Assembly (NCBI GenBank): GCA_021771715.1
Contig: JAETOO010000009.1
Span: forward strand, 59,586-123,585
Reading direction: 5' to 3'
Length of the DNA stretch: 64,000 nucleotides
From: Oscillospiraceae bacterium
GTDB taxonomy: Bacteria > Bacillota > Clostridia > Lachnospirales > Lachnospiraceae
Position numbers and translations under genes: made by a program. Below are positions 1-64,000 of the stretch, one piece after another (within the stretch, counting starts at the first letter, position 1; each line of letters begins with the position of its first letter). The notes beneath the pieces were generated by a model that was given only the letters and a program-made list of their open reading frames with translations, had not been told where the DNA came from and did no database searches.

Positions 1-1
1 C

Positions 2-172
2 TGGATGTGCACGCTGCCGGTCGCGTACCTGCTGAGCCGTCACTCGAGCCTCACGATTCTGCCGACCTTCATCCTGTGCCAGTCTCTGGATCTGATCAAA
101 TGTGTGATCGGGTTCATCCTGGTGAAAAAGGGCGTCTGGATCCAGAACCTGGTCGCGGAGCAGGAGAGCTGA
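2..172 (+). CDS. MATE-family efflux transporter, C-terminal end (partial)
   Basis: Frame 2 from the window edge reads through to a TGA at 170-172 and encodes 56 residues, beginning WMCTLPVAYLLSRHSS and ending NLVAEQES. The pattern of a tryptophan-led helix, a 'C-Q-x-x-D-x-x-K' stretch and a final 'KKGVWIQNL' segment matches the last helix and cytosolic tail of MATE multidrug exporters, which export cationic drugs or metabolites using an ion gradient. The 61-residue ORF listed in the track (7-192) lies in another frame and is a shadow. The 5' part is outside the window, so family assignment rests only on this tail. A strong terminator follows 25 bp downstream. Confidence 0.6.
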   Translation, partial: WMCTLPVAYLLSRHSSLTILPTFILCQSLDLIKCVIGFILVKKGVWIQNLVAEQES

Positions 173-196
173 ATACGATTTTGGTAGAATAAATAG

Positions 197-237
197 AAAC
201 TGCACAAAATTTCCAATATTTTTGTGCAGTTTTTTTG
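197..237 (+). terminator. Rho-independent terminator of the MATE gene
   Basis: A 13-bp perfect inverted repeat (AAACTGCACAAAA / TTTTGTGCAGTTT) with a short AT-rich loop is followed by a run of T residues. It sits just after the upstream stop codon. Confidence 0.85.
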
Positions 238-463
238 TGGGAAATATGTTACAATTTTGTTAAGATATATTAAAAATTTAATGCAACGATATTACAAACA
301 AATTTCTGCGGCAGTTCTGCGGTTGGTACTGAGCGAATCATTTCGTTTTTCGGCTTGGTCGCTGTAGAATGAGTACGGTTGGCACAAGGCACCGCAACAT
401 ACCCACGCGGGTATGGCGGTTTGGATCGTTGCCTACGGAAATCAAGGTCGAGAGTGGGAAAAG
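238..463. other. Intergenic region, AT-rich then GC-rich, no gene seen
   Basis: The first 70 bases are AT-rich and could hold a promoter for the next gene, but no good -35/-10 pair stands out. A small hairpin (ATACCC-acgc-GGGTAT) lies near 398-413. The minus-strand ORF 338-1237 that overlaps here is a shadow of the plus-strand gene. Confidence 0.4.
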
Positions 464-1303
464 ATGAGCATATTTAAGAGAGTGGATCACAGACAGAAGG
501 AGCGGAGGGCGCACGGGATGGATGCGGGAATCCCGGGGTATGTGCTGGACTATGCGCGCAGCCTGGAGCTTCCGGATCCCTCCGGGCAGCTGGAGCTTTG
601 GCTGCAGGATGGGGAGAGCGCCGAGCGCAGGAGGCGGTTCCGGTTTGCAGCGCGTGCGCCGTACTATCTGCTGGCGTGTGCGGCGGAGGATGAGGCGGTC
701 TGCCTGAATGCGGGCTACGTGCTGGAGCGCGCGGCGATGTTTCTGGGCGCGCACGGCGTGGCGGCGAAGGTGCTGCTGCGGGTGCCGGAGGGGCTGGAGG
801 AGCTTCCGGACGGGAGACGGGCGGTCGCGGCGCTGGCCTTCGGGATGGAAGCTTACGGCGGCGGTCTGCCGGGGCGCGGCGCACAGCAGGTGGAGCATCC
901 GTTCATCTGCCGGGAGGCCGGTGAGGCGTGGACGCGCGAGGTGCTCGCGTATGGCGGGACGGTGCTCGCGCCGGAGCAGCAGACCGGAGTGCGCCTGGTC
1001 CGCGGAGAGTCGGCGATCCACATTGCGGCGGGACGGTTTTTCGGAAGAAATGCGGAGGTCTCCCGCTTTCACGGCGGCATGGCGCTGGCAGCTGTGATGG
1101 GCGCGGCGGAGGAGCTGTGGATCGATCTGTGCATGGTGCGCCTTTCCGCAGAGCTGCAGGAGAACGCGGCCGGGCCGGATTACCTCATCAGTGTCTGCCG
1201 GAGAGAGGACCGCAGGCTGCTGGAGCAGGGCAGCCAAAAGAGCGCGGCAGTCGCCCGCAAGGAGACGCCGCAGCCGCTCGGAGGGCAGTGGAAGTACGCG
1301 TGA
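464..1303 (+). CDS. Nitroreductase-like protein (TM1586-type), 279 aa
   Basis: I place the start at the ATG at 464 (MSIFKRVDHRQ...), not the upstream ATG at 413, because the upstream part has no ribosome binding site and does not look coding. The middle (about residues 60-135) has the pattern of a nitroreductase-like fold: a 'YYLLACAAED' strand, an 'NAGYVLERAAMFLGAHG' helix and a 'VAALAFG' strand. A second half with 'FHGGMALAAVMGAAEELW' resembles the repeated half of TM1586-type proteins. These bind flavin and reduce varied substrates, but the substrate cannot be told here. The N-terminal arginine motif of classical nitroreductases is degenerate. Codon use is strongly GC3-biased like neighbouring core genes, which supports it being real. 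Confidence 0.5.
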   Translation: MSIFKRVDHRQKERRAHGMDAGIPGYVLDYARSLELPDPSGQLELWLQDGESAERRRRFRFAARAPYYLLACAAEDEAVCLNAGYVLERAAMFLGAHGVAAKVLLRVPEGLEELPDGRRAVAALAFGMEAYGGGLPGRGAQQVEHPFICREAGEAWTREVLAYGGTVLAPEQQTGVRLVRGESAIHIAAGRFFGRNAEVSRFHGGMALAAVMGAAEELWIDLCMVRLSAELQENAAGPDYLISVCRREDRRLLEQGSQKSAAVARKETPQPLGGQWKYA

Positions 1304-1428
1304 CGGCTGCGGATAGCAGTGGGAATATATGCGTGACGGCTACGGACAGCAGTGAGAATGATGCGGATGGTTGTAGCCGGCAGTAGAAATATATGTGACA
1401 GCTGCGGTCAGCGATGAGGGTATGCGCG
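1298..1428. repeat. Degenerate tandem repeat, about 33-bp unit, four units
   Basis: The unit 'GCGTGACGGCTGCGGATAGC...' (33 bp) occurs at 1298-1330 and again from 1331. Two more decayed units follow to about 1428. The first unit contains the stop codon of the upstream gene. No coding capacity is apparent. Confidence 0.55.
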
Positions 1429-1621
1429 ACGGTGGTAAAAAGAATATGTGAGAGCAGAGTGCTGCAAACTTGCTGGCAACTGGCATGATTGATGTGCGGA
1501 TAGGCGCACGAAGATCAGTGATGGCAGATCAACCGCAGGTTGCAGCATTTTTTTCTGACAATGGCTGAAGAAATTGCGGGTGCAATATGCAAAGAAGGAG
1601 AAACTCGTCGGGCCTGCAGAA

Positions 1622-1717
1622 GTCAAATCCCCCGCAGCAAGCTACGGGGGATTTGACCCTCGCGGCAGTCGCCAAATATCCATGCAAGCATGGCTACTTG
1701 ACTCGTTGCTCGCGGGA
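1622..1717. repeat. Structured intergenic element with two hairpins
   Basis: A strong hairpin TCAAATCCCCCG / CGGGGGATTTGA (about 1623-1656) is followed by a conserved-looking GC-rich stretch with a second small hairpin CATGC-AAG-like (ATCCATGCAAGCATGG) and a 'CTCGCGG' motif present at both ends. It lies just beyond the tRNA terminator. The composition suggests a dispersed structured repeat and not a gene; only one copy is in the window. Confidence 0.4.
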
Positions 1718-1747
1718 ATAAAAAACCTCAGAGCAAATTCTCTGAGG
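1718..1747 (-). terminator. Terminator of the tRNA-Gly operon
   Basis: On the minus strand CCTCAGAG-AATTTG-CTCTGAGG is followed by TTTTTTATT, ten bases after the last tRNA. Confidence 0.85.
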
Positions 1748-1757
1748 CATTAAAAAG

Positions 1758-1830
1758 AGCGACAGACGGGACTCGAACCCGCGACCTCCACCTTGGCAAG
1801 GTGGCGTACTACCAACTGTACTACTATCGC
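1758..1830 (-). tRNA. tRNA-Gly (GCC), copy 3 of the transcript
   Basis: Minus-strand cloverleaf of 73 nt: acceptor GCGATAG/CTGTCGC, anticodon stem CCACC/GGTGG with loop TTGCCAA giving anticodon GCC, and T arm GCGGG-TTCGAGT-CCCGT. Discriminator U; CCA is not encoded. The sequence is identical to the other two copies. Confidence 0.97.
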
Positions 1831-1844
1831 ATATAAAACAGAAG

Positions 1845-1917
1845 AGCGACAGACGGGACTCGAACCCGCGACCTCCACCTTGGCAAGGTGGCGTACTACC
1901 AACTGTACTACTATCGC
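1845..1917 (-). tRNA. tRNA-Gly (GCC), copy 2 of the transcript
   Basis: Identical 73-nt cloverleaf with anticodon GCC. It is separated from its neighbours by 14-15 nt spacers that are themselves nearly identical, pointing to tandem duplication. Confidence 0.97.
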
Positions 1918-1932
1918 ATATAAAACTGGAAG

Positions 1933-2005
1933 AGCGACAGACGGGACTCGAACCCGCGACCTCCACCTTGGCAAGGTGGCGTACTACCAACTGTACTACT
2001 ATCGC
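1933..2005 (-). tRNA. tRNA-Gly (GCC), copy 1 of the transcript
   Basis: Promoter-proximal copy of the three identical tRNA-Gly(GCC) genes, with the same arms and anticodon. ORFs in the track at 1694-2017 are translations of these repeats and not proteins. Confidence 0.97.
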
Positions 2006-2045
2006 ATATCAATCTGAATGATCGGCTTCCCGCCGAGCAACTAAA

Positions 2046-2074
2046 ACTATACTATATCCGATACGAATTGTCAA
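2046..2074 (-). promoter_or_regulatory. Promoter of the tRNA-Gly operon
   Basis: Minus strand TTGACA, 17-bp spacer, TATAGT, 41 bp upstream of the first tRNA. A near-consensus sigma-A promoter. Confidence 0.85.
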
Positions 2075-2123
2075 CACCTTTTTGAATTTTTTTCAGTTCA
2101 GCCATTATTTTATCAGGAAACAG

Positions 2124-2152
2124 TTGAAATGTGCGGGAAAATACATTATTAT
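2124..2152 (+). promoter_or_regulatory. Probable promoter of leuB-ilvD
   Basis: TTGAAA, 17-bp spacer, TATTAT, leaving a leader of about 130 nt before leuB. The leader has a small hairpin (CCGTC/GACGG) but no recognisable T-box sequence. Confidence 0.5.
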
Positions 2153-2287
2153 AGTGAGAAAGCCTTTGGCGGGTGCAACATTGCCGTCCGCCTGACGGAA
2201 ACGATTGGCTGACAGAGAAATACAGATGGCTGCGGCGGAACGGATTGGTTCGGGAAAATGGCAGTCTGGTGGAAAGGAAGAGGAAGC

Positions 2288-3373
2288 ATGAACTATAAGA
2301 TAGCAGTGATTCCGGGAGACGGAATCGGACCTGAGATTGTGAGAGAGGCGCGCAAAGTGCTGGACGCGGCTGCCGTGAAATATGGATTTACCCTGGAGTA
2401 CACGGAGCTTTTGATGGGCGGGGCGTCGATTGATGCGAACGGCGTGCCGCTCACGGACGAGACGATCGAAACGGCGAAGGCGAGCGATGCGGTGCTGATG
2501 GGCTCGATCGGTGGGGATGCGAAGACCTCCCCGTGGTATCGGCTGGAGCCGTCGCTGCGCCCCGAGGCAGGACTGTTAAAGCTCAGGAAATCCCTGAACC
2601 TCTTTGCAAATCTTCGCCCTGCGTATTTGTACGAGGAGCTGAAGGCGGCCTGCCCGCTGCGGGACGAGATCATCGGCGACGGGTTTGACATGCTGATCAT
2701 GCGTGAGCTGACCGGCGGCCTGTACTTTGGCGCGCGCTCCACGGTTGAGGAGGACGGCGTGAAGAAGGCGACAGACACGCTCGTGTACAGCGAGCATGAG
2801 ATCCGCCGGATTGCCGTCAAGGGCTTCGACATCGCCCGCAAGCGCCGCAAGAAGGTCTGCAGCGTCGACAAGGCAAACGTGCTCGATTCCTCGCGGCTCT
2901 GGAGAAGCGTCGTGGAGGAGGTGGCGAAGGAGTATCCGGACGTGGAGCTCTCCCATATGCTGGTGGATAACTGCGCAATGCAGCTCGTCAAGGATCCGGG
3001 ACAGTTCGACGTGATTCTGACCGAGAATATGTTCGGCGACATCCTCTCGGATGAGGCGAGCATGGTGACCGGCTCGATCGGAATGCTGTCCTCCGCGTCA
3101 TTGAATGAGACGAAGTTCGGCCTCTACGAGCCCAGCCACGGCTCCGCACCGGACATCGCGGGGATGGATCTCGCCAACCCGATCGCGACGATCCTTTCCG
3201 CAGCCATGATGCTCCGCTACTCCCTCGATCTCGACGAGGCGGCGGACGCGATTGAGGCGGCGGTGAAGCAGGTGCTAAAGGACGGTTACCGGACGGCCGA
3301 TATCATGTCGGACGGCTGCACACGGGTGGGATGCGCCGAGATGGGATCCCTGATCCGGGAGAGAATACAGTAG
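2288..3373 (+). CDS. leuB: 3-isopropylmalate dehydrogenase
   Basis: 361 residues. LeuB oxidises and decarboxylates 3-isopropylmalate to 2-oxoisocaproate with NAD+, the third step of leucine synthesis, in the cytosol. The N-terminus [14 protein letters not shown], the substrate-binding '[23 protein letters not shown]' region, the '[32 protein letters not shown]' metal-binding block and '[13 protein letters not shown]' are all diagnostic. I chose ATG 2288 over 2258 because the family begins here and AGGAAGAGGAAG precedes it. It lies 42 bp before ilvD, so branched-chain genes are co-transcribed; leuA and leuCD are not in the window. Confidence 0.95.
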
Positions 3374-3415
3374 ATACCTGCAGGAGACTGCAGCTGCAAC
3401 AGGAGGAGAATTATT

Positions 3416-5089
3416 ATGAAAAGTGACGCAGTAAAAAAAGGAATTCAGCAGGCCCCGCACCGTTCGCTGTTCAACGCGCTCGGGCTCACCGAGGAGGAGA
3501 TGAAGCGCCCGCTGATCGGTATCGTAAATTCCTACAATGAGGTTGTGCCGGGCCATATGAACCTGGATAAGATCACCGAGGCGGTCAAGCTGGGCGTGGC
3601 GATGGCCGGCGGCGTGCCGCGCGAGTTCCCGGCGATCGCAGTCTGTGACGGGATCGCGATGGGGCATGTGGGGATGAAATACTCTCTGGTGACGCGTGAC
3701 CTGATCGCGGACTCGACTGAGTGCATGGCGATTGCACACCAGTTTGATGCGCTCGTCATGATTCCGAACTGTGACAAGAATGTGCCGGGCCTTCTGATGG
3801 CGGCGGCGCGCCTGAACATTCCGACGATCTTCGTCAGCGGCGGCCCGATGATGGCCGGCCATGTCAAGGGGAGAAAGAGAAGCCTCTCGAGCATGTTTGA
3901 GGCAGTCGGCGAGCACGCCGCAGGCAAGCTGACCGACGAGGAGGTCACAGAGTATGAGAACAAGGTCTGCCCGACCTGCGGTTCCTGCTCCGGCATGTAC
4001 ACGGCCAACAGCATGAACTGTCTGACCGAGGTGCTCGGCATGGGCCTGAAGGGCAACGGCACGATTCCGGCCGTCTATTCCGAGAGAATCCGTCTCGCAA
4101 AAATGGCCGGAATGCAGATCATGGAGCTGTGGAGAAACAACATCCGCCCGCGCGACATCATGACAGAGAAGGCGTTTCTGAACGCGCTGACCGTGGACAT
4201 GGCGCTTGGCTGCTCGACGAACAGCATGCTGCACCTCCCGGCGATCGCGCACGAGGCGGGCGTCGAGCTGAATGTCGACATCGCAAACGAGATCAGCGCG
4301 CGCACACCGAACCTGTGCCATCTGGCGCCGGCCGGCCCGACCTACATAGAGGATCTTAACGAGGCGGGCGGCGTGTATGCCGTCATGAACGAGCTGACGA
4401 AGCGGGATCTGCTGCAGCTGGACTGCATGACCGTGACCGGAAAGACGGTAGGAGAAAATATCAAAGACTGTGTCAATCAGAACCCGGAGGTGATTCGCCC
4501 GATCGACCACCCGTACAGTGAGACCGGCGGCCTCGCCATCCTCAAGGGCAACCTTGCCCCGGATTCCGGCGTCGTGAAGCGCTCGGCGGTCGTGCCGGAG
4601 ATGATGGTCCACGAGGGGCCCGCGCGCGTGTTTGACTGCGAGGAGGACGCGATCGCGGCGATCCTGGGCGGAAAGATTCACCCGGGCGATGTGGTCGTGA
4701 TCCGCTACGAGGGGCCGAAGGGAGGCCCGGGCATGCGGGAGATGCTGAACCCGACGTCGGCGATCGCCGGCATGGGACTCGGCTCGTCCGTCGCGCTGAT
4801 CACGGACGGCCGGTTCAGCGGCGCGTCGAGAGGCGCATCCATCGGCCACGTCTCCCCGGAGGCTGCGGTTGGCGGCCCGATCGCGCTGGTCGAGGAGGGA
4901 GATACGATCAAGATCAACATTCCGGAGTGCAGGCTGGAGCTCGACGTGAGCGACGAGGAGCTGGCAGAGCGCAGGAGCAGATGGCAGCCGCGCGAGCCGA
5001 AGATCACGACCGGATACCTCGCGCGCTACGCATCGCTGGTGACCTCCGGCAACCGCGGCGCGATCCTCGAGGTCCCGCGGGCGAACTGA
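3416..5089 (+). CDS. ilvD: Dihydroxy-acid dehydratase
   Basis: 557 residues, full length for the IlvD/Edd family. It dehydrates 2,3-dihydroxy-isovalerate and -methylvalerate to the 2-oxo acids that precede valine and isoleucine. Iron-sulfur cysteine contexts are visible at '[11 protein letters not shown]' and '[17 protein letters not shown]', plus 'CDGIAMGH' near residue 77. The C-terminal '[18 protein letters not shown]' and '[11 protein letters not shown]' motifs are intact. AGGAGGAGAA lies 7 bp before the ATG. It is the second gene of the leuB-ilvD unit and is followed by an unusual 156-bp gap before ilvB. Confidence 0.96.
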
Positions 5090-5106
5090 CCGGAAATAAA
5101 TACAAG

Positions 5107-5210
5107 GTTACAGTTCAACAGGACGCCCATTCAAAAATGGTAATACAGCCCTTAGCAAGCAAGCTTGCACGGTCTGTCTTCTCATTTTTTATGCATGACT
5201 GGACTGTAAC
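5107..5210. repeat. MITE-like element with terminal inverted repeats
   Basis: GTTACAGTTCA at the left end pairs with TGGACTGTAAC at the right end (10 of 11 match). They bound a 104-bp AT-richer segment that contains internal hairpins such as GCAAGCAAGCTTGC. It sits between ilvD and ilvB. No transposase is encoded, and a target-site duplication is not obvious by eye. Confidence 0.45.
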
Positions 5211-5245
5211 AGATATATGGTTTGAGATAGAAAGGATAAGATGGA

Positions 5246-6922
5246 ATGAGATTGACAGGATCAGAGATAGTGATTGAGTGTTTGAAGGAGCAGGGCGTGG
5301 ACACCGTGTTCGGGTATCCGGGCGGGGCGATTCTGAATATATACGATGAGCTGTACAAGCACAGCGATGAGATTAAGCACATCCTGACCTCGCACGAGCA
5401 GGGGGCTTCCCACGCGGCGGACGGCTACGCGCGCGCGACCGGCAAGGTCGGCGTCTGCATGGCGACCTCCGGGCCGGGGGCGACCAACCTGGTGACAGGG
5501 ATCGCGACGGCCTGCATGGACTCTGTGCCGGTTGTGGCGATCACGGCGAACGTGACGGTGCCGCTGCTCGGGCGCGACAGTTTTCAGGAGATTGATATCA
5601 CCGGCATCACGATGCCGATCACGAAGCACAATTTTATCGTGAAGGACGTGGAGAAGCTCGCAGATACGATCCGCTGGGCGTTCCGGATCGCGCAGGAGGG
5701 GCGTCCCGGCCCGGTGCTGATCGACATCACGAAGGATGTCACGGCGGCGGAGGCGGAGTACACGCCGCAGACTCCGGAGCCGGTGGAGCGCAGCACGGAG
5801 TATATCAGGGAAGCGGATCTGGAGCAGGCGGTGAAGCTGATCAACGAGTGCAAGCGCCCGTTTGTGTTCGTGGGCGGCGGCGCAGTGATCTCCGACGCAG
5901 ATGAGGAGCTGAAGAAATTTGCCGACAAGCTCCACGCGCCGGTGGCGGACTCCCTGATGGGGAAGGGCGCTTACAGCGGCGAGAATGACCTGTACTGCGG
6001 GATGCTCGGCATGCACGGGACGAAGACGGCGAACCTCGGCGTCTCGAAGTGTGATCTGCTGATCACGGTGGGCTCCCGCTTCAGCGACCGTGTCGTCGGC
6101 CAGGCGAAGAGTTTTGCGAAGAACGCGAAGATCATCCAGATTGACGTCGACGCGGCGGAGATCAATAAAAATATTGTGGTGGACTGCAGCATCATCGGCG
6201 ACGTGCGCGAGGTGCTCAAGAGGTTGAATGAGCGGATCGAGGAGCACCGCCACGACGAGTGGGACGATTCGATCCGGGAGCTGAAGGCGAAATACCCGCT
6301 CAAGTACGACCATGAGACGCTGACCGGCCCGTACGTGGTCGAGGAGATCAACCGCCAGACGAAGGGGGACGCGATCATCGTGACAGAGGTCGGACAGCAC
6401 CAGATGTGGGCGGCGCAGTACTACAAGTACCTGAAGCCGCGGACACTGCTGACCTCCGGCGGCCTGGGCACGATGGGCTACGGCCTTGGCGCGGCGATCG
6501 GCGCGAAGATGGGCTGCCCGGACAAGACGGTGATCAACATCGCAGGCGACGGCTGCTTCCGCATGAACATGAATGAGATCGCGACGGCGGGCCGCTACAA
6601 CATTCCGGTGATCGAGGTCGTGATCAATAACCATGTGCTGGGCATGGTGCGCCAGTGGCAGACGCTGTTTTACGGGGAGCGGTACTCGCAGACCGTGCTC
6701 TCGGATGCCGTCGACTTCGTGAAGCTCGCCGAGGCGATGGGCGTCGAGGGCTGCCGCGTCACGAAGAAGGAGGAGCTTGCCCCCGCGCTGGAGTACGCGA
6801 TCAAGCTCGGCAAGCCGTACCTGATCGACTGCCAGATCGACAGCGACGACAAGGTATTCCCGATGGTGCCCGCGGGCAAGCCGATCGACACCGTGTTCGA
6901 CCAGGATGACCTGAAGGAGTGA
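5246..6922 (+). CDS. ilvB: Acetolactate synthase, large (catalytic) subunit
   Basis: 558 residues. This thiamine-diphosphate enzyme condenses two pyruvates (or pyruvate with 2-oxobutyrate) to acetolactate/acetohydroxybutyrate. The catalytic Glu is E51 in 'HEQGASHAADGYARATGKVG'. The TPP-binding block is 'GDGCFRMNMNEIATAGRYNIPVIEVVINN', and the FAD-type central domain lies around 190-330. The biosynthetic type is favoured over catabolic AlsS by the C-terminal 'DDKVFPMVPAGKPIDTV'. The regulatory subunit ilvN is not adjacent, which is unusual enough to note. An AGGAT ribosome site precedes the ATG weakly. It lies downstream of ilvD across the inverted-repeat element. Confidence 0.94.
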   Translation: MRLTGSEIVIECLKEQGVDTVFGYPGGAILNIYDELYKHSDEIKHILTSHEQGASHAADGYARATGKVGVCMATSGPGATNLVTGIATACMDSVPVVAITANVTVPLLGRDSFQEIDITGITMPITKHNFIVKDVEKLADTIRWAFRIAQEGRPGPVLIDITKDVTAAEAEYTPQTPEPVERSTEYIREADLEQAVKLINECKRPFVFVGGGAVISDADEELKKFADKLHAPVADSLMGKGAYSGENDLYCGMLGMHGTKTANLGVSKCDLLITVGSRFSDRVVGQAKSFAKNAKIIQIDVDAAEINKNIVVDCSIIGDVREVLKRLNERIEEHRHDEWDDSIRELKAKYPLKYDHETLTGPYVVEEINRQTKGDAIIVTEVGQHQMWAAQYYKYLKPRTLLTSGGLGTMGYGLGAAIGAKMGCPDKTVINIAGDGCFRMNMNEIATAGRYNIPVIEVVINNHVLGMVRQWQTLFYGERYSQTVLSDAVDFVKLAEAMGVEGCRVTKKEELAPALEYAIKLGKPYLIDCQIDSDDKVFPMVPAGKPIDTVFDQDDLKE

Positions 6923-6998
6923 CGGATCATATAATAGAGTCAGAGCGGTCCGCATGCGGATCACACGGCAGAAATGCCAAAATGAGGAGGATGAAAAA

Positions 6999-8090
6999 AT
7001 GAGCAGAGTGTACAATTTCTCGGCCGGTCCGGCGGTGCTGCCGGAGGAGGTGCTGAGGGAAGCGCAGGAGGAGATGCTGGACTACCGCGGCTGCGGCCAG
7101 TCCGTCATGGAGATGAGCCATCGCTCGAAGGTCTTTGACGACTTGATCAACGAGACGGAGGCGGACCTGCGCGAGCTGATGCAGGTTCCGGACAATTACC
7201 GGATTCTGTTTATGCAGGGCGGTGCGAGCCTGCAGTTCGCGATGATCCCGATGAATCTGATGAAGCATGGGGTGGCGGACTACATCATCACCGGCCAGTG
7301 GGCGAAAAAGGCGTGGCAGGAGGCGCAGAAGTACGGGACGGCCAACGCGGTGGCCTCGAGTGCCGACCGGACGTTCTCATACATACCGGACTGCAGCGAC
7401 CTGCCGATTGACGAGAGAGCCGACTACGTCTATATCTGCGAGAACAATACCATCTACGGCACAAAGTACAAAAAGCTGCCCAACACAAAGGGCAAGCTGC
7501 TGGTATCGGACGTGTCCTCGTGCTTCCTGTCGGAGCCGGTGAACGTGTCGGACTACGGAATCCTGTACGGCGGCGTGCAGAAAAACATCGGACCGGCGGG
7601 CATGGTGATCTCGATCATCCGCGAGGATCTCATCACCGACGACGTGATGCCGTTCACGCCGACGATGATGAAGTTCAAGACACACGCCGATGCGAACTCG
7701 ATGTACAACACGCCGAACTGCTACTGCATCTATATGTGCGGCAAGGTGTTCAAGTGGATCAAATCCCTGGGCGGCCTGTCCGCGATGAAGGCGCGCAACG
7801 AGGAGAAGGCAAAGATTTTGTACGACTTCCTCGATGAGAGCCGGCTGTTCCACGGCACGGTCGTGAAGGAGGACCGCTCCCTGATGAACGTCCCGTTTGT
7901 GACCGGGGACAAGGAACTGGACGCAGTGTTCGTCAAGGCGGCCGAGGAGGCCGGGTTTGTGAACCTGAAGGGACACCGCACCGTGGGCGGTATGCGGGCG
8001 AGCATCTACAACGCGATGCCCGTCGAGGGCGTGCAGAAGCTAGTCGCATTCATGAAGGAGTTCGAGCGGGAGCATGCTGGTTTAGAATAG
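6999..8090 (+). CDS. serC: Phosphoserine aminotransferase
   Basis: 363 residues. A PLP enzyme that transfers an amino group from glutamate to 3-phosphohydroxypyruvate in serine synthesis. The N-terminus 'VYNFSAGPAVLPEEVL', 'FMQGGASLQFAMIPMN', the PLP-lysine region 'LYGGVQKNIGPAG' and the end 'GHRTVGGMRASIYNAMP' are all family hallmarks. I start at ATG 6999, preceded by GAGGAGGATG, and not at 6954. It is 18 bp upstream of serA and thus forms a two-gene serine operon. Confidence 0.96.
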   Translation: MSRVYNFSAGPAVLPEEVLREAQEEMLDYRGCGQSVMEMSHRSKVFDDLINETEADLRELMQVPDNYRILFMQGGASLQFAMIPMNLMKHGVADYIITGQWAKKAWQEAQKYGTANAVASSADRTFSYIPDCSDLPIDERADYVYICENNTIYGTKYKKLPNTKGKLLVSDVSSCFLSEPVNVSDYGILYGGVQKNIGPAGMVISIIREDLITDDVMPFTPTMMKFKTHADANSMYNTPNCYCIYMCGKVFKWIKSLGGLSAMKARNEEKAKILYDFLDESRLFHGTVVKEDRSLMNVPFVTGDKELDAVFVKAAEEAGFVNLKGHRTVGGMRASIYNAMPVEGVQKLVAFMKEFEREHAGLE

Positions 8091-8108
8091 AAAAGAGGAG
8101 AGTCCGAA

Positions 8109-9266
8109 ATGTATCGTTATACATGCCTGAATCCGATCGCACAGATCGGGCTGGATGGTTTTACCGGAGATTATGAAAAAACAGAAGTCATGGAGAGTGC
8201 GGACGCTGTTCTGGTACGCAGCGCCAAAATGCACGAGATGGAGCTTCCAAAGCGCCTGTGTGCGATTGCGCGCGCAGGAGCAGGAGTCAACAATATTCCG
8301 CTGGAGAAATGCGCGGAGGAGGGAATTGTCGTCTTCAACACGCCGGGAGCGAACGCGAACGGAGTCAAGGAGCTGGTGTTCGCGGGGATGCTGCTCGCGG
8401 CGCGCGACATTATCGGCGGCGCCAACTGGGCAGCCGCTCAGGCGGGAAATGCGGATGTGACAGCCGCGACCGAGAAGGAGAAGAAACAGTTTGCCGGCAC
8501 GGAGCTGCTCGGCAAGAAGCTGGGCATCATCGGCCTGGGTGCGATCGGCGTGAAGGTCGCGAACGCGGCGACGCATCTTGGCATGGACGTGTACGGGTAC
8601 GACCCGTACATCTCGGTGGATGCGGCCTGGAATTTGTCGAGAAGCATTCACCACATCAACGACGTGGAGGACATCTACCGCGAGTGCGACTACATCACGA
8701 TCCACGTGCCGCTTCTGGACTCCACAAAGAAGATGATCAATGAGGCGGCGATCGCGAAGATGAAGCAGAATGTGGTGATCCTGAACTTTGCGCGCGATCT
8801 GCTCGTGGACGAGGAGGCAGTTATCGCGGCGATCGAGGCGGGAAAGGTGCACCGCTACGTGTCGGATTTCCCGAACCCGGTGACGGTCGGGAAAAAGGGT
8901 GTGATTGTCACCCCGCATCTGGGGGCGTCGACCGCGGAGTCCGAGGAGAACTGTGCCGTCATGGCCGTGAAGGAGCTGCGGAACTTCCTGGAGAACGGCA
9001 ACATCCGCAACTCCGTCAACTACCCGAACTGTGACCTCGGACTGTGCGCGGCGGAGTCACGTCTGGCGATCTGCCACCGGAACAGCAAGCGCATGATCAG
9101 CCAGTTCACAGACATCCTCTCCGACACCAACATTCAGAACATGAGTAATTCCAGCCGCGGCGACTACGCGTACACGCTGCTCGACCTCGACGGACGGGTG
9201 TCCGAGGAGGAGCTCGCGAAGCTGCAGGAGATCAAGGGAGTGCTGAGGGTTCGAGTCGTAAAATAA
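8109..9266 (+). CDS. serA: D-3-phosphoglycerate dehydrogenase
   Basis: 385 residues. Oxidises 3-phosphoglycerate with NAD+ to start serine synthesis. The Rossmann motif 'GKKLGIIGLGAIGVKVA', 'ARAGAGVNNIPLEKC', and the catalytic Arg, Glu and His contexts ('NFARDLLVDEEAV', 'VTPHLGAST') are visible. The last about 75 residues ('DYAYTLLDLDGRV...GVLRVRVVK') form an ACT domain, so serine feedback is plausible. AAGAGGAGAG precedes the ATG. It is shorter than the long allosteric type, as in many Firmicutes. A strong terminator follows, closing the serC-serA unit. Confidence 0.95.
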   Translation: MYRYTCLNPIAQIGLDGFTGDYEKTEVMESADAVLVRSAKMHEMELPKRLCAIARAGAGVNNIPLEKCAEEGIVVFNTPGANANGVKELVFAGMLLAARDIIGGANWAAAQAGNADVTAATEKEKKQFAGTELLGKKLGIIGLGAIGVKVANAATHLGMDVYGYDPYISVDAAWNLSRSIHHINDVEDIYRECDYITIHVPLLDSTKKMINEAAIAKMKQNVVILNFARDLLVDEEAVIAAIEAGKVHRYVSDFPNPVTVGKKGVIVTPHLGASTAESEENCAVMAVKELRNFLENGNIRNSVNYPNCDLGLCAAESRLAICHRNSKRMISQFTDILSDTNIQNMSNSSRGDYAYTLLDLDGRVSEEELAKLQEIKGVLRVRVVK

Positions 9267-9309
9267 GGAAGATTAGCGTAAGTATCTGTACAGATCCGAT
9301 GAGCAAATT

Positions 9310-9374
9310 ACCGCAGCGCACAGCCTGCCCCGCGATGAGGCGGCAGGCCGTGCGCTGCGGTATTGTCTTTTTCG
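9310..9374 (+). terminator. Terminator after serA
   Basis: A long GC-rich hairpin, ACCGCAGCGCAC-a-GCCTGCC pairing with GGCAGGC-c-GTGCGCTGCGGT, is followed by a T-rich tract. Confidence 0.85.
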
Positions 9375-9460
9375 ACAAAATGAGATGGAATTTTTTGTGC
9401 AGAAAAGAGACTGACGATCGGTCAGCGGCGGAATTATTTTCGAAAATTTTCTGATTTTTC

Positions 9461-9489
9461 TTGAGTTTATGGCGATAAAATGATAAACT
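9461..9489 (+). promoter_or_regulatory. Probable promoter of glgB
   Basis: TTGAGT, 17-bp spacer, TAAACT in an AT-rich gap, about 90 bp before the glgB start. Confidence 0.5.
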
Positions 9490-9580
9490 GAACAGGAACA
9501 GAGCTGTTTTTGTTGATTACGCCGAAATGCGGAGCGCAGGAGTGGCTTATGACAATCAAGAGTCTTTGGAGGGGTGCCAT

Positions 9581-12295
9581 ATGGATGAAAAGTTATATGA
9601 ATTAATGGACTGGGCAGGCGTGGAGGCGATTGTTTATTCTGAGGAGGACCACCCGCAGGATATACTCGGTCCGCATGCCACAAAGGACGGGATCACGATT
9701 CAGGGATTTTTCCCCGGAGCGAAGGAAGTCGCGGTCATGACAGATGGCGGGAAAAAGGTTTATCCGATGGACCTCGAGGACGAGGCTGGATATTTTGCCG
9801 TGCTGATTCCGGGCAAGCGGATTCCGGACTACGTCTACCACATCACGTACGAGGACGGCACGGAGTCGGAGTTCCTTGACCCCTACCGCTTTGCCCCGCA
9901 GATCACGGAGAAGGAGACGAAGAAGTTTAACGCAGGCATCTGCTACGATATTTACAGAAGGCTCGGCGCGCACCCGATGACAGTGGACGGCGTGGAGGGC
10001 GTTCTGTTTGCAGTCTGGGCGCCGAATGCGCTGCGCGTCAGCGTGGTCGGAGATTTCAATCTCTGGGACGGCCGCCGGCTGCCGATGCGCCGGCTCTGGG
10101 ATTCCGGCATTTTCGAGCTGTTTGTGCCGAAGCTTCCGGACGGCACGCTGTACAAGTATGAGATTAAGGCGAAGAGTGGCCTGACCTACCTGAAGGCCGA
10201 TCCGTATGCGAACGCGGCGGAGCTCCGCCCGAACACGGCGTCTGTCGTGACGGATCTCACAAAATTTGCGTGGACAGACGCGGCCTGGATGGAGCAGCGG
10301 AAAAAGAGCTCCACGAAGGAAGCGCCGATGGCGATCTACGAGGTGCATCTCGGCTCGTGGAGGAAGCCGGACGACGGCAGGAGCTTCTACAACTACCGGG
10401 AGCTCGCGCCGATGCTGGCCGACTACGTAAAGGAGATGGGGTACACCCATGTGGAGCTGCTGCCGGTGATGGAGCATCCGTTTGACGGTTCCTGGGGCTA
10501 CCAGGTGACGGGGTACTATGCGCCGACCGCGCGGTACGGGACGCCGCAGGACTTCATGTACTTTATGAACTATATGCATGAGCAGGGGATCGGCGTGATC
10601 CTGGACTGGGTGCCGGCGCACTTCCCCAGAGACACGTTCGGGCTCTCGGCATTCGACGGGACGTGCCTTTACGAGCACCTGGACCCGCGCAAGGGCTCCC
10701 ATCCGCACTGGGGGACGCTGATTTACAACTACGGCCGCCCGGAGGTGTCGAACTTCCTGATCGCGAACGCGCTGTTCTGGAAGAATGTGTACCATGCGGA
10801 CGGGATCCGGATGGATGCGGTCGCCTCGATGCTGTACCTGGATTACGGAAAGAATGCGGGCGAGTGGGTGGCGAACATCTACGGGGGCAATGAGAACCTG
10901 GAGGCGGTGGAGTTCCTGAAGCACCTGAACTCGATTTTCAAGAAGGACAAGGACGGCGCGCTCCTGATCGCGGAGGAGTCGACGGCGTGGCCGAAGATCA
11001 CGACGCCGGTCGAGGAGGACGGCCTGGGCTTTGACTATAAGTGGAACATGGGCTGGATGAATGATTTCCTGGGGTATATGCAGCTGGATCCGATTTTCCG
11101 GTCGTATCACCACGGGGAGCTGACCTTCAGCATGATTTACGCGTACAGCGAGGACTTCGTTCTGACGCTGTCGCACGACGAGGTCGTACACGGCAAGGGC
11201 TCTATGATCGGCAAGATGCCGGGCAAGCGCAAGCTGAAGTTCGCGAACCTGCGGGCGGCATACGGCTTCATGCTCGCGCATCCGGGCAAGAAGCTGCTGT
11301 TCATGGGACAGGACTACGCGCAGTTCGCGGAGTGGAACGAGGACAAGAGTCTGGAGTGGGAGATGCTGCAGTATGACGAGCATCGCCAGATGCAGGACTA
11401 TGTGAAGGCGCTGCTGAAGCTCTACCGGGAGCAGCCGGCGCTCTACGCGAAGGACTACGACCCGTTCGGCTTCGAGTGGATCAACAGCATCTCAGCGGAT
11501 GAGAACATGGTCGTATTCCTGCGCAGAGGCACGCAGGAGAAGGAGGACCTGCTGATCGTCTGCAATTTCTCGCCGCTCGTCTACGAGAAGCGCAAGATCG
11601 GCGTGCCGTACGGCGGCAAGTACAAGGAGATTTTCAACAGCGACAGCGCGCAGTTCGGCGGGGACGGAAACACGAACCCGCGGGCGAAGTCCTCGAAGAA
11701 GAGCCCCTGCGATGACCGGGAGGACTCGATCGAGATCACCGTGCCGCCGATGGGAATCGCCGTGTTCAAGTGCACCAGAGTCGAGGAGCAGCCGGCCGTG
11801 AAGAAGGAGACGAAGACAGCCGGAAAGCGCGGGCCGAAGGGAACCAGGGCCGCGGCAAAGAGTGAGCCGAAGGAGACGAAGGTAGCAGTAAAGCGCGAGC
11901 CGAAGGAGACGAAGGTGGCGGTGAAGCGCGAGCCGAAGGAGACAAAAGTAGCGGTGAAGCGTGAGCCGAAGGAGACGAAGATAGCCGTGAAGCGCGAGCC
12001 GAAGGAGACGAAGGTAGCGGTAAAGCGCGAGCCGAAGGAGACCAAGGTGGCGGTAAAGCGCGAGTCGAAGGAAACGAAGGTAGCGGTGAAGCGCGAGCCG
12101 AAGGAAACCAAAGTAGCGGTGAAGCGCGAGCCGAAGGAGACCAAGGTAGCGGTAAAGCGTGAGCCGAAGGAGACCAAGGTGGCGGTAAAACGCGAGCCGA
12201 AGGAGACCAAGGTAGCGGTGAAGCGCGAGCCGAAGGAGACCAAGGTAGCCGTAAAGCGCGAGCCGAAGGAGACCAAGGCTGCAGGAAAGAGCTGA
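9581..12295 (+). CDS. glgB: 1,4-alpha-glucan branching enzyme with a repetitive basic C-terminal tail
   Basis: 904 residues; typical GlgB is 630-750. It moves alpha-1,4-glucan segments to alpha-1,6 branch points in glycogen. Residues about 20-230 carry N-terminal CBM48-like modules ('VWAPNALRVSVVGDFNLWDGR'). The GH13 barrel shows 'VLDWVPAHFP', the nucleophile motif 'GIRMDAVASMLYLDY', the acid 'LIAEESTAWP' and 'LSHDEVVHGKGS'. The beta domain ends near 'PPMGIAVFKCTRVEE'. After that comes a tail of about 165 residues made of 13 units of KREPKETKVAV, net positive. The start at ATG 9581 follows TTTGGAGGGG. No other glg genes are in the window. The tail is likely disordered; its role is unknown, and glucan or nucleic-acid association is only a guess. 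Confidence 0.93.
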   Translation: MDEKLYELMDWAGVEAIVYSEEDHPQDILGPHATKDGITIQGFFPGAKEVAVMTDGGKKVYPMDLEDEAGYFAVLIPGKRIPDYVYHITYEDGTESEFLDPYRFAPQITEKETKKFNAGICYDIYRRLGAHPMTVDGVEGVLFAVWAPNALRVSVVGDFNLWDGRRLPMRRLWDSGIFELFVPKLPDGTLYKYEIKAKSGLTYLKADPYANAAELRPNTASVVTDLTKFAWTDAAWMEQRKKSSTKEAPMAIYEVHLGSWRKPDDGRSFYNYRELAPMLADYVKEMGYTHVELLPVMEHPFDGSWGYQVTGYYAPTARYGTPQDFMYFMNYMHEQGIGVILDWVPAHFPRDTFGLSAFDGTCLYEHLDPRKGSHPHWGTLIYNYGRPEVSNFLIANALFWKNVYHADGIRMDAVASMLYLDYGKNAGEWVANIYGGNENLEAVEFLKHLNSIFKKDKDGALLIAEESTAWPKITTPVEEDGLGFDYKWNMGWMNDFLGYMQLDPIFRSYHHGELTFSMIYAYSEDFVLTLSHDEVVHGKGSMIGKMPGKRKLKFANLRAAYGFMLAHPGKKLLFMGQDYAQFAEWNEDKSLEWEMLQYDEHRQMQDYVKALLKLYREQPALYAKDYDPFGFEWINSISADENMVVFLRRGTQEKEDLLIVCNFSPLVYEKRKIGVPYGGKYKEIFNSDSAQFGGDGNTNPRAKSSKKSPCDDREDSIEITVPPMGIAVFKCTRVEEQPAVKKETKTAGKRGPKGTRAAAKSEPKETKVAVKREPKETKVAVKREPKETKVAVKREPKETKIAVKREPKETKVAVKREPKETKVAVKRESKETKVAVKREPKETKVAVKREPKETKVAVKREPKETKVAVKREPKETKVAVKREPKETKVAVKREPKETKAAGKS
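11864..12292 (+). repeat. 13 tandem copies of a 33-bp coding repeat in glgB
   Basis: The unit 'GAGCCGAAGGAGACCAAGGT...' repeats 13 times, in frame, with mostly synonymous third-base changes. Each encodes KREPKETKVAV or a close variant; one unit has KRES. It also creates long antisense shadow ORFs. Confidence 0.95.
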
Positions 12296-12389
12296 GTTTG
12301 GGAATCATTTAAATGAAACGCTGGGCGGCGGATGTGAGCAGAGAGCAGGAGAGATCGGCGCCCGGAGGATACAGACAGGAGAATCAGAA

Positions 12390-12746
12390 GTGGAAAAGAA
12401 GGAAGCGCTACATACACATGTGCACGTGCTGGAGGATGGGACGGTGGTTGAGCATGCTCACTCCCACGCGCATTCCCACACGCACACACATGAGAACACG
12501 AAGGCGGTGCTCAACCGCCTCTCCCGGGCGATCGGCCATCTCGAGTCGATCCGGAAAATGGTCGAGGAGGGGCGCGACTGCAGCGAGGTGCTGATCCAGC
12601 TCTCGGCGGTCAAGTCCGCGATCAACAACACCGGAAAGGTGATCCTGCAGGATCATATTCAGCACTGTCTGGTCGACGCGATCGAGTCCGGCGACATGGA
12701 GACGATCCAGGAGCTGAACAAGGCGATCGACCGCTTTATCAAGTAA
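12390..12746 (+). CDS. CsoR-family metal-sensing repressor with a His-rich N-terminal arm
   Basis: 118 residues, starting at a GTG (12390) behind GACAGGAG. Residues about 36-118 form the all-helical CsoR/RcnR (DUF156) fold. C64, H89 and C93 have exactly the 25- and 4-residue spacing of the Cu(I) ligands in CsoR, which favours copper sensing over RcnR nickel/cobalt (C-H-H). The first 35 residues carry ten histidines in HxH pairs ('EHAHSHAHSHTHTHE'), an extension most CsoR proteins lack and probably a metal-binding arm. CsoR proteins repress copper exporters until metal binds, but no exporter gene is adjacent. The gene is alone between glgB and a terminator. Confidence 0.85.
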   Translation: MEKKEALHTHVHVLEDGTVVEHAHSHAHSHTHTHENTKAVLNRLSRAIGHLESIRKMVEEGRDCSEVLIQLSAVKSAINNTGKVILQDHIQHCLVDAIESGDMETIQELNKAIDRFIK

Positions 12747-12772
12747 CAGGGAACAGACTGGAAACGGTGTGT

Positions 12773-12820
12773 GATCCCCCGGCGATTTACAGGAAGGAAA
12801 ACGCCGGGGGATCTTTTTAT
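12773..12820 (+). terminator. Terminator after the CsoR-like gene
   Basis: GATCCCCCGGCG / CGCCGGGGGATC stem with a 17-nt loop, followed by TTTTTAT. Confidence 0.88.
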
Positions 12821-12894
12821 AGAAATGTTGCATTCTGTGTGATAGACTTGTCAATTAGGAAACAGAAATCAGGCTGCGGTAAGGAGAGGATACG

Positions 12895-14526
12895 ATGATC
12901 AAGGTATTTCTGGTGGAGGATGAAGTCATTATGCGAAACGGTATCAAGCGGAACATTCCGTGGGAGAGGGAGGGCTTTACCTTTGTCGGCGATGCGAGCG
13001 ACGGGGAGCTGGCGTGGCCGCTGATCAAGAAGACACAGCCGGATATCCTGATCACGGATATCCGAATGCCGTTTATGAACGGGCTGGAGCTCTCGGAGCT
13101 TGTGAGAAAGGAAATGCCGGACACAAAGATCATCATACTGAGCGGATACAGCGAGTTCGACTACGCGAAGCAGGCGATTACGCTGGGCGTGACCGACTAT
13201 CTGCTCAAGCCGATCACCTCCGAGAAGCTGATGGAGGTCGTGAAGAGAGTCGCCGCCGTCATCCTGGAGGAGCGCGCGCAGCGGGATCTGGTGGCGCAGT
13301 ACCGGAAGGAGATGCGGGAACATATCAGCCTGGAGAAAAAACGGCTGTTTGACCGCATCGTGCTGCAGGACGGCTCTGCGCGGGAGTTCCTGGAGCAGGG
13401 GCGCGCGCTGGGGATTGACCTGACCGCGGCCTGCTACACGGTGCTTCTGTTCAAGCTGATGACGCCGGATGAGAGCCAGGCGTACTCGAAGGAGCTGGTG
13501 TCCGCGGTGGAGCAGATCAATGCGGGCGCGGAATCCTGGGAGAACCTTCTGGCGTTTGACTGGGGGCCGGAGGGGTGGGCCTTCCTGCTGAAGTCGGAGA
13601 CGGCGGAGCAGGCGGAGAAGGATCTCGGGCGGCTCGAGGAGCGGGTGCAGGCGATGCTGGGAGAGGATGCGGAGCTTCAGTATTTCGGCGGCGTCGGCGA
13701 TACGGTGCAGAGGCTGAGTGATATCCGCGGCTCCTACCAGTCGGCGAGCAAAGCCTTTGCCAGCCGGTTTTTCGCCGAGAAGAGCCAGTTTGTCAGGGCC
13801 TGCCAGGTGGAGAGCCGGGACTATCGGGAGGAGGGCGACATGAGCCTGATCGCGGTGGATTCCTCCAAGATCAACCGGGAGCTGGTGGAAAACTTTCTGC
13901 GGGTGGGAGTCGCGGAGGAGATTGATGATTTTGTGGAGGAATATTTTGACGGCATCGGGCCGGAAAATTACCGCTCGCTGATGTTCTGCCATTATCTGAT
14001 CGTGGATATGAATTTCTGCGCCTGTCAGTTTCTGGAAAAGCTCGGGGTGAACCCGCTGGAGCTCTCCGCCGAGTGCCGGGATGTGGATCGGTTCTCGTAT
14101 TATGCGACGTCGGAGGCGGGAATGACGGATTACGTGAAAAAGCTGTTTCGGGAGACGATCCGGCTGCGGGACGGTTCCGTCAGAAACAAGTACCAGAGCG
14201 TGATTGAGAAGGCGAAGGCGTGTGTGCTGGAACATTTTCAGAACAATGAATTTTCCATGAATCAGGCGGCTGCGATGGTCAATATCAGTCCCAGCTATTT
14301 CAGCACGCTGTTCCGGCAGGAGACGGGGACGACCTTTATGGAATATCTGACGGATGTGCGCCTGGGGAGGGCAAAGGAGCTGCTAATGTGCACCGATCTG
14401 CGCAGCTCCGAGATCGGCTACCAGGTGGGCTACAAGGATTCTCATTATTTCAGCTATATCTTCAAGAAAATCTGCGGGTGCACCCCGAAGGAATACCGGG
14501 CGCGCAAGAGTGAGGGACAGAAATGA
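12895..14526 (+). CDS. YesN-type response regulator (receiver plus AraC HTH)
   Basis: 543 residues. Residues 1-120 are a receiver domain with phospho-acceptor D55 in 'ILITDIRMP' and K105 in 'DYLLKP'. A long middle region (about 130-430) has no named motif. The last 100 residues are an AraC-type double HTH ('FSMNQAAAMVNISPSYFSTLFRQETG' and 'EIGYQVGYKDSHYFSYIFKKICGCTPKEYR'). It should bind DNA upstream of the adjacent sugar-transport operon when phosphorylated by the kinase encoded next. AAGGAGAGG lies before the ATG. The stop overlaps the kinase start (ATGA), indicating translational coupling. Confidence 0.93.
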   Translation: MIKVFLVEDEVIMRNGIKRNIPWEREGFTFVGDASDGELAWPLIKKTQPDILITDIRMPFMNGLELSELVRKEMPDTKIIILSGYSEFDYAKQAITLGVTDYLLKPITSEKLMEVVKRVAAVILEERAQRDLVAQYRKEMREHISLEKKRLFDRIVLQDGSAREFLEQGRALGIDLTAACYTVLLFKLMTPDESQAYSKELVSAVEQINAGAESWENLLAFDWGPEGWAFLLKSETAEQAEKDLGRLEERVQAMLGEDAELQYFGGVGDTVQRLSDIRGSYQSASKAFASRFFAEKSQFVRACQVESRDYREEGDMSLIAVDSSKINRELVENFLRVGVAEEIDDFVEEYFDGIGPENYRSLMFCHYLIVDMNFCACQFLEKLGVNPLELSAECRDVDRFSYYATSEAGMTDYVKKLFRETIRLRDGSVRNKYQSVIEKAKACVLEHFQNNEFSMNQAAAMVNISPSYFSTLFRQETGTTFMEYLTDVRLGRAKELLMCTDLRSSEIGYQVGYKDSHYFSYIFKKICGCTPKEYRARKSEGQK

Positions 14527-16022
14527 AATTTTTGAAAAAATATTCTCTGGGCAGTCGGATGATTCTGCTGGCCGGCATGATTATGGTGCCGCTGACCGCG
14601 CTGGTGCTGTATCTTCTGGTGAATCTGATCAATTTCAGCGAAGCCTACAATCAGAGCGTAAAAAATATCACGATCATAAAAGACTACAGCCTGAATTTCA
14701 AGGAGGATCTGGATTACAGCATGTACCGGGCAATCGCCGGAAACCTGGATATGGATGTGCTGGACACGAATGTCGTGGAGAGCTGGTCCGATTCGGCGCG
14801 GATCCGCAATCCGTACGCGCTGATCGACGAAATGAGAACTACGGCGAAGCGGCAGGAGGAGTACTCGGGAAAAGAGGGAGCGGATCTGATGCGCCGCATC
14901 GGCAAGAGTTTGGGCTGGCTGGAGCGGGTGGTGCAGAAAATTGACGACAGCATCCAGAACGGGGGTCATTATTCGGAGAACATTGAGCTGTTGGACAAGG
15001 ATATCCGGAGCTCGACGCAGCTCATTCAGGACAACCTTCAGGAGTATATCTACTATGAGGCGGTCAATCTGGAAACGATCCGGGCGGATCTCGAGATGAG
15101 AGCCCGGAATACACTGGTGCTGTGCACGGCGATCCTGGCGGTGATCCTGATCCTGACGCTGGTTCTGACGAAGATGATCACCCGGAGCGTGACGCAGCCG
15201 ATCCGGGAGCTGTGCACGGCGACCCGGGAGGTGGCAAAGGGAAACTTTTCGCCGGCCGAGATTGAATCCGGCGATGAGATCCAGGTGCTGACGAAGAGCT
15301 TCAACGACATGACCGGGGAGATCCAGTTCCTGATTGAGAATATCAAAAAGGAACAGCGCAACCTGCGGGATACGGAGCTGAAGCTTCTGCAGACGCAGAT
15401 CAATCCGCATTTCCTCTACAATACGCTGGATGCGATCGTGTGGATGGCCGAGGGCGGGCAGGACCGGGAGGTCGTATCTATGGTGACGGCGCTCTCAGAG
15501 TTCTTCCGGACGACCTTGAGCGAGGGCAAGGACTACATCACGATCCGCGAGGAGGAATCGCATATCCGAAGCTATCTGAGCATTCAGGAATTCCGGTATG
15601 CCGATATCCTGGAATATGAGATCGATGTGGATCCGGCGCTCTACGAGTATACGATACTGAAGCTGACCCTGCAGCCTCTGGTGGAGAATGCCCTGTACCA
15701 CGGCATCAAGAACAAGAGAGGAAAAGGCAAGATCGTGGTGCGCGGCTACGAGAAGGAGGACGGAATCTGCCTCGAGGTGATCGACAATGGAATCGGCATG
15801 GACGAGGCAGAGCTAGAGCGCCTCGAGGGGAAGCTCAAGGGCGAAGCGTCCCATGAGAGGGGCTTCGGCATTGGGAATGTGAGCGAGCGGCTCCGGCTGA
15901 ATTACGGGCCGGAATACGGCCTCTCTTTTCGAAGCGTGAAGGGCGAGGGGACGACCGTCACGGTAAGCATTCCGAAAGAAAACACACTTTTTTGTGAAAA
16001 TAACGAACCGAAAACCAGTTGA
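14523..16022 (+). CDS. YesM-type sensor histidine kinase
   Basis: 499 residues. One transmembrane helix lies near residues 12-37 and another near 195-218, framing an extracytoplasmic sensor of about 155 residues with no recognised Cache motif. A HAMP domain follows ('TRSVTQPIRELCTATREVAKG'). The His_kinase domain has H296 in 'QTQINPHFLYNTLDAIVWMA', and the ATPase domain shows 'LVENALYHGIK', 'DNGIGM' and 'GFGIGNVSERL'. It probably senses the ligand or loaded binding protein of the neighbouring importer and phosphorylates the regulator encoded just upstream. The start overlaps the regulator by 4 bp. Confidence 0.94.
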   Translation: MKFLKKYSLGSRMILLAGMIMVPLTALVLYLLVNLINFSEAYNQSVKNITIIKDYSLNFKEDLDYSMYRAIAGNLDMDVLDTNVVESWSDSARIRNPYALIDEMRTTAKRQEEYSGKEGADLMRRIGKSLGWLERVVQKIDDSIQNGGHYSENIELLDKDIRSSTQLIQDNLQEYIYYEAVNLETIRADLEMRARNTLVLCTAILAVILILTLVLTKMITRSVTQPIRELCTATREVAKGNFSPAEIESGDEIQVLTKSFNDMTGEIQFLIENIKKEQRNLRDTELKLLQTQINPHFLYNTLDAIVWMAEGGQDREVVSMVTALSEFFRTTLSEGKDYITIREEESHIRSYLSIQEFRYADILEYEIDVDPALYEYTILKLTLQPLVENALYHGIKNKRGKGKIVVRGYEKEDGICLEVIDNGIGMDEAELERLEGKLKGEASHERGFGIGNVSERLRLNYGPEYGLSFRSVKGEGTTVTVSIPKENTLFCENNEPKTS

Positions 16023-16157
16023 TCGAAAAAAGATAGAAAAAAATACAACAAACTGCCGGGCTTTTTCTGTTTCTTTTCCTCGTTTTTGTTGATAAAATTC
16101 CAGTGTAAGGTAAGCGAAGGGAAAAATCCCTTGCTCGATAAAAAGGAGGAATAGAAC

Positions 16158-17138
16158 ATGAACAAAAAACTCGTTTCTGTACTGGCAGTATCCGCAATGG
16201 CAGTTTCCATGATGCCGCTTAGCGCATTCGCAGAGGAAGACCTGATCACGGTTGGCTACGCGCAGGTTGGCGCAGAGTCTGACTGGAGAACCGCAAACAC
16301 GGAGTCCTTCAAGTCCACGTTTACGGAGGAGAACGGCTACAAGCTGATTTTCGATGACGCACAGCAGAAGCAGGAGAACCAGATCAAGGCGATCCGAAGC
16401 TTCATCCAGCAGGAGGTTGACTACATCGTAGTGGCTCCGGTTGTTGAGACAGGATGGGAGACCGTTCTGCAGGAAGCGGCGGACGCAGGCATCCCGGTGA
16501 TCCTCTCCGACCGTATGATGGATCTCGCAGATGACAGCCTGTACACCTGCTGGGTAGGCGGAAACTTCATCAAGGAAGGTGAGACCTGCGGCAACTGGAT
16601 CGCTGATTACCTGGAGGCACAGGGACGCGGCGAGGAAGAGATCAACCTGGTGACCATTCAGGGCACAATCGGTGCATCCGCTCAGATCGGACGTACAGAG
16701 GGTGTCGGAAACATCGTGGCTGAGCATGAGAACTGGACGATGCTCGACATGCAGTCCGGCGAGTTCACACAGGCGAAGGGCCAGGAGGTCATGGAGTCCT
16801 TCCTGAAGTCCTACGACGATATCGACGTGGTGATCTGCGAGAACGACAACGAGGCATTCGGCGCGATCGATGCGATCAAGGCTGCCGGCAAGACCTGCGG
16901 ACCGGACGGAGACATCATCGTTGTGTCCTTCGACTCCGTAAAGGCTGCATTTGACGCGATGATCGCAGGCGACCTGAACGCGACCTTCGAGTGCAACCCG
17001 CTGCACGGACCGCGTGTTGCCGAGATCATCCAGAAGCTGGAGGCAGGCGAGGAAGTAGAAAAGATTCAGTACGTAGACGAGGCATACTTCGATACCTCTA
17101 TGGATCTCGAGACAATCCTTGCAGAGCGTGCATATTAA
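16158..17138 (+). CDS. Sugar ABC importer, substrate-binding protein (YtfQ-like)
   Basis: 326 residues. The Sec signal 'KKLVSVLAVSAMAVSMMPLSAFA' is followed by a type-I periplasmic-binding fold of the ribose/galactofuranose group ('GYAQVGAESDWRTANTESFK', 'IVVAPVVETGWETVLQEA', 'ICENDNEAFGAIDAIKAAG', 'VVSFDSVKAAFDAM'). These features resemble YtfQ, which binds furanose sugars, more than RbsB. The signal has no lipobox cysteine, odd for a Gram-positive binding protein. AAAGGAGGAATAG precedes the ATG. It heads a four-gene importer operon directly after the two-component pair. Confidence 0.88.
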   Translation: MNKKLVSVLAVSAMAVSMMPLSAFAEEDLITVGYAQVGAESDWRTANTESFKSTFTEENGYKLIFDDAQQKQENQIKAIRSFIQQEVDYIVVAPVVETGWETVLQEAADAGIPVILSDRMMDLADDSLYTCWVGGNFIKEGETCGNWIADYLEAQGRGEEEINLVTIQGTIGASAQIGRTEGVGNIVAEHENWTMLDMQSGEFTQAKGQEVMESFLKSYDDIDVVICENDNEAFGAIDAIKAAGKTCGPDGDIIVVSFDSVKAAFDAMIAGDLNATFECNPLHGPRVAEIIQKLEAGEEVEKIQYVDEAYFDTSMDLETILAERAY

Positions 17139-17163
17139 TACAGGAAAGCGAAGCAAATGATCG

Positions 17164-17208
17164 GGTGTGGGGGCCGGGAGCCGTGAGGCTTCCGCCCCCA
17201 CACCTTTT
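17164..17208 (+). terminator. Intra-operon hairpin between binding protein and ATPase genes
   Basis: GGTGTGGGGGC pairs with GCCCCCACACC and is followed by TTTT. Such partial terminators commonly make binding protein more abundant than the membrane components; the hairpin is seen, the effect inferred. Confidence 0.65.
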
Positions 17209-17231
17209 CGCTGTGGGAAGAGAGGTGCTTT

Positions 17232-18746
17232 ATGGAGCAGGGTGTTGTGCTCACAATGAAAAATATCAGCAAGAATTTCCCCGGGGTGAAGGCGCTGCAG
17301 AACGTGGATTTTACGCTGAGAAAAGGGGAAATTCACGCGCTGATGGGAGAGAACGGAGCCGGGAAATCCACCTTGATCAAGGTGCTGACCGGCGTGGAGG
17401 AGTTTGAGACAGGCGAGATCCGGATTGAAGGTAAAAACACGGCCATCATCAACCGGTCCCCGCAGGAGGCCCAGGAGAACGGGATCAGTACCGTTTATCA
17501 GGAGGTCAATCTTTGCCCGAACCTTTCGGTGGCGGAGAATCTGTACATCGGCCGCGAGCCGAAGCGGGGCGGGATGATTGACTGGAGAACGATGAAAAAG
17601 AAGTCCAGAGAGCTGCTCGAGGGACTTGACATACATATTGACGTTTCGGTGGCGGTGGAAAATTATTCGATCGCGATCCAGCAGATGCTTGCCATCGCCC
17701 GCGCGGTGGATATGTCCGCAAAGGTGCTGATCCTGGATGAGCCGACCTCGTCTCTGGACGACGGCGAGGTGGAGAAGCTGTTCCGGCTGATGAACCGCCT
17801 GAAAGCGCAGGGGGTAGGCATTATCTTTGTCACGCATTTCCTCGAGCAGGTGTATGCCGTCTGCGACCGCATCACGGTGCTGCGCAACGGCGCCCTCGTG
17901 GGAGCGTACAAGGTGGAGGAGCTTCCGCGCGTGCAGCTCGTCGCCAAGATGATGGGCAAGGATTTCGATGATCTGGCTGCCATCAAGAAGGAGGGCGCGT
18001 CCGGCAAGGCGAAGAGCGAGGTCGTCATCTCCGCGAAGAAGCTCGGCCACAAGGGAACCATCAAGCCCTTCGATCTGGAGATCCATAAGGGCGAGGTCAT
18101 CGGCCTGACGGGACTGCTCGGCTCGGGGCGTTCTGAGCTGGCGCGCAGTATCTACGGCGCGGACAAGGCGGATACGGGAGAGCTGTTCGTGAAGGGACAG
18201 AAGCTGCTCGTGGGCGCACCGCTGGATGCCATGATGGCCGGCATGGCGTATCTGCCAGAGAACAGAAAGGAAGAAGGAATCATCGCGGATCTCTCCGTGA
18301 GAGAAAATATCATCATCGCGCTGCAGGCGAAGCGCGGCATGTTCCACCTGCTTAGCAGAAAGGAGCAGGAGGAATTCACAGACAAGTACATTGATATCCT
18401 CCAGATCAAGACGGCCGACCGGGAGACGCCGGTCAGGCAGCTCTCCGGCGGCAACCAGCAGAAAGTGATCCTGGGCAGGTGGCTTCTGACGGAGCCAGAG
18501 TTCCTGATCCTGGATGAGCCCACGAGAGGAATTGATATCGGTACAAAGACAGAGATCCAGAAACTCGTTCTGCAGCTTGCCGAGCAGGGTATGGCGGTCA
18601 TGTTCATCTCATCTGAGATTGAAGAGATGATCCGTACCTGCAGCAGAATGGCTGTACTGCGTGATGGCGCCAAGGTAGGAGAGCTGGAGGAATCCGAGCT
18701 CCACCAGAATTCCATCATGAAAGCAATCGCGGGAGGTGGAAACTGA
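17232..18746 (+). CDS. Sugar ABC importer, duplicated ATP-binding protein (YtfR/RbsA/MglA type)
   Basis: 504 residues with two ABC cassettes. The first has Walker A 'GENGAGKSTLIK' and Walker B 'LILDEPTSSLDD', with a divergent signature region ('YSIAIQQMLAIARA'). The second has a degenerate Walker A 'GLLGSGRSELAR', signature 'LSGGNQQKVILGRWL' and 'LILDEPTRGIDIG'. This asymmetry is the normal pattern of the class. It powers import through the two permeases encoded downstream. The stop (TGA) overlaps the next ATG by one base. Confidence 0.95.
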   Translation: MEQGVVLTMKNISKNFPGVKALQNVDFTLRKGEIHALMGENGAGKSTLIKVLTGVEEFETGEIRIEGKNTAIINRSPQEAQENGISTVYQEVNLCPNLSVAENLYIGREPKRGGMIDWRTMKKKSRELLEGLDIHIDVSVAVENYSIAIQQMLAIARAVDMSAKVLILDEPTSSLDDGEVEKLFRLMNRLKAQGVGIIFVTHFLEQVYAVCDRITVLRNGALVGAYKVEELPRVQLVAKMMGKDFDDLAAIKKEGASGKAKSEVVISAKKLGHKGTIKPFDLEIHKGEVIGLTGLLGSGRSELARSIYGADKADTGELFVKGQKLLVGAPLDAMMAGMAYLPENRKEEGIIADLSVRENIIIALQAKRGMFHLLSRKEQEEFTDKYIDILQIKTADRETPVRQLSGGNQQKVILGRWLLTEPEFLILDEPTRGIDIGTKTEIQKLVLQLAEQGMAVMFISSEIEEMIRTCSRMAVLRDGAKVGELEESELHQNSIMKAIAGGGN

Positions 18747-19795
18747 TGGAAACGATCAAAAAACTGACAGCGAAGAGACTGTTTATGCCGATTTTCTGTC
18801 TGGCGGTCATGCTGGTGGCGGCGGTGATTGCCAGCCCGGACTTCTTTAAGATCGGCGTGCAAAACGGGGTGTTGTACGGGCGGATCATCGACGTGATCAA
18901 CCGGGGCAGCGAGACCGTGATCCTGGCGGTCGGCATGACGCTGGTCGTAGCGGCCTCCGCAGGTACGGATATCTCTGTGGGCGCCGTCATGGCGGTGGTG
19001 GCAGCCGTCACGTGCGCGTTTACCGCAGGCGGACAGCAGAGTGTAAACGAGTATATCAACAACCCGCTTCTGGGCGCGCTTCTTGGCATCCTGGCGGGCG
19101 TTGCGTGCGGGTGCTTCAACGGCTTTCTGGTGGCAAAGCTGAAGATCCAGCCGATGGTCGCGACCTTGATTCTGTTCACGGCGGGCCGCGGCATCGCACA
19201 GCTTCTGACGAACGGACAGATCACGTACGTGCGCGTGGAGAGTTTTAAAATGCTGGGCGCGAGCATCCCGGGTGTTCCGATCCCGACGGCTATTTTCGTG
19301 ACGGTCCTCGTGGTCGTGCTGACGATGGTGCTGCTGAAAAAGACGGCGATGGGAATGTACATCGAATCCGTGGGTATCAATTCGAAAGCAGCCCGCCTGG
19401 TGGGGCTGAAGTCCACGAAGATCATTTTCATGGTATACGCATTCAGCGGCTTCTGCGCAAGTATTGCGGGACTGATCAACTCCTCGCGCATTTACTCCGC
19501 GGACGCAAACAATATCGGCCTGAACCTTGAGCTTGACGCTATCCTGGCGGTCGCTCTGGGCGGAAACTCGCTGGCCGGCGGCAAATTCTCTCTGCTTGGC
19601 GCCGTGATCGGCGCGTATACGATTCAGACACTGACGACGACACTGTACGCGGTATCCGTGAGCTCTGACCAGATCCCGGTGTACAAGGCGATCGTAGTCG
19701 TGATTATCGTATCATTACAGTCTCCTGAGCTCGGTAAGATGATCCGTCGTCTGAAGGCAAAAGCGTCTGCTCAGGCAGGGAAAGGAGCGGCATAA
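18746..19795 (+). CDS. Sugar ABC importer, permease 1 (YtfT-like)
   Basis: 349 residues, eight or more hydrophobic helices. Family signatures of the BPD_transp_2 permeases are visible: 'VILAVGMTLVVAASAGTDISVGAVMAV', 'GCFNGFLVAKLKIQPMVATL', 'ALGGNSLAGGKFSLLGAVIGAYTIQTL'. It forms a heterodimeric channel with the next gene product. The start overlaps the ATPase stop and the end overlaps the next start, so all are coupled. The longer loop with 'GGQQSVNEYINNP' is typical of YtfT-like rather than RbsC proteins. Confidence 0.92.
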   Translation: METIKKLTAKRLFMPIFCLAVMLVAAVIASPDFFKIGVQNGVLYGRIIDVINRGSETVILAVGMTLVVAASAGTDISVGAVMAVVAAVTCAFTAGGQQSVNEYINNPLLGALLGILAGVACGCFNGFLVAKLKIQPMVATLILFTAGRGIAQLLTNGQITYVRVESFKMLGASIPGVPIPTAIFVTVLVVVLTMVLLKKTAMGMYIESVGINSKAARLVGLKSTKIIFMVYAFSGFCASIAGLINSSRIYSADANNIGLNLELDAILAVALGGNSLAGGKFSLLGAVIGAYTIQTLTTTLYAVSVSSDQIPVYKAIVVVIIVSLQSPELGKMIRRLKAKASAQAGKGAA

Positions 19796-20817
19796 TGAAA
19801 AAAGAAGGACGTAAGCTGGATGGAAATTCCTTTCTTCTTGTGATTACCATCGCGCTGTTTGTGGTCATGTACCTCGTCGGGATTGCCCTGTTCAAGAATC
19901 AGGGCTTTGCCAAGACACAGAATTTCCTGAACCTCTTTATCTCGAATGCCGGTCTGATCGTGATCGCGGCCGGCATGACGATCGTCATGATCACCGGGGG
20001 AATTGATATCTCCGTGGGCTCCGTTGTCGCTATGGTCTGCATGGTGCTCGCGTGGACGATGGAGACCGCCGGGTGGGGAGCGATCCAGTCCGCCGTTTTT
20101 GTGCTGGCGCTCGGTGTGGTCTTCGGGTTCGTGCAGGGCTGGCTGGTGGCCTATCTGAAGATTCAGCCCTTCATCGTGACTCTGGCGGGGATGTTCTTTG
20201 CGAGGGGCATGACGGCTGTGATCAGCAAGGAAATGATCAGTATCAAGAACGAGACGTTCCTTGCGTGGGCGCAGTGCAAGATTTACCTCCCGTTCGGAGG
20301 CTACACGAACAAAAAGGGGATGCTGATCAGGCCGTACATTTATCCGAGCGTGATCATTGCGCTTGTGGTCCTGGTTGTGATTTTTATCGTGCTGAAGTAC
20401 ACGAAGTTCGGGCGCAGCATTTACGCGATCGGCGGAAATGAGCAGTCTGCGCTGATGATGGGCCTGAACGTAAAGCGCACGAAGCTGAAGGCGTACGTGC
20501 TGGAGGGCTTTCTCGCGAGCCTCGGCGGCTTCCTGTTCTGCTTGAACACGTGCTCCGGCTTCGTGGAGCAGGCGAAGGGACTCGAGATGGATGCTATCGC
20601 GTCCTCCGTCATCGGCGGCACGCTGCTGACGGGCGGCGTCGGCAACGTCATCGGAAGCCTGTTCGGCGTGCTGATCAAGGGCACGATCGAGGCGTTCATC
20701 ACCTTCCAGGGAACCTTGTCCTCCTGGTGGACGAGGATCACGATCGCGGCGATGCTGTGCTTCTTTATCGTGCTGCAGAGTGTGTTTGCGGCGGCGAAGG
20801 AGAAGAATAAGAAATAA
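19795..20817 (+). CDS. Sugar ABC importer, permease 2 (YjfF-like)
   Basis: 340 residues, second BPD_transp_2 permease of the heterodimer: 'LIVIAAGMTIVMITGGIDISVGSVVAM', 'GFVQGWLVAYLKIQPFIVTLAGMFFARGMTAVIS', 'AIGGNEQSALMMGL' and 'GGTLLTGGVGNVIGSLFGVLIKG'. Having two different permeases plus a duplicated ATPase is the arrangement of the E. coli ytfQRT-yjfF galactofuranose importer. The true sugar here is inferred only. Its ATG overlaps the previous stop (TAATG). Confidence 0.92.
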   Translation: MKKEGRKLDGNSFLLVITIALFVVMYLVGIALFKNQGFAKTQNFLNLFISNAGLIVIAAGMTIVMITGGIDISVGSVVAMVCMVLAWTMETAGWGAIQSAVFVLALGVVFGFVQGWLVAYLKIQPFIVTLAGMFFARGMTAVISKEMISIKNETFLAWAQCKIYLPFGGYTNKKGMLIRPYIYPSVIIALVVLVVIFIVLKYTKFGRSIYAIGGNEQSALMMGLNVKRTKLKAYVLEGFLASLGGFLFCLNTCSGFVEQAKGLEMDAIASSVIGGTLLTGGVGNVIGSLFGVLIKGTIEAFITFQGTLSSWWTRITIAAMLCFFIVLQSVFAAAKEKNKK

Positions 20818-20945
20818 TTTCTGCGGCTGCAGGAATCGATGGTATGAGACGGGCCGGCGTGACGCGTACGTGTTGCGCCTGGCCTGTTATAGTGTAGGCG
20901 GTCAAAAATTTCTCCGAATTTCCTCAAAAATTTTCAAAAAAACAC

Positions 20946-20974
20946 TTGCATTTTTTTAGAAGATCATATATAAT
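20946..20974 (+). promoter_or_regulatory. Promoter of tRNA-Thr
   Basis: TTGCAT, 17-bp spacer, TATAAT, 27 bp before the tRNA. The -10 lies within a near-palindrome GATCATATATAATGATC. Confidence 0.85.
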
Positions 20975-21001
20975 GATCAAGTCGGTTGATGAGACCGAGA
21001 T

Positions 21002-21074
<73 letters not shown>

Positions 21075-21078
21075 CGTG

Positions 21079-21108
21079 AAAAGCCCTTGGTTTCAAGGGC
21101 TTTTTTTT
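21079..21108 (+). terminator. Terminator of tRNA-Thr
   Basis: AAGCCCTTG-GTTT-CAAGGGCTT followed by eight T residues, immediately after the tRNA. Confidence 0.9.
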
Positions 21109-21186
21109 GATGAGAACACAGAAGAAACGATAAGTGGCGGCATGAAAATGAAGGGACCCGGAACATTCCCGAGCCCCCATTAAGAG

Positions 21187-21534
21187 TTACTTGCACTTGA
21201 ATTCTGTTGGTTCTTCAATCAGAGATGCAACTTGGAATTCATGTTTGTGACCGTCCTCCATGTCGGTGAACGCTTTTGCGAAGTGGACGTGCTTGCCGCC
21301 ACCTACGTCGATTGCTCCGGAGGATTTTCCACAGAATTCATGATAATGCCCGTCTGCGAAGTCTGTACGGAATTTCACTTCATGGAAATGATCTGATTTG
21401 CCCGGGATAGGCATTGCTTCTCCTGAAATGGTAGAAAATCTATGGTTATGGCAATCATTACATTCCCGGAATACTCCGGTGATACCGGTTATTTCGTGGA
21501 CATGCTTCTGCTTGCTTCGATTTTGGTCATACAT
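21187..21534 (-). CDS. YmaF-family His-rich protein
   Basis: 115 residues, recognised by repeated H-x-H motifs spaced along the chain ('KHVHEITG', 'CHNHRFSTISGEAMP', 'DHFHEV', 'GHYHEFCGKS', 'KHVHFA', 'GHKHEF'), as in Bacillus YmaF. The function of the family is not established; the histidines and cysteines suggest metal binding. AAGGAGTTAT lies before the ATG on the minus strand. The gene stands alone between tRNA-Thr and the lipoprotein gene, with no clear partner. Confidence 0.8.
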   Translation of the reverse strand: MYDQNRSKQKHVHEITGITGVFRECNDCHNHRFSTISGEAMPIPGKSDHFHEVKFRTDFADGHYHEFCGKSSGAIDVGGGKHVHFAKAFTDMEDGHKHEFQVASLIEEPTEFKCK

Positions 21535-21602
21535 GGTAGGATAACTCCTTATTATTTTTTTATATAGTATGCAGGAACAAATAAATAGTTCATTTCAGGA
21601 AA

Positions 21603-21733
21603 GGAGCGGAGCTTCCGGAAGACGTGTATCGGCTCCTGAAAGAGAATGAAGGGCAACAAACTACCCGAAAGTGCTGCATGTGCCGCAGTCTGCAAGGACG
21701 GTGCGGAAGATAAAAGAAGAGAAGCTGCAATGA
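21603..21733 (+). pseudogene. Possible frameshifted relic of an unidentified gene
   Basis: Two adjacent frames give coding-like fragments that join across a frameshift: 'ELPEDVYRLLKENEGQQ' in one frame and then 'YPKVLHVPQSARTVRKIKEEKLQ' with a stop at 21731. No start codon or ribosome site is present. I cannot name the parent protein. The last bases also form one arm of the neighbouring minus-strand terminator. Confidence 0.25.
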
Positions 21734-21776
21734 CTGATGGGTGCCCGCAGGGCGGGAATCAGTCATTGCAGCTTCT
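21719..21776 (-). terminator. Long hairpin terminator after the DUF4358 lipoprotein gene
   Basis: A 19-bp perfect inverted repeat (AGAAGCTGCAATGACTGAT and complement) flanks a 20-nt loop. On the minus strand it is followed by a T-rich stretch (CTTCTTTTATCTT). Confidence 0.65.
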
Positions 21777-21803
21777 GTGGTTTTGCAGGAGTGTGCGGGC
21801 GGT

Positions 21804-22268
21804 TTAGAAGCCGTAGCCCTTCAGGATCTCGTTGGCTTTGTCTGTGTCGTCACAGACGCACAGGACGGTGTAGGCGCCGGCACTCTTGATGATGGCGTCG
21901 CCGAGCTTGTCTGCCTCTGCGGCGTTGTAGGAGGCGTAGAGCTCCTTCTGGTTGTCCACCCTGGTCTGGAGCTGTTTCTCGATGTTCGCCGTGTTGGAGG
22001 CCTCCTTGCTCTCGATGACGGCTACCTCGCAGGCAGTTGCGCCGGAGCTCGCGTAGGCGGTGGCGGAGGCGACATCGTCCGCCTCATAGAAGTAGACGGT
22101 CGACGGGTCGACGGTCATCTCGGCGAGTGTATCAGTCGTCACGGTCGCGAGCAGCTCTGTCGTGAGCTTGCCGGCGTCGACCTTGACCTCCTTGTTTCCG
22201 CCGCCCCCACAGGCGGTCAGAGAAACTACCATCAGTGTGGTGCAGAGTATTGCAGTTAATTTTTTCAT
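21804..22268 (-). CDS. DUF4358-type lipoprotein
   Basis: 154 residues. The lipoprotein signal 'MKKLTAILCTTLMVVSLTAC' has a good lipobox (LTAC) followed by a glycine linker. The rest ('YFYEADDVASATAYASSGATACEVAVIESKEA' and 'YTVLCVCDDTDKANEIL') fits the uncharacterised DUF4358 family, which I associate with surface acyltransferase loci in Clostridia. It would sit on the outer face of the membrane. AAAGGAGTTTTT precedes the start. It lies 165 bp downstream of, and on the same strand as, the SGNH hydrolase gene, and is likely part of one transcript with it. The function is unknown. Confidence 0.75.
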   Translation of the reverse strand: MKKLTAILCTTLMVVSLTACGGGGNKEVKVDAGKLTTELLATVTTDTLAEMTVDPSTVYFYEADDVASATAYASSGATACEVAVIESKEASNTANIEKQLQTRVDNQKELYASYNAAEADKLGDAIIKSAGAYTVLCVCDDTDKANEILKGYGF

Positions 22269-22433
22269 AAAAACTCCTTTCCGGGAAGGCAGGAAGCCTT
22301 CCGATCACAGTAAATTTATCCCTCAGTGTCAGTAAAATCAGTTTGTCGGCAATTCATAAGCAGGAGTCAGGCAGGTATGCGGCAACTGCTGTTGTCGTAT
22401 CGAACCTCAGATCCTTCTGCCTCCGTTTCTACC

Positions 22434-23498
22434 TCAAGCCTCAGACCCTTCTGTCTCCGTCTCTGTCTCGGACTCCGTCTCCTCGCCGGAAGCATCCGCA
22501 TCGTCGTTTGTGACAGGGATATAATGGTTCTTCATATAGGTCAGCATCTGCTTGCAGTAATTCTCGTAGATATGTACGCCGTCGCTCGAGGCGCCCGCGA
22601 TCAGCGAACCGTAGCCATCCGAGAGGATCTCGTTGAAATCCAGGTAGTGGTAGCCCTGTTCCTCGCAGACCTGCAGCAGGATGGAATTGATCTTGTCGAC
22701 GTTTGCGTTGTTGACGTAGGAACCTGTCTGTACCTTGGACTCTTCGACATAGATCACGCTGCAGATGTAGAAGACGGCATCCGGCTGGATCTCCTGGAAG
22801 CGCTTGGTGCAGGCGACGAAGCCGTCGTGGAACGAATCCCAGTCGTACTCGCCGAGATCGTTGGTTCCCAGCATGATGTAGATCTTGTTGTATTTGCCAC
22901 CTGAGAGCGCGGCAGCTACGGTGATCATACCGTCCTGTGTCTGGATAATAGCCTCGCTTTTCATTTTCGGCAGCGACATGCCGACGCTCGTGAAGAAGGT
23001 GCCCTGCGTGATGCCAGAGACATTCTGGAAGCCTTGCATCCGTGAGTCGCCGATAAACACAGCGTCAGAGAAATAGGAGTCATCGACTGCTGGATCGGTC
23101 TTCGGGACAATCGCCTGGCTGTCCGGATTGGACACAGTATCGTGTTTGGGAGCCTCAGTCTGTGGCGCGGAAGTCGCGGCCGCGCCGGTGTTCCCGGCCA
23201 GAGGAAGGCCGGCCAGCACGGAGTCGTGGTTCGTGCTCCCGCGGGAAGCGGAGGTAAACGCGGTCTCGGGGGATGTGGAATCCCCGTCTGCGGCGGAGGG
23301 CTGTTCCCCGAGGGTGCCGCTGGAATCCGTTGTCGTGGTGCCGTCGGTCACGACCGTCTGTCTCATGGAAGAGCGGTGCGTGATCATGGTGACGACCAGC
23401 CGCCCCTCGAAGACAACCAGGACAATAGCTACGAGAATCATAAGCTGCAGGACCATAGAGTCATGCCGCTTTTTGCGTTTACGTTTTGTCTTTGCCAT
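22434..23498 (-). CDS. Membrane-anchored SGNH/GDSL-type hydrolase
   Basis: 354 residues. A Lys/Arg-rich start and one transmembrane helix (about 16-40) are followed by a Ser/Thr/Pro-rich linker to about 135 and then an SGNH domain. The domain shows block I 'FIGDSRMQG' with S152, block III 'GTND' near 212 and block V 'SDGVHI' near 310. The tail is a Thr/Glu repeat ('ETESETETETEG'). It is therefore an extracytoplasmic esterase or acyl-transfer enzyme tethered to the membrane. It is encoded divergently from the MBOAT gene, and both probably act on acyl groups of a surface polymer. ATG at 23498 follows AGGAGAACTTTT. Confidence 0.85.
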   Translation of the reverse strand: MAKTKRKRKKRHDSMVLQLMILVAIVLVVFEGRLVVTMITHRSSMRQTVVTDGTTTTDSSGTLGEQPSAADGDSTSPETAFTSASRGSTNHDSVLAGLPLAGNTGAAATSAPQTEAPKHDTVSNPDSQAIVPKTDPAVDDSYFSDAVFIGDSRMQGFQNVSGITQGTFFTSVGMSLPKMKSEAIIQTQDGMITVAAALSGGKYNKIYIMLGTNDLGEYDWDSFHDGFVACTKRFQEIQPDAVFYICSVIYVEESKVQTGSYVNNANVDKINSILLQVCEEQGYHYLDFNEILSDGYGSLIAGASSDGVHIYENYCKQMLTYMKNHYIPVTNDDADASGEETESETETETEGSEA

Positions 23499-23884
23499 AA
23501 AAGTTCTCCTGTAAGCGATAGAAAGGCACGGCGAAGATGCCGCTGCCTGCGGTTATTATAATAGGAAGGTGATTTGCCGGACTCCCGGCGGTGTCTCAAA
23601 AAAATCATCATCGCAATACCTAATTATATATCAACCAGGCGTGATTTGGAAGACCTAAAAATGAGTAAATGCGACATGTTTTGCGTTCAATTTACAGGAT
23701 TATGCACAATCCTCCGAAATATCAGAAAATCCGTTTGCGTATCCAGGGCTGATACGCTATAATGAGGGAACGGAAAAGGCAGGAGAGTTATGTACGGAAC
23801 GCGCCCCGTGCGGTGGTGTGTGAACCGTTACAGAGAAGGCTCTGCCTGTATTGCTACTTTATTGTGAGATGAGGAGTATGGTGC
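23499..23884. other. Divergent intergenic region between SGNH and MBOAT genes
   Basis: 386 bp without a supported gene. It holds the MBOAT promoter described separately and must also hold the SGNH promoter; a TATTATAATA stretch at about 23551-23560 could be its -10 on the minus strand, but I see no convincing -35. Confidence 0.45.
23735..23763 (+). promoter_or_regulatory. Promoter with overlapping palindrome upstream of the MBOAT gene
   Basis: TTGCGT, 17-bp spacer, TATAAT. A 21-bp palindrome, GCGTATC-N7-GATACGC (23737-23757), fills the spacer, suggesting a repressor operator. The start codon lies about 120 bp downstream. Confidence 0.6.
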
Positions 23885-25306
23885 ATGGTATTTAGCAGTC
23901 TGTTGTTTTTGTTTCGGTTTCTTCCGGCGGTGCTTCTGGTGTATTTTGCGGCGCCGCGGCCGCTGCGCAATCTGGTGCTGCTCTTGTTCAGCCTTGTGTT
24001 CTATGCGTGGGGGGAGCCGGTCTACATCGTGCTGATGCTGGTGTCGATTCTGGTGTCCTACACAGGTGGGATTCTCGTCGACCGGTTTCAGAATCAGGGA
24101 CGACGCGGGGCGGCAAAGGCGGCGCTGATCGGCTCGTCCGTGATCAGCCTGTCGCTGCTCGGTTTTTTTAAGTATGCGGATTTCGTGATCGGGACGGTGA
24201 ACTCGGTGAGCGGAGCGGGACTGGCGCTTCTGAAGCTGTCGCTGCCGATCGGGATCTCTTTTTACACGTTTCAGACGATGTCGTACACGATCGACGTGTA
24301 CCGCGGCGAGGCGAAGGTGCAGAAAAATCTGATCTCGTTCGGCGCGTACGTGACGATGTTTCCGCAGCTGATCGCAGGGCCGATCGTGCAGTACAAGACG
24401 ATCGACGAGCAGCTGCGCACCAGGAAGGAGACGGCGGAGCAGTTTGCGCTGGGGATTCACCGCTTCATGGTCGGGCTGGGGAAAAAAGTACTGCTCGCGA
24501 ACAACGCGGGGATGCTCTGGGATACGGTCAGCGCGATGACGCACGCAGAGCTGCCGGTGCTGACCGCATGGCTGGGGCTTGCCGCCTACACGTTTCAGAT
24601 CTACTTTGATTTCTCCGCGTACTCGGATATGGCGATCGGGCTGGGGCATATGTTCGGCTTCCGGTTCCTGGAGAATTTTAATTACCCGTATGTTTCGAAG
24701 AGCATCACGGAGTTCTGGCGGCGGTGGCACATTTCACTTGGCACCTGGTTCCGGGAGTACGTGTACATACCGCTCGGCGGCAACCGTGTGGTGTGGTGGA
24801 AGCACGTCCGGAACATTCTCGTGGTCTGGCTGCTGACCGGCATCTGGCACGGGGCGAGCTGGAATTTTATCCTGTGGGGCGTCTATTACGGCTGCCTGCT
24901 GCTGCTCGAGAAATACGTGTTCGGAAGGTATCTGGAGAAGCTGCCCGGCGTGCTGCGCCACATTTACTGCCTCTTTTTTGTGATGCTGGGGTGGAATCTG
25001 TTTGTCTTTGACGACATGGGAAGAGGGATCAGCTTTTTGAAGGCGCTTTTCGGCGTCTACGGGCAGGGAATCGGCAACCGGGAGACTGTGTATCTGCTGT
25101 ACAACAACGCTGTGCTCCTGGTTCTGCTGGCGGTTGGATGTACACAGCTGCCGCAGAGATTTGGGAAATGGCTCTGCGGGAAGCTCCGGACGCACGACGC
25201 GCTGCTGACTGTGCTGCAGAATGTGTTCTATGTCGGGGTGTTTGTGCTGTCGGTCGCGTGGCTGGTCGACGCGTCGTACAATCCGTTTCTCTACTTCCGC
25301 TTCTGA
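23885..25306 (+). CDS. MBOAT-family O-acyltransferase
   Basis: 473 residues, multi-spanning. The family pattern is clear: 'VFSSLLFLFRFLPAVLLVYF' at the start, 'LPIGISFYTFQTMSYTIDVYRG', 'FVAYVTMFPQLIAGPIVQY'-like segment, 'YTFQIYFDFSAYSDMAIGLGHMFGF', 'EFWRRWHISLGTWFREYVYIPLGG' and 'LTGIWHGASWNFILWG' with catalytic His H322. AlgI/DltB-like proteins move acyl groups, usually acetyl, across the membrane onto surface polymers. Here the partners are the SGNH hydrolase (divergent) and the DHHW protein downstream. Absence of dltA/dltC argues against D-alanylation. AGGAGTATGGTGC precedes the ATG. Confidence 0.93.
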   Translation: MVFSSLLFLFRFLPAVLLVYFAAPRPLRNLVLLLFSLVFYAWGEPVYIVLMLVSILVSYTGGILVDRFQNQGRRGAAKAALIGSSVISLSLLGFFKYADFVIGTVNSVSGAGLALLKLSLPIGISFYTFQTMSYTIDVYRGEAKVQKNLISFGAYVTMFPQLIAGPIVQYKTIDEQLRTRKETAEQFALGIHRFMVGLGKKVLLANNAGMLWDTVSAMTHAELPVLTAWLGLAAYTFQIYFDFSAYSDMAIGLGHMFGFRFLENFNYPYVSKSITEFWRRWHISLGTWFREYVYIPLGGNRVVWWKHVRNILVVWLLTGIWHGASWNFILWGVYYGCLLLLEKYVFGRYLEKLPGVLRHIYCLFFVMLGWNLFVFDDMGRGISFLKALFGVYGQGIGNRETVYLLYNNAVLLVLLAVGCTQLPQRFGKWLCGKLRTHDALLTVLQNVFYVGVFVLSVAWLVDASYNPFLYFRF

Positions 25307-25644
25307 TTTTAATAAGGAAGCTGGAGAATATCAGGATAGGAAGCTTGGATGTATGGCGAAATGCAGGCGCTGCGTTAGAGTAAGTGTATGAGAGAGTCAG
25401 ATGCTGCGCCAGGGCAGATATATGGCAAAATCGAAGGCTGCGCTGGATCGGGCGTGTATGATGAAATCGGAGACTGTCTGATTGGAAAATGATAAAATTT
25501 GCAGACGACTGGGTTGGAACATGACGAGATGGGACATGACGAGATAGAACATAACAAGATGAAACATGACGAAATGAGTGACTGGCCGGGTGCAGGAGAC
25601 GAATGACAGAGATGGACGAGGAGTACGGAGGATGATTAGCTGGA
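25307..25644. other. Intergenic stretch with degenerate short repeats
   Basis: 338 bp between MBOAT and DHHW genes without a supported ORF. Much of it looks like decayed tandem repeats rich in GATGA/GACGA; the clearest block is listed separately. A ribosome site (GGAGGATG) near the end belongs to the next gene. Confidence 0.5.
25518..25577. repeat. Four tandem 15-bp repeats
   Basis: AACATGACGAGATGG, GACATGACGAGATAG, AACATAACAAGATGA and AACATGACGAAATGA follow each other without gaps. Confidence 0.8.
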
Positions 25645-26784
25645 ATGAGTAAGAGACAGGCATGGAATACGATTCTGGTATTTTGTATTCTGATATTTGG
25701 GTTCACGGCGGCGACGCTGATCAAGCCGCCTACGGAATTTTCCGAGACGGAGAACCGCTCGCTGGCGCAGATGCCGAAGTTCAATGTGGATACTCTGCTG
25801 AGCGGAGAATTTGAGTCGGACTATGAGACGTATCTGACGGATCAGTTCGTGCTGCGCGATGCGTGGATCGGGCTGAAGACGGACGTGGAGCGCGCGGCGC
25901 AAAAGCGTGAGAGCAAGGATATCTACTTTGCCGAGGACGGATATCTCATCGAAAGACACACGGGCGCTTTTGCGACGGAGCTGGCACAGCAGAATATCCA
26001 CACGCTGGGGCAGTTTGTGCAGCAGTATCAGGGACAGTTTGGAGCCGGGCACATGACGGTGATGGTGGCGCCGAACGCGGTAGAGATTTTGGAGAGCAAG
26101 CTGCCGCCCTTTGCACCGCGGACGGACGAGGTAGCGTATCTGGAACAGCTCGCAGGGGCGCTGCCCGGGGAGGTCTGGTTCGACACAGCGAAGATTTTGC
26201 GGGAGCACGATCAGGAGGAGCTGTATTACCGGACCGATCACCACTGGACGACGGAGGCGGCCTTCTATGTGTACCGGGAATGGGCGAGAGCGCAGGGCTT
26301 TGCAGTTCCGGAAAAAGAGAATTTTGAGATCCGGACCGTTACCGAGGAGTTCGAGGGAACGATCCAGGCGAAGCTCGGAATACACGGGCGGAAGGATGCG
26401 ATCCGGCTGTATCTGCCGCGGGAGGATCTTTTTTACACGGTGCAGGAGAACGACGCGCCGGAGGTTGGCTACAGCGTGTACGACTACACGGCGCTGGACA
26501 CAAAGGACAAATACGCAGTGTATTTCGGCGGAAACCAGGCGCTCATCAAGCTGTGCATGCGGACGGACAGCGACCGGAAGCTGCTGGTGCTCAAGGATTC
26601 CTACGCACACTGCTTTGTGCCGTTTTTGCTCGGCGAGTTTAAAGAGGTTGATATGATCGATCTCCGGTATTATAATCAGAAGCTGAGCGAGCGGATCGCC
26701 CGGGAGGGCTACACCGATGTGCTGTTTCTGTATAATGCGTCGGGATTTGCGGAAGATAGGAGTGTGGCGAAGCTCCTCGGATAG
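25645..26784 (+). CDS. DHHW-family surface protein
   Basis: 379 residues. One N-terminal signal-anchor ('AWNTILVFCILIFGFTAATLI') is followed by 'FSETENRSLAQMPKF', a segment common to AlgJ/AlgX-like proteins, and by the name-giving DHHW motif at residues 198-201 ('YYRTDHHWTTEAAFYVY'). The end has 'VLKDSYAHCFVPFLLGEFKEVDMIDLRYY', the SGNH-like catalytic part of alginate acetylation partners. It most likely accepts or transfers the acyl group exported by the MBOAT protein. Same strand as the MBOAT gene, with 338 bp between them. Confidence 0.88.
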   Translation: MSKRQAWNTILVFCILIFGFTAATLIKPPTEFSETENRSLAQMPKFNVDTLLSGEFESDYETYLTDQFVLRDAWIGLKTDVERAAQKRESKDIYFAEDGYLIERHTGAFATELAQQNIHTLGQFVQQYQGQFGAGHMTVMVAPNAVEILESKLPPFAPRTDEVAYLEQLAGALPGEVWFDTAKILREHDQEELYYRTDHHWTTEAAFYVYREWARAQGFAVPEKENFEIRTVTEEFEGTIQAKLGIHGRKDAIRLYLPREDLFYTVQENDAPEVGYSVYDYTALDTKDKYAVYFGGNQALIKLCMRTDSDRKLLVLKDSYAHCFVPFLLGEFKEVDMIDLRYYNQKLSERIAREGYTDVLFLYNASGFAEDRSVAKLLG

Positions 26785-26983
26785 ATCGGATGGACTCAGA
26801 TGCAGAGGGAAGAGCTGACCGATGCAAAGCGTAAAAGAAGAAAGAAGCAACTGGGGCAAGTGTAAAAGAGAAGAAAGGCTGTCGGGAAAAGTGAGAAAAC
26901 AAAGATAGAGGGAGACAGTCAAAACACATCATGGTAACCGGTTAATTGATATAGAGAGAAAAGGAATGACAGGAGGAACGGAT

Positions 26984-27655
26984 ATGAATGTTGTGAAAGC
27001 AGGATATGAGATTCTGACTCCCATCTCAGAGGGAGGCATTCAGGAACTGCAGCATATTGAGCGGATCGGCAGAGTCTGCTACAAGTCGGAGGACCGGATC
27101 ACGGAGGATGGCGAGAGCGCGAAGAAATTTGTGAAGATGCTGATCAGCGCACACCACGAGGCGATGATCGAGCACAGCACGCTGTCTGTGATGTTCACGG
27201 TGGACCGCGGAGTGTCGCACGAGATGGTGCGCCACAGGATCGCGAGCTTCGCGCAGGAGAGCACACGCTATGTGAACTACTCCAAGGATAAATTCGGCAA
27301 TGAGATCAATGTGATCGACCTGGCCCCCGGGATCGGACTCGACAAGAAGATGGAGGGGATGTCCGCGGAGGTGATCGACGCGATCCTGAAGGAGTGGGAG
27401 CAGGCGATGCTCGACGCAGAGCGCCACTATATGAAGCTGATTGAGCTCGGGGCAACGGCGCAGATCGCGCGCTCCGTCCTGCCGAACTCGACCAAGACCA
27501 ACATCACGATCACGGCGAACTACCGCGAGTGGAGGAACTATTTCCGGCTGCGCACAGCCGGCGACGCACACCCGCAGATCCGCGAGGTCTCCATCCCGCT
27601 GCTGCAGGAGCTGAAAGCGCGGATCCCGGTGATTTTCGACGATATCGAGGTGTAG
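26984..27655 (+). CDS. thyX: Flavin-dependent thymidylate synthase
   Basis: 223 residues. ThyX makes dTMP from dUMP using FAD, NADPH and methylene-tetrahydrofolate. The signature RHR-x7-S is present at R83-S93 ('RHRIASFAQESTRY'). The substrate-binding end 'GDAHPQIREVSIPLLQEL' is also intact. I start at ATG 26984 behind AGGAGGAACGG, not at 26966. The dihydrofolate reductase gene follows by 132 bp, even though ThyX, unlike ThyA, leaves tetrahydrofolate and does not strictly need that enzyme. Confidence 0.95.
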   Translation: MNVVKAGYEILTPISEGGIQELQHIERIGRVCYKSEDRITEDGESAKKFVKMLISAHHEAMIEHSTLSVMFTVDRGVSHEMVRHRIASFAQESTRYVNYSKDKFGNEINVIDLAPGIGLDKKMEGMSAEVIDAILKEWEQAMLDAERHYMKLIELGATAQIARSVLPNSTKTNITITANYREWRNYFRLRTAGDAHPQIREVSIPLLQELKARIPVIFDDIEV

Positions 27656-27787
27656 AAAAGGGAAAGAGAACAATTTGAGTGACGCAGCTCTTGAGATAGC
27701 GACAGAAGAGGGCGTTGCAAAATTGCCGGCAGCCACCACTAATTGTATACGATTAATCGCACAGAAAAGAAAGGACAGGAACCAAAT

Positions 27788-28279
27788 TTGAATATTATTG
27801 TAGCAGCGGATCGAAACTGGGGAATCGGCTATCAGAACAAGCTTCTGGTCAGCATCCCCTCCGACATGAAATTTTTCCGCGAGATGACGACCGGAAAAGT
27901 GGTCGTGATGGGCCGGAAGACCCTGGAAACCTTCCCCAACGGCCTCCCGCTCCCGCGCCGCACCAACATCGTGCTGACGCGCAACCCGAACTACCAGGTC
28001 AGAGGAGCCATAGTAGTGCACTCCGTACAGGAGGCTCTCGAGACACTGAAGCCGTACAACACAGACGACATCTACGTGATCGGCGGCGAGAAAATCTACC
28101 GCGAGTTCCTCCCCTACTGCCAGGTCGCCCACGTAACCAAAATAGACCACACCTACCTGGCCGACACCCATTTCCCCAACCTGGACGAACTCGACGACTG
28201 GAAGATCACAGCAGACAGCGACGAACAAACCTACTTCGACCTCGAGTATACGTTCCTGAAATATGAGAGAGTAAAGTGA
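27788..28279 (+). CDS. folA: Dihydrofolate reductase
   Basis: 163 residues from a TTG start at 27788, chosen because GACAGGAA precedes it and the family begins 'NIIVAADRNWGIGYQNKLL'. It reduces dihydrofolate to tetrahydrofolate with NADPH. Typical blocks include 'IPSDMKFFREMTTGKVVVMGRKTLETFP', 'LPRRTNIVLTRN', 'DDIYVIGGEKIYREFLPYC' and 'DTHFPNLDE'. The track ORF from 27743 includes 15 upstream non-family residues. The reading frame ends convergent to pyrI, with a shared hairpin between them. Confidence 0.93.
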   Translation: MNIIVAADRNWGIGYQNKLLVSIPSDMKFFREMTTGKVVVMGRKTLETFPNGLPLPRRTNIVLTRNPNYQVRGAIVVHSVQEALETLKPYNTDDIYVIGGEKIYREFLPYCQVAHVTKIDHTYLADTHFPNLDELDDWKITADSDEQTYFDLEYTFLKYERVK

Positions 28280-28296
28280 ACGGTTTCCACACTCAG

Positions 28297-28336
28297 AGAA
28301 GATCGCAGGAGCTTTCCGATGCCCCTGCGATCTTCT
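28297..28336. terminator. Hairpin between convergent folA and pyrI, likely bidirectional terminator
   Basis: A 13-bp perfect stem, AGAAGATCGCAGG / CCTGCGATCTTCT. No long T run follows on either side, so termination is inferred from position. Confidence 0.5.
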
Positions 28337-28359
28337 CGTCCTCGAAGCGACTTCTTATT

Positions 28360-28803
28360 TTATTTCTTCTTCCGACTACTGCTCCGATACTTCTCCTCGC
28401 AATACTGACACCGATAGATCTCCTTCTCCTCATCCGCCAAAAAGAACACCTGATCCAGCCCCTGCTCGATCGACGTGATGCAGCGCGGATTCTTGCAGCT
28501 GATGATATTGACCAGCTTCTTTGGAAGCTTCAGCTCCTTCTTCGCGACAATCTCGCCGTCCTGGATAATGTTGACCGTGATCCGGTGGTCGATGAAGCCG
28601 AGCACATTCAGGTCCAGCTGGTCGATCGGGCACTCGACCTTGATGATATCCTTCTTGCCCATCTTGTTGCTGTGCGCATTCTTGATGATCGCGACGCAGC
28701 AGTCCATCTTATCCAGTTTCAGATACTTATAGATCGCCATGCTCTTCCCGGCCTCGATGTGGTCGAGCACGACCCCTTCATTCAATCTTCCGACATTTAA
28801 CAT
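28360..28803 (-). CDS. pyrI: Aspartate carbamoyltransferase regulatory subunit
   Basis: 147 residues. Binds nucleotide effectors and a structural zinc, and assembles with PyrB. The nucleotide-binding half starts '[22 protein letters not shown]'. The zinc half has four cysteines in 'CKNPRCI' and '[10 protein letters not shown]', matching the family's C-x4-C...C-x2-C. The start overlaps the pyrB stop by 7 bp, so the two are translationally coupled. The Lys/Ser-rich end ('SSSRKKK') is a little longer than usual. Confidence 0.95.
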
Positions 28804-29717
28804 ACTTCCACCTCCAGCAGTGTGAGAATCAGAGCCATCCGGACGTAGACACCGTACTGTGCCTGCTTGAAATAGACGGCGCGCGGGTCGTCGTCGACCT
28901 CGGTTGCGATCTCGTTGACGCGCGGGAGCGGGTGCAGGATCAGCATGTCCGGGTCGGCGAGGGTGAGCTTCGCCTTGTCGAGAATGTAGAAGTCCTTCAT
29001 GCGGACGTAGTCCTCCTCGTTGAAGAACCGCTCCCTCTGCACGCGCGTCATGTAGAGCAGGTCGAGCTCCGGCAGCGCGTCCTCGAGGCGGACCTCCTCG
29101 CGGAAGCTCTGATTGTTCTTGCGCAGGACATCCTCGCGGATATAGTCAGGCAGGCGCAGCTCCTCCGGGGAGATCAGGACAAACCGGATGTCCGGGTAGC
29201 GGATGAGCGCCTTGATGAGCGAGTGCACGGTGCGGCCGAACTTCAGATCGCCGCACAGGCCGATGGTAAAATTCCCGAGGCGGCCCTTCTCAGCGCGGAT
29301 CGTCAGCAAGTCCGTCAGGGTCTGCGTCGGATGCTGGTGGCCGCCGTCGCCGGCGTTGATGACCGGGATCGAGGAGTGCATCGAGGCGACGAGCGGCGCG
29401 CCCTCCTTTGGATGCCGCATCGCGCAGATGTCAGCGTAGCAGGAGATGACGCGGATTGTGTCGGAGACGCTTTCTCCCTTCGCAGCGGAGCTGGAATCGG
29501 CCGAAGAAAAACCAAGTACGCTTCCGCCTAAGTTCAACATTGCTGCTTCAAAACTGAGGCGGGTTCGGGTACTTGGTTCATAAAATAAGGTAGCGAGTTT
29601 TTTTCCTTCACAGGCATGTGCATATTTCGCGGGGTTGGACTTGATGTCCGATGCGAGATTGAGCAGCCTGTCAAGTTCTTCCACAGAAAAATCCAAGGGA
29701 CTCATTAAATGTCTCAT
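28797..29717 (-). CDS. pyrB: Aspartate carbamoyltransferase catalytic subunit
   Basis: 306 residues. Joins carbamoyl phosphate and aspartate, the committed step of pyrimidine synthesis. '[22 protein letters not shown]' contains the STRTR carbamoyl-phosphate site; '[18 protein letters not shown]' and '[20 protein letters not shown]' are also intact. I start at the ATG at 29717, preceded by AAAGGAGGATACT on the minus strand, rather than the 34-residue-longer ORF in the track. It forms a pyrBI operon; the 75-nt leader has no obvious PyrR attenuator. Confidence 0.96.
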
Positions 29718-29790
29718 AGTATCCTCCTTTGATCGCATTGGTGTCAGAGCATGCCCGGGGCGAGACGAGGGCCCGGACTGCATTCGGTTA

Positions 29791-29819
29791 ATCATAGCGT
29801 ATCCTTGCAGAAAAAGCAA
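29791..29819 (-). promoter_or_regulatory. Promoter of pyrBI
   Basis: Minus strand TTGCTT, 17-bp spacer, TATGAT. A small inverted repeat TCCTTGC/GCAAGGA overlaps the -35. Confidence 0.7.
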
Positions 29820-29849
29820 GGATTTTCTGAAAAAAAGAGAGCAGGGGAA

Positions 29850-29878
29850 TTGAATGATAGGAAAGTTTCAGGTATAAT
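29850..29878 (+). promoter_or_regulatory. Promoter of the PH-like gene and prfC
   Basis: TTGAAT, 17-bp spacer, TATAAT, about 60 bp before the ATG at 29940. It is back to back with the pyrBI promoter. Confidence 0.75.
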
Positions 29879-29939
29879 GGTTGGGTATGTGTGGAAAAAG
29901 AAGCATAGATCTGACGGACAGGAAAGGAAGAGAGACCAT

Positions 29940-30329
29940 ATGGCATATAAAGAAAAAAAGCGCCTGCCCTTCTTTGGGCTGCCGTGGACGTTTACGACGT
30001 ACACGATCACGGACGAGGTGATTACGGTAAATTCCGGATTTTTGAGCCGCGTGGAGAACGACTGTTATCTCTACAAGGTGATTGACGTGCGGCTGGAGAA
30101 CAGCCTGATGGAGCGGATCTTCGGGCTCGGGACGGTGCACTGCTTCAGCGGGGACGTCACGAACCCAGATCTTGTGATCCGGCACATTAAAAATGCAAAG
30201 GTGATCAAGGATTATATTCTGAAGCAGTCGGAGGAGGAGCGCATCAGGCGCAAGACGCTCCACACGCAGAGCCTTGACGGCAACGCGATGACAGAGGCGA
30301 TGGCCCAGACCGACAGCTGCGATCAGTGA
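29940..30329 (+). CDS. Small PH-domain-like (bPH_2/YdbT-type) protein
   Basis: 129 residues from ATG 29940 (ribosome site AGGAAAGGAAGAG). Strands 'FTTYTITDEVITVNSGFLSRVENDCYLYKVIDVRLENSLMERIFGLGTVHCFSGD' follow the bacterial PH-like pattern seen in YdbS/YdbT proteins, where a short sequence after the first strands reads like 'x-x-G-x-x-x-x-x-x-x-x-x-x-I-x-D-V'. There are no transmembrane helices, so this is a soluble single-domain version. The C-terminal 30 residues are charged. It precedes prfC by 19 bp and is probably co-transcribed with it. No function is known. Confidence 0.65.
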   Translation: MAYKEKKRLPFFGLPWTFTTYTITDEVITVNSGFLSRVENDCYLYKVIDVRLENSLMERIFGLGTVHCFSGDVTNPDLVIRHIKNAKVIKDYILKQSEEERIRRKTLHTQSLDGNAMTEAMAQTDSCDQ

Positions 30330-30348
30330 GGAGCAGGAGGAGACTACG

Positions 30349-31938
30349 TTGAGTGATTTGAGAAAAGAGATAGAGAAACGACGCACATTTGCGATTATTT
30401 CGCATCCGGATGCCGGCAAGACGACGCTGACGGAGAAATTTCTTTTATATGGAGGCGCGATCAATCTGGCCGGCTCGGTGAAGGGAAAGGCGACCGCCCG
30501 CCACGCGGTGTCCGACTGGATGGAGATTGAGAAGGAACGTGGTATCTCGGTCACGTCCTCGGTGCTGCAGTTCAATTACGGCGGCTACTGCATCAACATT
30601 CTGGACACGCCGGGCCACCAGGATTTCTCGGAGGATACGTACCGGACCTTGATGGCCGCGGATTCGGCGGTGATGGTGATCGACGCGTCGAAGGGTGTCG
30701 AGGCGCAGACGAGAAAGCTGTTCAAGGTTTGCGTGATGCGCCACATCCCGATTTTTACCTTCATCAACAAGCTGGACCGTGACGCGAACGACACGTTTGA
30801 GCTTTTGGACGACATCGAGAAGGAGCTCGGCATCGCGACGTGCCCGATCAACTGGCCGATCGGCTCGGGAAAGAATTTTAAGGGTGTGTACAACCGCGAG
30901 AATGGGACCGTGACGACGTTCACGGACACGCAGAAGGGCACGAAGATGGGGCACGCGACGGAGATCGACGTGCATGATCCCGAGCTGCAGGCGTTCATCG
31001 GCGAGGAGAACACGGAGCGGCTGCTCGAGGAGATTGAGCTGCTCGACGGCGCGTCGGCGGAGTTCGACCAGGAGCTTGTGGATAAGGGCGAGCTCTCCCC
31101 GGTCTTCTTCGGCTCTGCGCTGACGAACTTCGGCGTTGAGATTTTCCTGAAGCACTTCCTGCAGATGACGACGTCTCCGCTCCCGCGCAGGGCGGACTGC
31201 GGGGTGATTGACCCGATGAGCGAGGAGTTCTCGGCGTTCGTGTTCAAGATCCAGGCGAACATGAACAAGGCGCACCGCGACCGCGTGGCGTTTATGCGGA
31301 TCTGCTCGGGGCGGTTCGACGCGGGCATGGAGGTCTACCACGTGCAGGGAGAGCGGAAGCAGCGATTGTCCCAGCCGCAGCAGATGATGGCGTCGGAGCG
31401 CCAGGTGATCTCGGAGGCGTACGCGGGGGACATCATCGGCGTGTTTGACCCGGGTATCTTCTCGATCGGGGACACGATCTGCATGCCGGGGAAGAAGTTT
31501 CAGTATGAGGGCATCCCGACGTTCGCGCCGGAGCATTTTGCGCGCGTCCGCCAGCTTGACACGATGAAGCGGAAGCAGTTCATCAAGGGAATCAGCGAGA
31601 TCGCGCAGGAGGGTGCGATCCAGATCTTCCAGGAGTACAACACCGGCATGGAGGAGATCATTGTCGGCGTGGTCGGCGTGCTGCAGTTTGACGTGCTCAA
31701 GTACCGGCTGGAAAACGAGTACAAGGTGGACATCCGGCTCGAGGAGCTGCCGTACGAGTACATTCGCTGGATCGAGAATGAGGAGATCGACCTGAACAAG
31801 CTGGTCGGCACCTCGGATATGAAGAAGATCAAGGATCTGAAGGGCAGGCCGCTTTTGCTGTTCGTGAACAGCTGGTCGGTCGGCATGGTGCTCGACCGCA
31901 ACGAGGGACTTGTGCTCTCGGAGTTCGGGCGGAATTAA
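30349..31938 (+). CDS. prfC: Peptide chain release factor 3
   Basis: 529 residues, starting at TTG (30349) behind AGGAGGAGACTACG. RF3 is a GTPase that recycles RF1/RF2 from the ribosome. G motifs: 'SHPDAGKTTLTEK' (P loop), 'DTPGHQDFSEDT' (switch II) and 'FINKLDRDAND'. The family-specific 'IEKERGISVTSSVLQFNYGG' and 'PINWPIGSGKNFKGVYNRE' separate it from EF-G. The C-terminal end ('SWSVGMVLDRNEGLVLSEFGRN') is intact. Confidence 0.96.
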   Translation: MSDLRKEIEKRRTFAIISHPDAGKTTLTEKFLLYGGAINLAGSVKGKATARHAVSDWMEIEKERGISVTSSVLQFNYGGYCINILDTPGHQDFSEDTYRTLMAADSAVMVIDASKGVEAQTRKLFKVCVMRHIPIFTFINKLDRDANDTFELLDDIEKELGIATCPINWPIGSGKNFKGVYNRENGTVTTFTDTQKGTKMGHATEIDVHDPELQAFIGEENTERLLEEIELLDGASAEFDQELVDKGELSPVFFGSALTNFGVEIFLKHFLQMTTSPLPRRADCGVIDPMSEEFSAFVFKIQANMNKAHRDRVAFMRICSGRFDAGMEVYHVQGERKQRLSQPQQMMASERQVISEAYAGDIIGVFDPGIFSIGDTICMPGKKFQYEGIPTFAPEHFARVRQLDTMKRKQFIKGISEIAQEGAIQIFQEYNTGMEEIIVGVVGVLQFDVLKYRLENEYKVDIRLEELPYEYIRWIENEEIDLNKLVGTSDMKKIKDLKGRPLLLFVNSWSVGMVLDRNEGLVLSEFGRN

Positions 31939-31986
31939 TGCGTGATGCCGGCTGCGCCGGTGTGGATAAAAGGAGGGGCAGGAGAG

Positions 31987-32919
31987 ATGCTGCAGAGGCT
32001 GAAGGAAAATATCGCAAGGGTCATGATCGGAAACGAGACGACGATCGAGCTGATCCTCACATGCATGCTCGCGGGCGGGCATGTGCTGCTGGAGGACGTT
32101 CCGGGGACAGGCAAGACGGTGCTGGCAAAGTCGCTCGCGCGCTCGGTGGAGGCGAAGTTCGGGCGGATCCAGTTTACGCCGGACATGCTGCCGTCGGACG
32201 TGACCGGCCTGAATTACTTCGACGCAAAAAAGGGAGAGTTCGTGTTCTCGCCGGGCCCGGTGTTCTGCAATATCCTGCTCGCCGATGAGATCAACCGCGC
32301 GACGCCCAAGACGCAGAGCAGCCTGCTGGAGTGCATGGCGGAGCGGCAGGTCACGGTCGACGGTGTGACGCGGCCGCTCGAGGAGCCGTTTCTCGTGATC
32401 GCGACGCAGAATCCGCTGGAGACGCTCGGCACCTTCCCGCTGCCGGAGGCGCAGCTGGACCGGTTTCTGATGCGGATCTCGATGGAGGAGCTCTCGACGG
32501 AGCAGGAACTGGCGATGGTGGCCCGGTTCCAGAGCGAGGAACCGCTTCTGGAGCTGGAGGGCATCTGCACGCGGCAGCAGATCGTGGAGCTGCAGAAGCA
32601 GTGCCGGGAGCTGTACATTCACCCGGAGCTGCTGCACTATATGGTGGAGCTCGTGCAGCTGACGCGGCGGTACGGCAAGATCGCGCACGGCGTGAGCCCC
32701 CGCGGGACGCTGGCGTTCGTGCGCGCGGCGCAGGGGTATGCGATGGTGAAGGGCCGTGAGTACGTCGTGCCGGAGGATGTGAAGGCGGTGGCAGCGCCCG
32801 TGCTGGCGCACCGGTTGAGCCTGGCCGTGGCGGCGGACGGTACGCGCGCCCAGGAGAAGGTCATCGGGGAGCTCCTCGGCAGTGTGCAGCTCCCCACGGA
32901 GGACTGGCAGTCGAGATGA
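31987..32919 (+). CDS. MoxR-family AAA+ ATPase
   Basis: 310 residues. Start set at ATG 31987 because AAAGGAGGGGCAGGAG precedes it; the track ORF begins 45 bp earlier. Walker A 'LEDVPGTGKTVLAKSLARS', Walker B 'LADEINRATPKTQSSLLECM', sensor 'ATQNPLETLGTFPLPEAQLDRF' are hallmark MoxR sequences. These chaperone-like ATPases work with von Willebrand or DUF58 partners on surface or metalloprotein maturation. The next gene (DUF58) overlaps by 4 bp, the usual arrangement. Confidence 0.93.
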   Translation: MLQRLKENIARVMIGNETTIELILTCMLAGGHVLLEDVPGTGKTVLAKSLARSVEAKFGRIQFTPDMLPSDVTGLNYFDAKKGEFVFSPGPVFCNILLADEINRATPKTQSSLLECMAERQVTVDGVTRPLEEPFLVIATQNPLETLGTFPLPEAQLDRFLMRISMEELSTEQELAMVARFQSEEPLLELEGICTRQQIVELQKQCRELYIHPELLHYMVELVQLTRRYGKIAHGVSPRGTLAFVRAAQGYAMVKGREYVVPEDVKAVAAPVLAHRLSLAVAADGTRAQEKVIGELLGSVQLPTEDWQSR

Positions 32920-34028
32920 TGGTGTTATTGCTCGCAGGGGTCGGGCTGGCCTGGCTTCTGCAGAAATGGCTGTATGAGAATTACTGGGATTTCCGATTCG
33001 GGGTACGGATCCACTTCACGGAGCCGTTCGTCTACGAGGGGGACCGTACGTGTCTCGTGGAGGAGATCACGAACGACAAGCGGCTGCCGCTCCCCGCGGT
33101 GGAGGTGCGCTTTGCGATGGACCGGTCGTTGGTGTTCGCCGGGGAGGCGCAGGACAATTCCAACATCACGGACCAGAGCTACCGGAGAGATATCTTCTCG
33201 CTGTTCATGAATCAGCGCGTCGTCCGGCGGCTGCCCGTGACCTGCCGCCGTCGCGGCGTCTATGAGATCAGCGAGGCGGACGTCGTGGGCCACGACTTCT
33301 TTTTTACGAAGCGTCATCTGCTCAGGGTGGAGCAGTGCACGCAGCTGTACGTCTATCCGGGGCCGGTGGACGTGAGCCGGATCGGGCTTGTGTGCCAGGC
33401 GATCTCCGGGCAGCAGCTGGTGCAGAACCGGCTCTACCCGGACCCGTTTGAGTTCGCCGGGATCCGGGAGTACCGCCCGTCGGATCCGCAGCGGCAGATC
33501 AACTGGAAGGCGTCTGCGCGCAGCGGGGAGCTGCTGGTGAATCAGTACGACTCGACGACGAACATGCAGGTGAGGATTCTGCTGGATCTGCGGGACGAGG
33601 GGATCTGGAAGCGGGACGAGCTGGTCGAGGAGAGTATCCGGATCGCGTCGTCGCTGGCGGCGCAGCTGACGAAGAAAAGTGTGGAGCTCGAGGTGCTCGC
33701 GAACGCGCCGAGCGCCGGCCAGCCGTGTCTGCGCCAGCACCTGCGGCCGGGCGCCGGGCAGATGCAGGAGCTCTACCGGGCGCTGGCGTGTTTGGATGCG
33801 AGGGGCGCGGTGGTTCCGATGGAGCAGGCGCTCGCCGCATCGACGTGCGAGAGCGGCTACGTGCAGGTCCTGCTCTCGCACAACCAGGACGAGGAGACGG
33901 CGCAGCTGGCGCGCTCGCTTGCCCAGGCGGGCAGTGGCGTGCTCTGGGTCGTGCCGGTCAGCCACCGGTTCCCGCTGGAGCGGCAGTCCGTGCCGGGAGT
34001 GCGGGTGATTCCGTGGGAGGTAGAGTAG
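32916..34028 (+). CDS. DUF58-domain protein
   Basis: 370 residues, overlapping the MoxR gene (ATGA). An N-terminal hydrophobic segment ('VLLLAGVGLAWLLQKWLYENYW') is followed by a beta-rich part, and then by the DUF58 signature 'FAGIREYRPSDPQRQINWKASARSGELLVNQYD', which continues into a vWA-like fold ('VRILLDLRDEGIW'). DUF58 proteins pair with MoxR ATPases. Their biochemical role is not settled. Codon use is very GC-rich like the neighbours. Confidence 0.9.
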   Translation: MMVLLLAGVGLAWLLQKWLYENYWDFRFGVRIHFTEPFVYEGDRTCLVEEITNDKRLPLPAVEVRFAMDRSLVFAGEAQDNSNITDQSYRRDIFSLFMNQRVVRRLPVTCRRRGVYEISEADVVGHDFFFTKRHLLRVEQCTQLYVYPGPVDVSRIGLVCQAISGQQLVQNRLYPDPFEFAGIREYRPSDPQRQINWKASARSGELLVNQYDSTTNMQVRILLDLRDEGIWKRDELVEESIRIASSLAAQLTKKSVELEVLANAPSAGQPCLRQHLRPGAGQMQELYRALACLDARGAVVPMEQALAASTCESGYVQVLLSHNQDEETAQLARSLAQAGSGVLWVVPVSHRFPLERQSVPGVRVIPWEVE

Positions 34029-34183
34029 GCGGGAGACAGTGTATGGAAGACATTGCCGTCGAGAGACTGCCGGATGTGACTTTGGAGAGTGGAGCGAAGG
34101 AGCAGTTCCTCATCGGACGATGCTGTCGGTGAGGTTGCTGAGGGATTCCGCGGAAAGCGGAGCAGAAAAGAGAGGTGAGAGGA

Positions 34184-35431
34184 ATGGGAAAGCGAGTCAG
34201 GCAGCTGCAGGTCGCGATGGGCTGGATACATGGGCTGCTTCTGATGGAGTGTGCGTACGTGCTGTGGGCAGAGATCGTCCAGGCGGGCGCGGGCGAGCGG
34301 CGGAGGCTGATGCTCACGGGGCTGTGGCTGGCGCTTCCGATCGCGGCGAGCTTCTTTCTCGTGAAAAAGGTGCGCAATCTCTGGCTGTTTCTGCTGTCCG
34401 GGATCGCGCTCTCGGCTGCGCTGTGGAGGGTCTCGGGCAGTGTCCTGACCGGTGCGCTCTCCCTGCTCGTCTTTCTGACGCGCAGCTATGCGCGGATCCG
34501 GAAGGGACGGATCCGAAAGATGCTGCTGGAAATGCCGGGCGAGGCGGTGCTGCAGGTCGCGGAGCGGGACGTCCCGACGTTTCTGGACCGCCCGCGGCTG
34601 CTGCACGGGCTGGTGTTCGGCGCACTGTACGCGGCGACGCTGGTGATGAACTGGGATGCATTTCTGCGCCCGGTATTCTGGCTCTTCGCCGCGGATCTGC
34701 CGGTCTGCCTGTGCAGCGGGTACTTCGGGCAGCTGGAGCAGTTCGTGGAGACGCACGGGAAGCTGGCGAATTTTCCGATCCGGACGCTGCGGCGCGTCGT
34801 GGACGGCATTTTTCTGCTGCTCCTGACGGGGCTGGTGCTGTGTGCGCTGCCGTCCCTCCTGTACGGCGAGGAGCCGCTCGCAGATCTGGAGTGGAAGCAG
34901 GAGCGCCAGGCGCCGGCAGAGCTTCCGCAGATGGAGCAGCAGGAGCCGGGGATGAACATGGCGGATCTGCTCGGAGAGCTCGGCGAGGGCGGGGAGCGGT
35001 TCGAGCCGCCCAGGTGGCTGATCGTGGCGTTTGAGGTCCTGATGTGGGTGATCGCGGCGGCGTTCGTGCTCTTTCTGGTGTGCGTGCTGCTGCGGGCGCT
35101 GCGGAACATGGCGGGCTCGTTTGCGCAGGAGGCGGAGGACGAGATCTTTTCGCTGGAGGGCGAGGCGAAGGAGCAGTCCTTCGCAGTCCGCCGGGTGCGC
35201 GGCGCGTGGGAGAGATGGCGCTCCCCGAGCATGCAGGTGCGCCGGAGGTACAAGCGGGCGATCCGGCAGTCCGCAGGGCTGAGCATTTCCGGGACGGAGA
35301 CCCCGGCGGAGCTCGAGGAGAAGGCAGAACTCGCGAGCCGCATGTCCGGGGAGGAGCTGGGGCGGTTGCACGGGCTGTACGAGAAAGCGCGGTACAGCGA
35401 AGAGGGCTGCACAAGAGAAGACCTGGCGTAA
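34184..35431 (+). CDS. Membrane protein with C-terminal DUF4129-like region
   Basis: 415 residues from ATG 34184 (GAGAGGTGAGAGGA before it). Seven or eight hydrophobic segments occupy residues 10-235 and 285-312, and a Glu/Gln-rich loop lies between about 235 and 280. The cytosolic end 'VRRRYKRAIRQSAGLSISGTETPAELEEKAE' resembles DUF4129, which usually ends transglutaminase-core proteins encoded beside MoxR and DUF58. No transglutaminase domain (Cys-His-Asp) is visible, so this locus lacks that enzyme or uses one elsewhere. It lies 155 bp after the DUF58 gene. Confidence 0.6.
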   Translation: MGKRVRQLQVAMGWIHGLLLMECAYVLWAEIVQAGAGERRRLMLTGLWLALPIAASFFLVKKVRNLWLFLLSGIALSAALWRVSGSVLTGALSLLVFLTRSYARIRKGRIRKMLLEMPGEAVLQVAERDVPTFLDRPRLLHGLVFGALYAATLVMNWDAFLRPVFWLFAADLPVCLCSGYFGQLEQFVETHGKLANFPIRTLRRVVDGIFLLLLTGLVLCALPSLLYGEEPLADLEWKQERQAPAELPQMEQQEPGMNMADLLGELGEGGERFEPPRWLIVAFEVLMWVIAAAFVLFLVCVLLRALRNMAGSFAQEAEDEIFSLEGEAKEQSFAVRRVRGAWERWRSPSMQVRRRYKRAIRQSAGLSISGTETPAELEEKAELASRMSGEELGRLHGLYEKARYSEEGCTREDLA

Positions 35432-35438
35432 AAATGGC

Positions 35439-35467
35439 TTTGCAAATGTATGATTATTTGTTATAAT
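35439..35467 (+). promoter_or_regulatory. Promoter upstream of the Asp23 gene
   Basis: TTTGCA, 17-bp spacer, TATAAT (alternatively TTGCAA with 16). A GCCGC/GCGGC hairpin follows in the leader. Confidence 0.7.
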
Positions 35468-35555
35468 GTAGTTGTTCCTGTGCCGCTGATTTAGGGAAGC
35501 GGCGCGGTACGCGTGTTAGTTCAGGAGTGAATCGGGAATCTGATGGAGGGATATT

Positions 35556-35945
35556 ATGGAAAATGCAGAGATTCATACACATAAAATAGAGACAGAGGAG
35601 AAGTTCGGCGAGGTGCGGATCGCGGATGAGGTGGTGGCGATCATCGCCGGGCTGGCGACATCCGAGGTGGAGGGCGTGGCCTCGATGGCGGGCAATGTGA
35701 CGCGCGACCTGATCGAGAAGCTCGGGATGAAGAGCCTCTCGAAGGGTGTGAAGATCACGATGGATGAGAATACGGTGCGCGTGGCGCTGGCGATCAACAT
35801 CCGTTACGGGTACAACGTCCCGTCGACCTGCACACAGATTCAGGATAAGGTAAAGACCGCGATCGAGACGATGACCGGCCTTGAGGTCGCCGAGGTAAAT
35901 GTCAAGATCGTCAACGTGACGATGGATCAGGAAACAGGAAAATAG
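35556..35945 (+). CDS. Asp23/Gls24-family envelope stress protein
   Basis: 129 residues. The family core 'GEVRIADEVVAIIAGLATSEVEGVASMAG', 'VKITMDENTVRVALAINIRYGYNVPSTCTQIQDKVKTAIETMTGLEVAEVNVKIVNV' is complete. Such small proteins are linked to cell envelope homeostasis and commonly precede nusB in Clostridia. TGGAGGGATATT lies before the ATG. A terminator-like hairpin separates it from nusB. Confidence 0.92.
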   Translation: MENAEIHTHKIETEEKFGEVRIADEVVAIIAGLATSEVEGVASMAGNVTRDLIEKLGMKSLSKGVKITMDENTVRVALAINIRYGYNVPSTCTQIQDKVKTAIETMTGLEVAEVNVKIVNVTMDQETGK

Positions 35946-35958
35946 GGCTAAGGCGGAT

Positions 35959-36018
35959 GGACTGCTGCAGGACATGAATACGGTCAGACCGGTGGATGGA
36001 TTGTGGCAGTCCTTTTTT
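35959..36018 (+). terminator. Terminator-like hairpin between the Asp23 gene and nusB
   Basis: GGACTGC pairs with GCAGTCC across a 40-nt loop that has its own GGT-CAG-ACC stem. Six T residues follow. Confidence 0.6.
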
Positions 36019-36135
36019 CCATGCTGATGCATCGGAAACGAAATGACGATCATGTGCCATCTGACCAGTTATTTCGTACCCGATGTACGATCCGATGTAC
36101 TGGAAAGACCAGGGCGGCAGGAATAAGGAGACAGA

Positions 36136-36531
36136 ATGAAAAGAAGCGAGATAAGAGAACACATTTTCAAGCTGGTATTCTGCATGGAATTTCATGTGCA
36201 GGAGGAGCTGCAGGGTCAGCTGGATGCATATTATGCAGATATGCCGGAGATCACAGAGGAGGAGCGCAGCTACATCGCGCAGAAGTTTTTCGGGGTGAGC
36301 GAGAAGCTCTCAGACATAGACGGAAGGATCAACGCGGTCGCAAAGGGCTGGAAGACAGAGCGGATGGGGAAGGCGGAGCTCGCGATCATCCGGCTGGCGG
36401 TCTATGAGATGCTGTACGACGAGGATGTCCCGGTGAAGGTGGCGATCAACGAGGCGGTCGAGCTCGCGAAGAAGTTCGGCGGGGATGATTCGCCGGCCTT
36501 CGTGAACGGGATCCTGGCAAAGCTGGCGTGA
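36136..36531 (+). CDS. nusB: Transcription antitermination factor NusB
   Basis: 131 residues, all-helical. NusB binds boxA RNA with NusE and supports antitermination of rRNA operons. '[17 protein letters not shown]' and the C-terminal '[51 protein letters not shown]' are characteristic. AAGGAGACAGA precedes the ATG. It starts the conserved nusB-xseA-xseB-ispA-dxs run; the gap to xseA is 9 bp. Confidence 0.96.
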
Positions 36532-36540
36532 GTTCCTGCT

Positions 36541-37818
36541 ATGGAGAAACTGTATTCGGTAGGTCAGATTAATGCGTACATCCGGGCGATGTTTACGCAG
36601 GATTTTGTGCTGAACCGTGTCAGCGTGCGCGGCGAGGTGTCGAATCTGAAGTATCACACGTCGGGCCACATCTATTTTTCCCTGAAGGATGCGTCCGGGA
36701 CGATCGCGTGCGTGATGTTTGCCAGCGCCAGGAAGGGGCTGGCGTTTCGGATGTCCGACGGACAGCAGGTGGTCGTGGACGGAAACGTCAATGTCTATGA
36801 GCGTGACGGCAAGTATCAGCTCTACGCGAGCCGCATCCGCCTGGACGGGGCCGGCGTGCTGTACGAGAGATTTCTGCAGCTGAAAGGTGAGCTGGAGGAG
36901 ATGGGCATGTTCGCCCCGGAGTACAAGCAGAAGATTCCGCCGTTTGTGCGGCGGCTTGGGGTGGTCACGGCCCCCACGGGCGCGGCGATCCGCGACATCA
37001 TCAACATCGCGACGCGGCGCAATCCGGGCATCCAGATTATTTTGTACCCTGCCAGAGTGCAGGGGGAGGGCGCGGCCGAGAGCATCGCCGCGGGTCTCGC
37101 TGCGCTGGACGGGCTGGACCTCGACGCGATCATCGTCGGGCGCGGCGGCGGCTCGATCGAGGATCTGTGGGCGTTCAACGAGGAGACGGTGGCCAGGGCG
37201 ATTTTTGCGTGCCGGACGCCGGTGATTTCCGCTGTGGGCCATGAGACCGACACGACGATCGCGGATTTCGTGGCGGACCTGCGCGCGCCGACGCCGTCGG
37301 CGGCGGCAGAGCTCGCGGTGGTGGACATCGGCGCCGTGTATCAGCGCCTTGGAGAATACCAGAAACGGCTGGGGCGTGAGCTGCGCCAGGCCGTGCAGAC
37401 ACAGCGGCTGCGCCTGGAGGGCTGCAGACTGCAGCCGCGCATGGAGCAGCTGCTTGGCGGAAAGCGGCAGGAGCTGGAGCGGTATCAGGTGCGGCTGCGG
37501 TACGCGGACCCGCGCCAGCGCGTGCGGGAGCAGCGGCAGCGCCTCGCGGACGACGAGGATGCGCTGCGGCGGGCGATGGAGCGGGCGCTTCTGCTGTGCC
37601 GTCAGCGGATGGCGCTGTACATTGAGAAGACGAAGCACCTCTCGCCGCTCGAGCGGCTCTCGAAGGGCTACGGCTTTGTGACGGATGGAGCCGGGGCGCG
37701 GATCCGGTCGGTCGGCCAGATCTCGCCGGGTGATGAGCTGAGCGTCTACGTCGCGGACGGCGTGATCGCGGCGCGGGTGGAGGAGACGAAGCGGCTTAGT
37801 TATGGGGCCGAGTCTTGA
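36541..37818 (+). CDS. xseA: Exodeoxyribonuclease VII large subunit
   Basis: 425 residues. The catalytic subunit of the single-strand DNA exonuclease. The OB fold ('VRGEVSNLKYHTSGHIYFSLKDASGTIACVMF') is followed by the nuclease core ('RLGVVTAPTGAAIRDIINIATRRNP', 'IIVGRGGGSIEDLWAFNEE', 'ISAVGHETDTTIADFVADLRAPTPSAAAEL'), a long coiled coil, and 'LERGYGFVTD'-like C-terminus ('SKGYGFVTDGAGARI'). Overlaps nothing; xseB begins 56 bp after its stop. Confidence 0.96.
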   Translation: MEKLYSVGQINAYIRAMFTQDFVLNRVSVRGEVSNLKYHTSGHIYFSLKDASGTIACVMFASARKGLAFRMSDGQQVVVDGNVNVYERDGKYQLYASRIRLDGAGVLYERFLQLKGELEEMGMFAPEYKQKIPPFVRRLGVVTAPTGAAIRDIINIATRRNPGIQIILYPARVQGEGAAESIAAGLAALDGLDLDAIIVGRGGGSIEDLWAFNEETVARAIFACRTPVISAVGHETDTTIADFVADLRAPTPSAAAELAVVDIGAVYQRLGEYQKRLGRELRQAVQTQRLRLEGCRLQPRMEQLLGGKRQELERYQVRLRYADPRQRVREQRQRLADDEDALRRAMERALLLCRQRMALYIEKTKHLSPLERLSKGYGFVTDGAGARIRSVGQISPGDELSVYVADGVIAARVEETKRLSYGAES

Positions 37819-37874
37819 ACCTGTGTTTTAGAGGATTGTGCGGCACGGTGCTCACGGGAATAGAAGGAGGACGT

Positions 37875-38102
37875 ATGGCGAACGAGAAGGAAACGGCGCA
37901 GGAGGAGCTCACGCTGGAGGAGTCGTTTGACCGTCTGGAGCAGATTCTGACGACACTGGAGGACGGGGAGATTTCTCTGGAGGACTCCTTTGCGCTGTAC
38001 CAGAAGGGAATGGCTCTTGTGAAGAGCTGCAATGAGAAGATTGATGCTGTGGAAAAGAAGATCTTGATTATGAATGAGGATGGCGGTTTGCATGAATTTT
38101 AA
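37875..38102 (+). CDS. xseB: Exodeoxyribonuclease VII small subunit
   Basis: 75 residues from ATG 37875 (GAAGGAGGACGT upstream); the track ORF adds 20 upstream residues. 'LTLEESFDRLEQILTTLEDGEISLEDSFALYQKGMALVKSCNEKIDAVEKKI' is the typical two-helix XseB. Several copies bind one XseA. The stop overlaps the start of ispA by 11 bp. Confidence 0.93.
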   Translation: MANEKETAQEELTLEESFDRLEQILTTLEDGEISLEDSFALYQKGMALVKSCNEKIDAVEKKILIMNEDGGLHEF

Positions 38103-38979
38103 TGAGGAAATGAAAAAGAGGGTCACAGAGATCAAGAGTATTATCGCGGGTTATCTGCCGGAGGAGGAGGGCTTTCAGAGGACGCTGCTCGAGGCGGTGA
38201 ATTACAGCATGCTGGTCGGCGGCAAGAAGCTCCGCCCGCTTCTGATGCAGCAGACCTACGTGATGTTCGGCGGCTCATCGGGAGTCATCCGGCCCTTTAT
38301 GGCGGCCATCGAGATGATACATACGCATTCTCTGATCCACGATGACCTCCCGGCGATGGACAATGACGAGTACCGGCGCGGGAAAAAGACGACGCATGTC
38401 GTGTACGGGGAGGCGATGGCGATCCTCGCGGGCGACGCGCTTTTGAATCTTGCGTATGAGACGGCGTCGAAGGCGTTTGAGCTGGAGCCATGCAACCCGG
38501 CGGTCGGGCGTGCCTTCCGGATTCTGGCGGAAAAGACCGGGCTGTACGGCATGATCGGCGGCCAGTCGGTGGACGTCGAGTACGTGGACCGGCCGCTGAG
38601 CGCCCAGCAGCTGTTTTTTATCTACCGGCTGAAGACGGCGGCGCTGATCGAATCGTCCATGATGATCGGCGCCGTGCTCGCGGGCGCGTCCGAGGAGGAG
38701 GTCGAGAAGGTCGGGCTGATCGGGCGGAACGTCGGGATGGCGTTTCAGATCCAGGACGACATTCTCGACGTGATCGGGGACGACGAGGTGCTCGGCAAGA
38801 CGACGAAGAGCGATGAGAAGAATAAAAAGACAACGTATGTTTCGGTAAAGGGGCTGGAACAGGCGCAGAAGGATGTGGCGGATTATTCGAAGGAGGCTGT
38901 GAGGCTGTTGGAGGAGCTGCCGTGCGAGAACGAATTTCTGCGCGAGCTGATTCTGAACCTTATCCACCGGAACGCGTGA
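38092..38979 (+). CDS. ispA: Polyprenyl (farnesyl) diphosphate synthase
   Basis: 295 residues from ATG 38092. Condenses isopentenyl diphosphate with dimethylallyl/geranyl diphosphate. The first aspartate-rich motif is 'HDDLPAMDND' with 'RRGKKTTH', and the second is 'QIQDDILDVIGDDEVLGKTTKSDEKNKKTTY'. The chain-length region 'AAIEMIHTHSLIHDD' fits a short-chain (C15) enzyme. It overlaps xseB by 11 bp and precedes dxs by 6 bp, linking isoprenoid precursor supply to its use. Confidence 0.93.
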   Translation: MNFNEEMKKRVTEIKSIIAGYLPEEEGFQRTLLEAVNYSMLVGGKKLRPLLMQQTYVMFGGSSGVIRPFMAAIEMIHTHSLIHDDLPAMDNDEYRRGKKTTHVVYGEAMAILAGDALLNLAYETASKAFELEPCNPAVGRAFRILAEKTGLYGMIGGQSVDVEYVDRPLSAQQLFFIYRLKTAALIESSMMIGAVLAGASEEEVEKVGLIGRNVGMAFQIQDDILDVIGDDEVLGKTTKSDEKNKKTTYVSVKGLEQAQKDVADYSKEAVRLLEELPCENEFLRELILNLIHRNA

Positions 38980-38985
38980 GGAAGG

Positions 38986-40857
38986 GTGGCGTTTACTCTG
39001 TTAGAGCGGATTGAAAAAGCAAATGATATCAAGAATTTGGAGCGGGAGGAGCTGCCGGAGCTGGCGGAGGAGATCAGGAGCTTTCTGATCGAGAAAATCA
39101 GCCGGACCGGGGGACATCTCGCGTCGAATCTCGGCGTCGTCGAGCTGACGATCGCGCTGCACCGGATCCTCACGTTCCCGGAGGACAAGCTGATCTGGGA
39201 CGTCGGGCATCAGTCGTACACGCACAAGATCCTGACCGGGCGCAAGGCAGGGTTCGACCAGCTGCGCAAGTACGGCGGGATGAGCGGATTCCCCAAGCGC
39301 AAGGAGAGCAGCTGCGATGCGTTTGACACGGGGCACAGTTCGACGTCGATCTCGGCGGGACTGGGCTATGTGCAGGCGCGCGACCTGCTCGGCGAGAATT
39401 ACACTGTGGTCTCGGTGATCGGCGACGGCGCGCTGACCGGCGGGATGGCGTACGAGGCGATGAACAACGCCGCGCAGCTGAAGACGAATTTTATTATTGT
39501 GCTGAATGACAACAATATGTCGATCTCCGAGAATGTCGGCGGCATCTCGACGTACCTGAGCAACATCCGGACGGCGGAGTCCTACACCGATCTGAAGCTC
39601 GGCGTCGAGAACACGCTCAAGCAGATTCCGGTGTACGGCGACAAGCTGATCAAGGGACTGCGCAGCACGAAGCAGGGCCTGAAGCAGTTCCTGGTGCCGG
39701 GGATGTTTTTTGAGGAGATGGGACTGACGTACCTCGGCCCGGTGGACGGGCACAACATCGGGCAGGTGGCGCGGATCCTGAAGGACGCGAAGCGCGTGAA
39801 CGGCGCCGTGCTGGTGCACGTGATCACGAAAAAGGGCAAGGGCTACGGGCCCGCCGAGCGGATGCCCTCGCGCTTTCACGGCGCGGAGCCGTTCGAGCCG
39901 GAGACCGGGCTGCCGTGCGCGCGCAAGAAGAAGGCGGCGTACACGGATGTGTTCTCCACCGTGATGTGCAAGATGGGCGCGCGCGAGCCAAAGCTTGTCG
40001 CGGTCACGGCCGCGATGCCGGACGGGACCGGGCTGAAGCGGTTCCGGAACATGTACCGCGACCGGTTCTTCGACGTGGGAATCGCGGAGGGGCACGCGGT
40101 GACGTTTGCGGCAGGGCTTGCGGCCGGCGGGATGAAGCCGGTGGTCGCCGTCTACTCTTCGTTTCTGCAGCGGGCGTATGACCAGATCATACACGATGTC
40201 TGTATCCAGAATCTTCCGGTCGTGTTTGCGGTCGACCGGGCGGGGCTGGTCGGGAGCGACGGGGAGACGCACCAGGGAATTTTTGATCTGTCGTACCTGT
40301 CCGGGCTCCCGAACATGTGCGTGATGGCGCCCAAGAACAAGTGGGAGCTGGCGGACATGCTGAAATACGCGATCCGGTACAATGGGCCGATTGCGCTGCG
40401 CTACCCCAGAGGGGAGGCGTACGACGGGCTGCAGGAGTTCCGCGCGCCGGTCGTCTATGGGAAAAGCGAGCGGCTCTACGATGAGTGCGGGCTGGCGCTC
40501 GTCGCGGTCGGGAGCATGGTGAAGACGGCGCTGCAGGTGCGCGAGATGCTCAAGGAGGTCGGCTACAGCTGCACGATTGTGAACGCGCGGTTTGTAAAGC
40601 CGCTCGACGAGGCGATGCTGGACGATCTGGCGAAGGATCACACGCTCGTCGTGACGATGGAGGAGAATGTGAAAAACGGAGGGTTCGGCGAGAAGGTGCT
40701 CGAGTATTACAACGAGACCGGGGCCGATCTGCAGGTGCTGCAGGTGGCGCTCCCGGACGACTACATCGAGCACGGGAATGTCGAGGTGCTCAAACAGGAG
40801 GCATGTATAGACGCCGAGTCCGTGTTCAAGCGGATTGTGGCGCAGTATCAGGCGTAG
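38986..40857 (+). CDS. dxs: 1-deoxy-D-xylulose-5-phosphate synthase
   Basis: 623 residues, starting at GTG 38986 (GAGGAAGG before it). Thiamine-dependent first enzyme of the MEP isoprenoid pathway. 'GGHLASNLGVVELTIALH', 'WDVGHQSYTHKILTGR', 'GDGALTGGMAYEAMNNA' with 'NDNNMSISENVGG' (TPP/Mg site) and 'FDVGIAEGHAVTFAAGLAAGGMKPVVAVYSSFLQRAYDQ' with the catalytic Glu are intact. The length is normal. The stop is 9 bp before tlyA. Confidence 0.97.
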   Translation: MAFTLLERIEKANDIKNLEREELPELAEEIRSFLIEKISRTGGHLASNLGVVELTIALHRILTFPEDKLIWDVGHQSYTHKILTGRKAGFDQLRKYGGMSGFPKRKESSCDAFDTGHSSTSISAGLGYVQARDLLGENYTVVSVIGDGALTGGMAYEAMNNAAQLKTNFIIVLNDNNMSISENVGGISTYLSNIRTAESYTDLKLGVENTLKQIPVYGDKLIKGLRSTKQGLKQFLVPGMFFEEMGLTYLGPVDGHNIGQVARILKDAKRVNGAVLVHVITKKGKGYGPAERMPSRFHGAEPFEPETGLPCARKKKAAYTDVFSTVMCKMGAREPKLVAVTAAMPDGTGLKRFRNMYRDRFFDVGIAEGHAVTFAAGLAAGGMKPVVAVYSSFLQRAYDQIIHDVCIQNLPVVFAVDRAGLVGSDGETHQGIFDLSYLSGLPNMCVMAPKNKWELADMLKYAIRYNGPIALRYPRGEAYDGLQEFRAPVVYGKSERLYDECGLALVAVGSMVKTALQVREMLKEVGYSCTIVNARFVKPLDEAMLDDLAKDHTLVVTMEENVKNGGFGEKVLEYYNETGADLQVLQVALPDDYIEHGNVEVLKQEACIDAESVFKRIVAQYQA

Positions 40858-40866
40858 GAGACGGAT

Positions 40867-41673
40867 ATGAAGGAGAGGCTGGATGTGCTGCTGGTCGGTC
40901 AGGGGCTGGCAGCGTCCCGGGAGAAGGCGAAGGCCGTGATCATGGCGGGCGCTGTGTTTGTGAACGGACAGAGAGAGGATAAGGCCGGGACGATGATCGA
41001 CGTGAAGGCGGAGATCACGGTGAAGGGCCATGAGCAGAAGTATGTGAGCCGCGGCGGGCTGAAGCTGGAGAAGGCGATGAGCCATTTTGACATGACGCCG
41101 GAGGGAAAGGTCTGCATGGATGTCGGGGCATCCACCGGAGGCTTCACGGACTGCATGCTGCAGAACGGTGCGGTGAAGGTGTACGCGGTGGACGTGGGCC
41201 ACGGACAGCTCGACTGGGGGCTGCGCAACGATGCGCGCGTGGTCTGTATGGAGAAGACGAACATCCGGTACGTCGTGCCGGAGGATATCGAGGAGCCGCC
41301 GGCGTTCGTGTCGATCGACGTCTCGTTTATCTCTCTGACGAAGGTGCTGCTTGCGGTGCGGAATCTGATGACGGAGGACGGGGAGCTTGTCTGCCTGATC
41401 AAGCCGCAGTTCGAGGCGGGGAGAGAGAAGGTCGGGAAGAAGGGCGTCGTCCGTGACCCGAAGGTGCACGAAGAGGTGATTTGCAAGGTCATGGAGTACG
41501 CTTCCTCGATCGGACTCGAGAGCCGCGAGCTCGAATTTTCGCCGATCAAGGGACCGGAGGGGAACATCGAGTATCTGGTGCATCTGGTGAAGCGCCCGGA
41601 CGCAGCGTCCGTCGCGCCGTTCGCAGGCGATGTGATGCGCGTGGTCGCGGAAGCACACGAGACACTGTCCTGA
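40867..41673 (+). CDS. tlyA: TlyA-family RNA 2'-O-methyltransferase
   Basis: 268 residues. An S4 RNA-binding domain ('RLDVLLVGQGLAASREKAKAVIMAGAVFVNG') comes first. An FtsJ-like SAM fold follows ('KVCMDVGASTGGFTDCMLQNGAVKVYAVDVGHGQLDW', 'VSIDVSFISLTKVLLAV', 'LIKPQFEAGREKVGKKGVVRD'). TlyA methylates rRNA riboses; some members are also called haemolysins. It belongs to the conserved dxs-tlyA-nadK order. Overlapping giant minus-strand ORF is a shadow. Confidence 0.95.
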   Translation: MKERLDVLLVGQGLAASREKAKAVIMAGAVFVNGQREDKAGTMIDVKAEITVKGHEQKYVSRGGLKLEKAMSHFDMTPEGKVCMDVGASTGGFTDCMLQNGAVKVYAVDVGHGQLDWGLRNDARVVCMEKTNIRYVVPEDIEEPPAFVSIDVSFISLTKVLLAVRNLMTEDGELVCLIKPQFEAGREKVGKKGVVRDPKVHEEVICKVMEYASSIGLESRELEFSPIKGPEGNIEYLVHLVKRPDAASVAPFAGDVMRVVAEAHETLS

Positions 41674-41746
41674 CGGGGCTGGTGTTTAGAAGTATTAAGA
41701 TAAGAGAGGCCGGATGATGCCGTGTGCGGGTATCCGGGACGGGCGG

Positions 41747-42607
41747 ATGGACAGATTTTACATTATAACAAATTATCAGAAGGACCCGGAGCTGGAGACG
41801 GCGCATGCGATCCGGGATTACCTCGCGAAAAAGAGCAAGGTGTGCTGTGTTCAGGCACGCGAGGCAGATGCGCGCGCAGGGCAGTACAAGTACACGGACG
41901 CGCGGCTGGTGCCAAAGGACACCGAGTGCGTGCTCGTGATCGGCGGTGACGGGACGCTGCTGCAGGCGGCGCGCGACCTGGTGGACCTCAGACTTCCGCT
42001 GCTGGGAATCAACATGGGGACGCTCGGCTATCTGGCGGAGATCGACCGGAGAACCGTTTTCCCGGCGCTGGACAAGCTGATGGCGGACACGTACACCGTG
42101 GAGCACCGGATGATGCTGCACGGCATTGCGTACCACCAGAACCGGCAGCTGCTGGGGGATATCGCGTTGAATGACATTGTCATCAGCAGGAACGGCAGGC
42201 TGCGGGTGGTCGACTTCAACGTCTATGTGGACGGAGAGTTTCTGAGCTCCTACACGGCGGATGGGATTATTGTCTCGACCCCGACCGGCTCGACGGGCTA
42301 CAATCTGTCGGTCGGCGGCCCGATCGTCGCGCCGGAAGCGTCGCTGATGCTGCTGACGGCGATTGCGCCGCACACGCTGAACTCGAGGCCGATCGTGCTC
42401 CCGGACAATGTGGAGATCGCGATTGAGATCGGGACGAGCCACCAGACGGACATTGACGGTGCGGAGGCCACGTTCGACGGGGACACCTCCGTCAAGCTGA
42501 ATTCCGGGGACCGGATCGTGGTCACGAAGTCGGAGTGCGAGGCGCGGATGATTAAGACAAAAAATACGAGCTTTCTGGAGATTCTGCGGGAAAAGATGAG
42601 CAGATAA
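41747..42607 (+). CDS. nadK: NAD kinase
   Basis: 286 residues if started at ATG 41747 where family similarity begins ('MDRFYIITNYQKDPE'). ATGs at 41714/41717 sit behind a better ribosome site (AAGAGAGG) and would add about ten residues; I cannot decide with certainty. Phosphorylates NAD+ to NADP+. 'VIGGDGTLLQAARDLV' (GGDG), 'NMGTLGYLAEID', 'DGIIVSTPTGSTGYNLSVGGPIV' and 'SRPIVLPD' are diagnostic. Followed by argR 12 bp later. Confidence 0.93.
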   Translation: MDRFYIITNYQKDPELETAHAIRDYLAKKSKVCCVQAREADARAGQYKYTDARLVPKDTECVLVIGGDGTLLQAARDLVDLRLPLLGINMGTLGYLAEIDRRTVFPALDKLMADTYTVEHRMMLHGIAYHQNRQLLGDIALNDIVISRNGRLRVVDFNVYVDGEFLSSYTADGIIVSTPTGSTGYNLSVGGPIVAPEASLMLLTAIAPHTLNSRPIVLPDNVEIAIEIGTSHQTDIDGAEATFDGDTSVKLNSGDRIVVTKSECEARMIKTKNTSFLEILREKMSR

Positions 42608-42619
42608 GAGGTGAGTGAT

Positions 42620-43075
42620 ATGAAGATCGGAAGACATGCAAAGATAGTGGATCTGATAGCAAAGCATGATATTGAGACGCAGGAGGAGCTGGCGGAGTAC
42701 CTCAAGCAGGAGGGTTACCGCGTGACGCAGGCGACGATTTCCCGCGACATCCGCGAGCTGAAGCTGACGAAGATTGCCACGAACGACGGCCGCCAGAAGT
42801 ACGCGCTGATGCAGCAGCAGGAGACCGGGATCAACGAGAAATACCTGCGCGTCCTGAAGGACGGCTTCGTGTCGATGGACATGGCGCAGAACATTCTGGT
42901 GATCAAGACGGTGTCCGGCATGGCGATGGCGGTCGCCGCCGCGATCGACGCGATGCACTGGAGCGAGGTCGCGGGCTGCATAGCCGGGGATGACACGATC
43001 ATGTGCGCGATCCGGAGCGTGGATGACACGCTGCGCGTGATGGAAAAGATCAGCAGGATCGTGGGGAACGGCTGA
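42620..43075 (+). CDS. argR: Arginine repressor ArgR/AhrC
   Basis: 151 residues from ATG 42620 (AAGAGGTGAGTG upstream). The N-terminal winged helix ('KIVDLIAKHDIETQEELAEYLKQEGYRVTQATISRDIRELKLTKI') binds ARG boxes. The C-terminal hexamer domain holds 'VSGMAMAVAAAIDAMHWSEVAGCIAGDDTIMCAIRS', where the D-D pair contacts arginine. In Clostridia it typically lies between nadK and recN as here. No arginine genes are in the window. Confidence 0.95.
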   Translation: MKIGRHAKIVDLIAKHDIETQEELAEYLKQEGYRVTQATISRDIRELKLTKIATNDGRQKYALMQQQETGINEKYLRVLKDGFVSMDMAQNILVIKTVSGMAMAVAAAIDAMHWSEVAGCIAGDDTIMCAIRSVDDTLRVMEKISRIVGNG

Positions 43076-43194
43076 GCGCAGATCGGCTGTGACGGGGAAG
43101 GTACTGGCCTGACCGGGGAAAGGCTTAATGGAATCGGTTGGAATTGTCGGCGGCAGGCGGACCGGCTGTGTGGGAGAGAGAGCAGGGAGAGCGG

Positions 43195-44886
43195 ATGTTA
43201 GTTAGTTTACATGTGAAAAATATGGCTCTGATCAAGGAGGTCGAGGTCGAGTTTGGCCGGGGGCTGAATATCATGACGGGCGAGACCGGAGCCGGAAAAT
43301 CAATCGTGATCGGTTCTGTGAATATCGCGCTCGGCACCGGAAATTTCAGGGACTACGTGCCGGAGGATGCGGATTATGCGCTCGTCGAGCTCGTCTTCCT
43401 GACGGAGAACCCGGTGGTCCGAAGAAAGCTGCTCGAGCAGGATGTGCCGTTTGAGGACAATGAGATTATCATCACGAGGAAATATAAGGGAGGCCGGGCG
43501 TCGAGCAAGGTGAACGGAGAGACGGTCCCGGTGTCCTTTGTGCGTGAGCTGGCGGGGGAGCTGATCGACATTCACGGGCAGCATGAGCACCAGTCGCTTC
43601 TGTACGAAAAAAATCATCTGCATATTCTGGATGAGTTTGCGCACGATGCGCTGAAAGAGCGGCTGGAACAGTGCCGCGAGCTGCACCGCGGCTACGTGAG
43701 GGCAAAGCGCGAATGGCAGGAGGCGCGCTCCGATGCCGGGGATCGGGCAAAGGAGCTGGACTTTCTGGAGTTTGAGATACAGGAGATCGAGGCGGCGACG
43801 CTGATCCCGGGTGAGGACGAGGAGCTGGAGAGCAGCTACCGCCTGATGACGAACGGCCAGAAGATCATGGAGTCCCTCTCCGAGGCCGGCAGCCTGACCG
43901 GCGCGAGCGGATATTCCGGGGCTGCGGATGAGATCGGGCGGGCCGTGCGCGCGCTCGCAGGTGTGCAGTCCTACGATGAGCCGCTCGAGGAGCTCGCGGG
44001 TTCGCTGGAGGAGATCGAGTCGCTTTTGAGTGATTTCAACCGCGGACTCTCGGAATATATGGATCGCTTTTCGTTTGACGAGCAGGAGCTGTACCGGATC
44101 GAGGAGCGCCTCGATTTGATCAATCGCTTAAAGACAAAATATGGCAGCACGATCGAGGCAATTCTCGCTTACGCGAAAGAAAAGTCGGAGCGCAGAACGA
44201 TCCTGATGAACTACGAGGATTATATTGAGCGCCTGCGAAAAACGTACGAAAAGAAGCGTGCAGAATTTTTGCGTGTGGCGGATGAAATCTCACAGATCCG
44301 CAAAAACTATGCAAAACAGCTTGCCGATCAGATTCAGCGCGCGCTTGTGGATCTGAATTTTCTGGAGGTGCGGTTTGAGATTGCGTTCGGAGAGCTTGCG
44401 GAGCCCACGGAGATCGGAAAGGATGAGATCTGTTTTATGATTTCGACCAATCCGGGCCTGCCGCTCCGGCCGCTGGCGAGCGTGGCCTCCGGCGGTGAGC
44501 TGTCGCGTATCATGCTCGCGATCAAGGCGGTGATGGCAGATAAGGACGCGGTCGAGACGTTGATCTTTGACGAGATCGACACCGGAATCAGCGGGCGGAC
44601 GGCGCAGAGCGTGTCGGAAAAGATGGCCGTGATTGCAAAAAATCACCAGGTACTCTGCATCACGCATCTGGCGCAGATCGCAGCGATGGCAGATCAGCAC
44701 TATATTATTGAAAAGAAGCCGGCTGACAGCAAGACGGTCACAAATATCGGCCTGCTGTCTGAGGAGGAGAGCATCCAGGAGCTCGCAAGGATTCTCGGGG
44801 GAGCGAAGATCACGGATGCGGTGGTCGAGAACGCCCGCGAGATGAAGGAGCTGGCGCGCAACACAAAAAAAGGAATGGGACGGTAA
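43195..44886 (+). CDS. recN: DNA repair protein RecN
   Basis: 563 residues from ATG 43195, preceded by GGGAGAG; the track ORF starts 57 bp earlier. SMC-like ATPase for double-strand break repair. Walker A 'MTGETGAGKSIVIGSVNIALG', a long coiled coil at about 160-360, signature 'LASVASGGELSRIMLAIKAVM', Walker B 'LIFDEIDTGISGRTAQSVSEKM' and 'CITHLAQIAAMAD' are present. It precedes spoIVB as in other spore-formers. Confidence 0.96.
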   Translation: MLVSLHVKNMALIKEVEVEFGRGLNIMTGETGAGKSIVIGSVNIALGTGNFRDYVPEDADYALVELVFLTENPVVRRKLLEQDVPFEDNEIIITRKYKGGRASSKVNGETVPVSFVRELAGELIDIHGQHEHQSLLYEKNHLHILDEFAHDALKERLEQCRELHRGYVRAKREWQEARSDAGDRAKELDFLEFEIQEIEAATLIPGEDEELESSYRLMTNGQKIMESLSEAGSLTGASGYSGAADEIGRAVRALAGVQSYDEPLEELAGSLEEIESLLSDFNRGLSEYMDRFSFDEQELYRIEERLDLINRLKTKYGSTIEAILAYAKEKSERRTILMNYEDYIERLRKTYEKKRAEFLRVADEISQIRKNYAKQLADQIQRALVDLNFLEVRFEIAFGELAEPTEIGKDEICFMISTNPGLPLRPLASVASGGELSRIMLAIKAVMADKDAVETLIFDEIDTGISGRTAQSVSEKMAVIAKNHQVLCITHLAQIAAMADQHYIIEKKPADSKTVTNIGLLSEEESIQELARILGGAKITDAVVENAREMKELARNTKKGMGR

Positions 44887-44914
44887 CCAGAAAAATACCA
44901 GACTGGAAAAGAGG

Positions 44915-44973
44915 AAAATCCACATACTGAATGCAGAGACAAAAATGTGCGCTGCCAGTAAGTGGATTTTTTT
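44915..44973 (+). terminator. Possible terminator between recN and spoIVB
   Basis: AAAATCCAC pairs with GTGGATTTT around a 38-nt loop; the second arm runs into seven T residues. Confidence 0.45.
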
Positions 44974-45039
44974 GCGTCAACGCAGCGGCCCGGCGCAAGC
45001 GGCGCATCTCAGATAAAAATGAAATGCGAGGTGCTAAGG

Positions 45040-46476
45040 ATGAATGCCAGAAAAAAATACAGAATGCTAGTGTGCTGTTTCCTGATATTGAGTCTGCTGG
45101 GCCTGGGATATGTGTCCTGGGCGGCAGTCTGCAGCTCGATCCCGGACCGTCTGCTGGTAGCCCGGACCGGAGAGCTGCCCGAGTTGTTCCCCTATCCGCT
45201 GAATCTGCTCATCGAGGAGAGCGTGACCGCGGACGCAGGAACAAAGAAGAATACGGCGGATACCGGAGCAAAAGAAGAGAAAACGGCCGCACGGAAGAAT
45301 ATGGGGACTGAGAATGAAGTGTTCGAAGGGAAGAACGCAGGAACGGATGCAGATATGGCAGCCGGGGAAAGTGACAAGGTAGTTCAGGCCGTGGAGCAGA
45401 AGAGCGGCGGCAGGTATCGGGAGGCCGGGAGTGCAGTGCACGGAGCAGAAGCTTCGTCAGCTGCGGCCGCTTCGGAGGAGACGTACGAGATCAGCTATTC
45501 TCTTCTTGGAAAAATCCCGCTGAAAACGGTGTCGGCCTCTGTCGTGGAGCCTGCCACGGTCTACGCGGGCGGCTCTCCGATCGGCATCTACCTGCGAACC
45601 GACGGCGTGCTGGTGGTCGGCACAGGCGTCATCCGGGCCGCCGACGGGTCGAAGCAGTGTCCGGCGGAAAATATCGTAAAGTGCGGCGACTACATCAAGG
45701 CGGCAAACGGCGAGACGGTGTCGACGAAGGAGGAATTTGTCGCGTGCGTCGGCAAGTCCGGCGGATCGGACATCGTGCTGGACGTGGAGCGGGAGGGCGA
45801 GGACATCGAGCTGAAAATCTCGCCGATCGCCGATGAAAATGGAATCTACCGGGCCGGAATCTGGGTGCGCAACGACACGCAGGGCATCGGCACACTGACC
45901 TACGTCGACGAGGACGGCCATTTCGGAGCGCTGGGTCACGGCATCAGCGACGTGGACACCGGCGAGCTGATGGAGATCGAGGACGGCACGCTGTACGATG
46001 CGGAGGTCATCTCCATTGTCAAGGGCAGACAGGGCAGCCCCGGCGAGCTGGCCGGAGTCATCCACTACAGCGAGGGCTACAAGATCGGAGTCATCGAGGA
46101 AAATAACCAGAACGGACTGTACGGCACGATCTCAGGCTTCCCCATGCTTGCCGAGCAGATGTCGCGCTACGAGGTCGCCTACCGCCAGTCCGTGGAGACC
46201 GGCCCGGCCGCGATCCTCTGCTCCGTCGACGGCATTTGCCGCGAGTACAGCGTCGAGATCGAGGAAATCCGCCTCAACGGCAAGGACATCAATAAAGGAA
46301 TGGTCCTGCGCGTCACCGACCCGGAACTGCTCGAGCTGACCGGGGGAATCGTGCAGGGGATGTCCGGCTCCCCGATCATCCAGAACGGCTGCATCGTAGG
46401 CGCAGTGACCCATGTCTTTGTCAATGATCCGACGAAAGGATATGGGATTTTTATTGAGAATATGCTGGAGCATTGA
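45040..46476 (+). CDS. spoIVB: SpoIVB peptidase (stage IV sporulation)
   Basis: 478 residues from ATG 45040 (GCGAGGTGCTAAGG upstream). A signal-anchor helix (about 8-30) leads to 'PELFPYPLNLLIEESVT'. A low-complexity Lys/Glu/Ala insert (about 70-150) follows, then a PDZ domain ('ENIVKCGDYIKAANGETVSTKEEF') and the S55 peptidase. Catalytic H300 lies in 'ALGHGISDVDTGEL' and S444 in 'QGMSGSPIIQNGCIVGAVTHVFVNDPTKGYGIFIE'. In Bacillus this enzyme triggers sigma-K activation. Its usual downstream neighbour spo0A is not here. Confidence 0.94.
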   Translation: MNARKKYRMLVCCFLILSLLGLGYVSWAAVCSSIPDRLLVARTGELPELFPYPLNLLIEESVTADAGTKKNTADTGAKEEKTAARKNMGTENEVFEGKNAGTDADMAAGESDKVVQAVEQKSGGRYREAGSAVHGAEASSAAAASEETYEISYSLLGKIPLKTVSASVVEPATVYAGGSPIGIYLRTDGVLVVGTGVIRAADGSKQCPAENIVKCGDYIKAANGETVSTKEEFVACVGKSGGSDIVLDVEREGEDIELKISPIADENGIYRAGIWVRNDTQGIGTLTYVDEDGHFGALGHGISDVDTGELMEIEDGTLYDAEVISIVKGRQGSPGELAGVIHYSEGYKIGVIEENNQNGLYGTISGFPMLAEQMSRYEVAYRQSVETGPAAILCSVDGICREYSVEIEEIRLNGKDINKGMVLRVTDPELLELTGGIVQGMSGSPIIQNGCIVGAVTHVFVNDPTKGYGIFIENMLEH

Positions 46477-46504
46477 GTTCCGTGATAAAACAGAAGATAA
46501 AAAG

Positions 46505-46708
46505 ATGGTAAGACCGATTATGAAGGACGTATTTTTTCTGAACCAGTTTACCAGGCAGAAGTGGAGGGCTATGGAAGAGATCAATAAGGCAGGGCTGCAG
46601 ATTTATGTGGGGGAGTCCTTTCTCCCTCATGGGGTAGTGCATGGTTTACGGTTAAGTATTTATAATTTAATGGAGCATCTTATGCTTTTTGCATTTGCGC
46701 TCTCTTAG
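46505..46708 (+). pseudogene. Peptide-deformylase-like 5' remnant joined to unrelated sequence
   Basis: The ORF begins MVRPIMKDVFFLNQ, which matches the opening of the short Lachnospiraceae peptide deformylases (MVR-I-DVFFL-Q). After residue 14 similarity ends, and the remaining 53 residues ('WRAMEEINKAGLQIYVGESF...') lack the deformylase motifs GxGLAA, EGCLS and HEIDH. The 3' end runs into the AT-rich SDR gene. I read it as a broken gene at an island boundary; a genuine small protein is less likely. Confidence 0.4.
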
Positions 46709-47447
46709 CTGCTTTAGTCATCATTTTCCCGATTAAAAGAGGATGCCGATAAGAAAACTTCATTTGTGCCGCCTGACTTGCAGAGTGGCAAATCACAAAC
46801 CTTTTTGACCAGATATTATTTGCTAATCCATAGCCCACTTTTTCTGCTTCTGCCTTAAATTCTTTTGGAACTGAAATACCCGATGCCGATTTTGTATTTG
46901 TCAAAGGTGGATGGAACAGGTGAAAAGAAATTCCATATTCCTCGTTTTCTATTTGCAGACATTTCGCCAGTGATTCTATTGCTCCTTTTGAAGCAGCATA
47001 TGGAGAAATATTTGCAAATCCAGTGACACCAACACCCGAACTTGTATATATAATACGCCCCCTGTGTGCATTTCGCATATATGGAAGGACTGCCTTTGTT
47101 AATCTCAATGCTCCAAAATAATTTACGTCCATTACATTTTGATATACTTCATATCCAGTGTTCTGCTCGTTCTCAAAAGTGCATAAACAAGCATTATGTA
47201 TCGCAATATCAATATCCCCGAAATGTTCGACTGCTTGATGCACACCATTCTCAATACTGGAAAGGTTCCGTGCATCTGCAACGATTGGCAGGACTGTCTT
47301 TTGATACTTTTCTTTTAACATCTCAATAGTATTAATTTTAACATCTAATACCGTTACTGTATTTCCCAATTCCAGTAATCTTTCAACAAGATAATAGCCA
47401 ATCCCTTGATTGGCGCCAACAATCAGTACATTTGCCATGTTATTCAT
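46680..47447 (-). CDS. SDR-family NAD(P)-dependent oxidoreductase
   Basis: 255 residues. Short-chain dehydrogenase with the cofactor motif 'ANVLIVGANQGIGYYLVERLLELG' (TGx3GxG-like), 'DIDIAIHNAC' (NAG-like) and catalytic 'IIYTSSGVG...YAASKGAIESLAKCL' (Ser, Tyr-x3-Lys). The substrate is unknown. The start ATG overlaps the end of the TetR gene by 8 bp, so they form one operon. The DNA here is clearly AT-richer and uses different codons from the flanking genes, indicating horizontal acquisition. Confidence 0.9.
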   Translation of the reverse strand: MNNMANVLIVGANQGIGYYLVERLLELGNTVTVLDVKINTIEMLKEKYQKTVLPIVADARNLSSIENGVHQAVEHFGDIDIAIHNACLCTFENEQNTGYEVYQNVMDVNYFGALRLTKAVLPYMRNAHRGRIIYTSSGVGVTGFANISPYAASKGAIESLAKCLQIENEEYGISFHLFHPPLTNTKSASGISVPKEFKAEAEKVGYGLANNIWSKRFVICHSASQAAQMKFSYRHPLLIGKMMTKAAKRAQMQKA

Positions 47448-48051
47448 TCTCCATTTCGTTAAAAAAATTTCTTATATGCCTATACGCATTTTCACGAAAG
47501 ATTTGTTTCCTCTCATCTGTCAATGCCCCGCATAAAAGCCAGCGTTGTGTAAACAGGAAAATAGGCGCATAAAATTTTGTCGCTAAATATTTGCTGTCTG
47601 CTGGTTTGATAATTCCTATTGTCATTAACAAGGAAAATACCTTTGCTTGAAAATTTAACGGTTTATCAAATATCCAATAGTCATATATCTGATGTATTTC
47701 ATTATTGCTGAATTGCTCAATCAATAGCAATCTCATAATTTTGTTGCAATATTCATCCATTAAATACTTCTCAAAAAAACAATTACAGGTCTTTTCAAAT
47801 AAATCTCCCTCAATAGTTTTTGGCGCAGTCGTTAATGCCTGCTCCAATTGAGACATCAAATCAGTTGCTATTGTTTCAAAATTTTGCAACAGTTCATTGA
47901 GAATGGCCTGCTTATTTTTGAAATGATAGTAGATTGAGCTTTCCTTGATGTCTACAACCTTACAAATATCTCTGATAGAAACCGCTGAAAAACCCTTTTG
48001 AGAAAATAAATCTAACGCAACATACAATATTTTTTGTTTTGTATTATTCAT
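47440..48051 (-). CDS. TetR/AcrR-family transcriptional regulator
   Basis: 203 residues. The N-terminal HTH 'KILYVALDLFSQKGFSAVSIRDICKVVDIKESSIYYHFKNKQAILNELL' is textbook TetR; the rest is an all-helical ligand domain. It is promoter-proximal to the SDR gene and very likely represses its own operon through the two CTAAC-N4-GTTAG sites upstream. Like the SDR gene it is AT-rich against its surroundings. Its ligand is likely a substrate or toxic compound handled by the SDR enzyme, but this is inference. Confidence 0.92.
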   Translation of the reverse strand: MNNTKQKILYVALDLFSQKGFSAVSIRDICKVVDIKESSIYYHFKNKQAILNELLQNFETIATDLMSQLEQALTTAPKTIEGDLFEKTCNCFFEKYLMDEYCNKIMRLLLIEQFSNNEIHQIYDYWIFDKPLNFQAKVFSLLMTIGIIKPADSKYLATKFYAPIFLFTQRWLLCGALTDERKQIFRENAYRHIRNFFNEMENE

Positions 48052-48065
48052 TTTACGCCGCCTCC

Positions 48066-48079
48066 CTAACAGTCGTTAG
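48066..48079 (-). promoter_or_regulatory. TetR operator 1 (downstream of -10)
   Basis: Perfect palindrome CTAAC-AGTC-GTTAG just downstream of the -10 and before the TetR start. Confidence 0.75.
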
Positions 48080-48084
48080 GCAAT

Positions 48085-48113
48085 ATTATATCTAACAACT
48101 GTTAGGCTGTCAA
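48085..48113 (-). promoter_or_regulatory. Promoter of the TetR-SDR operon
   Basis: Minus strand TTGACA, 17-bp spacer, TATAAT: consensus in both boxes. The start codon is about 35 bp downstream. Confidence 0.9.
48092..48105 (-). promoter_or_regulatory. TetR operator 2 (inside the promoter spacer)
   Basis: Second perfect palindrome, CTAAC-AACT-GTTAG, lying between -35 and -10. The centres of the two operators are 26 bp apart. Confidence 0.75.
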
Positions 48114-48641
48114 GATAACGATATCTTTTAGTCTTTGGTTTCTTTGGTTCGGAATAAAGTTAGAATTTAGTAAAAAGCACTAAATAAGTTGATGTAATTA
48201 AGCTGCAAAACAGTTATGATAAAGCCATCAGGAAATGCCAGAGACGTTATAAAGCCCCGGAACAAAACGGGAAAGGGGAGGAAAGGAGCCGGAGGTGGAA
48301 GAACTGTCCGGACGCGGCGCTGCCTGCGCCTGCGGGATCGCGCTTGTGTTGCATTTACAGCCGTCAGAATGTATGATAGTAGAAGATGCTTTGGCTGGAA
48401 TTGATGCAACTGTGGCAGGCGGATTTCGCAGTGCCGGAATTGGAGAAGCGATATGGGTGTTCACAGCGGATATACGAAAATTACACTGCCAGGCAGACAG
48501 TATATGGCAATTCGGCTCATTGAGGTGAAATAAAAAGACGGTAACGAAATGAAACGAATAGATCTCATTTGGCAAAGTGGGGTATCTGATAGGAGGACTG
48601 TAAATATCCGGGCTGAGTTCCGGTGATACTGATGAGGTAGT
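48114..48641. other. Junction region between the AT-rich cassette and the sugar island
   Basis: About 530 bp with no intact gene. It contains a purine-rich patch (48268-48300), a GC-rich patch, the pgmB fragment listed separately, and the leader of the next kinase gene. The ORFs in the track here are short and lack ribosome sites. Confidence 0.5.
48349..48450 (+). pseudogene. 102-bp fragment of a beta-phosphoglucomutase gene
   Basis: Encodes 'LHLQPSECMIVEDALAGID' followed by 'ATVAGGFRSAGIGEA', the near-C-terminal catalytic region of PgmB. The DNA matches 62665-62766, inside the intact pgmB, at about 92 of 102 positions in the same orientation. Neither end of the gene is present here. Confidence 0.85.
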
Positions 48642-50405
48642 ATGAAAAAATCAGAAAAAACCAATTATTCTTTTTTTACAATTATCAATCTGACAGCGGT
48701 GCTGATGGCGGTGTTATGCCTGATTCTGCTTATGATGCTGAGTTTCTACCTGAAGAAATCTGCCGGCGACAGGTTCTATGCGAAGCTGGATAACACAATT
48801 GAGAACAATGACAGACATCTCTGGCAGGAATATTTAAATGTGGATCATCTTCTGGTGGATCTGCCTTATTACAGCGCGGATTTTTCGGAAATCATACAGG
48901 CAGAACCTTTTGATGAGGAGCAGGTTGGGAGTATTGTGCGGCTGCAGCGGCTGTTACAGGGAATCAAGCCAGGCATAGACTGCGTAGACGGGCTTTTCAT
49001 CTATTTCAGCGGCAGTGACCGGTTTTTGTCCGCAACAGAAGATCAGAATAAGGCGAAACTTTGCAATTCGATTCGGGATACCATTCGGGAACGGATGCAG
49101 GGCAAAGAGACGCTTTTGGATCAGGTTACGAACGGCTGGGAGTTTGGCTTTATAGAGGATGAGCCCTGCGTGATGAACATGATATCGCACAATGACAGTG
49201 TACTGATCGGCTCGTTTTCTCTTATGGATACAGTCATGGAAAAAAGGATGCTGTCCGTGCATGAGGATTATCAGTATTATCTGCTCGAGGAGAACGGCAG
49301 CGTTATTTGGCAGAGCGGTTCACTGCCATACCCGGATCCGTCAATGTTAACGGAAGAACTCTGTGAAATTACCTGTGACGGTGAGCGGTACTGCGCGTAT
49401 CTTACAGACATGGATTACAGCGGGATTCAGATTCTGTGCCTGTTTCCCGTCATGGATGATGCGATTGATATGAAACCGATCTATCTGTTGTCCACTGTGA
49501 TTCTGTCGGTATTTTTCCTGTTTACAGGACTCATCTGGATGTTGTTCCGGCAGCTTCTGATCCGTCCGTTTGTCGAAATGGAGCAGGTGAATCAGAAGAT
49601 TATGCAGGTTGAGGGGGTTCCGGAGCTGACATTTCCGCGTGTGAAATGCAGGGAGATCGATCAGTCCATGCGCACGGTGGAGTATCTCTGCCGGATATCA
49701 CTTGAGATGCAGAAAAACTATTACGTGGAGAAGCAGACGCGCACAAAAGTGGAGCTCGATAAATATAAGACGCAGGTGGCACCGCATTTCCTGGTAAACT
49801 GTCTGTATGCCCTGCAGAATCTTGCGGACAGCGGCTATGCGGAGAGCGAGGTGTTCTCCATGCTGATCAGTACGCTCTCCGAGCATCTGCGCTATACGTT
49901 AAGCGACCAGGAGGAGGTGTCGCTGCGGGAAGAACTCTATTATGTGGAAAACTACCTGAAGCTGACACAGGCTCGGTTTCCACTGTGTCTGGATTATGAG
50001 ATAGAGGCAGATGAGGAAGCAAAGCGCGCCACGGTCTTTACGCTGATGGTGCTGATGTTTACGGAGAATTCCATCAAGTATAATATGGTGATGGGAAATA
50101 AAATGAAGGTTACGATAACCTGTGCACGGATTACGGAAGAGAACCGTACCTTCCTGACGGTCACGCATCGCGACAGCGGAAAAGGGTACCCCGAAGAAGT
50201 ACTGGAGAAGTTAAAACGGCGTGAACCGATAGAAGACCACAGAGGTAACCATATCGGACTTCTGAACGTGATCCGGAGGCTGGAGCTGATGTATCCGGAA
50301 TCAGAGATCCGGTTTTATAGTGATTCGGGTGCTGTGGTCGAACTGAAAATGCCATATCTGCGGATGGAGGAGAAAGCGTACGATGAATTTACTGGTTGTG
50401 GATGA
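48642..50405 (+). CDS. YesM-type sensor histidine kinase
   Basis: 587 residues. Transmembrane helices lie near 15-38 and 280-303, with a sensor of about 240 residues outside. There is no clear HAMP text, then a kinase domain with H382 in 'YKTQVAPHFLVNCLYALQNLA' (a variant of the usual Q-I-N-P-H-F-L-Y-N) and an ATPase domain ('LMFTENSIKYN', 'DSGKGYP', 'HIGLLNVIRRLEL'). It likely senses a carbohydrate imported by the island. ATG 48642 lies behind GATGAGGTAGT. It overlaps the regulator gene by 23 bp. Confidence 0.92.
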   Translation: MKKSEKTNYSFFTIINLTAVLMAVLCLILLMMLSFYLKKSAGDRFYAKLDNTIENNDRHLWQEYLNVDHLLVDLPYYSADFSEIIQAEPFDEEQVGSIVRLQRLLQGIKPGIDCVDGLFIYFSGSDRFLSATEDQNKAKLCNSIRDTIRERMQGKETLLDQVTNGWEFGFIEDEPCVMNMISHNDSVLIGSFSLMDTVMEKRMLSVHEDYQYYLLEENGSVIWQSGSLPYPDPSMLTEELCEITCDGERYCAYLTDMDYSGIQILCLFPVMDDAIDMKPIYLLSTVILSVFFLFTGLIWMLFRQLLIRPFVEMEQVNQKIMQVEGVPELTFPRVKCREIDQSMRTVEYLCRISLEMQKNYYVEKQTRTKVELDKYKTQVAPHFLVNCLYALQNLADSGYAESEVFSMLISTLSEHLRYTLSDQEEVSLREELYYVENYLKLTQARFPLCLDYEIEADEEAKRATVFTLMVLMFTENSIKYNMVMGNKMKVTITCARITEENRTFLTVTHRDSGKGYPEEVLEKLKRREPIEDHRGNHIGLLNVIRRLELMYPESEIRFYSDSGAVVELKMPYLRMEEKAYDEFTGCG

Positions 50406-51165
50406 TGAATTTTTTGTGGCGGAAGGGCTTGCGAATATGCTGCGATATGAAAATCTCGAGATCGATGAGATATTCAGTGCGTACAGTGCGCAGATGGCGC
50501 AGGATATCATCAGCAGGCATGAAATATCCATATTGATTACAGATGTAGAAATGCCGGAGATGAGCGGAATGGATCTGCTGCGCTGGGTGAAAAAACACGA
50601 TCTGAATATCAGAACGATTCTGCTTACGGGGCACAAAAAGTTCGAATATGCTTATGAGGCGGTGGAGCTCGGTGTGTTGAGTTATCTGGTGAAGCCGGTA
50701 GATAAGGAAAAGCTGAAGCGCACGCTGAGCGAGGCGATCGAGGCGCATCAGAAGGAACAGGGCTTTGAAAAATGGTGGAAGAACCTTCCGAAGGAAGAGA
50801 CGGAGGCGCTGCTGAAAAATGAGACACAGAATGACACGGTTGCGCTTGTTAAGAGACTGATCCGTGAAAATATTGAGCTGCCGGAGCTTGGGCGGACATT
50901 TTTGGCCGGGAAGGTATTTCTGAATGAGGATTATCTCTCCTACATATTTCATGAAAAGTCCGGCGAGACCTTGAAATCCTATATTACCGGTGAGCGGATC
51001 AGGCGGGTCAGAGAACTGCTCGTCATGACAGATTACACGCTTGAGGTGATCGCAGAGAAGGCGGGGTTCTGCGATGTGGTGTATATGAGAAAGGTCTTTA
51101 AAAAGCAGGTGGGTGTCACCCCGAACCAGTATCGGGCGGAATATGGAAAGCTGCCACGCGGATGA
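50383..51165 (+). CDS. Short YesN-type response regulator
   Basis: 260 residues, about half the length of the other YesN protein in this window. The receiver has D54 in 'ILITDVEMPEM' and Lys in 'YLVKPV'. It is followed by an abbreviated linker and an AraC HTH pair ('AGKVFLNEDYLSYIFHEKSGETLKSYI' and 'LEVIAEKAGFCDVVYMRKVFKKQVGVTPNQYR'). The large middle domain is missing, a recognised compact variant. GGAGGAGAAAG precedes the start inside the kinase gene, indicating coupling. It probably controls the following binding-protein gene. Confidence 0.93.
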   Translation: MNLLVVDDEFFVAEGLANMLRYENLEIDEIFSAYSAQMAQDIISRHEISILITDVEMPEMSGMDLLRWVKKHDLNIRTILLTGHKKFEYAYEAVELGVLSYLVKPVDKEKLKRTLSEAIEAHQKEQGFEKWWKNLPKEETEALLKNETQNDTVALVKRLIRENIELPELGRTFLAGKVFLNEDYLSYIFHEKSGETLKSYITGERIRRVRELLVMTDYTLEVIAEKAGFCDVVYMRKVFKKQVGVTPNQYRAEYGKLPRG

Positions 51166-51200
51166 ACTTCATAATATGAATGCAGAACGGAGATATGAAA

Positions 51201-52724
51201 ATGAAGAAAAAACTTGTCAGTGTGATGTTAGCCGGCGCGATGGTATTTGGGCTGGCCGCCTGTAGCGGGAAGGCAGATGATGCAGACAAAGACAGCGGAG
51301 CGTATCCGACGATTACAATGGCAATCTCGACTTCTACGGGTCCCAGCGAGGGTTCATCCCGTGTCGAAGCGCTGATTTCGAATTATACGGAGGAGACCTA
51401 TGGCATTAAGACAGAGATTCTGAACTTTGATAGTGTCAATTATGCACAGCAGCTGCAGCTTGGATTTGCTTCCGGGGAGCAGATTGACCTGTTCTCTTCC
51501 ATTTATATCGGATATGCAAACAGTATTAATTCAGAATATGTGTATGACCTGGAGGAAGATGATCTGCTGCAGAATTATGGACAGGGCATTATTGAGACAG
51601 TAGGTCAGGCGAATCTGGAAACCTGCCGGGTCAACGGGAAAATTTATGGAATACCGAATATGAAAGAATTTTCGTCCGGAATCGGCTCTTTCATGATTCC
51701 GAAAATATATTTGGATGAAATTAGTTATGATTATGAGACTGCGCTTGCGGCACAGGGAACGGACAGGTTTGTGCTCGAGGATACGATTTTTGCGGATTAT
51801 GATGTGATTGATGATATCTTTGCGCAGTTGCATGAGGCATATCCGGATAAATATGTGTTCGAGCCGTGTAAGTTGCCAAGGCAGGTCTGTGAGGTGGACT
51901 CGGTGGGAAATGACATTTTTGGTGTGCTGTTTTCTGATTCGAAGGATCTTACGTTGGAGAATTTATTTGAAAATGAACACTGGCTGGAATATTTAAGGCA
52001 TGTGTATCAGTGGAATCAGAAGGGTTATATTTCTCCGGATGTTCTGACCGATACGATAGATATCAGTACAAAAATTGCGGCAGGAGAGGCTCTGACATAT
52101 ATTTCCGCCACAAAACCGGCGATCACGAAAGAATACGAAGAGGAGCTTGGTGATATGATTGCGTTTATGACAGGTGATTATTTCAGTGCCTCGAATATTG
52201 TGAATAATACGCCGTGGTGTATGGGATCAAACTGTGAGGATCCGGTAGCGGCGATGCAGCTGCTGAATGCATTTTACACCGACCCCGTTTTGGCAAATCT
52301 GCTCTGCTGGGGAGAGGAAGGCGTTGATTATGTGCTTGACAGCGATGGAATGGCAACAGTGCCGGAGGGAATGACAGGCGACGATGTGGTATACAAGTTT
52401 GAGGTTCGGTGGGAGACGCCGAATCAGTTCCTGGCCTATATCCCAAAGGGGCAGCCGGCAGATTTATGGGAGCAGTATGACAAAATGAATGCAGCAGCAA
52501 AGCAGTCGCTGGCCGAAGGATTTGTTTTTGATAATTCCAGTGTGCAGAATGAGTATATCGCTCTTACAAATGTGTGGGAAGAGTATGCTGCCCAGCTGAT
52601 GTTCGGGTTTGTCGATCCGGATGAGAAGACGCCGGAGTTAGTAGAAAAGCTGAAAGCAGCGGGACTTGACACCTATATGGCGGAGAAACAGAGACAGCTT
52701 GACGAATGGGCGGCTGGCTGCTAA
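51201..52724 (+). CDS. Extracellular solute-binding lipoprotein of a sugar ABC importer
   Basis: 507 residues from ATG 51201; ATGs at 51180 and 51195 are also possible, but spacing to GGAG favours 51201. The lipobox is good ('GAMVFGLAAC'). The body is a family-1-type (LplA-like) binding protein: 'IYGIPNMKEFSSGIGSFMIPKIYLDE', 'KYVFEPCKLPRQ', and a C-terminal part typical of oligosaccharide-binding proteins ending 'LDTYMAEKQRQLDEW'. It follows the kinase-regulator pair. A paralogue lies at 57778; the permeases are encoded at 55.9-57.7 kb. A hairpin terminator follows. Confidence 0.9.
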   Translation: MKKKLVSVMLAGAMVFGLAACSGKADDADKDSGAYPTITMAISTSTGPSEGSSRVEALISNYTEETYGIKTEILNFDSVNYAQQLQLGFASGEQIDLFSSIYIGYANSINSEYVYDLEEDDLLQNYGQGIIETVGQANLETCRVNGKIYGIPNMKEFSSGIGSFMIPKIYLDEISYDYETALAAQGTDRFVLEDTIFADYDVIDDIFAQLHEAYPDKYVFEPCKLPRQVCEVDSVGNDIFGVLFSDSKDLTLENLFENEHWLEYLRHVYQWNQKGYISPDVLTDTIDISTKIAAGEALTYISATKPAITKEYEEELGDMIAFMTGDYFSASNIVNNTPWCMGSNCEDPVAAMQLLNAFYTDPVLANLLCWGEEGVDYVLDSDGMATVPEGMTGDDVVYKFEVRWETPNQFLAYIPKGQPADLWEQYDKMNAAAKQSLAEGFVFDNSSVQNEYIALTNVWEEYAAQLMFGFVDPDEKTPELVEKLKAAGLDTYMAEKQRQLDEWAAGC

Positions 52725-52771
52725 ATAAATAAGCTCATTCAAAAAGCTGCTGTGAAATAATAGCCCATACG

Positions 52772-52817
52772 AAAAAGAGGACTTTTCGTTCAAAAATGAA
52801 CGAAAGGTTCTCTTTTT
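52772..52817 (+). terminator. Terminator after the first solute-binding protein gene
   Basis: AAAAAGAGGACTTTTCGTTC pairs with GAACGAAAGGTTCTCTTTTT around a 6-nt loop and ends in a T run. It is nearly the same as the terminator at 59390-59435. Confidence 0.85.
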
Positions 52818-52993
52818 TCTAATATTTTTACCCCTGCGTGCTAAGGTTTGTTTCTTGTGGGTTATGCACGGAGAGGCTATACTTTATCACATAAATACAA
52901 AACGGAGATATGGGAGCATTGGGGAGGACATCCCTGTCTATAGAAGTATTTCGTGTCAGGTATCGCCTTGGACAGTATGAAAGGATAGAAGAT

Positions 52994-54031
52994 ATGGAGA
53001 ACAGATTTGAAAAATGGAAAAACTTTATACTGAACAATGAAGAAAGACTCAGTGGCGGTGAAGCAACCGGAATGGCGGATGTAGTAATCGACAATGTGCA
53101 TGTTACCGTATATTCCGCTCCCTTTTTGTACAATGCAGGAATGTGGCTGCAATCGTCTGATTGGAGAATTCGGTTATACCAGAAGCATGATTTCAGCGAA
53201 AGAATCATCCGACGCACCTTCAACGAAAAGACTACAGATGGACCGGTGCACCAGCACGATTCCATTGAAATCGGGTATGTGGTAGAAGGAACGGCAAAGC
53301 AGAGAATGATGGGGAAAGAGCATCTGTTCCAGGCCGGTGATTTCTGGATCATTGATCGAAACTGTTATCACAGTGATGTCTACGAGAATAAAGATCTGTT
53401 TATGGTAACGATCGGTGTGGCGACGGAAATTTTCGATTCAGCATTTTTACAGAACATCGGGGAACCAAATTTGCAGAAGTTCCTGTCTCTCGCACTGAAG
53501 GAACAGAAACAAAATTATCAGTTTCTGCATTTTCGCCCGAAACATCAAAATGCCGGAGGCGGTGTTGTGATGGAGCGTTTTCTCAGTGAACTGGTGCACA
53601 GAGAAGTCGGCTACAAAGATATCGCAAAAGGGCTTCTGGCCAGGTTGTTTTCTTCTTTAGTTATGGAATATGAGTTTACTATGAACGGCATGGAGCGAGA
53701 TAAGGTGAACGAGCTGGTGTGTGCCGAGATCGAACAATATATTAAAGATCATTACCAAACCGTAACAATAGCAGAATTAAAAGAACAATTCCATTATCAC
53801 GGCGATTATTATAATCGCATTCTGAAAAGATACACTGGAAAAAGCTTTGTGGAATACCTGACGGATGTGCGTGTGGACAAATCAGTGCATTTCCTCAGGG
53901 AAACGGATCTGTCAGTGGAGGAAATTTCCGCTGAGATCGGTTATACAGGACAGACCGGCTTCTATAAGATTTTCAAAAACAGATATGGTATGACTCCGGG
54001 AAAATTCAGGGTTTTCTATGCATCTGCGTGA
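52994..54031 (+). CDS. AraC-family transcriptional regulator (cupin plus HTH)
   Basis: 345 residues from ATG 52994 (AAAGGATAGAAG upstream); the track ORF from 52910 has no ribosome site at proper distance. A cupin-like sensor ('PVHQHDSIEIGYVVEGTAKQRMMGKEHLFQAGDFWIIDRNCYHSD') is followed by a C-terminal AraC HTH ('VTIAELKEQFHYHGDYYNRILKRYTGKSFVEYL', 'VEEISAEIGYTGQTGFYKIFKNRYGMTPGKFR'). It lies directly upstream of the GH35-like gene and beside the first of three shared promoter boxes, so it is the best candidate regulator of that regulon. Confidence 0.9.
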   Translation: MENRFEKWKNFILNNEERLSGGEATGMADVVIDNVHVTVYSAPFLYNAGMWLQSSDWRIRLYQKHDFSERIIRRTFNEKTTDGPVHQHDSIEIGYVVEGTAKQRMMGKEHLFQAGDFWIIDRNCYHSDVYENKDLFMVTIGVATEIFDSAFLQNIGEPNLQKFLSLALKEQKQNYQFLHFRPKHQNAGGGVVMERFLSELVHREVGYKDIAKGLLARLFSSLVMEYEFTMNGMERDKVNELVCAEIEQYIKDHYQTVTIAELKEQFHYHGDYYNRILKRYTGKSFVEYLTDVRVDKSVHFLRETDLSVEEISAEIGYTGQTGFYKIFKNRYGMTPGKFRVFYASA

Positions 54032-54099
54032 GGAAAACTATGAGCAGTATTTTGATGATGTACCTGTACTGACGCCGTATTTTGTCAAAAAAATCGAAT

Positions 54100-54180
54100 G
54101 GTCGGAATCGGTTAATTGATGAAATGGGAAAAGTGAGTTTTGAGAATGGCATCTGTTCTTTAACAGATGTATGATAAACA
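54100..54180 (+). promoter_or_regulatory. Shared island box A, upstream of the GH35-like gene
   Basis: 'GGTCGGAATCGGTTAATTG' ... 'AAAAGTGAGTTTTGAGAATGG' ... hairpin ATCTGTT/AACAGAT ... TATGAT at 54170. No good -35, consistent with an activator-dependent promoter. Boxes B and C elsewhere in the island share these elements at the same spacing. Confidence 0.75.
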
Positions 54181-54271
54181 CAATGAGAGTCATTCTTATC
54201 TCGGACTGAACACGGGGTGGTGACGTCGAGCTTCCGTGATTAGTACATATCTTTTTGAGGAGGAATTTGCC

Positions 54272-55810
54272 ATGAAACCAATTCCATATATTCAGGGAAT
54301 CGGTAAACTTGCGACTTTATATGTTGACGGCAAACCCTTTTACTGTAGAGGGGGTGAGTTACACAATTCTGCTGCATCTTTTCCGGAGTTCATGAGCGCA
54401 AAGGTATGGCCATCCCTTCGGCCGCTGCATCTGAATACTGTAATAGCTCCGGTATACTGGGAATGCCTTGAGCCGGAAAAAGGTGTATTCGATTATGCGT
54501 TGGTTGACAGTCTGCTCGTCCAGGCCAGAGAGGAGGGCGTTCGTCTGATTCTCCTCTGGTTTGGCCTGTGGAAAAACTCCGCTTCTTCTTATATCCCGCA
54601 GTGGATGAAGCTGGACCGCGAACGTTTCTGGTTTGTTGTAAAAAGAGACGGGAAACTTCCGCTGCATCATGACAGACCTCACAGAATCGTGTCACCTTTT
54701 TGTCAGGAAGCCGTTGATGCGGATGCGAATGCTTTTTCACATCTGATGGCCCATCTGAAGGAAGTCGATGAAGAGCGCACCGTTATCATGGTACAGGTCG
54801 AAAATGAAATCGGTGTCCTGGGCGCCGACCGTGATTACAGCGAGGCTGCTGATGCTGCTTATGCTGCGCCTGTTCCTGAGATTTTGGCTGAAGCGATGGG
54901 CAGATCCGGCAGCTGGGAGGATGTGTTTGGCGAGGATGGGCCTCAGCAGTTTATGGCCTGGCATTATGCTCTCGCGGTTGAGCAGATCGCGAAGGCCGGC
55001 AAGGCGGAATATCCGCTGCCAATGTATGCAAATTGCTGGCTGGAGCAGGAACCGTGGATCCCCGGCACTTACCCGAGTGGAGGCCCTATCTCCCGAAACG
55101 TTCCGGTCTGGAGGGTTGGCGCTCCTTCGGTTGAATTGTTTGCTCCTGACATTTACGTGGATGATTACAAGGGGACCGTCGCTTTGTACGGTACGGATCA
55201 GAACCCTCTTTTCATTCCGGAGACGAGGCTGAGCGTAGCAAATTATCTATATTCCGTAGGTGCATATAATTGCATGTGCTTTTCTCCGTTCGGGATCGAG
55301 GATACCTTTGATTCGGAGAAGGAACAGGTGGATTTTGCTACGATGGAAATACTTCATATCGGTCCCGAGGCCTTCGCCAAGCAGGAATCTGTGGGCCGTG
55401 AGCTGGCCCGTGCTTTTGATTATGTATCCGGTATGGAGGATGTGATTCGCAGGGCACACGAGGAGAATCGTATCAGAGGCTTCCTCTGGACTGCGGATCA
55501 TACCGAAAAGCGCGAACTGCTGGAGCTGTCCGGAATGAATATGCACATCCGGTATCATGATCCGAAGCTTGCGGGAAGCGGTGGCCTGGTCGTTGAACTA
55601 AGCGATTATGAGTTCCTTGTGCTGGGAATTAACTGCAGCTTCCACTTTACTTCCAGGGACGGGACAAGGCTGGAAACGCTGACAAAGGAAGAGGGACAGT
55701 TTGTGGAAGGCGTATGGAAACGCGGCCGCATTTTGAATGGGGATGAGCGTTATATCAATATGTTCACGGATAAGGTCGGACTGAATTACTTCAAGTATAC
55801 GGAGGAGTAG
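54272..55810 (+). CDS. GH35-type glycosidase with DUF5597-like end (beta-galactosidase family)
   Basis: 512 residues from ATG 54272, behind GAGGAGGAATTTG. 'FYCRGGELHNSAASFPEFM', 'LHLNTVIAPVYWECLEPEKGVFDYALVD' and 'LILLWFGLWKNSASSYIPQWMK' are the GH35/DUF5597 pattern. The acid/base region is 'MVQVENEIGVLG' (E177/E179). No signal peptide is seen, so it acts on imported oligosaccharide in the cytosol. It is transcribed from box A and is followed 61 bp later by the permease genes. The substrate is probably a beta-galactoside or similar; other linkages cannot be excluded. Confidence 0.85.
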   Translation: MKPIPYIQGIGKLATLYVDGKPFYCRGGELHNSAASFPEFMSAKVWPSLRPLHLNTVIAPVYWECLEPEKGVFDYALVDSLLVQAREEGVRLILLWFGLWKNSASSYIPQWMKLDRERFWFVVKRDGKLPLHHDRPHRIVSPFCQEAVDADANAFSHLMAHLKEVDEERTVIMVQVENEIGVLGADRDYSEAADAAYAAPVPEILAEAMGRSGSWEDVFGEDGPQQFMAWHYALAVEQIAKAGKAEYPLPMYANCWLEQEPWIPGTYPSGGPISRNVPVWRVGAPSVELFAPDIYVDDYKGTVALYGTDQNPLFIPETRLSVANYLYSVGAYNCMCFSPFGIEDTFDSEKEQVDFATMEILHIGPEAFAKQESVGRELARAFDYVSGMEDVIRRAHEENRIRGFLWTADHTEKRELLELSGMNMHIRYHDPKLAGSGGLVVELSDYEFLVLGINCSFHFTSRDGTRLETLTKEEGQFVEGVWKRGRILNGDERYINMFTDKVGLNYFKYTEE

Positions 55811-55871
55811 CGCAAACCGTATTTTGGGAAATCATAAATTTACACAATTAACATTTTAAAGGGGGTATTCC

Positions 55872-56792
55872 ATGAAAACGAAAGGAAAGCTTCGGCTAAA
55901 ACGGTATTTACCGCTCTATTTTCTGTTTCTTCCGGGTGGTCTTTACTTACTGATTAATAATTACATACCTTTGGGCGGTCTTGTGATTGCATTCAAGCAG
56001 TATAACGTCCGCGATGGATTGTGGGGAAGTCCTTTTGTCGGGCTGAAAAACTTCAAATTCCTGTTTGCAACCGGAGATGCATTGCTCATTACGAGAAATA
56101 CAATTCTGTATAATGTGGTATTCATTACACTGAATACTGTGATTGGAATTGTGTTTGCAATATTTATCTGTGATGCGGTAAGCAATCGGCTCAAGAAAGT
56201 TTATCAGAGTGTGATACTTTTCCCTTATCTGATGAGTGCGGTAATTCTTGGATATATCGTATATGCTTTTCTGGGAACGGAGAATGGTATTGTGAACAAT
56301 ACAATTCTTCCGCTGTTAGGAAAGGAGCCGATCATGTGGTATCAGGAGGCGGGTTATTGGCCGTTCATTCTGACCTTTGCCAATATGTGGAAGGGTACCG
56401 GTTATGGCTGTCTGCTTTATATCTCTGCAATCAATGGAATTGATACGTCTCTTTTTGAGGCCGCTGCTTTGGACGGAGCGTCCAGATGGCAGAGAATCAA
56501 AGCCATAACTCTGCCTTCACTGGTTCCAACCATTATCACGACTACCCTGATGCACATCGGTCGAATTTTCTATTCGGATTTCGGCCTGTTCTATCAGGTA
56601 CCTCGAAATTCCGGAGCACTGTTCCGTACAACGAACGTTATTGATACTTATGTGTATCGTGGCCTGATGGAGCAATCAAACGTCGGAATGTCTGCTGCGG
56701 CAGGATTTTACCAGTCTATTATCGGTTTCCTGCTTGTCGTGCTTGCAAACTATGTGGTCCGTAAAATCAGTGAAGAGAACGCATTGTTCTAG
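55872..56792 (+). CDS. ABC sugar importer permease, LplB type
   Basis: 306 residues, six helices. 'LYFLFLPGGLYLLINNYIPLGGLVIAFKQYN' begins the protein. The cytoplasmic EAA loop, which touches the ATPase, reads 'EAAALDGASRWQRIKAITLPSLVPTI'. It pairs with the next permease. AAAGGGGGTATT precedes the ATG. No ATPase gene is present in the island, so a shared MsmK-like ATPase encoded elsewhere is likely, as in other importers of this group. Confidence 0.93.
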   Translation: MKTKGKLRLKRYLPLYFLFLPGGLYLLINNYIPLGGLVIAFKQYNVRDGLWGSPFVGLKNFKFLFATGDALLITRNTILYNVVFITLNTVIGIVFAIFICDAVSNRLKKVYQSVILFPYLMSAVILGYIVYAFLGTENGIVNNTILPLLGKEPIMWYQEAGYWPFILTFANMWKGTGYGCLLYISAINGIDTSLFEAAALDGASRWQRIKAITLPSLVPTIITTTLMHIGRIFYSDFGLFYQVPRNSGALFRTTNVIDTYVYRGLMEQSNVGMSAAAGFYQSIIGFLLVVLANYVVRKISEENALF

Positions 56793-56806
56793 AAAGGAGG
56801 TTTATT

Positions 56807-57694
56807 ATGAAAGAAAAACCATATTCTGCTTATCAGATTGTCTCCAATTTAATCATGATTCTGTGGGCTGTCATAATCATATTACCGTTTGTACTTCTGC
56901 TTATGTCATCTATCACGGAAGAGAATGCGCTTATCAGATACGGATATTCATTTTTCCCGAAAAAGCTTTCTCTGGAGTCTTATGCCTATATTTTAAACTC
57001 CGGAGAGAAGATCCTTCGGGCTTATGGCGTAAGTATCCTTGTGACAGCGGTCGGAGTCATCTTAAACGTTGCCCTTTCCGCAATGATGGCATACCCGCTT
57101 TCCGTGAAGGATCTTCCCGGCAAGCGTTTGCTGAGCTTTTATGTATTCTTCACGATGTTGTTCAATGGCGGTATCGTGCCAAGCTACATGATGTGGAGTT
57201 CCCTGGGGATCAAGGATACGATTTTCGCACAGATCTTACCGAATTTACTGGTCAGTGCCTGGAATGTCATGATCATCCGAACCTACTTTACCACCAGTAT
57301 TCCTGACTCCCTGTATGAGGCTGCGGAGATCGACGGTGCATCTCAGTTTGTGATTTTTTGGAAGGTGGTCATTCCTTTGGGAAAACCGATTCTTATTACC
57401 ATCGGAATTTTCTCCGGATTGTCTTACTGGAATGACTGGACAAATGGCCTTTATTATCTCCAGAAGAACAAAGACTTGTACAATGTGCAGAATCTGCTGA
57501 ACCAGATGGTGACCAACATTTCGTATCTGACGAAAAGCTCGTATTCCGGCATGGCAGAAGCTGCCGCAAAGATTCCTGCAACGGGCATCCAGATGGCAAT
57601 CGCTTTTGTCGCAATCCTGCCTGTTATGCTGGTCTTCCCGTTTTTACAGAAATACTACACAAAGGGTCTTACCGTTGGCAGTGTGAAGGGCTGA
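56807..57694 (+). CDS. ABC sugar importer permease, YtcP/LplC type
   Basis: 295 residues, six helices ('IVSNLIMILWAVIIILPFVLLLMSSITEE' at the start). The EAA loop is 'EAAEIDGASQFVIFWKVVIPLGKPI'. It forms the second half of the channel. 14 bp after the first permease, with AAAGGAGGTTTATT as ribosome site. The next gene is its likely binding protein. Confidence 0.93.
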   Translation: MKEKPYSAYQIVSNLIMILWAVIIILPFVLLLMSSITEENALIRYGYSFFPKKLSLESYAYILNSGEKILRAYGVSILVTAVGVILNVALSAMMAYPLSVKDLPGKRLLSFYVFFTMLFNGGIVPSYMMWSSLGIKDTIFAQILPNLLVSAWNVMIIRTYFTTSIPDSLYEAAEIDGASQFVIFWKVVIPLGKPILITIGIFSGLSYWNDWTNGLYYLQKNKDLYNVQNLLNQMVTNISYLTKSSYSGMAEAAAKIPATGIQMAIAFVAILPVMLVFPFLQKYYTKGLTVGSVKG

Positions 57695-57777
57695 TTCAAA
57701 TACCGGGACGCGGAGTCCGAAGCATGATCAATGTTATATATTATATAATATTATATATTTTAAAGGAGGATTACAAC

Positions 57778-59373
57778 ATGAAGAACAAGAAACTCATCAG
57801 CAGGCTTTTAGTGGCTGCAATGACAGCCGGAACGATTGCAGGCTACGGAAACACAGGCAGCATCGTAGCTGGCGCTGCATCCGAGGAAGGTGTGACAACT
57901 ACATCGATCGGAACTTACACGGTTGACGATCCATACCACCTTGTTTTCGAATACTGTGAGGTGAGTGATACGGATGCAGATGCAAGAGCCGCAGTTGAGG
58001 CGGCAGTCAACGAGTATATGATTCCGAATTACCAGATTGAGGTTGAGTTCCTGCCTATGAGTATTGCCGACTACTATGCGAACACTCCGCTTATGCTTAG
58101 CAGCGGCGAAGAGCTGGACGTTTTGCCAATCATGTTTTCTACCGCTTCGAGCTGGCTCAGTATGGGGGGCATCCTGGATTTAGCGCCATACATGGACAGT
58201 GAAGAGGGGCAGAAGATTATTGAGGCTCTTGGGGATGAGGAGACTGCATATGCTGCTACCTGTAACGGTGTGCTCTTCGGTTTCCCTGCAAACAAGGAGT
58301 TTTATTCCAATCGCGGTTTTCTTTTGAGAGCGGACATCTGTGATGAACTGGGATTCACGGAGAAGTACAACCTCGACAGACCGGATGCCGACATCTATGA
58401 TGGGACAGGTATTTCCTGGGAGGATGAAGAGGCGATGTTAGTTGCCGTAAAGGAAGCATATCCGGACATGACGGCGTTTTATCTGTCTACCACCGCTAAG
58501 GCGGACTTACTTTTTGATCTGTTGGATGACGGTTTTGGTGTGCTTGATATGGTTGCTGACAGAGAGGGCACCACTGTTGTTAACATGTATGAGACCGAGC
58601 AGTACAGAGAACATGTAAAGCGGATGGCGGACTGGTATGATAAGGGATATATTTACAAGGATGCAGCTACCGGTTCAACACGCGCGGATGAGATGATGCG
58701 TGCAGGCAACACCTTCTCATATCCAACAAATATCGTGCCAGGAGCTCTTATTGGTACAAATATTTCAAATGGCTGCAAGTGCTATCTTGTGCATCGTGAA
58801 CCTGAGAAAAAAGGATTCATTACAACCTCTGACGTATCCTTTATGAATGCCGGTATCGCAACGCAGTCTAAGGACCCTGAGATGGCATTTAAGTTTATTT
58901 CCGCATTGTACAGTGATCCGACCCTGTTTAACTTATGGCAGTTTGGAATCGAGGGGGTACACTATCAGCTTCTTGAGGATGGTACCGCTTACTATGTAGA
59001 AGGAGAAAATGCATCCAATTATAAGTACCATCAGAATTCCGGCTGGCAGATGGGCGACCAGTTCAAGGGGCTTGTATGGAATGACGGAACCGCTGGTCCT
59101 GATTACTGGGATGCTCTTAAGGAGCACAACCAAAAGGGAGACCGTTCTCCTGTATATGGCTTTAGGTGGGATAGCACAGAGTATTCTACCGAGTTAACAG
59201 CGCTTAATGCCATTAAGGAACAGTATATTTATCAGCTTGAGACCGGAACCTGCGGTTCTGATAACGTAGATGATCTGCTGGAGGAATTCAATGAAGCGCT
59301 CTATAACGTTGGCCTTCAGGACATAATGGATGCGAAGCAGGCACAGATTGATGCATGGCTGGCTGCCAAATAA
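57778..59373 (+). CDS. Solute-binding protein of a sugar ABC importer, lipobox cysteine replaced
   Basis: 531 residues from ATG 57778 (AAAGGAGGATTACAAC); the track ORF starts 54 bp earlier. The signal reads 'LLVAAMTAGTIAGYGNTGS'. Relatives have A-G-C at this spot, so the lipid-anchoring Cys is a Tyr (codon TAC). Cleavage could instead occur later at 'VAGAAS'. The body ('YQIEVEFLPMSIADYYANTPLMLSSGEELDVLPIMF', 'IQDIMDAKQAQIDAW'-like end) is paralogous to the 51201 product. It follows the permease pair and likely serves it. Confidence 0.88.
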   Translation: MKNKKLISRLLVAAMTAGTIAGYGNTGSIVAGAASEEGVTTTSIGTYTVDDPYHLVFEYCEVSDTDADARAAVEAAVNEYMIPNYQIEVEFLPMSIADYYANTPLMLSSGEELDVLPIMFSTASSWLSMGGILDLAPYMDSEEGQKIIEALGDEETAYAATCNGVLFGFPANKEFYSNRGFLLRADICDELGFTEKYNLDRPDADIYDGTGISWEDEEAMLVAVKEAYPDMTAFYLSTTAKADLLFDLLDDGFGVLDMVADREGTTVVNMYETEQYREHVKRMADWYDKGYIYKDAATGSTRADEMMRAGNTFSYPTNIVPGALIGTNISNGCKCYLVHREPEKKGFITTSDVSFMNAGIATQSKDPEMAFKFISALYSDPTLFNLWQFGIEGVHYQLLEDGTAYYVEGENASNYKYHQNSGWQMGDQFKGLVWNDGTAGPDYWDALKEHNQKGDRSPVYGFRWDSTEYSTELTALNAIKEQYIYQLETGTCGSDNVDDLLEEFNEALYNVGLQDIMDAKQAQIDAWLAAK

Positions 59374-59389
59374 ATAAACTCATTTAGAA

Positions 59390-59435
59390 AAAAAGAGGAC
59401 TTTTCGTTCGAAAATGGACGAAGGGTTCTCTTTTT
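59390..59435 (+). terminator. Terminator after the second solute-binding protein gene
   Basis: AAAAAAGAGGACTTTTCGTTCG pairs with CGAAGGGTTCTCTTTTT. It is almost the same sequence as the terminator at 52772, preceded in both cases by 'TAAATAAACTCATT'-like sequence. Confidence 0.82.
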
Positions 59436-59497
59436 GGCATTTCTGGTCCATGATTAATAGAATGTTCTTATATGTGAATACGTCAGATGGAACGAAA

Positions 59498-59542
59498 AGA
59501 GCCGATGGTATAGACTGACTACGGTCAATGCCATCGGCTCTT
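59498..59542 (-). terminator. Terminator of the nitroreductase gene
   Basis: AAGAGCCGATGG pairs with CCATCGGCTCTT; on the minus strand TTTCG follows. It lies 22 bp after the stop codon. Confidence 0.7.
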
Positions 59543-59563
59543 ATGGAGCACTCTTTGAGAATA

Positions 59564-60148
59564 CTATTTTTCAATATAGATTGCTCTGCCTTCTTTTCTT
59601 GGTTTAATCGGCGGATATTTGCCATTGATGTAGCCAAGGCATACGAAAACGATTGGAAGATAATCCTCCAGACCCCATTCCTTCAGAAGCGACTGCATGG
59701 AAGGATCCGCAAAAGTATCCTCCCCTCTGCCTACGATACAGCTGGATACGCCCAGATCATAGGCCTCGAGGATCATATTCTCAGCACAGCAGAAAGCATC
59801 GCCAATGCAGTTTACCAGCCCTTTCCAGGATTTTGGAATGGTTACGATGGCAAGTGCAGGGCAGTGATAGAAACCGCTCTTGATAGACATATCATCAACA
59901 ATGGAAGGCTGATCCGTGCTCACATGGCCGCCTCCGGCGCTGCGCGGCTGAGCATTTGCGTTTACAATGCCGATGCGCTGGATGAGTTCCGGGTCGTCGA
60001 TCATGACTATTTTGGGTCCCTGCAGTCCGCTTCCGCTTGGAGCGAAAAGTCCGGCCTCCTGTATCATGAGCAGCTTTTCCTTTTCAACGCGGGTTGGTAG
60101 GTATTTGCGAATAGCGCGCCTGGTGCGGATTTGTTCCAGTAAAGTCAT
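59564..60148 (-). CDS. Nitroreductase-family flavoprotein
   Basis: 194 residues. 'LLEQIRTRRAIRKYLPTRVEKEKLLMIQEAGLFAPSGSGLQGPKIVMIDD' is the FMN-binding N-terminus. 'IGDAFCCAENMILEAYDLGVSSCIVGRGEDTFADPSMQSLLKEWGL' and 'PIVFVCLGYINGKYPPIKPRK' complete the fold. It reduces quinones, nitro groups or other electron acceptors with NAD(P)H. ACAGGAGGTACTACT precedes the ATG. It is divergent from the GH3 gene, and both promoters carry copies of the box found before the GH35 gene, so it belongs to the same regulon. The physiological substrate is unknown. Confidence 0.92.
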   Translation of the reverse strand: MTLLEQIRTRRAIRKYLPTRVEKEKLLMIQEAGLFAPSGSGLQGPKIVMIDDPELIQRIGIVNANAQPRSAGGGHVSTDQPSIVDDMSIKSGFYHCPALAIVTIPKSWKGLVNCIGDAFCCAENMILEAYDLGVSSCIVGRGEDTFADPSMQSLLKEWGLEDYLPIVFVCLGYINGKYPPIKPRKEGRAIYIEK

Positions 60149-60180
60149 AGTAGTACCTCCTGTCTCAAAGATTTTATTTA

Positions 60181-60253
60181 TTTTACATCTGTTTAAGAAC
60201 AGATACCATTCTAAAAACTCACTTTTTTATTCGAAAATCAATCAATTCCGACT
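60181..60253 (-). promoter_or_regulatory. Shared island box B, upstream of the nitroreductase gene
   Basis: Reverse strand 'GTCGGAATTGATTGATT' ... 'AAAAAGTGAGTTTTTAGAATGG' ... 'ATCTGTTCTTAAACAGATG' ... TAAAAT. It matches box A over almost its full length. Confidence 0.75.
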
Positions 60254-60296
60254 ATTATTTTTCAGATAAGCCACTTCCGCCCGGGAAAAAGTAAAA

Positions 60297-60374
60297 GGTC
60301 GGAATTGGTTAGTTGCAGGAATAAAAAAGTGAGTTTTAAAAATAGCGCCGATCTCTTTCATGAAGTATGATAAA
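60297..60374 (+). promoter_or_regulatory. Shared island box C, upstream of the NagZ-like GH3 gene
   Basis: 'GGTCGGAATTGGTTAGTTG' ... 'AAAAAGTGAGTTTTAAAAAT' ... TATGAT at 60366. The distance from GTCGG to TATGAT (68 bp) is within one base of box A. The ATCTGTT hairpin is not kept here. Confidence 0.75.
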
Positions 60375-60471
60375 TACCACATAAGATTGCGCCTGATCAG
60401 TTCCGGAGCAGATCAGGAGGTCACTTACAACACGGTATGATAGTGCAATATAAAATGATAGGAGTAGAGAT

Positions 60472-62169
60472 ATGGTTGATTTAAAAGCATCTCCGTTTCA
60501 TTTGTCAGAGGAAGACATTGTATGGGTAAAGGATACGATTGAGCATATGACGATTGAGGAGAAGATTGGGCAGTTGTTCTGTGTGCTTGGCACGTATCTG
60601 GATATTAGTGAACTTGTACAGAAAAATTTGGGCGGTGTCATGTATCAGCCGGGACCGGCATTGGAAATTCGTAAAAAGTATGCTGAGTTACAGTCCAGGA
60701 CAAAGGTACCGATGCTGCTGGCGGCCAATACGGAATATGGCGGGATTGGTGTCACCACGGATGGCACTCCGTTTGCGAAACCGATGCTGGTGGGGGCAAC
60801 CGATGAGGAAGAGATGGCCTACAGGTTAGGCTACGTTGCGTGCAAAGAGACCGCAGCGATTGGCGGCAACTGGTCTTTTGCACCTGTGACAGATATCGAC
60901 AGTAATTTTCGTAATCCGATTGTCAATGTACGTTCTTTCGGAAATAATCCGGATAAGGTGCTGGGAATGTGCAGGCAGTTTGTAAAGGCAGCGAAGGACG
61001 TGGGAATTGCTGCCGCAATCAAGCATTTTCCGGGCGATGGGGTGGATGACCGTGACCAGCATCTGCACTTGACGGTGAACAGCCTGTCAGCGGATGACTG
61101 GATGAATACATACGGGAGGAATTACCGGACACTGATTGAGGATGGGGCCCAGACTGTCATGGTCGGACATATTGCACAGCCGGAGTGGGTGAAGAAAATC
61201 AATCCTGAGGCCGATGAGCGGACCGCATATATGCCGGCAACACTCTCGGAAGAACTCTTAAAGGGGCTGCTTCGGGAACGGCTTGGATTCAACGGCCTGA
61301 TTGTCAGCGATGCGACTACCATGCTGGGGTTCGCCACTGCGATGAAGCGGAAAGAGGCGATTCCTGCCTGCATTATGCGCGGGCTGGATATGATTCTGTT
61401 TAACGAGAATTTTGAGGAAGATTACGCTTATATGCTGGAAGCCTATCAAAATGGAATTCTCACAGAGGAACGACTGGAAGAAGCGTTGGAGCGGATTCTG
61501 GGCTTAAAAGCCTCTTTGAGGCTGCATGAGAAAAAGAAAAACGGCACCTTGATTCCTGACGAAAGTGAATTGAAGACACTCCGATGTGCGGAGCATCTGA
61601 AATGGGCCGAGGAATGTGCGGACAGAGGGATCACTCTTGTGAAGGACACGGCGGGAATCCTGCCGCTGAAACCGGAAAAGTACCGTCGGATTGCGCTTCT
61701 CTCTATGGAGAGTGAGGGACGTGCCGGAGATACCGGGGGCTGTGCGAAGGCATTGAAGCAGTTGCTGGAAGCGGAAGGATTTCTCGTGTATGAACCGACA
61801 GGAAAAGAGCTGGATATGTTATGGTCTCCAAATCCGCCGAGCATTGCAGAAATTCAGGGAAAATATGATTTGTTCCTGTATTGCTTTAATCTGCAGGCCG
61901 TGTCGAACCAGACAACGGTGCGGTTAAACTGGAAGGCATATGAGAACTGCAATATGCCGTGGATGAATGAGGAGATCCCGACGATGGCAGTAAGCTTTGC
62001 CAATCCGTATCATTTGTATGATGCCCCTGAGATGCACACCTATATCAATGCATATTCACAGAATGAGTATACGCTGCGAAGTGTTGTAGAGAAACTGGTA
62101 GGAAGAAGCGAGTTTAAAGGGATTAGTCCGGTCGATCCATTCTGCGGACTTCCGGAAGCGAGATTTTAA
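60472..62169 (+). CDS. GH3 enzyme, NagZ-like (beta-N-acetylhexosaminidase type)
   Basis: 565 residues. 'MTIEEKIGQLFCV' is the family start, and 'KHFPGDGVDDRDQHLHLTVN' (K184 onward) carries the Asp/His pair of the NagZ subgroup. Nucleophile D280 lies in 'GLIVSDATTMLGF'. It has a C-terminal domain ('ADRGITLVKDTAGILPLKPEKYRRIALLSME') like multi-domain NagZ homologues. There is no signal peptide, so it is cytosolic. It likely removes terminal hexosamine or glucose units from imported sugars; some relatives act as phosphorylases. ATG 60472 follows a weak site (TAGGAGTAGAGAT). Expressed from box C. Confidence 0.88.
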   Translation: MVDLKASPFHLSEEDIVWVKDTIEHMTIEEKIGQLFCVLGTYLDISELVQKNLGGVMYQPGPALEIRKKYAELQSRTKVPMLLAANTEYGGIGVTTDGTPFAKPMLVGATDEEEMAYRLGYVACKETAAIGGNWSFAPVTDIDSNFRNPIVNVRSFGNNPDKVLGMCRQFVKAAKDVGIAAAIKHFPGDGVDDRDQHLHLTVNSLSADDWMNTYGRNYRTLIEDGAQTVMVGHIAQPEWVKKINPEADERTAYMPATLSEELLKGLLRERLGFNGLIVSDATTMLGFATAMKRKEAIPACIMRGLDMILFNENFEEDYAYMLEAYQNGILTEERLEEALERILGLKASLRLHEKKKNGTLIPDESELKTLRCAEHLKWAEECADRGITLVKDTAGILPLKPEKYRRIALLSMESEGRAGDTGGCAKALKQLLEAEGFLVYEPTGKELDMLWSPNPPSIAEIQGKYDLFLYCFNLQAVSNQTTVRLNWKAYENCNMPWMNEEIPTMAVSFANPYHLYDAPEMHTYINAYSQNEYTLRSVVEKLVGRSEFKGISPVDPFCGLPEARF

Positions 62170-62193
62170 AAAACAGACAGGAGACTGGATATC

Positions 62194-62829
62194 ATGAGGT
62201 TTACAGGAGTTATTTTTGATTTGGATGGAGTGATCTGCTTTACGGATCAGTATCATTATCGCGCATGGAAACAGATGGCAGACCGGATCGGGGTTTATTT
62301 TGATGAGGAGATTAATAACAGACTCAGAGGGGTAAGCCGGATGGCCAGTCTGGATATCATTTTAGAGAGGAGCGCGAAGCAGTACAGCGCAGCTGAGAAA
62401 GAAGCCCTGGCAGAGCAGAAGAATGACATCTACAGAGAACTTTTATTGCAGATGTCACCGAAGGATCTGTCCGCCGAGGTAAAGAACACCCTGGAGGAAT
62501 TGCGGAACCGTGGAGTCCGGCTGGCGATTGGGTCTTCCAGTAAGAATACCAAAACCATTTTAAAGCAGATCGGGCTGGAAGATTTTTTTGATGCGGTCAG
62601 TGACGGTACGAACATCACCCATTCGAAACCGCATCCGGAAGTATTTCTGAAGGCAGCGGATATGCTGCATTTACAGCCGTCAGAATGTATGGTAGTTGAA
62701 GATGCCCTGGCCGGAATTGATGCAGCTGTGGCAGGCGGATTTGGCAGTGCAGGTATTGGAGAAGCGGCGACTCATGCTCAAGTGACGTTTCCGATACAGA
62801 AGGTTTCGGATATTTTAGCGATTCTTTAG
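62194..62829 (+). CDS. pgmB: Beta-phosphoglucomutase
   Basis: 211 residues, HAD superfamily. 'GVIFDLDGVICFTDQYHYRAWKQMAD' contains the catalytic Asp pair (DLDG). 'LRGVSRMASLDIIL', 'LAIGSSSKNTKTILKQIGL' and 'VVEDALAGIDAAVAGG' complete the signature. It converts beta-glucose-1-phosphate to glucose-6-phosphate, and normally accompanies an inverting disaccharide phosphorylase; none is visible in this window. 24 bp after GH3. A 102-bp stretch of this gene recurs as a fragment at 48349. Confidence 0.95.
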   Translation: MRFTGVIFDLDGVICFTDQYHYRAWKQMADRIGVYFDEEINNRLRGVSRMASLDIILERSAKQYSAAEKEALAEQKNDIYRELLLQMSPKDLSAEVKNTLEELRNRGVRLAIGSSSKNTKTILKQIGLEDFFDAVSDGTNITHSKPHPEVFLKAADMLHLQPSECMVVEDALAGIDAAVAGGFGSAGIGEAATHAQVTFPIQKVSDILAIL

Positions 62830-62898
62830 ATGAAAATGATACTGTCAGGCAGATTGGAGAAATTTTTCAATAGGAATGAGGCAGCAGGAGGAGGAATT

Positions 62899-63957
62899 AT
62901 GACAAGTATATGTTTTCCGGAGTTTTTAACACGGGATCAGATTCACCCGGATCCGCCGGAGGTCACAGAACGCAAGGTAGAGGCCCTTGTGGCGGCGCTG
63001 ACGCTGGACGAAAAGATATCTTTGCTTGGCGGTTCCAGAGAGCCCGAATGTAAGGGAAAGCTTGGGAATGCGGGCTATATGTGGGGTGTGCCGCGTCTCG
63101 GCATTCCTGAGATAGTGATGTATGACGGTCCGGCCGGCATTACCGGCATTGTGGATACGACAGGCCTGCCGCAGCCAAGCCTTCTGGGATGCACCTTTGA
63201 TGATGAGATGGCGTATGCCTTTGGCAAAGTAGCAGCTACAGAGGCTCAGGCGTGTTCCGGCAACTTTGTTCTGGCTCCGCAGGTTGATGTAATCCGGTCT
63301 CCGCATTTTGGGCGCAATAAGGATATGAAGAGTGAGGACAGCTACGTGGCTTCCCGTATGGCCGTGGCTGAAGTCCGGGGCATGCAGGAAAACGGAGCGG
63401 TCGGCACCCTGAAGCATTATGCGGCGGCGAACTTAGCGGGGGAGAGCGCATCCTGCTATCCCCGCGCGGTGGTTGATGAGCAGACGCTGCATGAGGTGTA
63501 CCTGCGCCCCTTCCGGTGGGCCATCCGCAAGGGCGGCGCAGGCTGCATCATGAATGCATATAACTATATCAACGAGGAATATATGTCGGCGAACCGTCAC
63601 CTCAATGAGGATGTGCTTCGCGGCTGGTGGGGATTCCAGGGAGCAATGATGAGCGACTGGGGGTCCGTACACAAATTCACACTCAACAAGGGGATGGATA
63701 TTGAGATGCCGTTCCCGGCCTACAATGACCGAAAGCACATATTCCGTCATTTGCGCAAGGGAGATTACAGCTTTGACGAGATTGATATGTCGGTGAGAAG
63801 GATTCTCCACAGCATGGCAGCAGCAGGGCTGTTGTCGCTGGTGGAGCTGGATGATGACGGCAGGGCAAAGGTGGATGAGAACCACCCGTTTCCCTTAGTT
63901 AAAGATATTGTTGGGTATCTCAAGATGTGTCATTCGATTTTGCCGATAAAGCGGTAG
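62899..63957 (+). pseudogene. GH3 beta-glucosidase, cut short near residue 345
   Basis: From ATG 62899 (GCAGGAGGAGGAATT) the ORF encodes 352 residues: the barrel domain with 'YDGPAGITG', 'GTLKHYAAANLAGES', and nucleophile D253 in 'MMSDWGSVH'. Family members continue with an alpha/beta sandwich and FnIII domain (700-800 residues in total). Here the reading frame runs through 'NHPFPLVKDIVGYL' and stops soon after, at the point where serine-recombinase-like sequence begins on the other strand. It lacks the domain that usually gives the acid/base residue and is probably inactive. Confidence 0.8.
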
Positions 63958-64000
63958 AAGATTTCCACTTCCTGTTCCCGGCTTCCGTCCTCACTTTTGA
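63930..64000 (-). mobile_element. 3' end of a serine-recombinase-like gene (partial)
   Basis: Reverse strand, last 22 codons: 'KSEDGSREQEVEIFYRFIGKIE' then TGA at 63930-63932. This ending resembles the terminal residues of DUF4368-type large serine recombinases of Clostridial integrative elements. It marks an inserted element extending beyond the window. The call rests on a short C-terminus, so it is tentative. Confidence 0.5.

Follow-up and report, generated by a model that had tools for sequence, protein, structure and literature searches.

Two-part sites at three promoters of a GH35/GH3 gene island and the local AraC-type protein that probably binds them

Three promoters in a gene island of an Oscillospiraceae bacterium share one long sequence, which raises the question of which protein reads it and to what effect. 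The window analysed here is a stretch of 64,000 nucleotides from contig JAETOO010000009.1 (assembly GCA_021771715.1), in which a sequence-only reading had placed three promoter boxes, at 54100, 60181 (minus strand) and 60297. The boxes are real, and these positions lie within a few bases of their edges, the GTCGG starts being at 54101 (+), 60252 (-) and 60298 (+). The features of the island are collected in Table 1.

Table 1. Promoter elements and genes of the island, by position in the window. H1 and H2 are the upstream and downstream half-sites.
Feature	Position	Strand	Sequence or remark
YesM-type histidine kinase	48642..50405	+	Pfam His_kinase 4e-17
YesN-type response regulator (AraC HTH), alternative candidate binder	50383..51165	+	Pfam
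AraC-family regulator, putative box binder	52910..54031	+	start codon 52910 or 52994
H1, GH35 promoter	54101..54118	+	GTCGGAATCGGTTAATTG
H2, GH35 promoter	54133..54149	+	GTGAGTTTTGAGAATGG; 37 bp before -10 start
Perfect dyad, GH35 promoter, between H2 and -10	54151..54168	+	ATCTGTTCTTTAACAGAT
-10 hexamer, GH35 promoter	54170..54175	+	TATGAT
GH35-type beta-galactosidase	54236..55810	+	likely start 54273; NCBIfam GH35_fam 6e-147, just under cutoff; Pfam DUF5597
Rest of GH35 operon (GH35 first)			permeases 55872 and 56807, then solute-binding protein 57724
Nitroreductase-family flavoprotein, behind minus-strand box	59564..60148	-	Pfam 5e-19
-10 hexamer, nitroreductase promoter	60180..60185	-	TAAAAT
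Perfect dyad, nitroreductase promoter, between H2 and -10	60187..60204	-	ATCTGTTCTTAAACAGAT
H2, nitroreductase promoter	60206..60222	-	GTGAGTTTTTAGAATGG
H1, nitroreductase promoter	60235..60252	-	GTCGGAATTGATTGATTT
H1, GH3 promoter	60298..60315	+	GTCGGAATTGGTTAGTTG; box ranks 1st by relatives-only matrix
H2, GH3 promoter	60329..60345	+	GTGAGTTTTAAAAATAG
-10 hexamer, GH3 promoter	60366..60371	+	TATGAT
GH3 glycosidase, behind third box	60472..62169	+	Pfam Glyco_hydro_3 7e-62
Genes downstream of GH3 60472			HAD hydrolase (62194), then second GH3 (62830)

Two blocks are common to all three boxes, as had been described: GTCGGAATyGrTTrrTT and AAAAGTGAGTTTTnAnAATnG. The exact word AAAAGTGAGTTTT occurs three times in the 64 kb, once per box. 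The distance from GTCGG to the -10 hexamer, given earlier as 67-69 bp, was measured as 69, 67 and 68 bp for the boxes at 54101, 60252 and 60298, respectively. The gap between the blocks varies (28, 26 and 27 bp at the GH35, nitroreductase and GH3 promoters), and the start of the second block, AAAAGTGAG, stands exactly 41 bp before the -10 hexamer in all three boxes, as GTGAG stands 37 bp before it. The position of the second block relative to the -10 is thus the more telling constant. The absence of a good -35 element was likewise confirmed, the best matches to TTGACA at a spacing of 16-18 bp being 4/6, 3/6 and 2/6. An H2-like block with TATAAT at 29806-29879, ahead of a small frame that precedes prfC, has no H1 and was judged to be a chance occurrence.

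The genes behind the boxes are GH35, nitroreductase and GH3 genes, in agreement with their first annotation. The protein at 52910 carries a two-HTH AraC DNA-binding domain (Pfam HTH_18 1.2e-18, HTH_AraC 2.6e-14) and an N-terminal cupin sensor domain (Pfam AraC_binding 8e-7, Cupin_2 1e-8). The island also contains two different DUF3502 solute-binding proteins, one behind the YesMN pair (51180-52724) and one behind the permeases (57724-59373). The second GH3 frame (62830-63957) is only 375 aa long, corresponds to no more than the N-terminal portion of complete GH3 models, and is truncated or frameshifted close to where the contig stops.

A profile built from the three boxes was run against the 4.18-Mb genome, and the island boxes were its only strong matches (E 6e-24, 3e-22 and 1e-20). 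The motif is therefore not scattered in a random-like manner, and in its own genome the site defines an island regulon; the contig (123,585 bases) ends together with the window (contig positions 59586-123585), so that other contigs may hold additional members. The GTCGG block is missing from the fourth match (C44:16865, E 0.019). With an ungapped 41-base pattern only the GH35 box was recovered, since block spacing in the other boxes differs by 1-2 bp. The gapped pattern GTCGGAATN17-21AAAAGTGAGTTT gave four matches in the genomes of 85,462 species, which is about the number estimated for chance, and the match in Paenibacillus stands ahead of an unrelated frame, with no -10 like those of the boxes. 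A literature search with the letters of the motif returned no match among the papers covered.

The three boxes might be recent duplicates of one promoter within the island, in which case their shared sequence would overstate functional constraint. The GH35 and nitroreductase copies are indeed nearly identical from the second block through the -10, including an 18-bp dyad (18/20). However, similarity between the copies falls to background beyond the box edges (5-7/20 in the leaders), the variation lies in the spacers with the blocks and their register kept, and the layout recurs in distant genomes. We therefore regard duplication as a very unlikely full account, and duplication followed by selection would agree with the explanation preferred below.

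The dyad, about which the sequence-only reading was silent, has the consensus ATCTGTTCTTwAACAGAT and occurs in two of the three promoters. Its exact form is found in the genome at 54151-54168 and 60187-60204 only, together with one copy with a single mismatch (C44:72860). It is a perfect inverted repeat between the -35 and -10 positions and is exact at these two island promoters only, so the true regulatory site could be a repressor operator, ATCTGTTnnnnAACAGAT, with the long blocks serving constitutive promoter strength only. This is extremely improbable, because neither the GH3 promoter nor the boxes of related regulators have the dyad, whereas it is the long blocks that are shared with AraC relatives. 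The dyad is possibly the operator of a second regulator and, as such, may add to the control proposed below and not compete with it.

The identity of the binder was approached through relatives of the AraC protein. Searches of the genus (47 genomes), the family (397) and the class (283) found no close ortholog; the best relatives mostly share 32-39% identity over the sensor and DNA-binding parts, and in their tree the window protein sits on a very long branch. The motif search in relatives revealed a homologous two-block box beside the nearest of them, with its register to the -10 unchanged. At each of the four relatives examined from the genus, a box begins with GTCGGAAT, GTCGGAAA or GTCGCAAT and is followed by a -10 hexamer 67-70 bp later. 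Among 32 loci of AraC relatives, 23 clear boxes were found with the consensus GTCGGAWTnGGTAACTTT / GCRGAGTTAnGAAATTG / TATAAT. H1 and H2 are 29-33 bp apart in these boxes (32, 30 and 31 bp in the window), and H2 begins 36-38 bp before the -10, exactly 37 bp in 13 of 23, the value of all three window copies. About nine of the 32 loci showed no clear box in the 1.5 kb retrieved, although for several of them a box lies a few kb farther off. In 20 regions of up to 20 kb, there was one box apiece. At the closest AraC relatives (L063 and L064), the box lies directly 3' of araC, as it does in the window, and at locus L119 (G341:C9) araC is followed directly by the box and then by a gene for a lacZ-type beta-galactosidase. 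The genes behind the relatives' boxes we take to be mostly araA, with a few coding for an FGGY-type kinase, a phosphoketolase or a GPH-type transporter; a lacZ-type beta-galactosidase follows in few cases. The expectation that the motif would occur only upstream of glycan genes thus holds loosely: it fails for the nitroreductase inside the island and for the relatives, whose boxes precede mainly araA and pentose genes.

As the relatives' boxes used for the matrix had been picked with a window-derived 8-mer (at most one mismatch), word counts were also made in the flanks of AraC relatives without this 8-mer, and GGTAACTTT and GTCGGAATA were among the most widespread words. With a matrix from the relatives only, the window boxes rank 1st, 2nd (the GH35 promoter box) and 5th among about 128,000 positions, with scores of 23.5, 19.9 and 10.3, compared with best scores in 40 simulated 64-kb sequences of 2.6 on average and 13.8 at most. 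Two boxes are thus individually significant, and the third, the minus-strand box, which at 10.3 stays below the simulated maximum, is carried by its identity to the other two. A covariance model of the relatives detected none of the three window boxes with filters on and gave weak matches to one or two of them with filters off (E 0.007 and 0.18), since the downstream half-site has diverged. The same model was run over the family, and matches of E up to 2e-5 in the 377 genomes outside the training set were counted as strong. Eight of the nine strong boxes lay in genomes with an AraC relative, which make up 26 of the 377 (Fisher p = 1.4e-9), and seven of these eight were on the same contig as the relative, within 7 kb of it.

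The box does not accompany the enzyme in this way. It was not found at loci of GH35 relatives (37-51% identity), which indicates that the motif follows the regulator and not the enzyme. A GH35-relative peptide scan of genome contigs found none. The bacterium has a second GH35 gene elsewhere in its genome (G000:C41:57099-58568, L058), whose product is 46% identical and which has no box.

The regulator followed by the box could still be the YesN-type protein at 50383, acting with the kinase at 48642, in which case the AraC protein would act elsewhere. The YesMN genes lie in the same island and adjoin a solute-binding protein gene, the DNA-binding domain of YesN is also of AraC type, and YesN-type response regulators, too, use tandem repeats with large spacers (PMC8579813). 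However, only 2 of the 20 box regions of relatives contained a YesM-like kinase (at a distance of up to about 10 kb), so that YesMN does not regularly co-occur with the box, which makes the response regulator the less likely binder. Moreover, most YesN matches in those regions are only the HTH of the AraC relative itself, and the first recognition helix of YesN (NEDYLSYIF) lacks the DYxNR that AraC 52910 and its relatives have in common. Binding by the YesN-type protein is hence considered unlikely. The AraC protein is very probably the binder, as its distant relatives adjoin the same kind of site at arabinose and galactose genes; phylogenetic footprinting beside these relatives thereby supports the original proposal of an activator site, likely for the protein at 52994.

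What had been described as one long promoter box is correct in sequence, but it is better seen as a pair of half-sites. Compared with each other at zero offset, the relatives' half-sites match at 8.7 of 17 positions as direct repeats against 1.1 of 17 as inverted ones; in the window copies alone, the direct-repeat match is weak (6/17). At L119 the upstream block is degenerate (GATCGCCTAAGGTAAC), and the downstream block reads GTCGGGAATAGGACTTG, 37 bp before TATAAT. Its H2, GTCGGGAATAGG, at the same 37 bp, shows both blocks to be one kind of half-site. Paired, similar half-sites of about 17 bp in fixed phase were thus found in the relatives and at L119. H2 ends some 33 bp ahead of the predicted transcription start, at the -35 position, and AraC-type proteins that activate in the class II manner use a half-site in this geometry. 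The window promoters have this geometry, with H2 adjoining the -35 position, a poor -35 and a conserved distance to the -10. In the relatives, the end of H2 supplies TTG about 17 bp from the -10, where the window copies have TGG, TGG and TAG.

Taken together, we consider it probable (about 0.84) that the boxes are tandem half-sites of the AraC/XylS-type class II activator 52910/52994 and that they drive three transcription units. Each box would consist of two AraC-type half-sites of about 17 bp that form a direct repeat with a period of 30-32 bp, close to three turns of the helix. With the -10 hexamer assumed at -12 to -7, H2 would span about -49 to -33 and touch the missing -35. The AraC protein, probably a dimer with a sugar ligand in its cupin domain, would bind the pair of half-sites and recruit RNA polymerase to the three promoters lacking a -35, so that the GH35-transporter operon, the nitroreductase gene and the GH3-HAD-GH3 operon would be switched on jointly. 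We infer binding, and activation rather than repression. Our guess for the inducer is a galactose- or arabinose-containing oligosaccharide, given the GH35 and GH3 genes here and the araA and lacZ-type targets of the relatives.

The protein and its site also appear to differ from the relatives in parallel. Recognition helix 1 is similar (HGDYYNRIL with DYYNR in the window protein, QEDYFNRLI with DYFNR in the relatives), helix 2 differs (TGQTGFYKIF vs HNKGYFYKIF), and the 3' parts of the half-sites differ as well. It is suggestive that the likeness of helix 1 fits the kept GTCGGAAT and the change in helix 2 fits the changed 3' parts. We tentatively propose, as a scenario that may well prove wrong, that a pentose-type AraC lineage, common in the family and having one araA site, was recruited to an acquired GH35/GH3 island, where helix 2 and the matching half of the site would have changed together, the sites risen to three and two of them gained the 18-bp dyad for a second regulator.

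The type of switch is ordinary and its mechanism familiar; the recognition sequence is newly defined. A concrete sequence can now be assigned to a large AraC group in one family, the araA-side regulators included, and its promoter register is readable across genomes. The divergent window member offers a natural pair for studying joint change of an AraC protein and its site.

The closest comparison is with the araA-side AraC regulators of the same family (L038-L090), which share the H1 core GTCGGAAT.GG, the register to the -10 and, in L063/L064, the araC-box-gene layout. They differ from the window in protein sequence (mostly 32-39% identity), in H2 and in the 3' part of H1, and they have one box per neighbourhood and mainly pentose targets, whereas the window has three boxes and GH35/GH3 targets. 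In Caldicellulosiruptor, AraC-family sugar regulators are described as having tandem-repeat sites that are widely spaced and lie ahead of the promoter (PMC8579813). Those of Caldicellulosiruptor bescii resemble the window in having a local AraC-type regulator with sugar-uptake and polysaccharide-degradation targets (PMC8579813), but they belong to another group of organisms, the window has three sites per local regulator, and the likeness is one of description. AraC-family rhamnose regulators of Bacillales, Bacteroides and Enterococcus recognise direct repeats upstream of sugar genes with a periodicity of 21 bp (PMC3870299), compared with 30-32 bp in the window. E. coli RhaR has 17-bp half-sites with a 17-bp spacer (a period of about 34 bp), and a RhaS half-site reaches the -35 (PMC12858550). 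RhaS/RhaR are thus like the window in their 17-bp half-sites set far apart and, for RhaS, in the downstream half-site at the -35. Their sites are inverted repeats (PMC3870299), whereas half-sites of the window type match each other as direct and not as inverted repeats.
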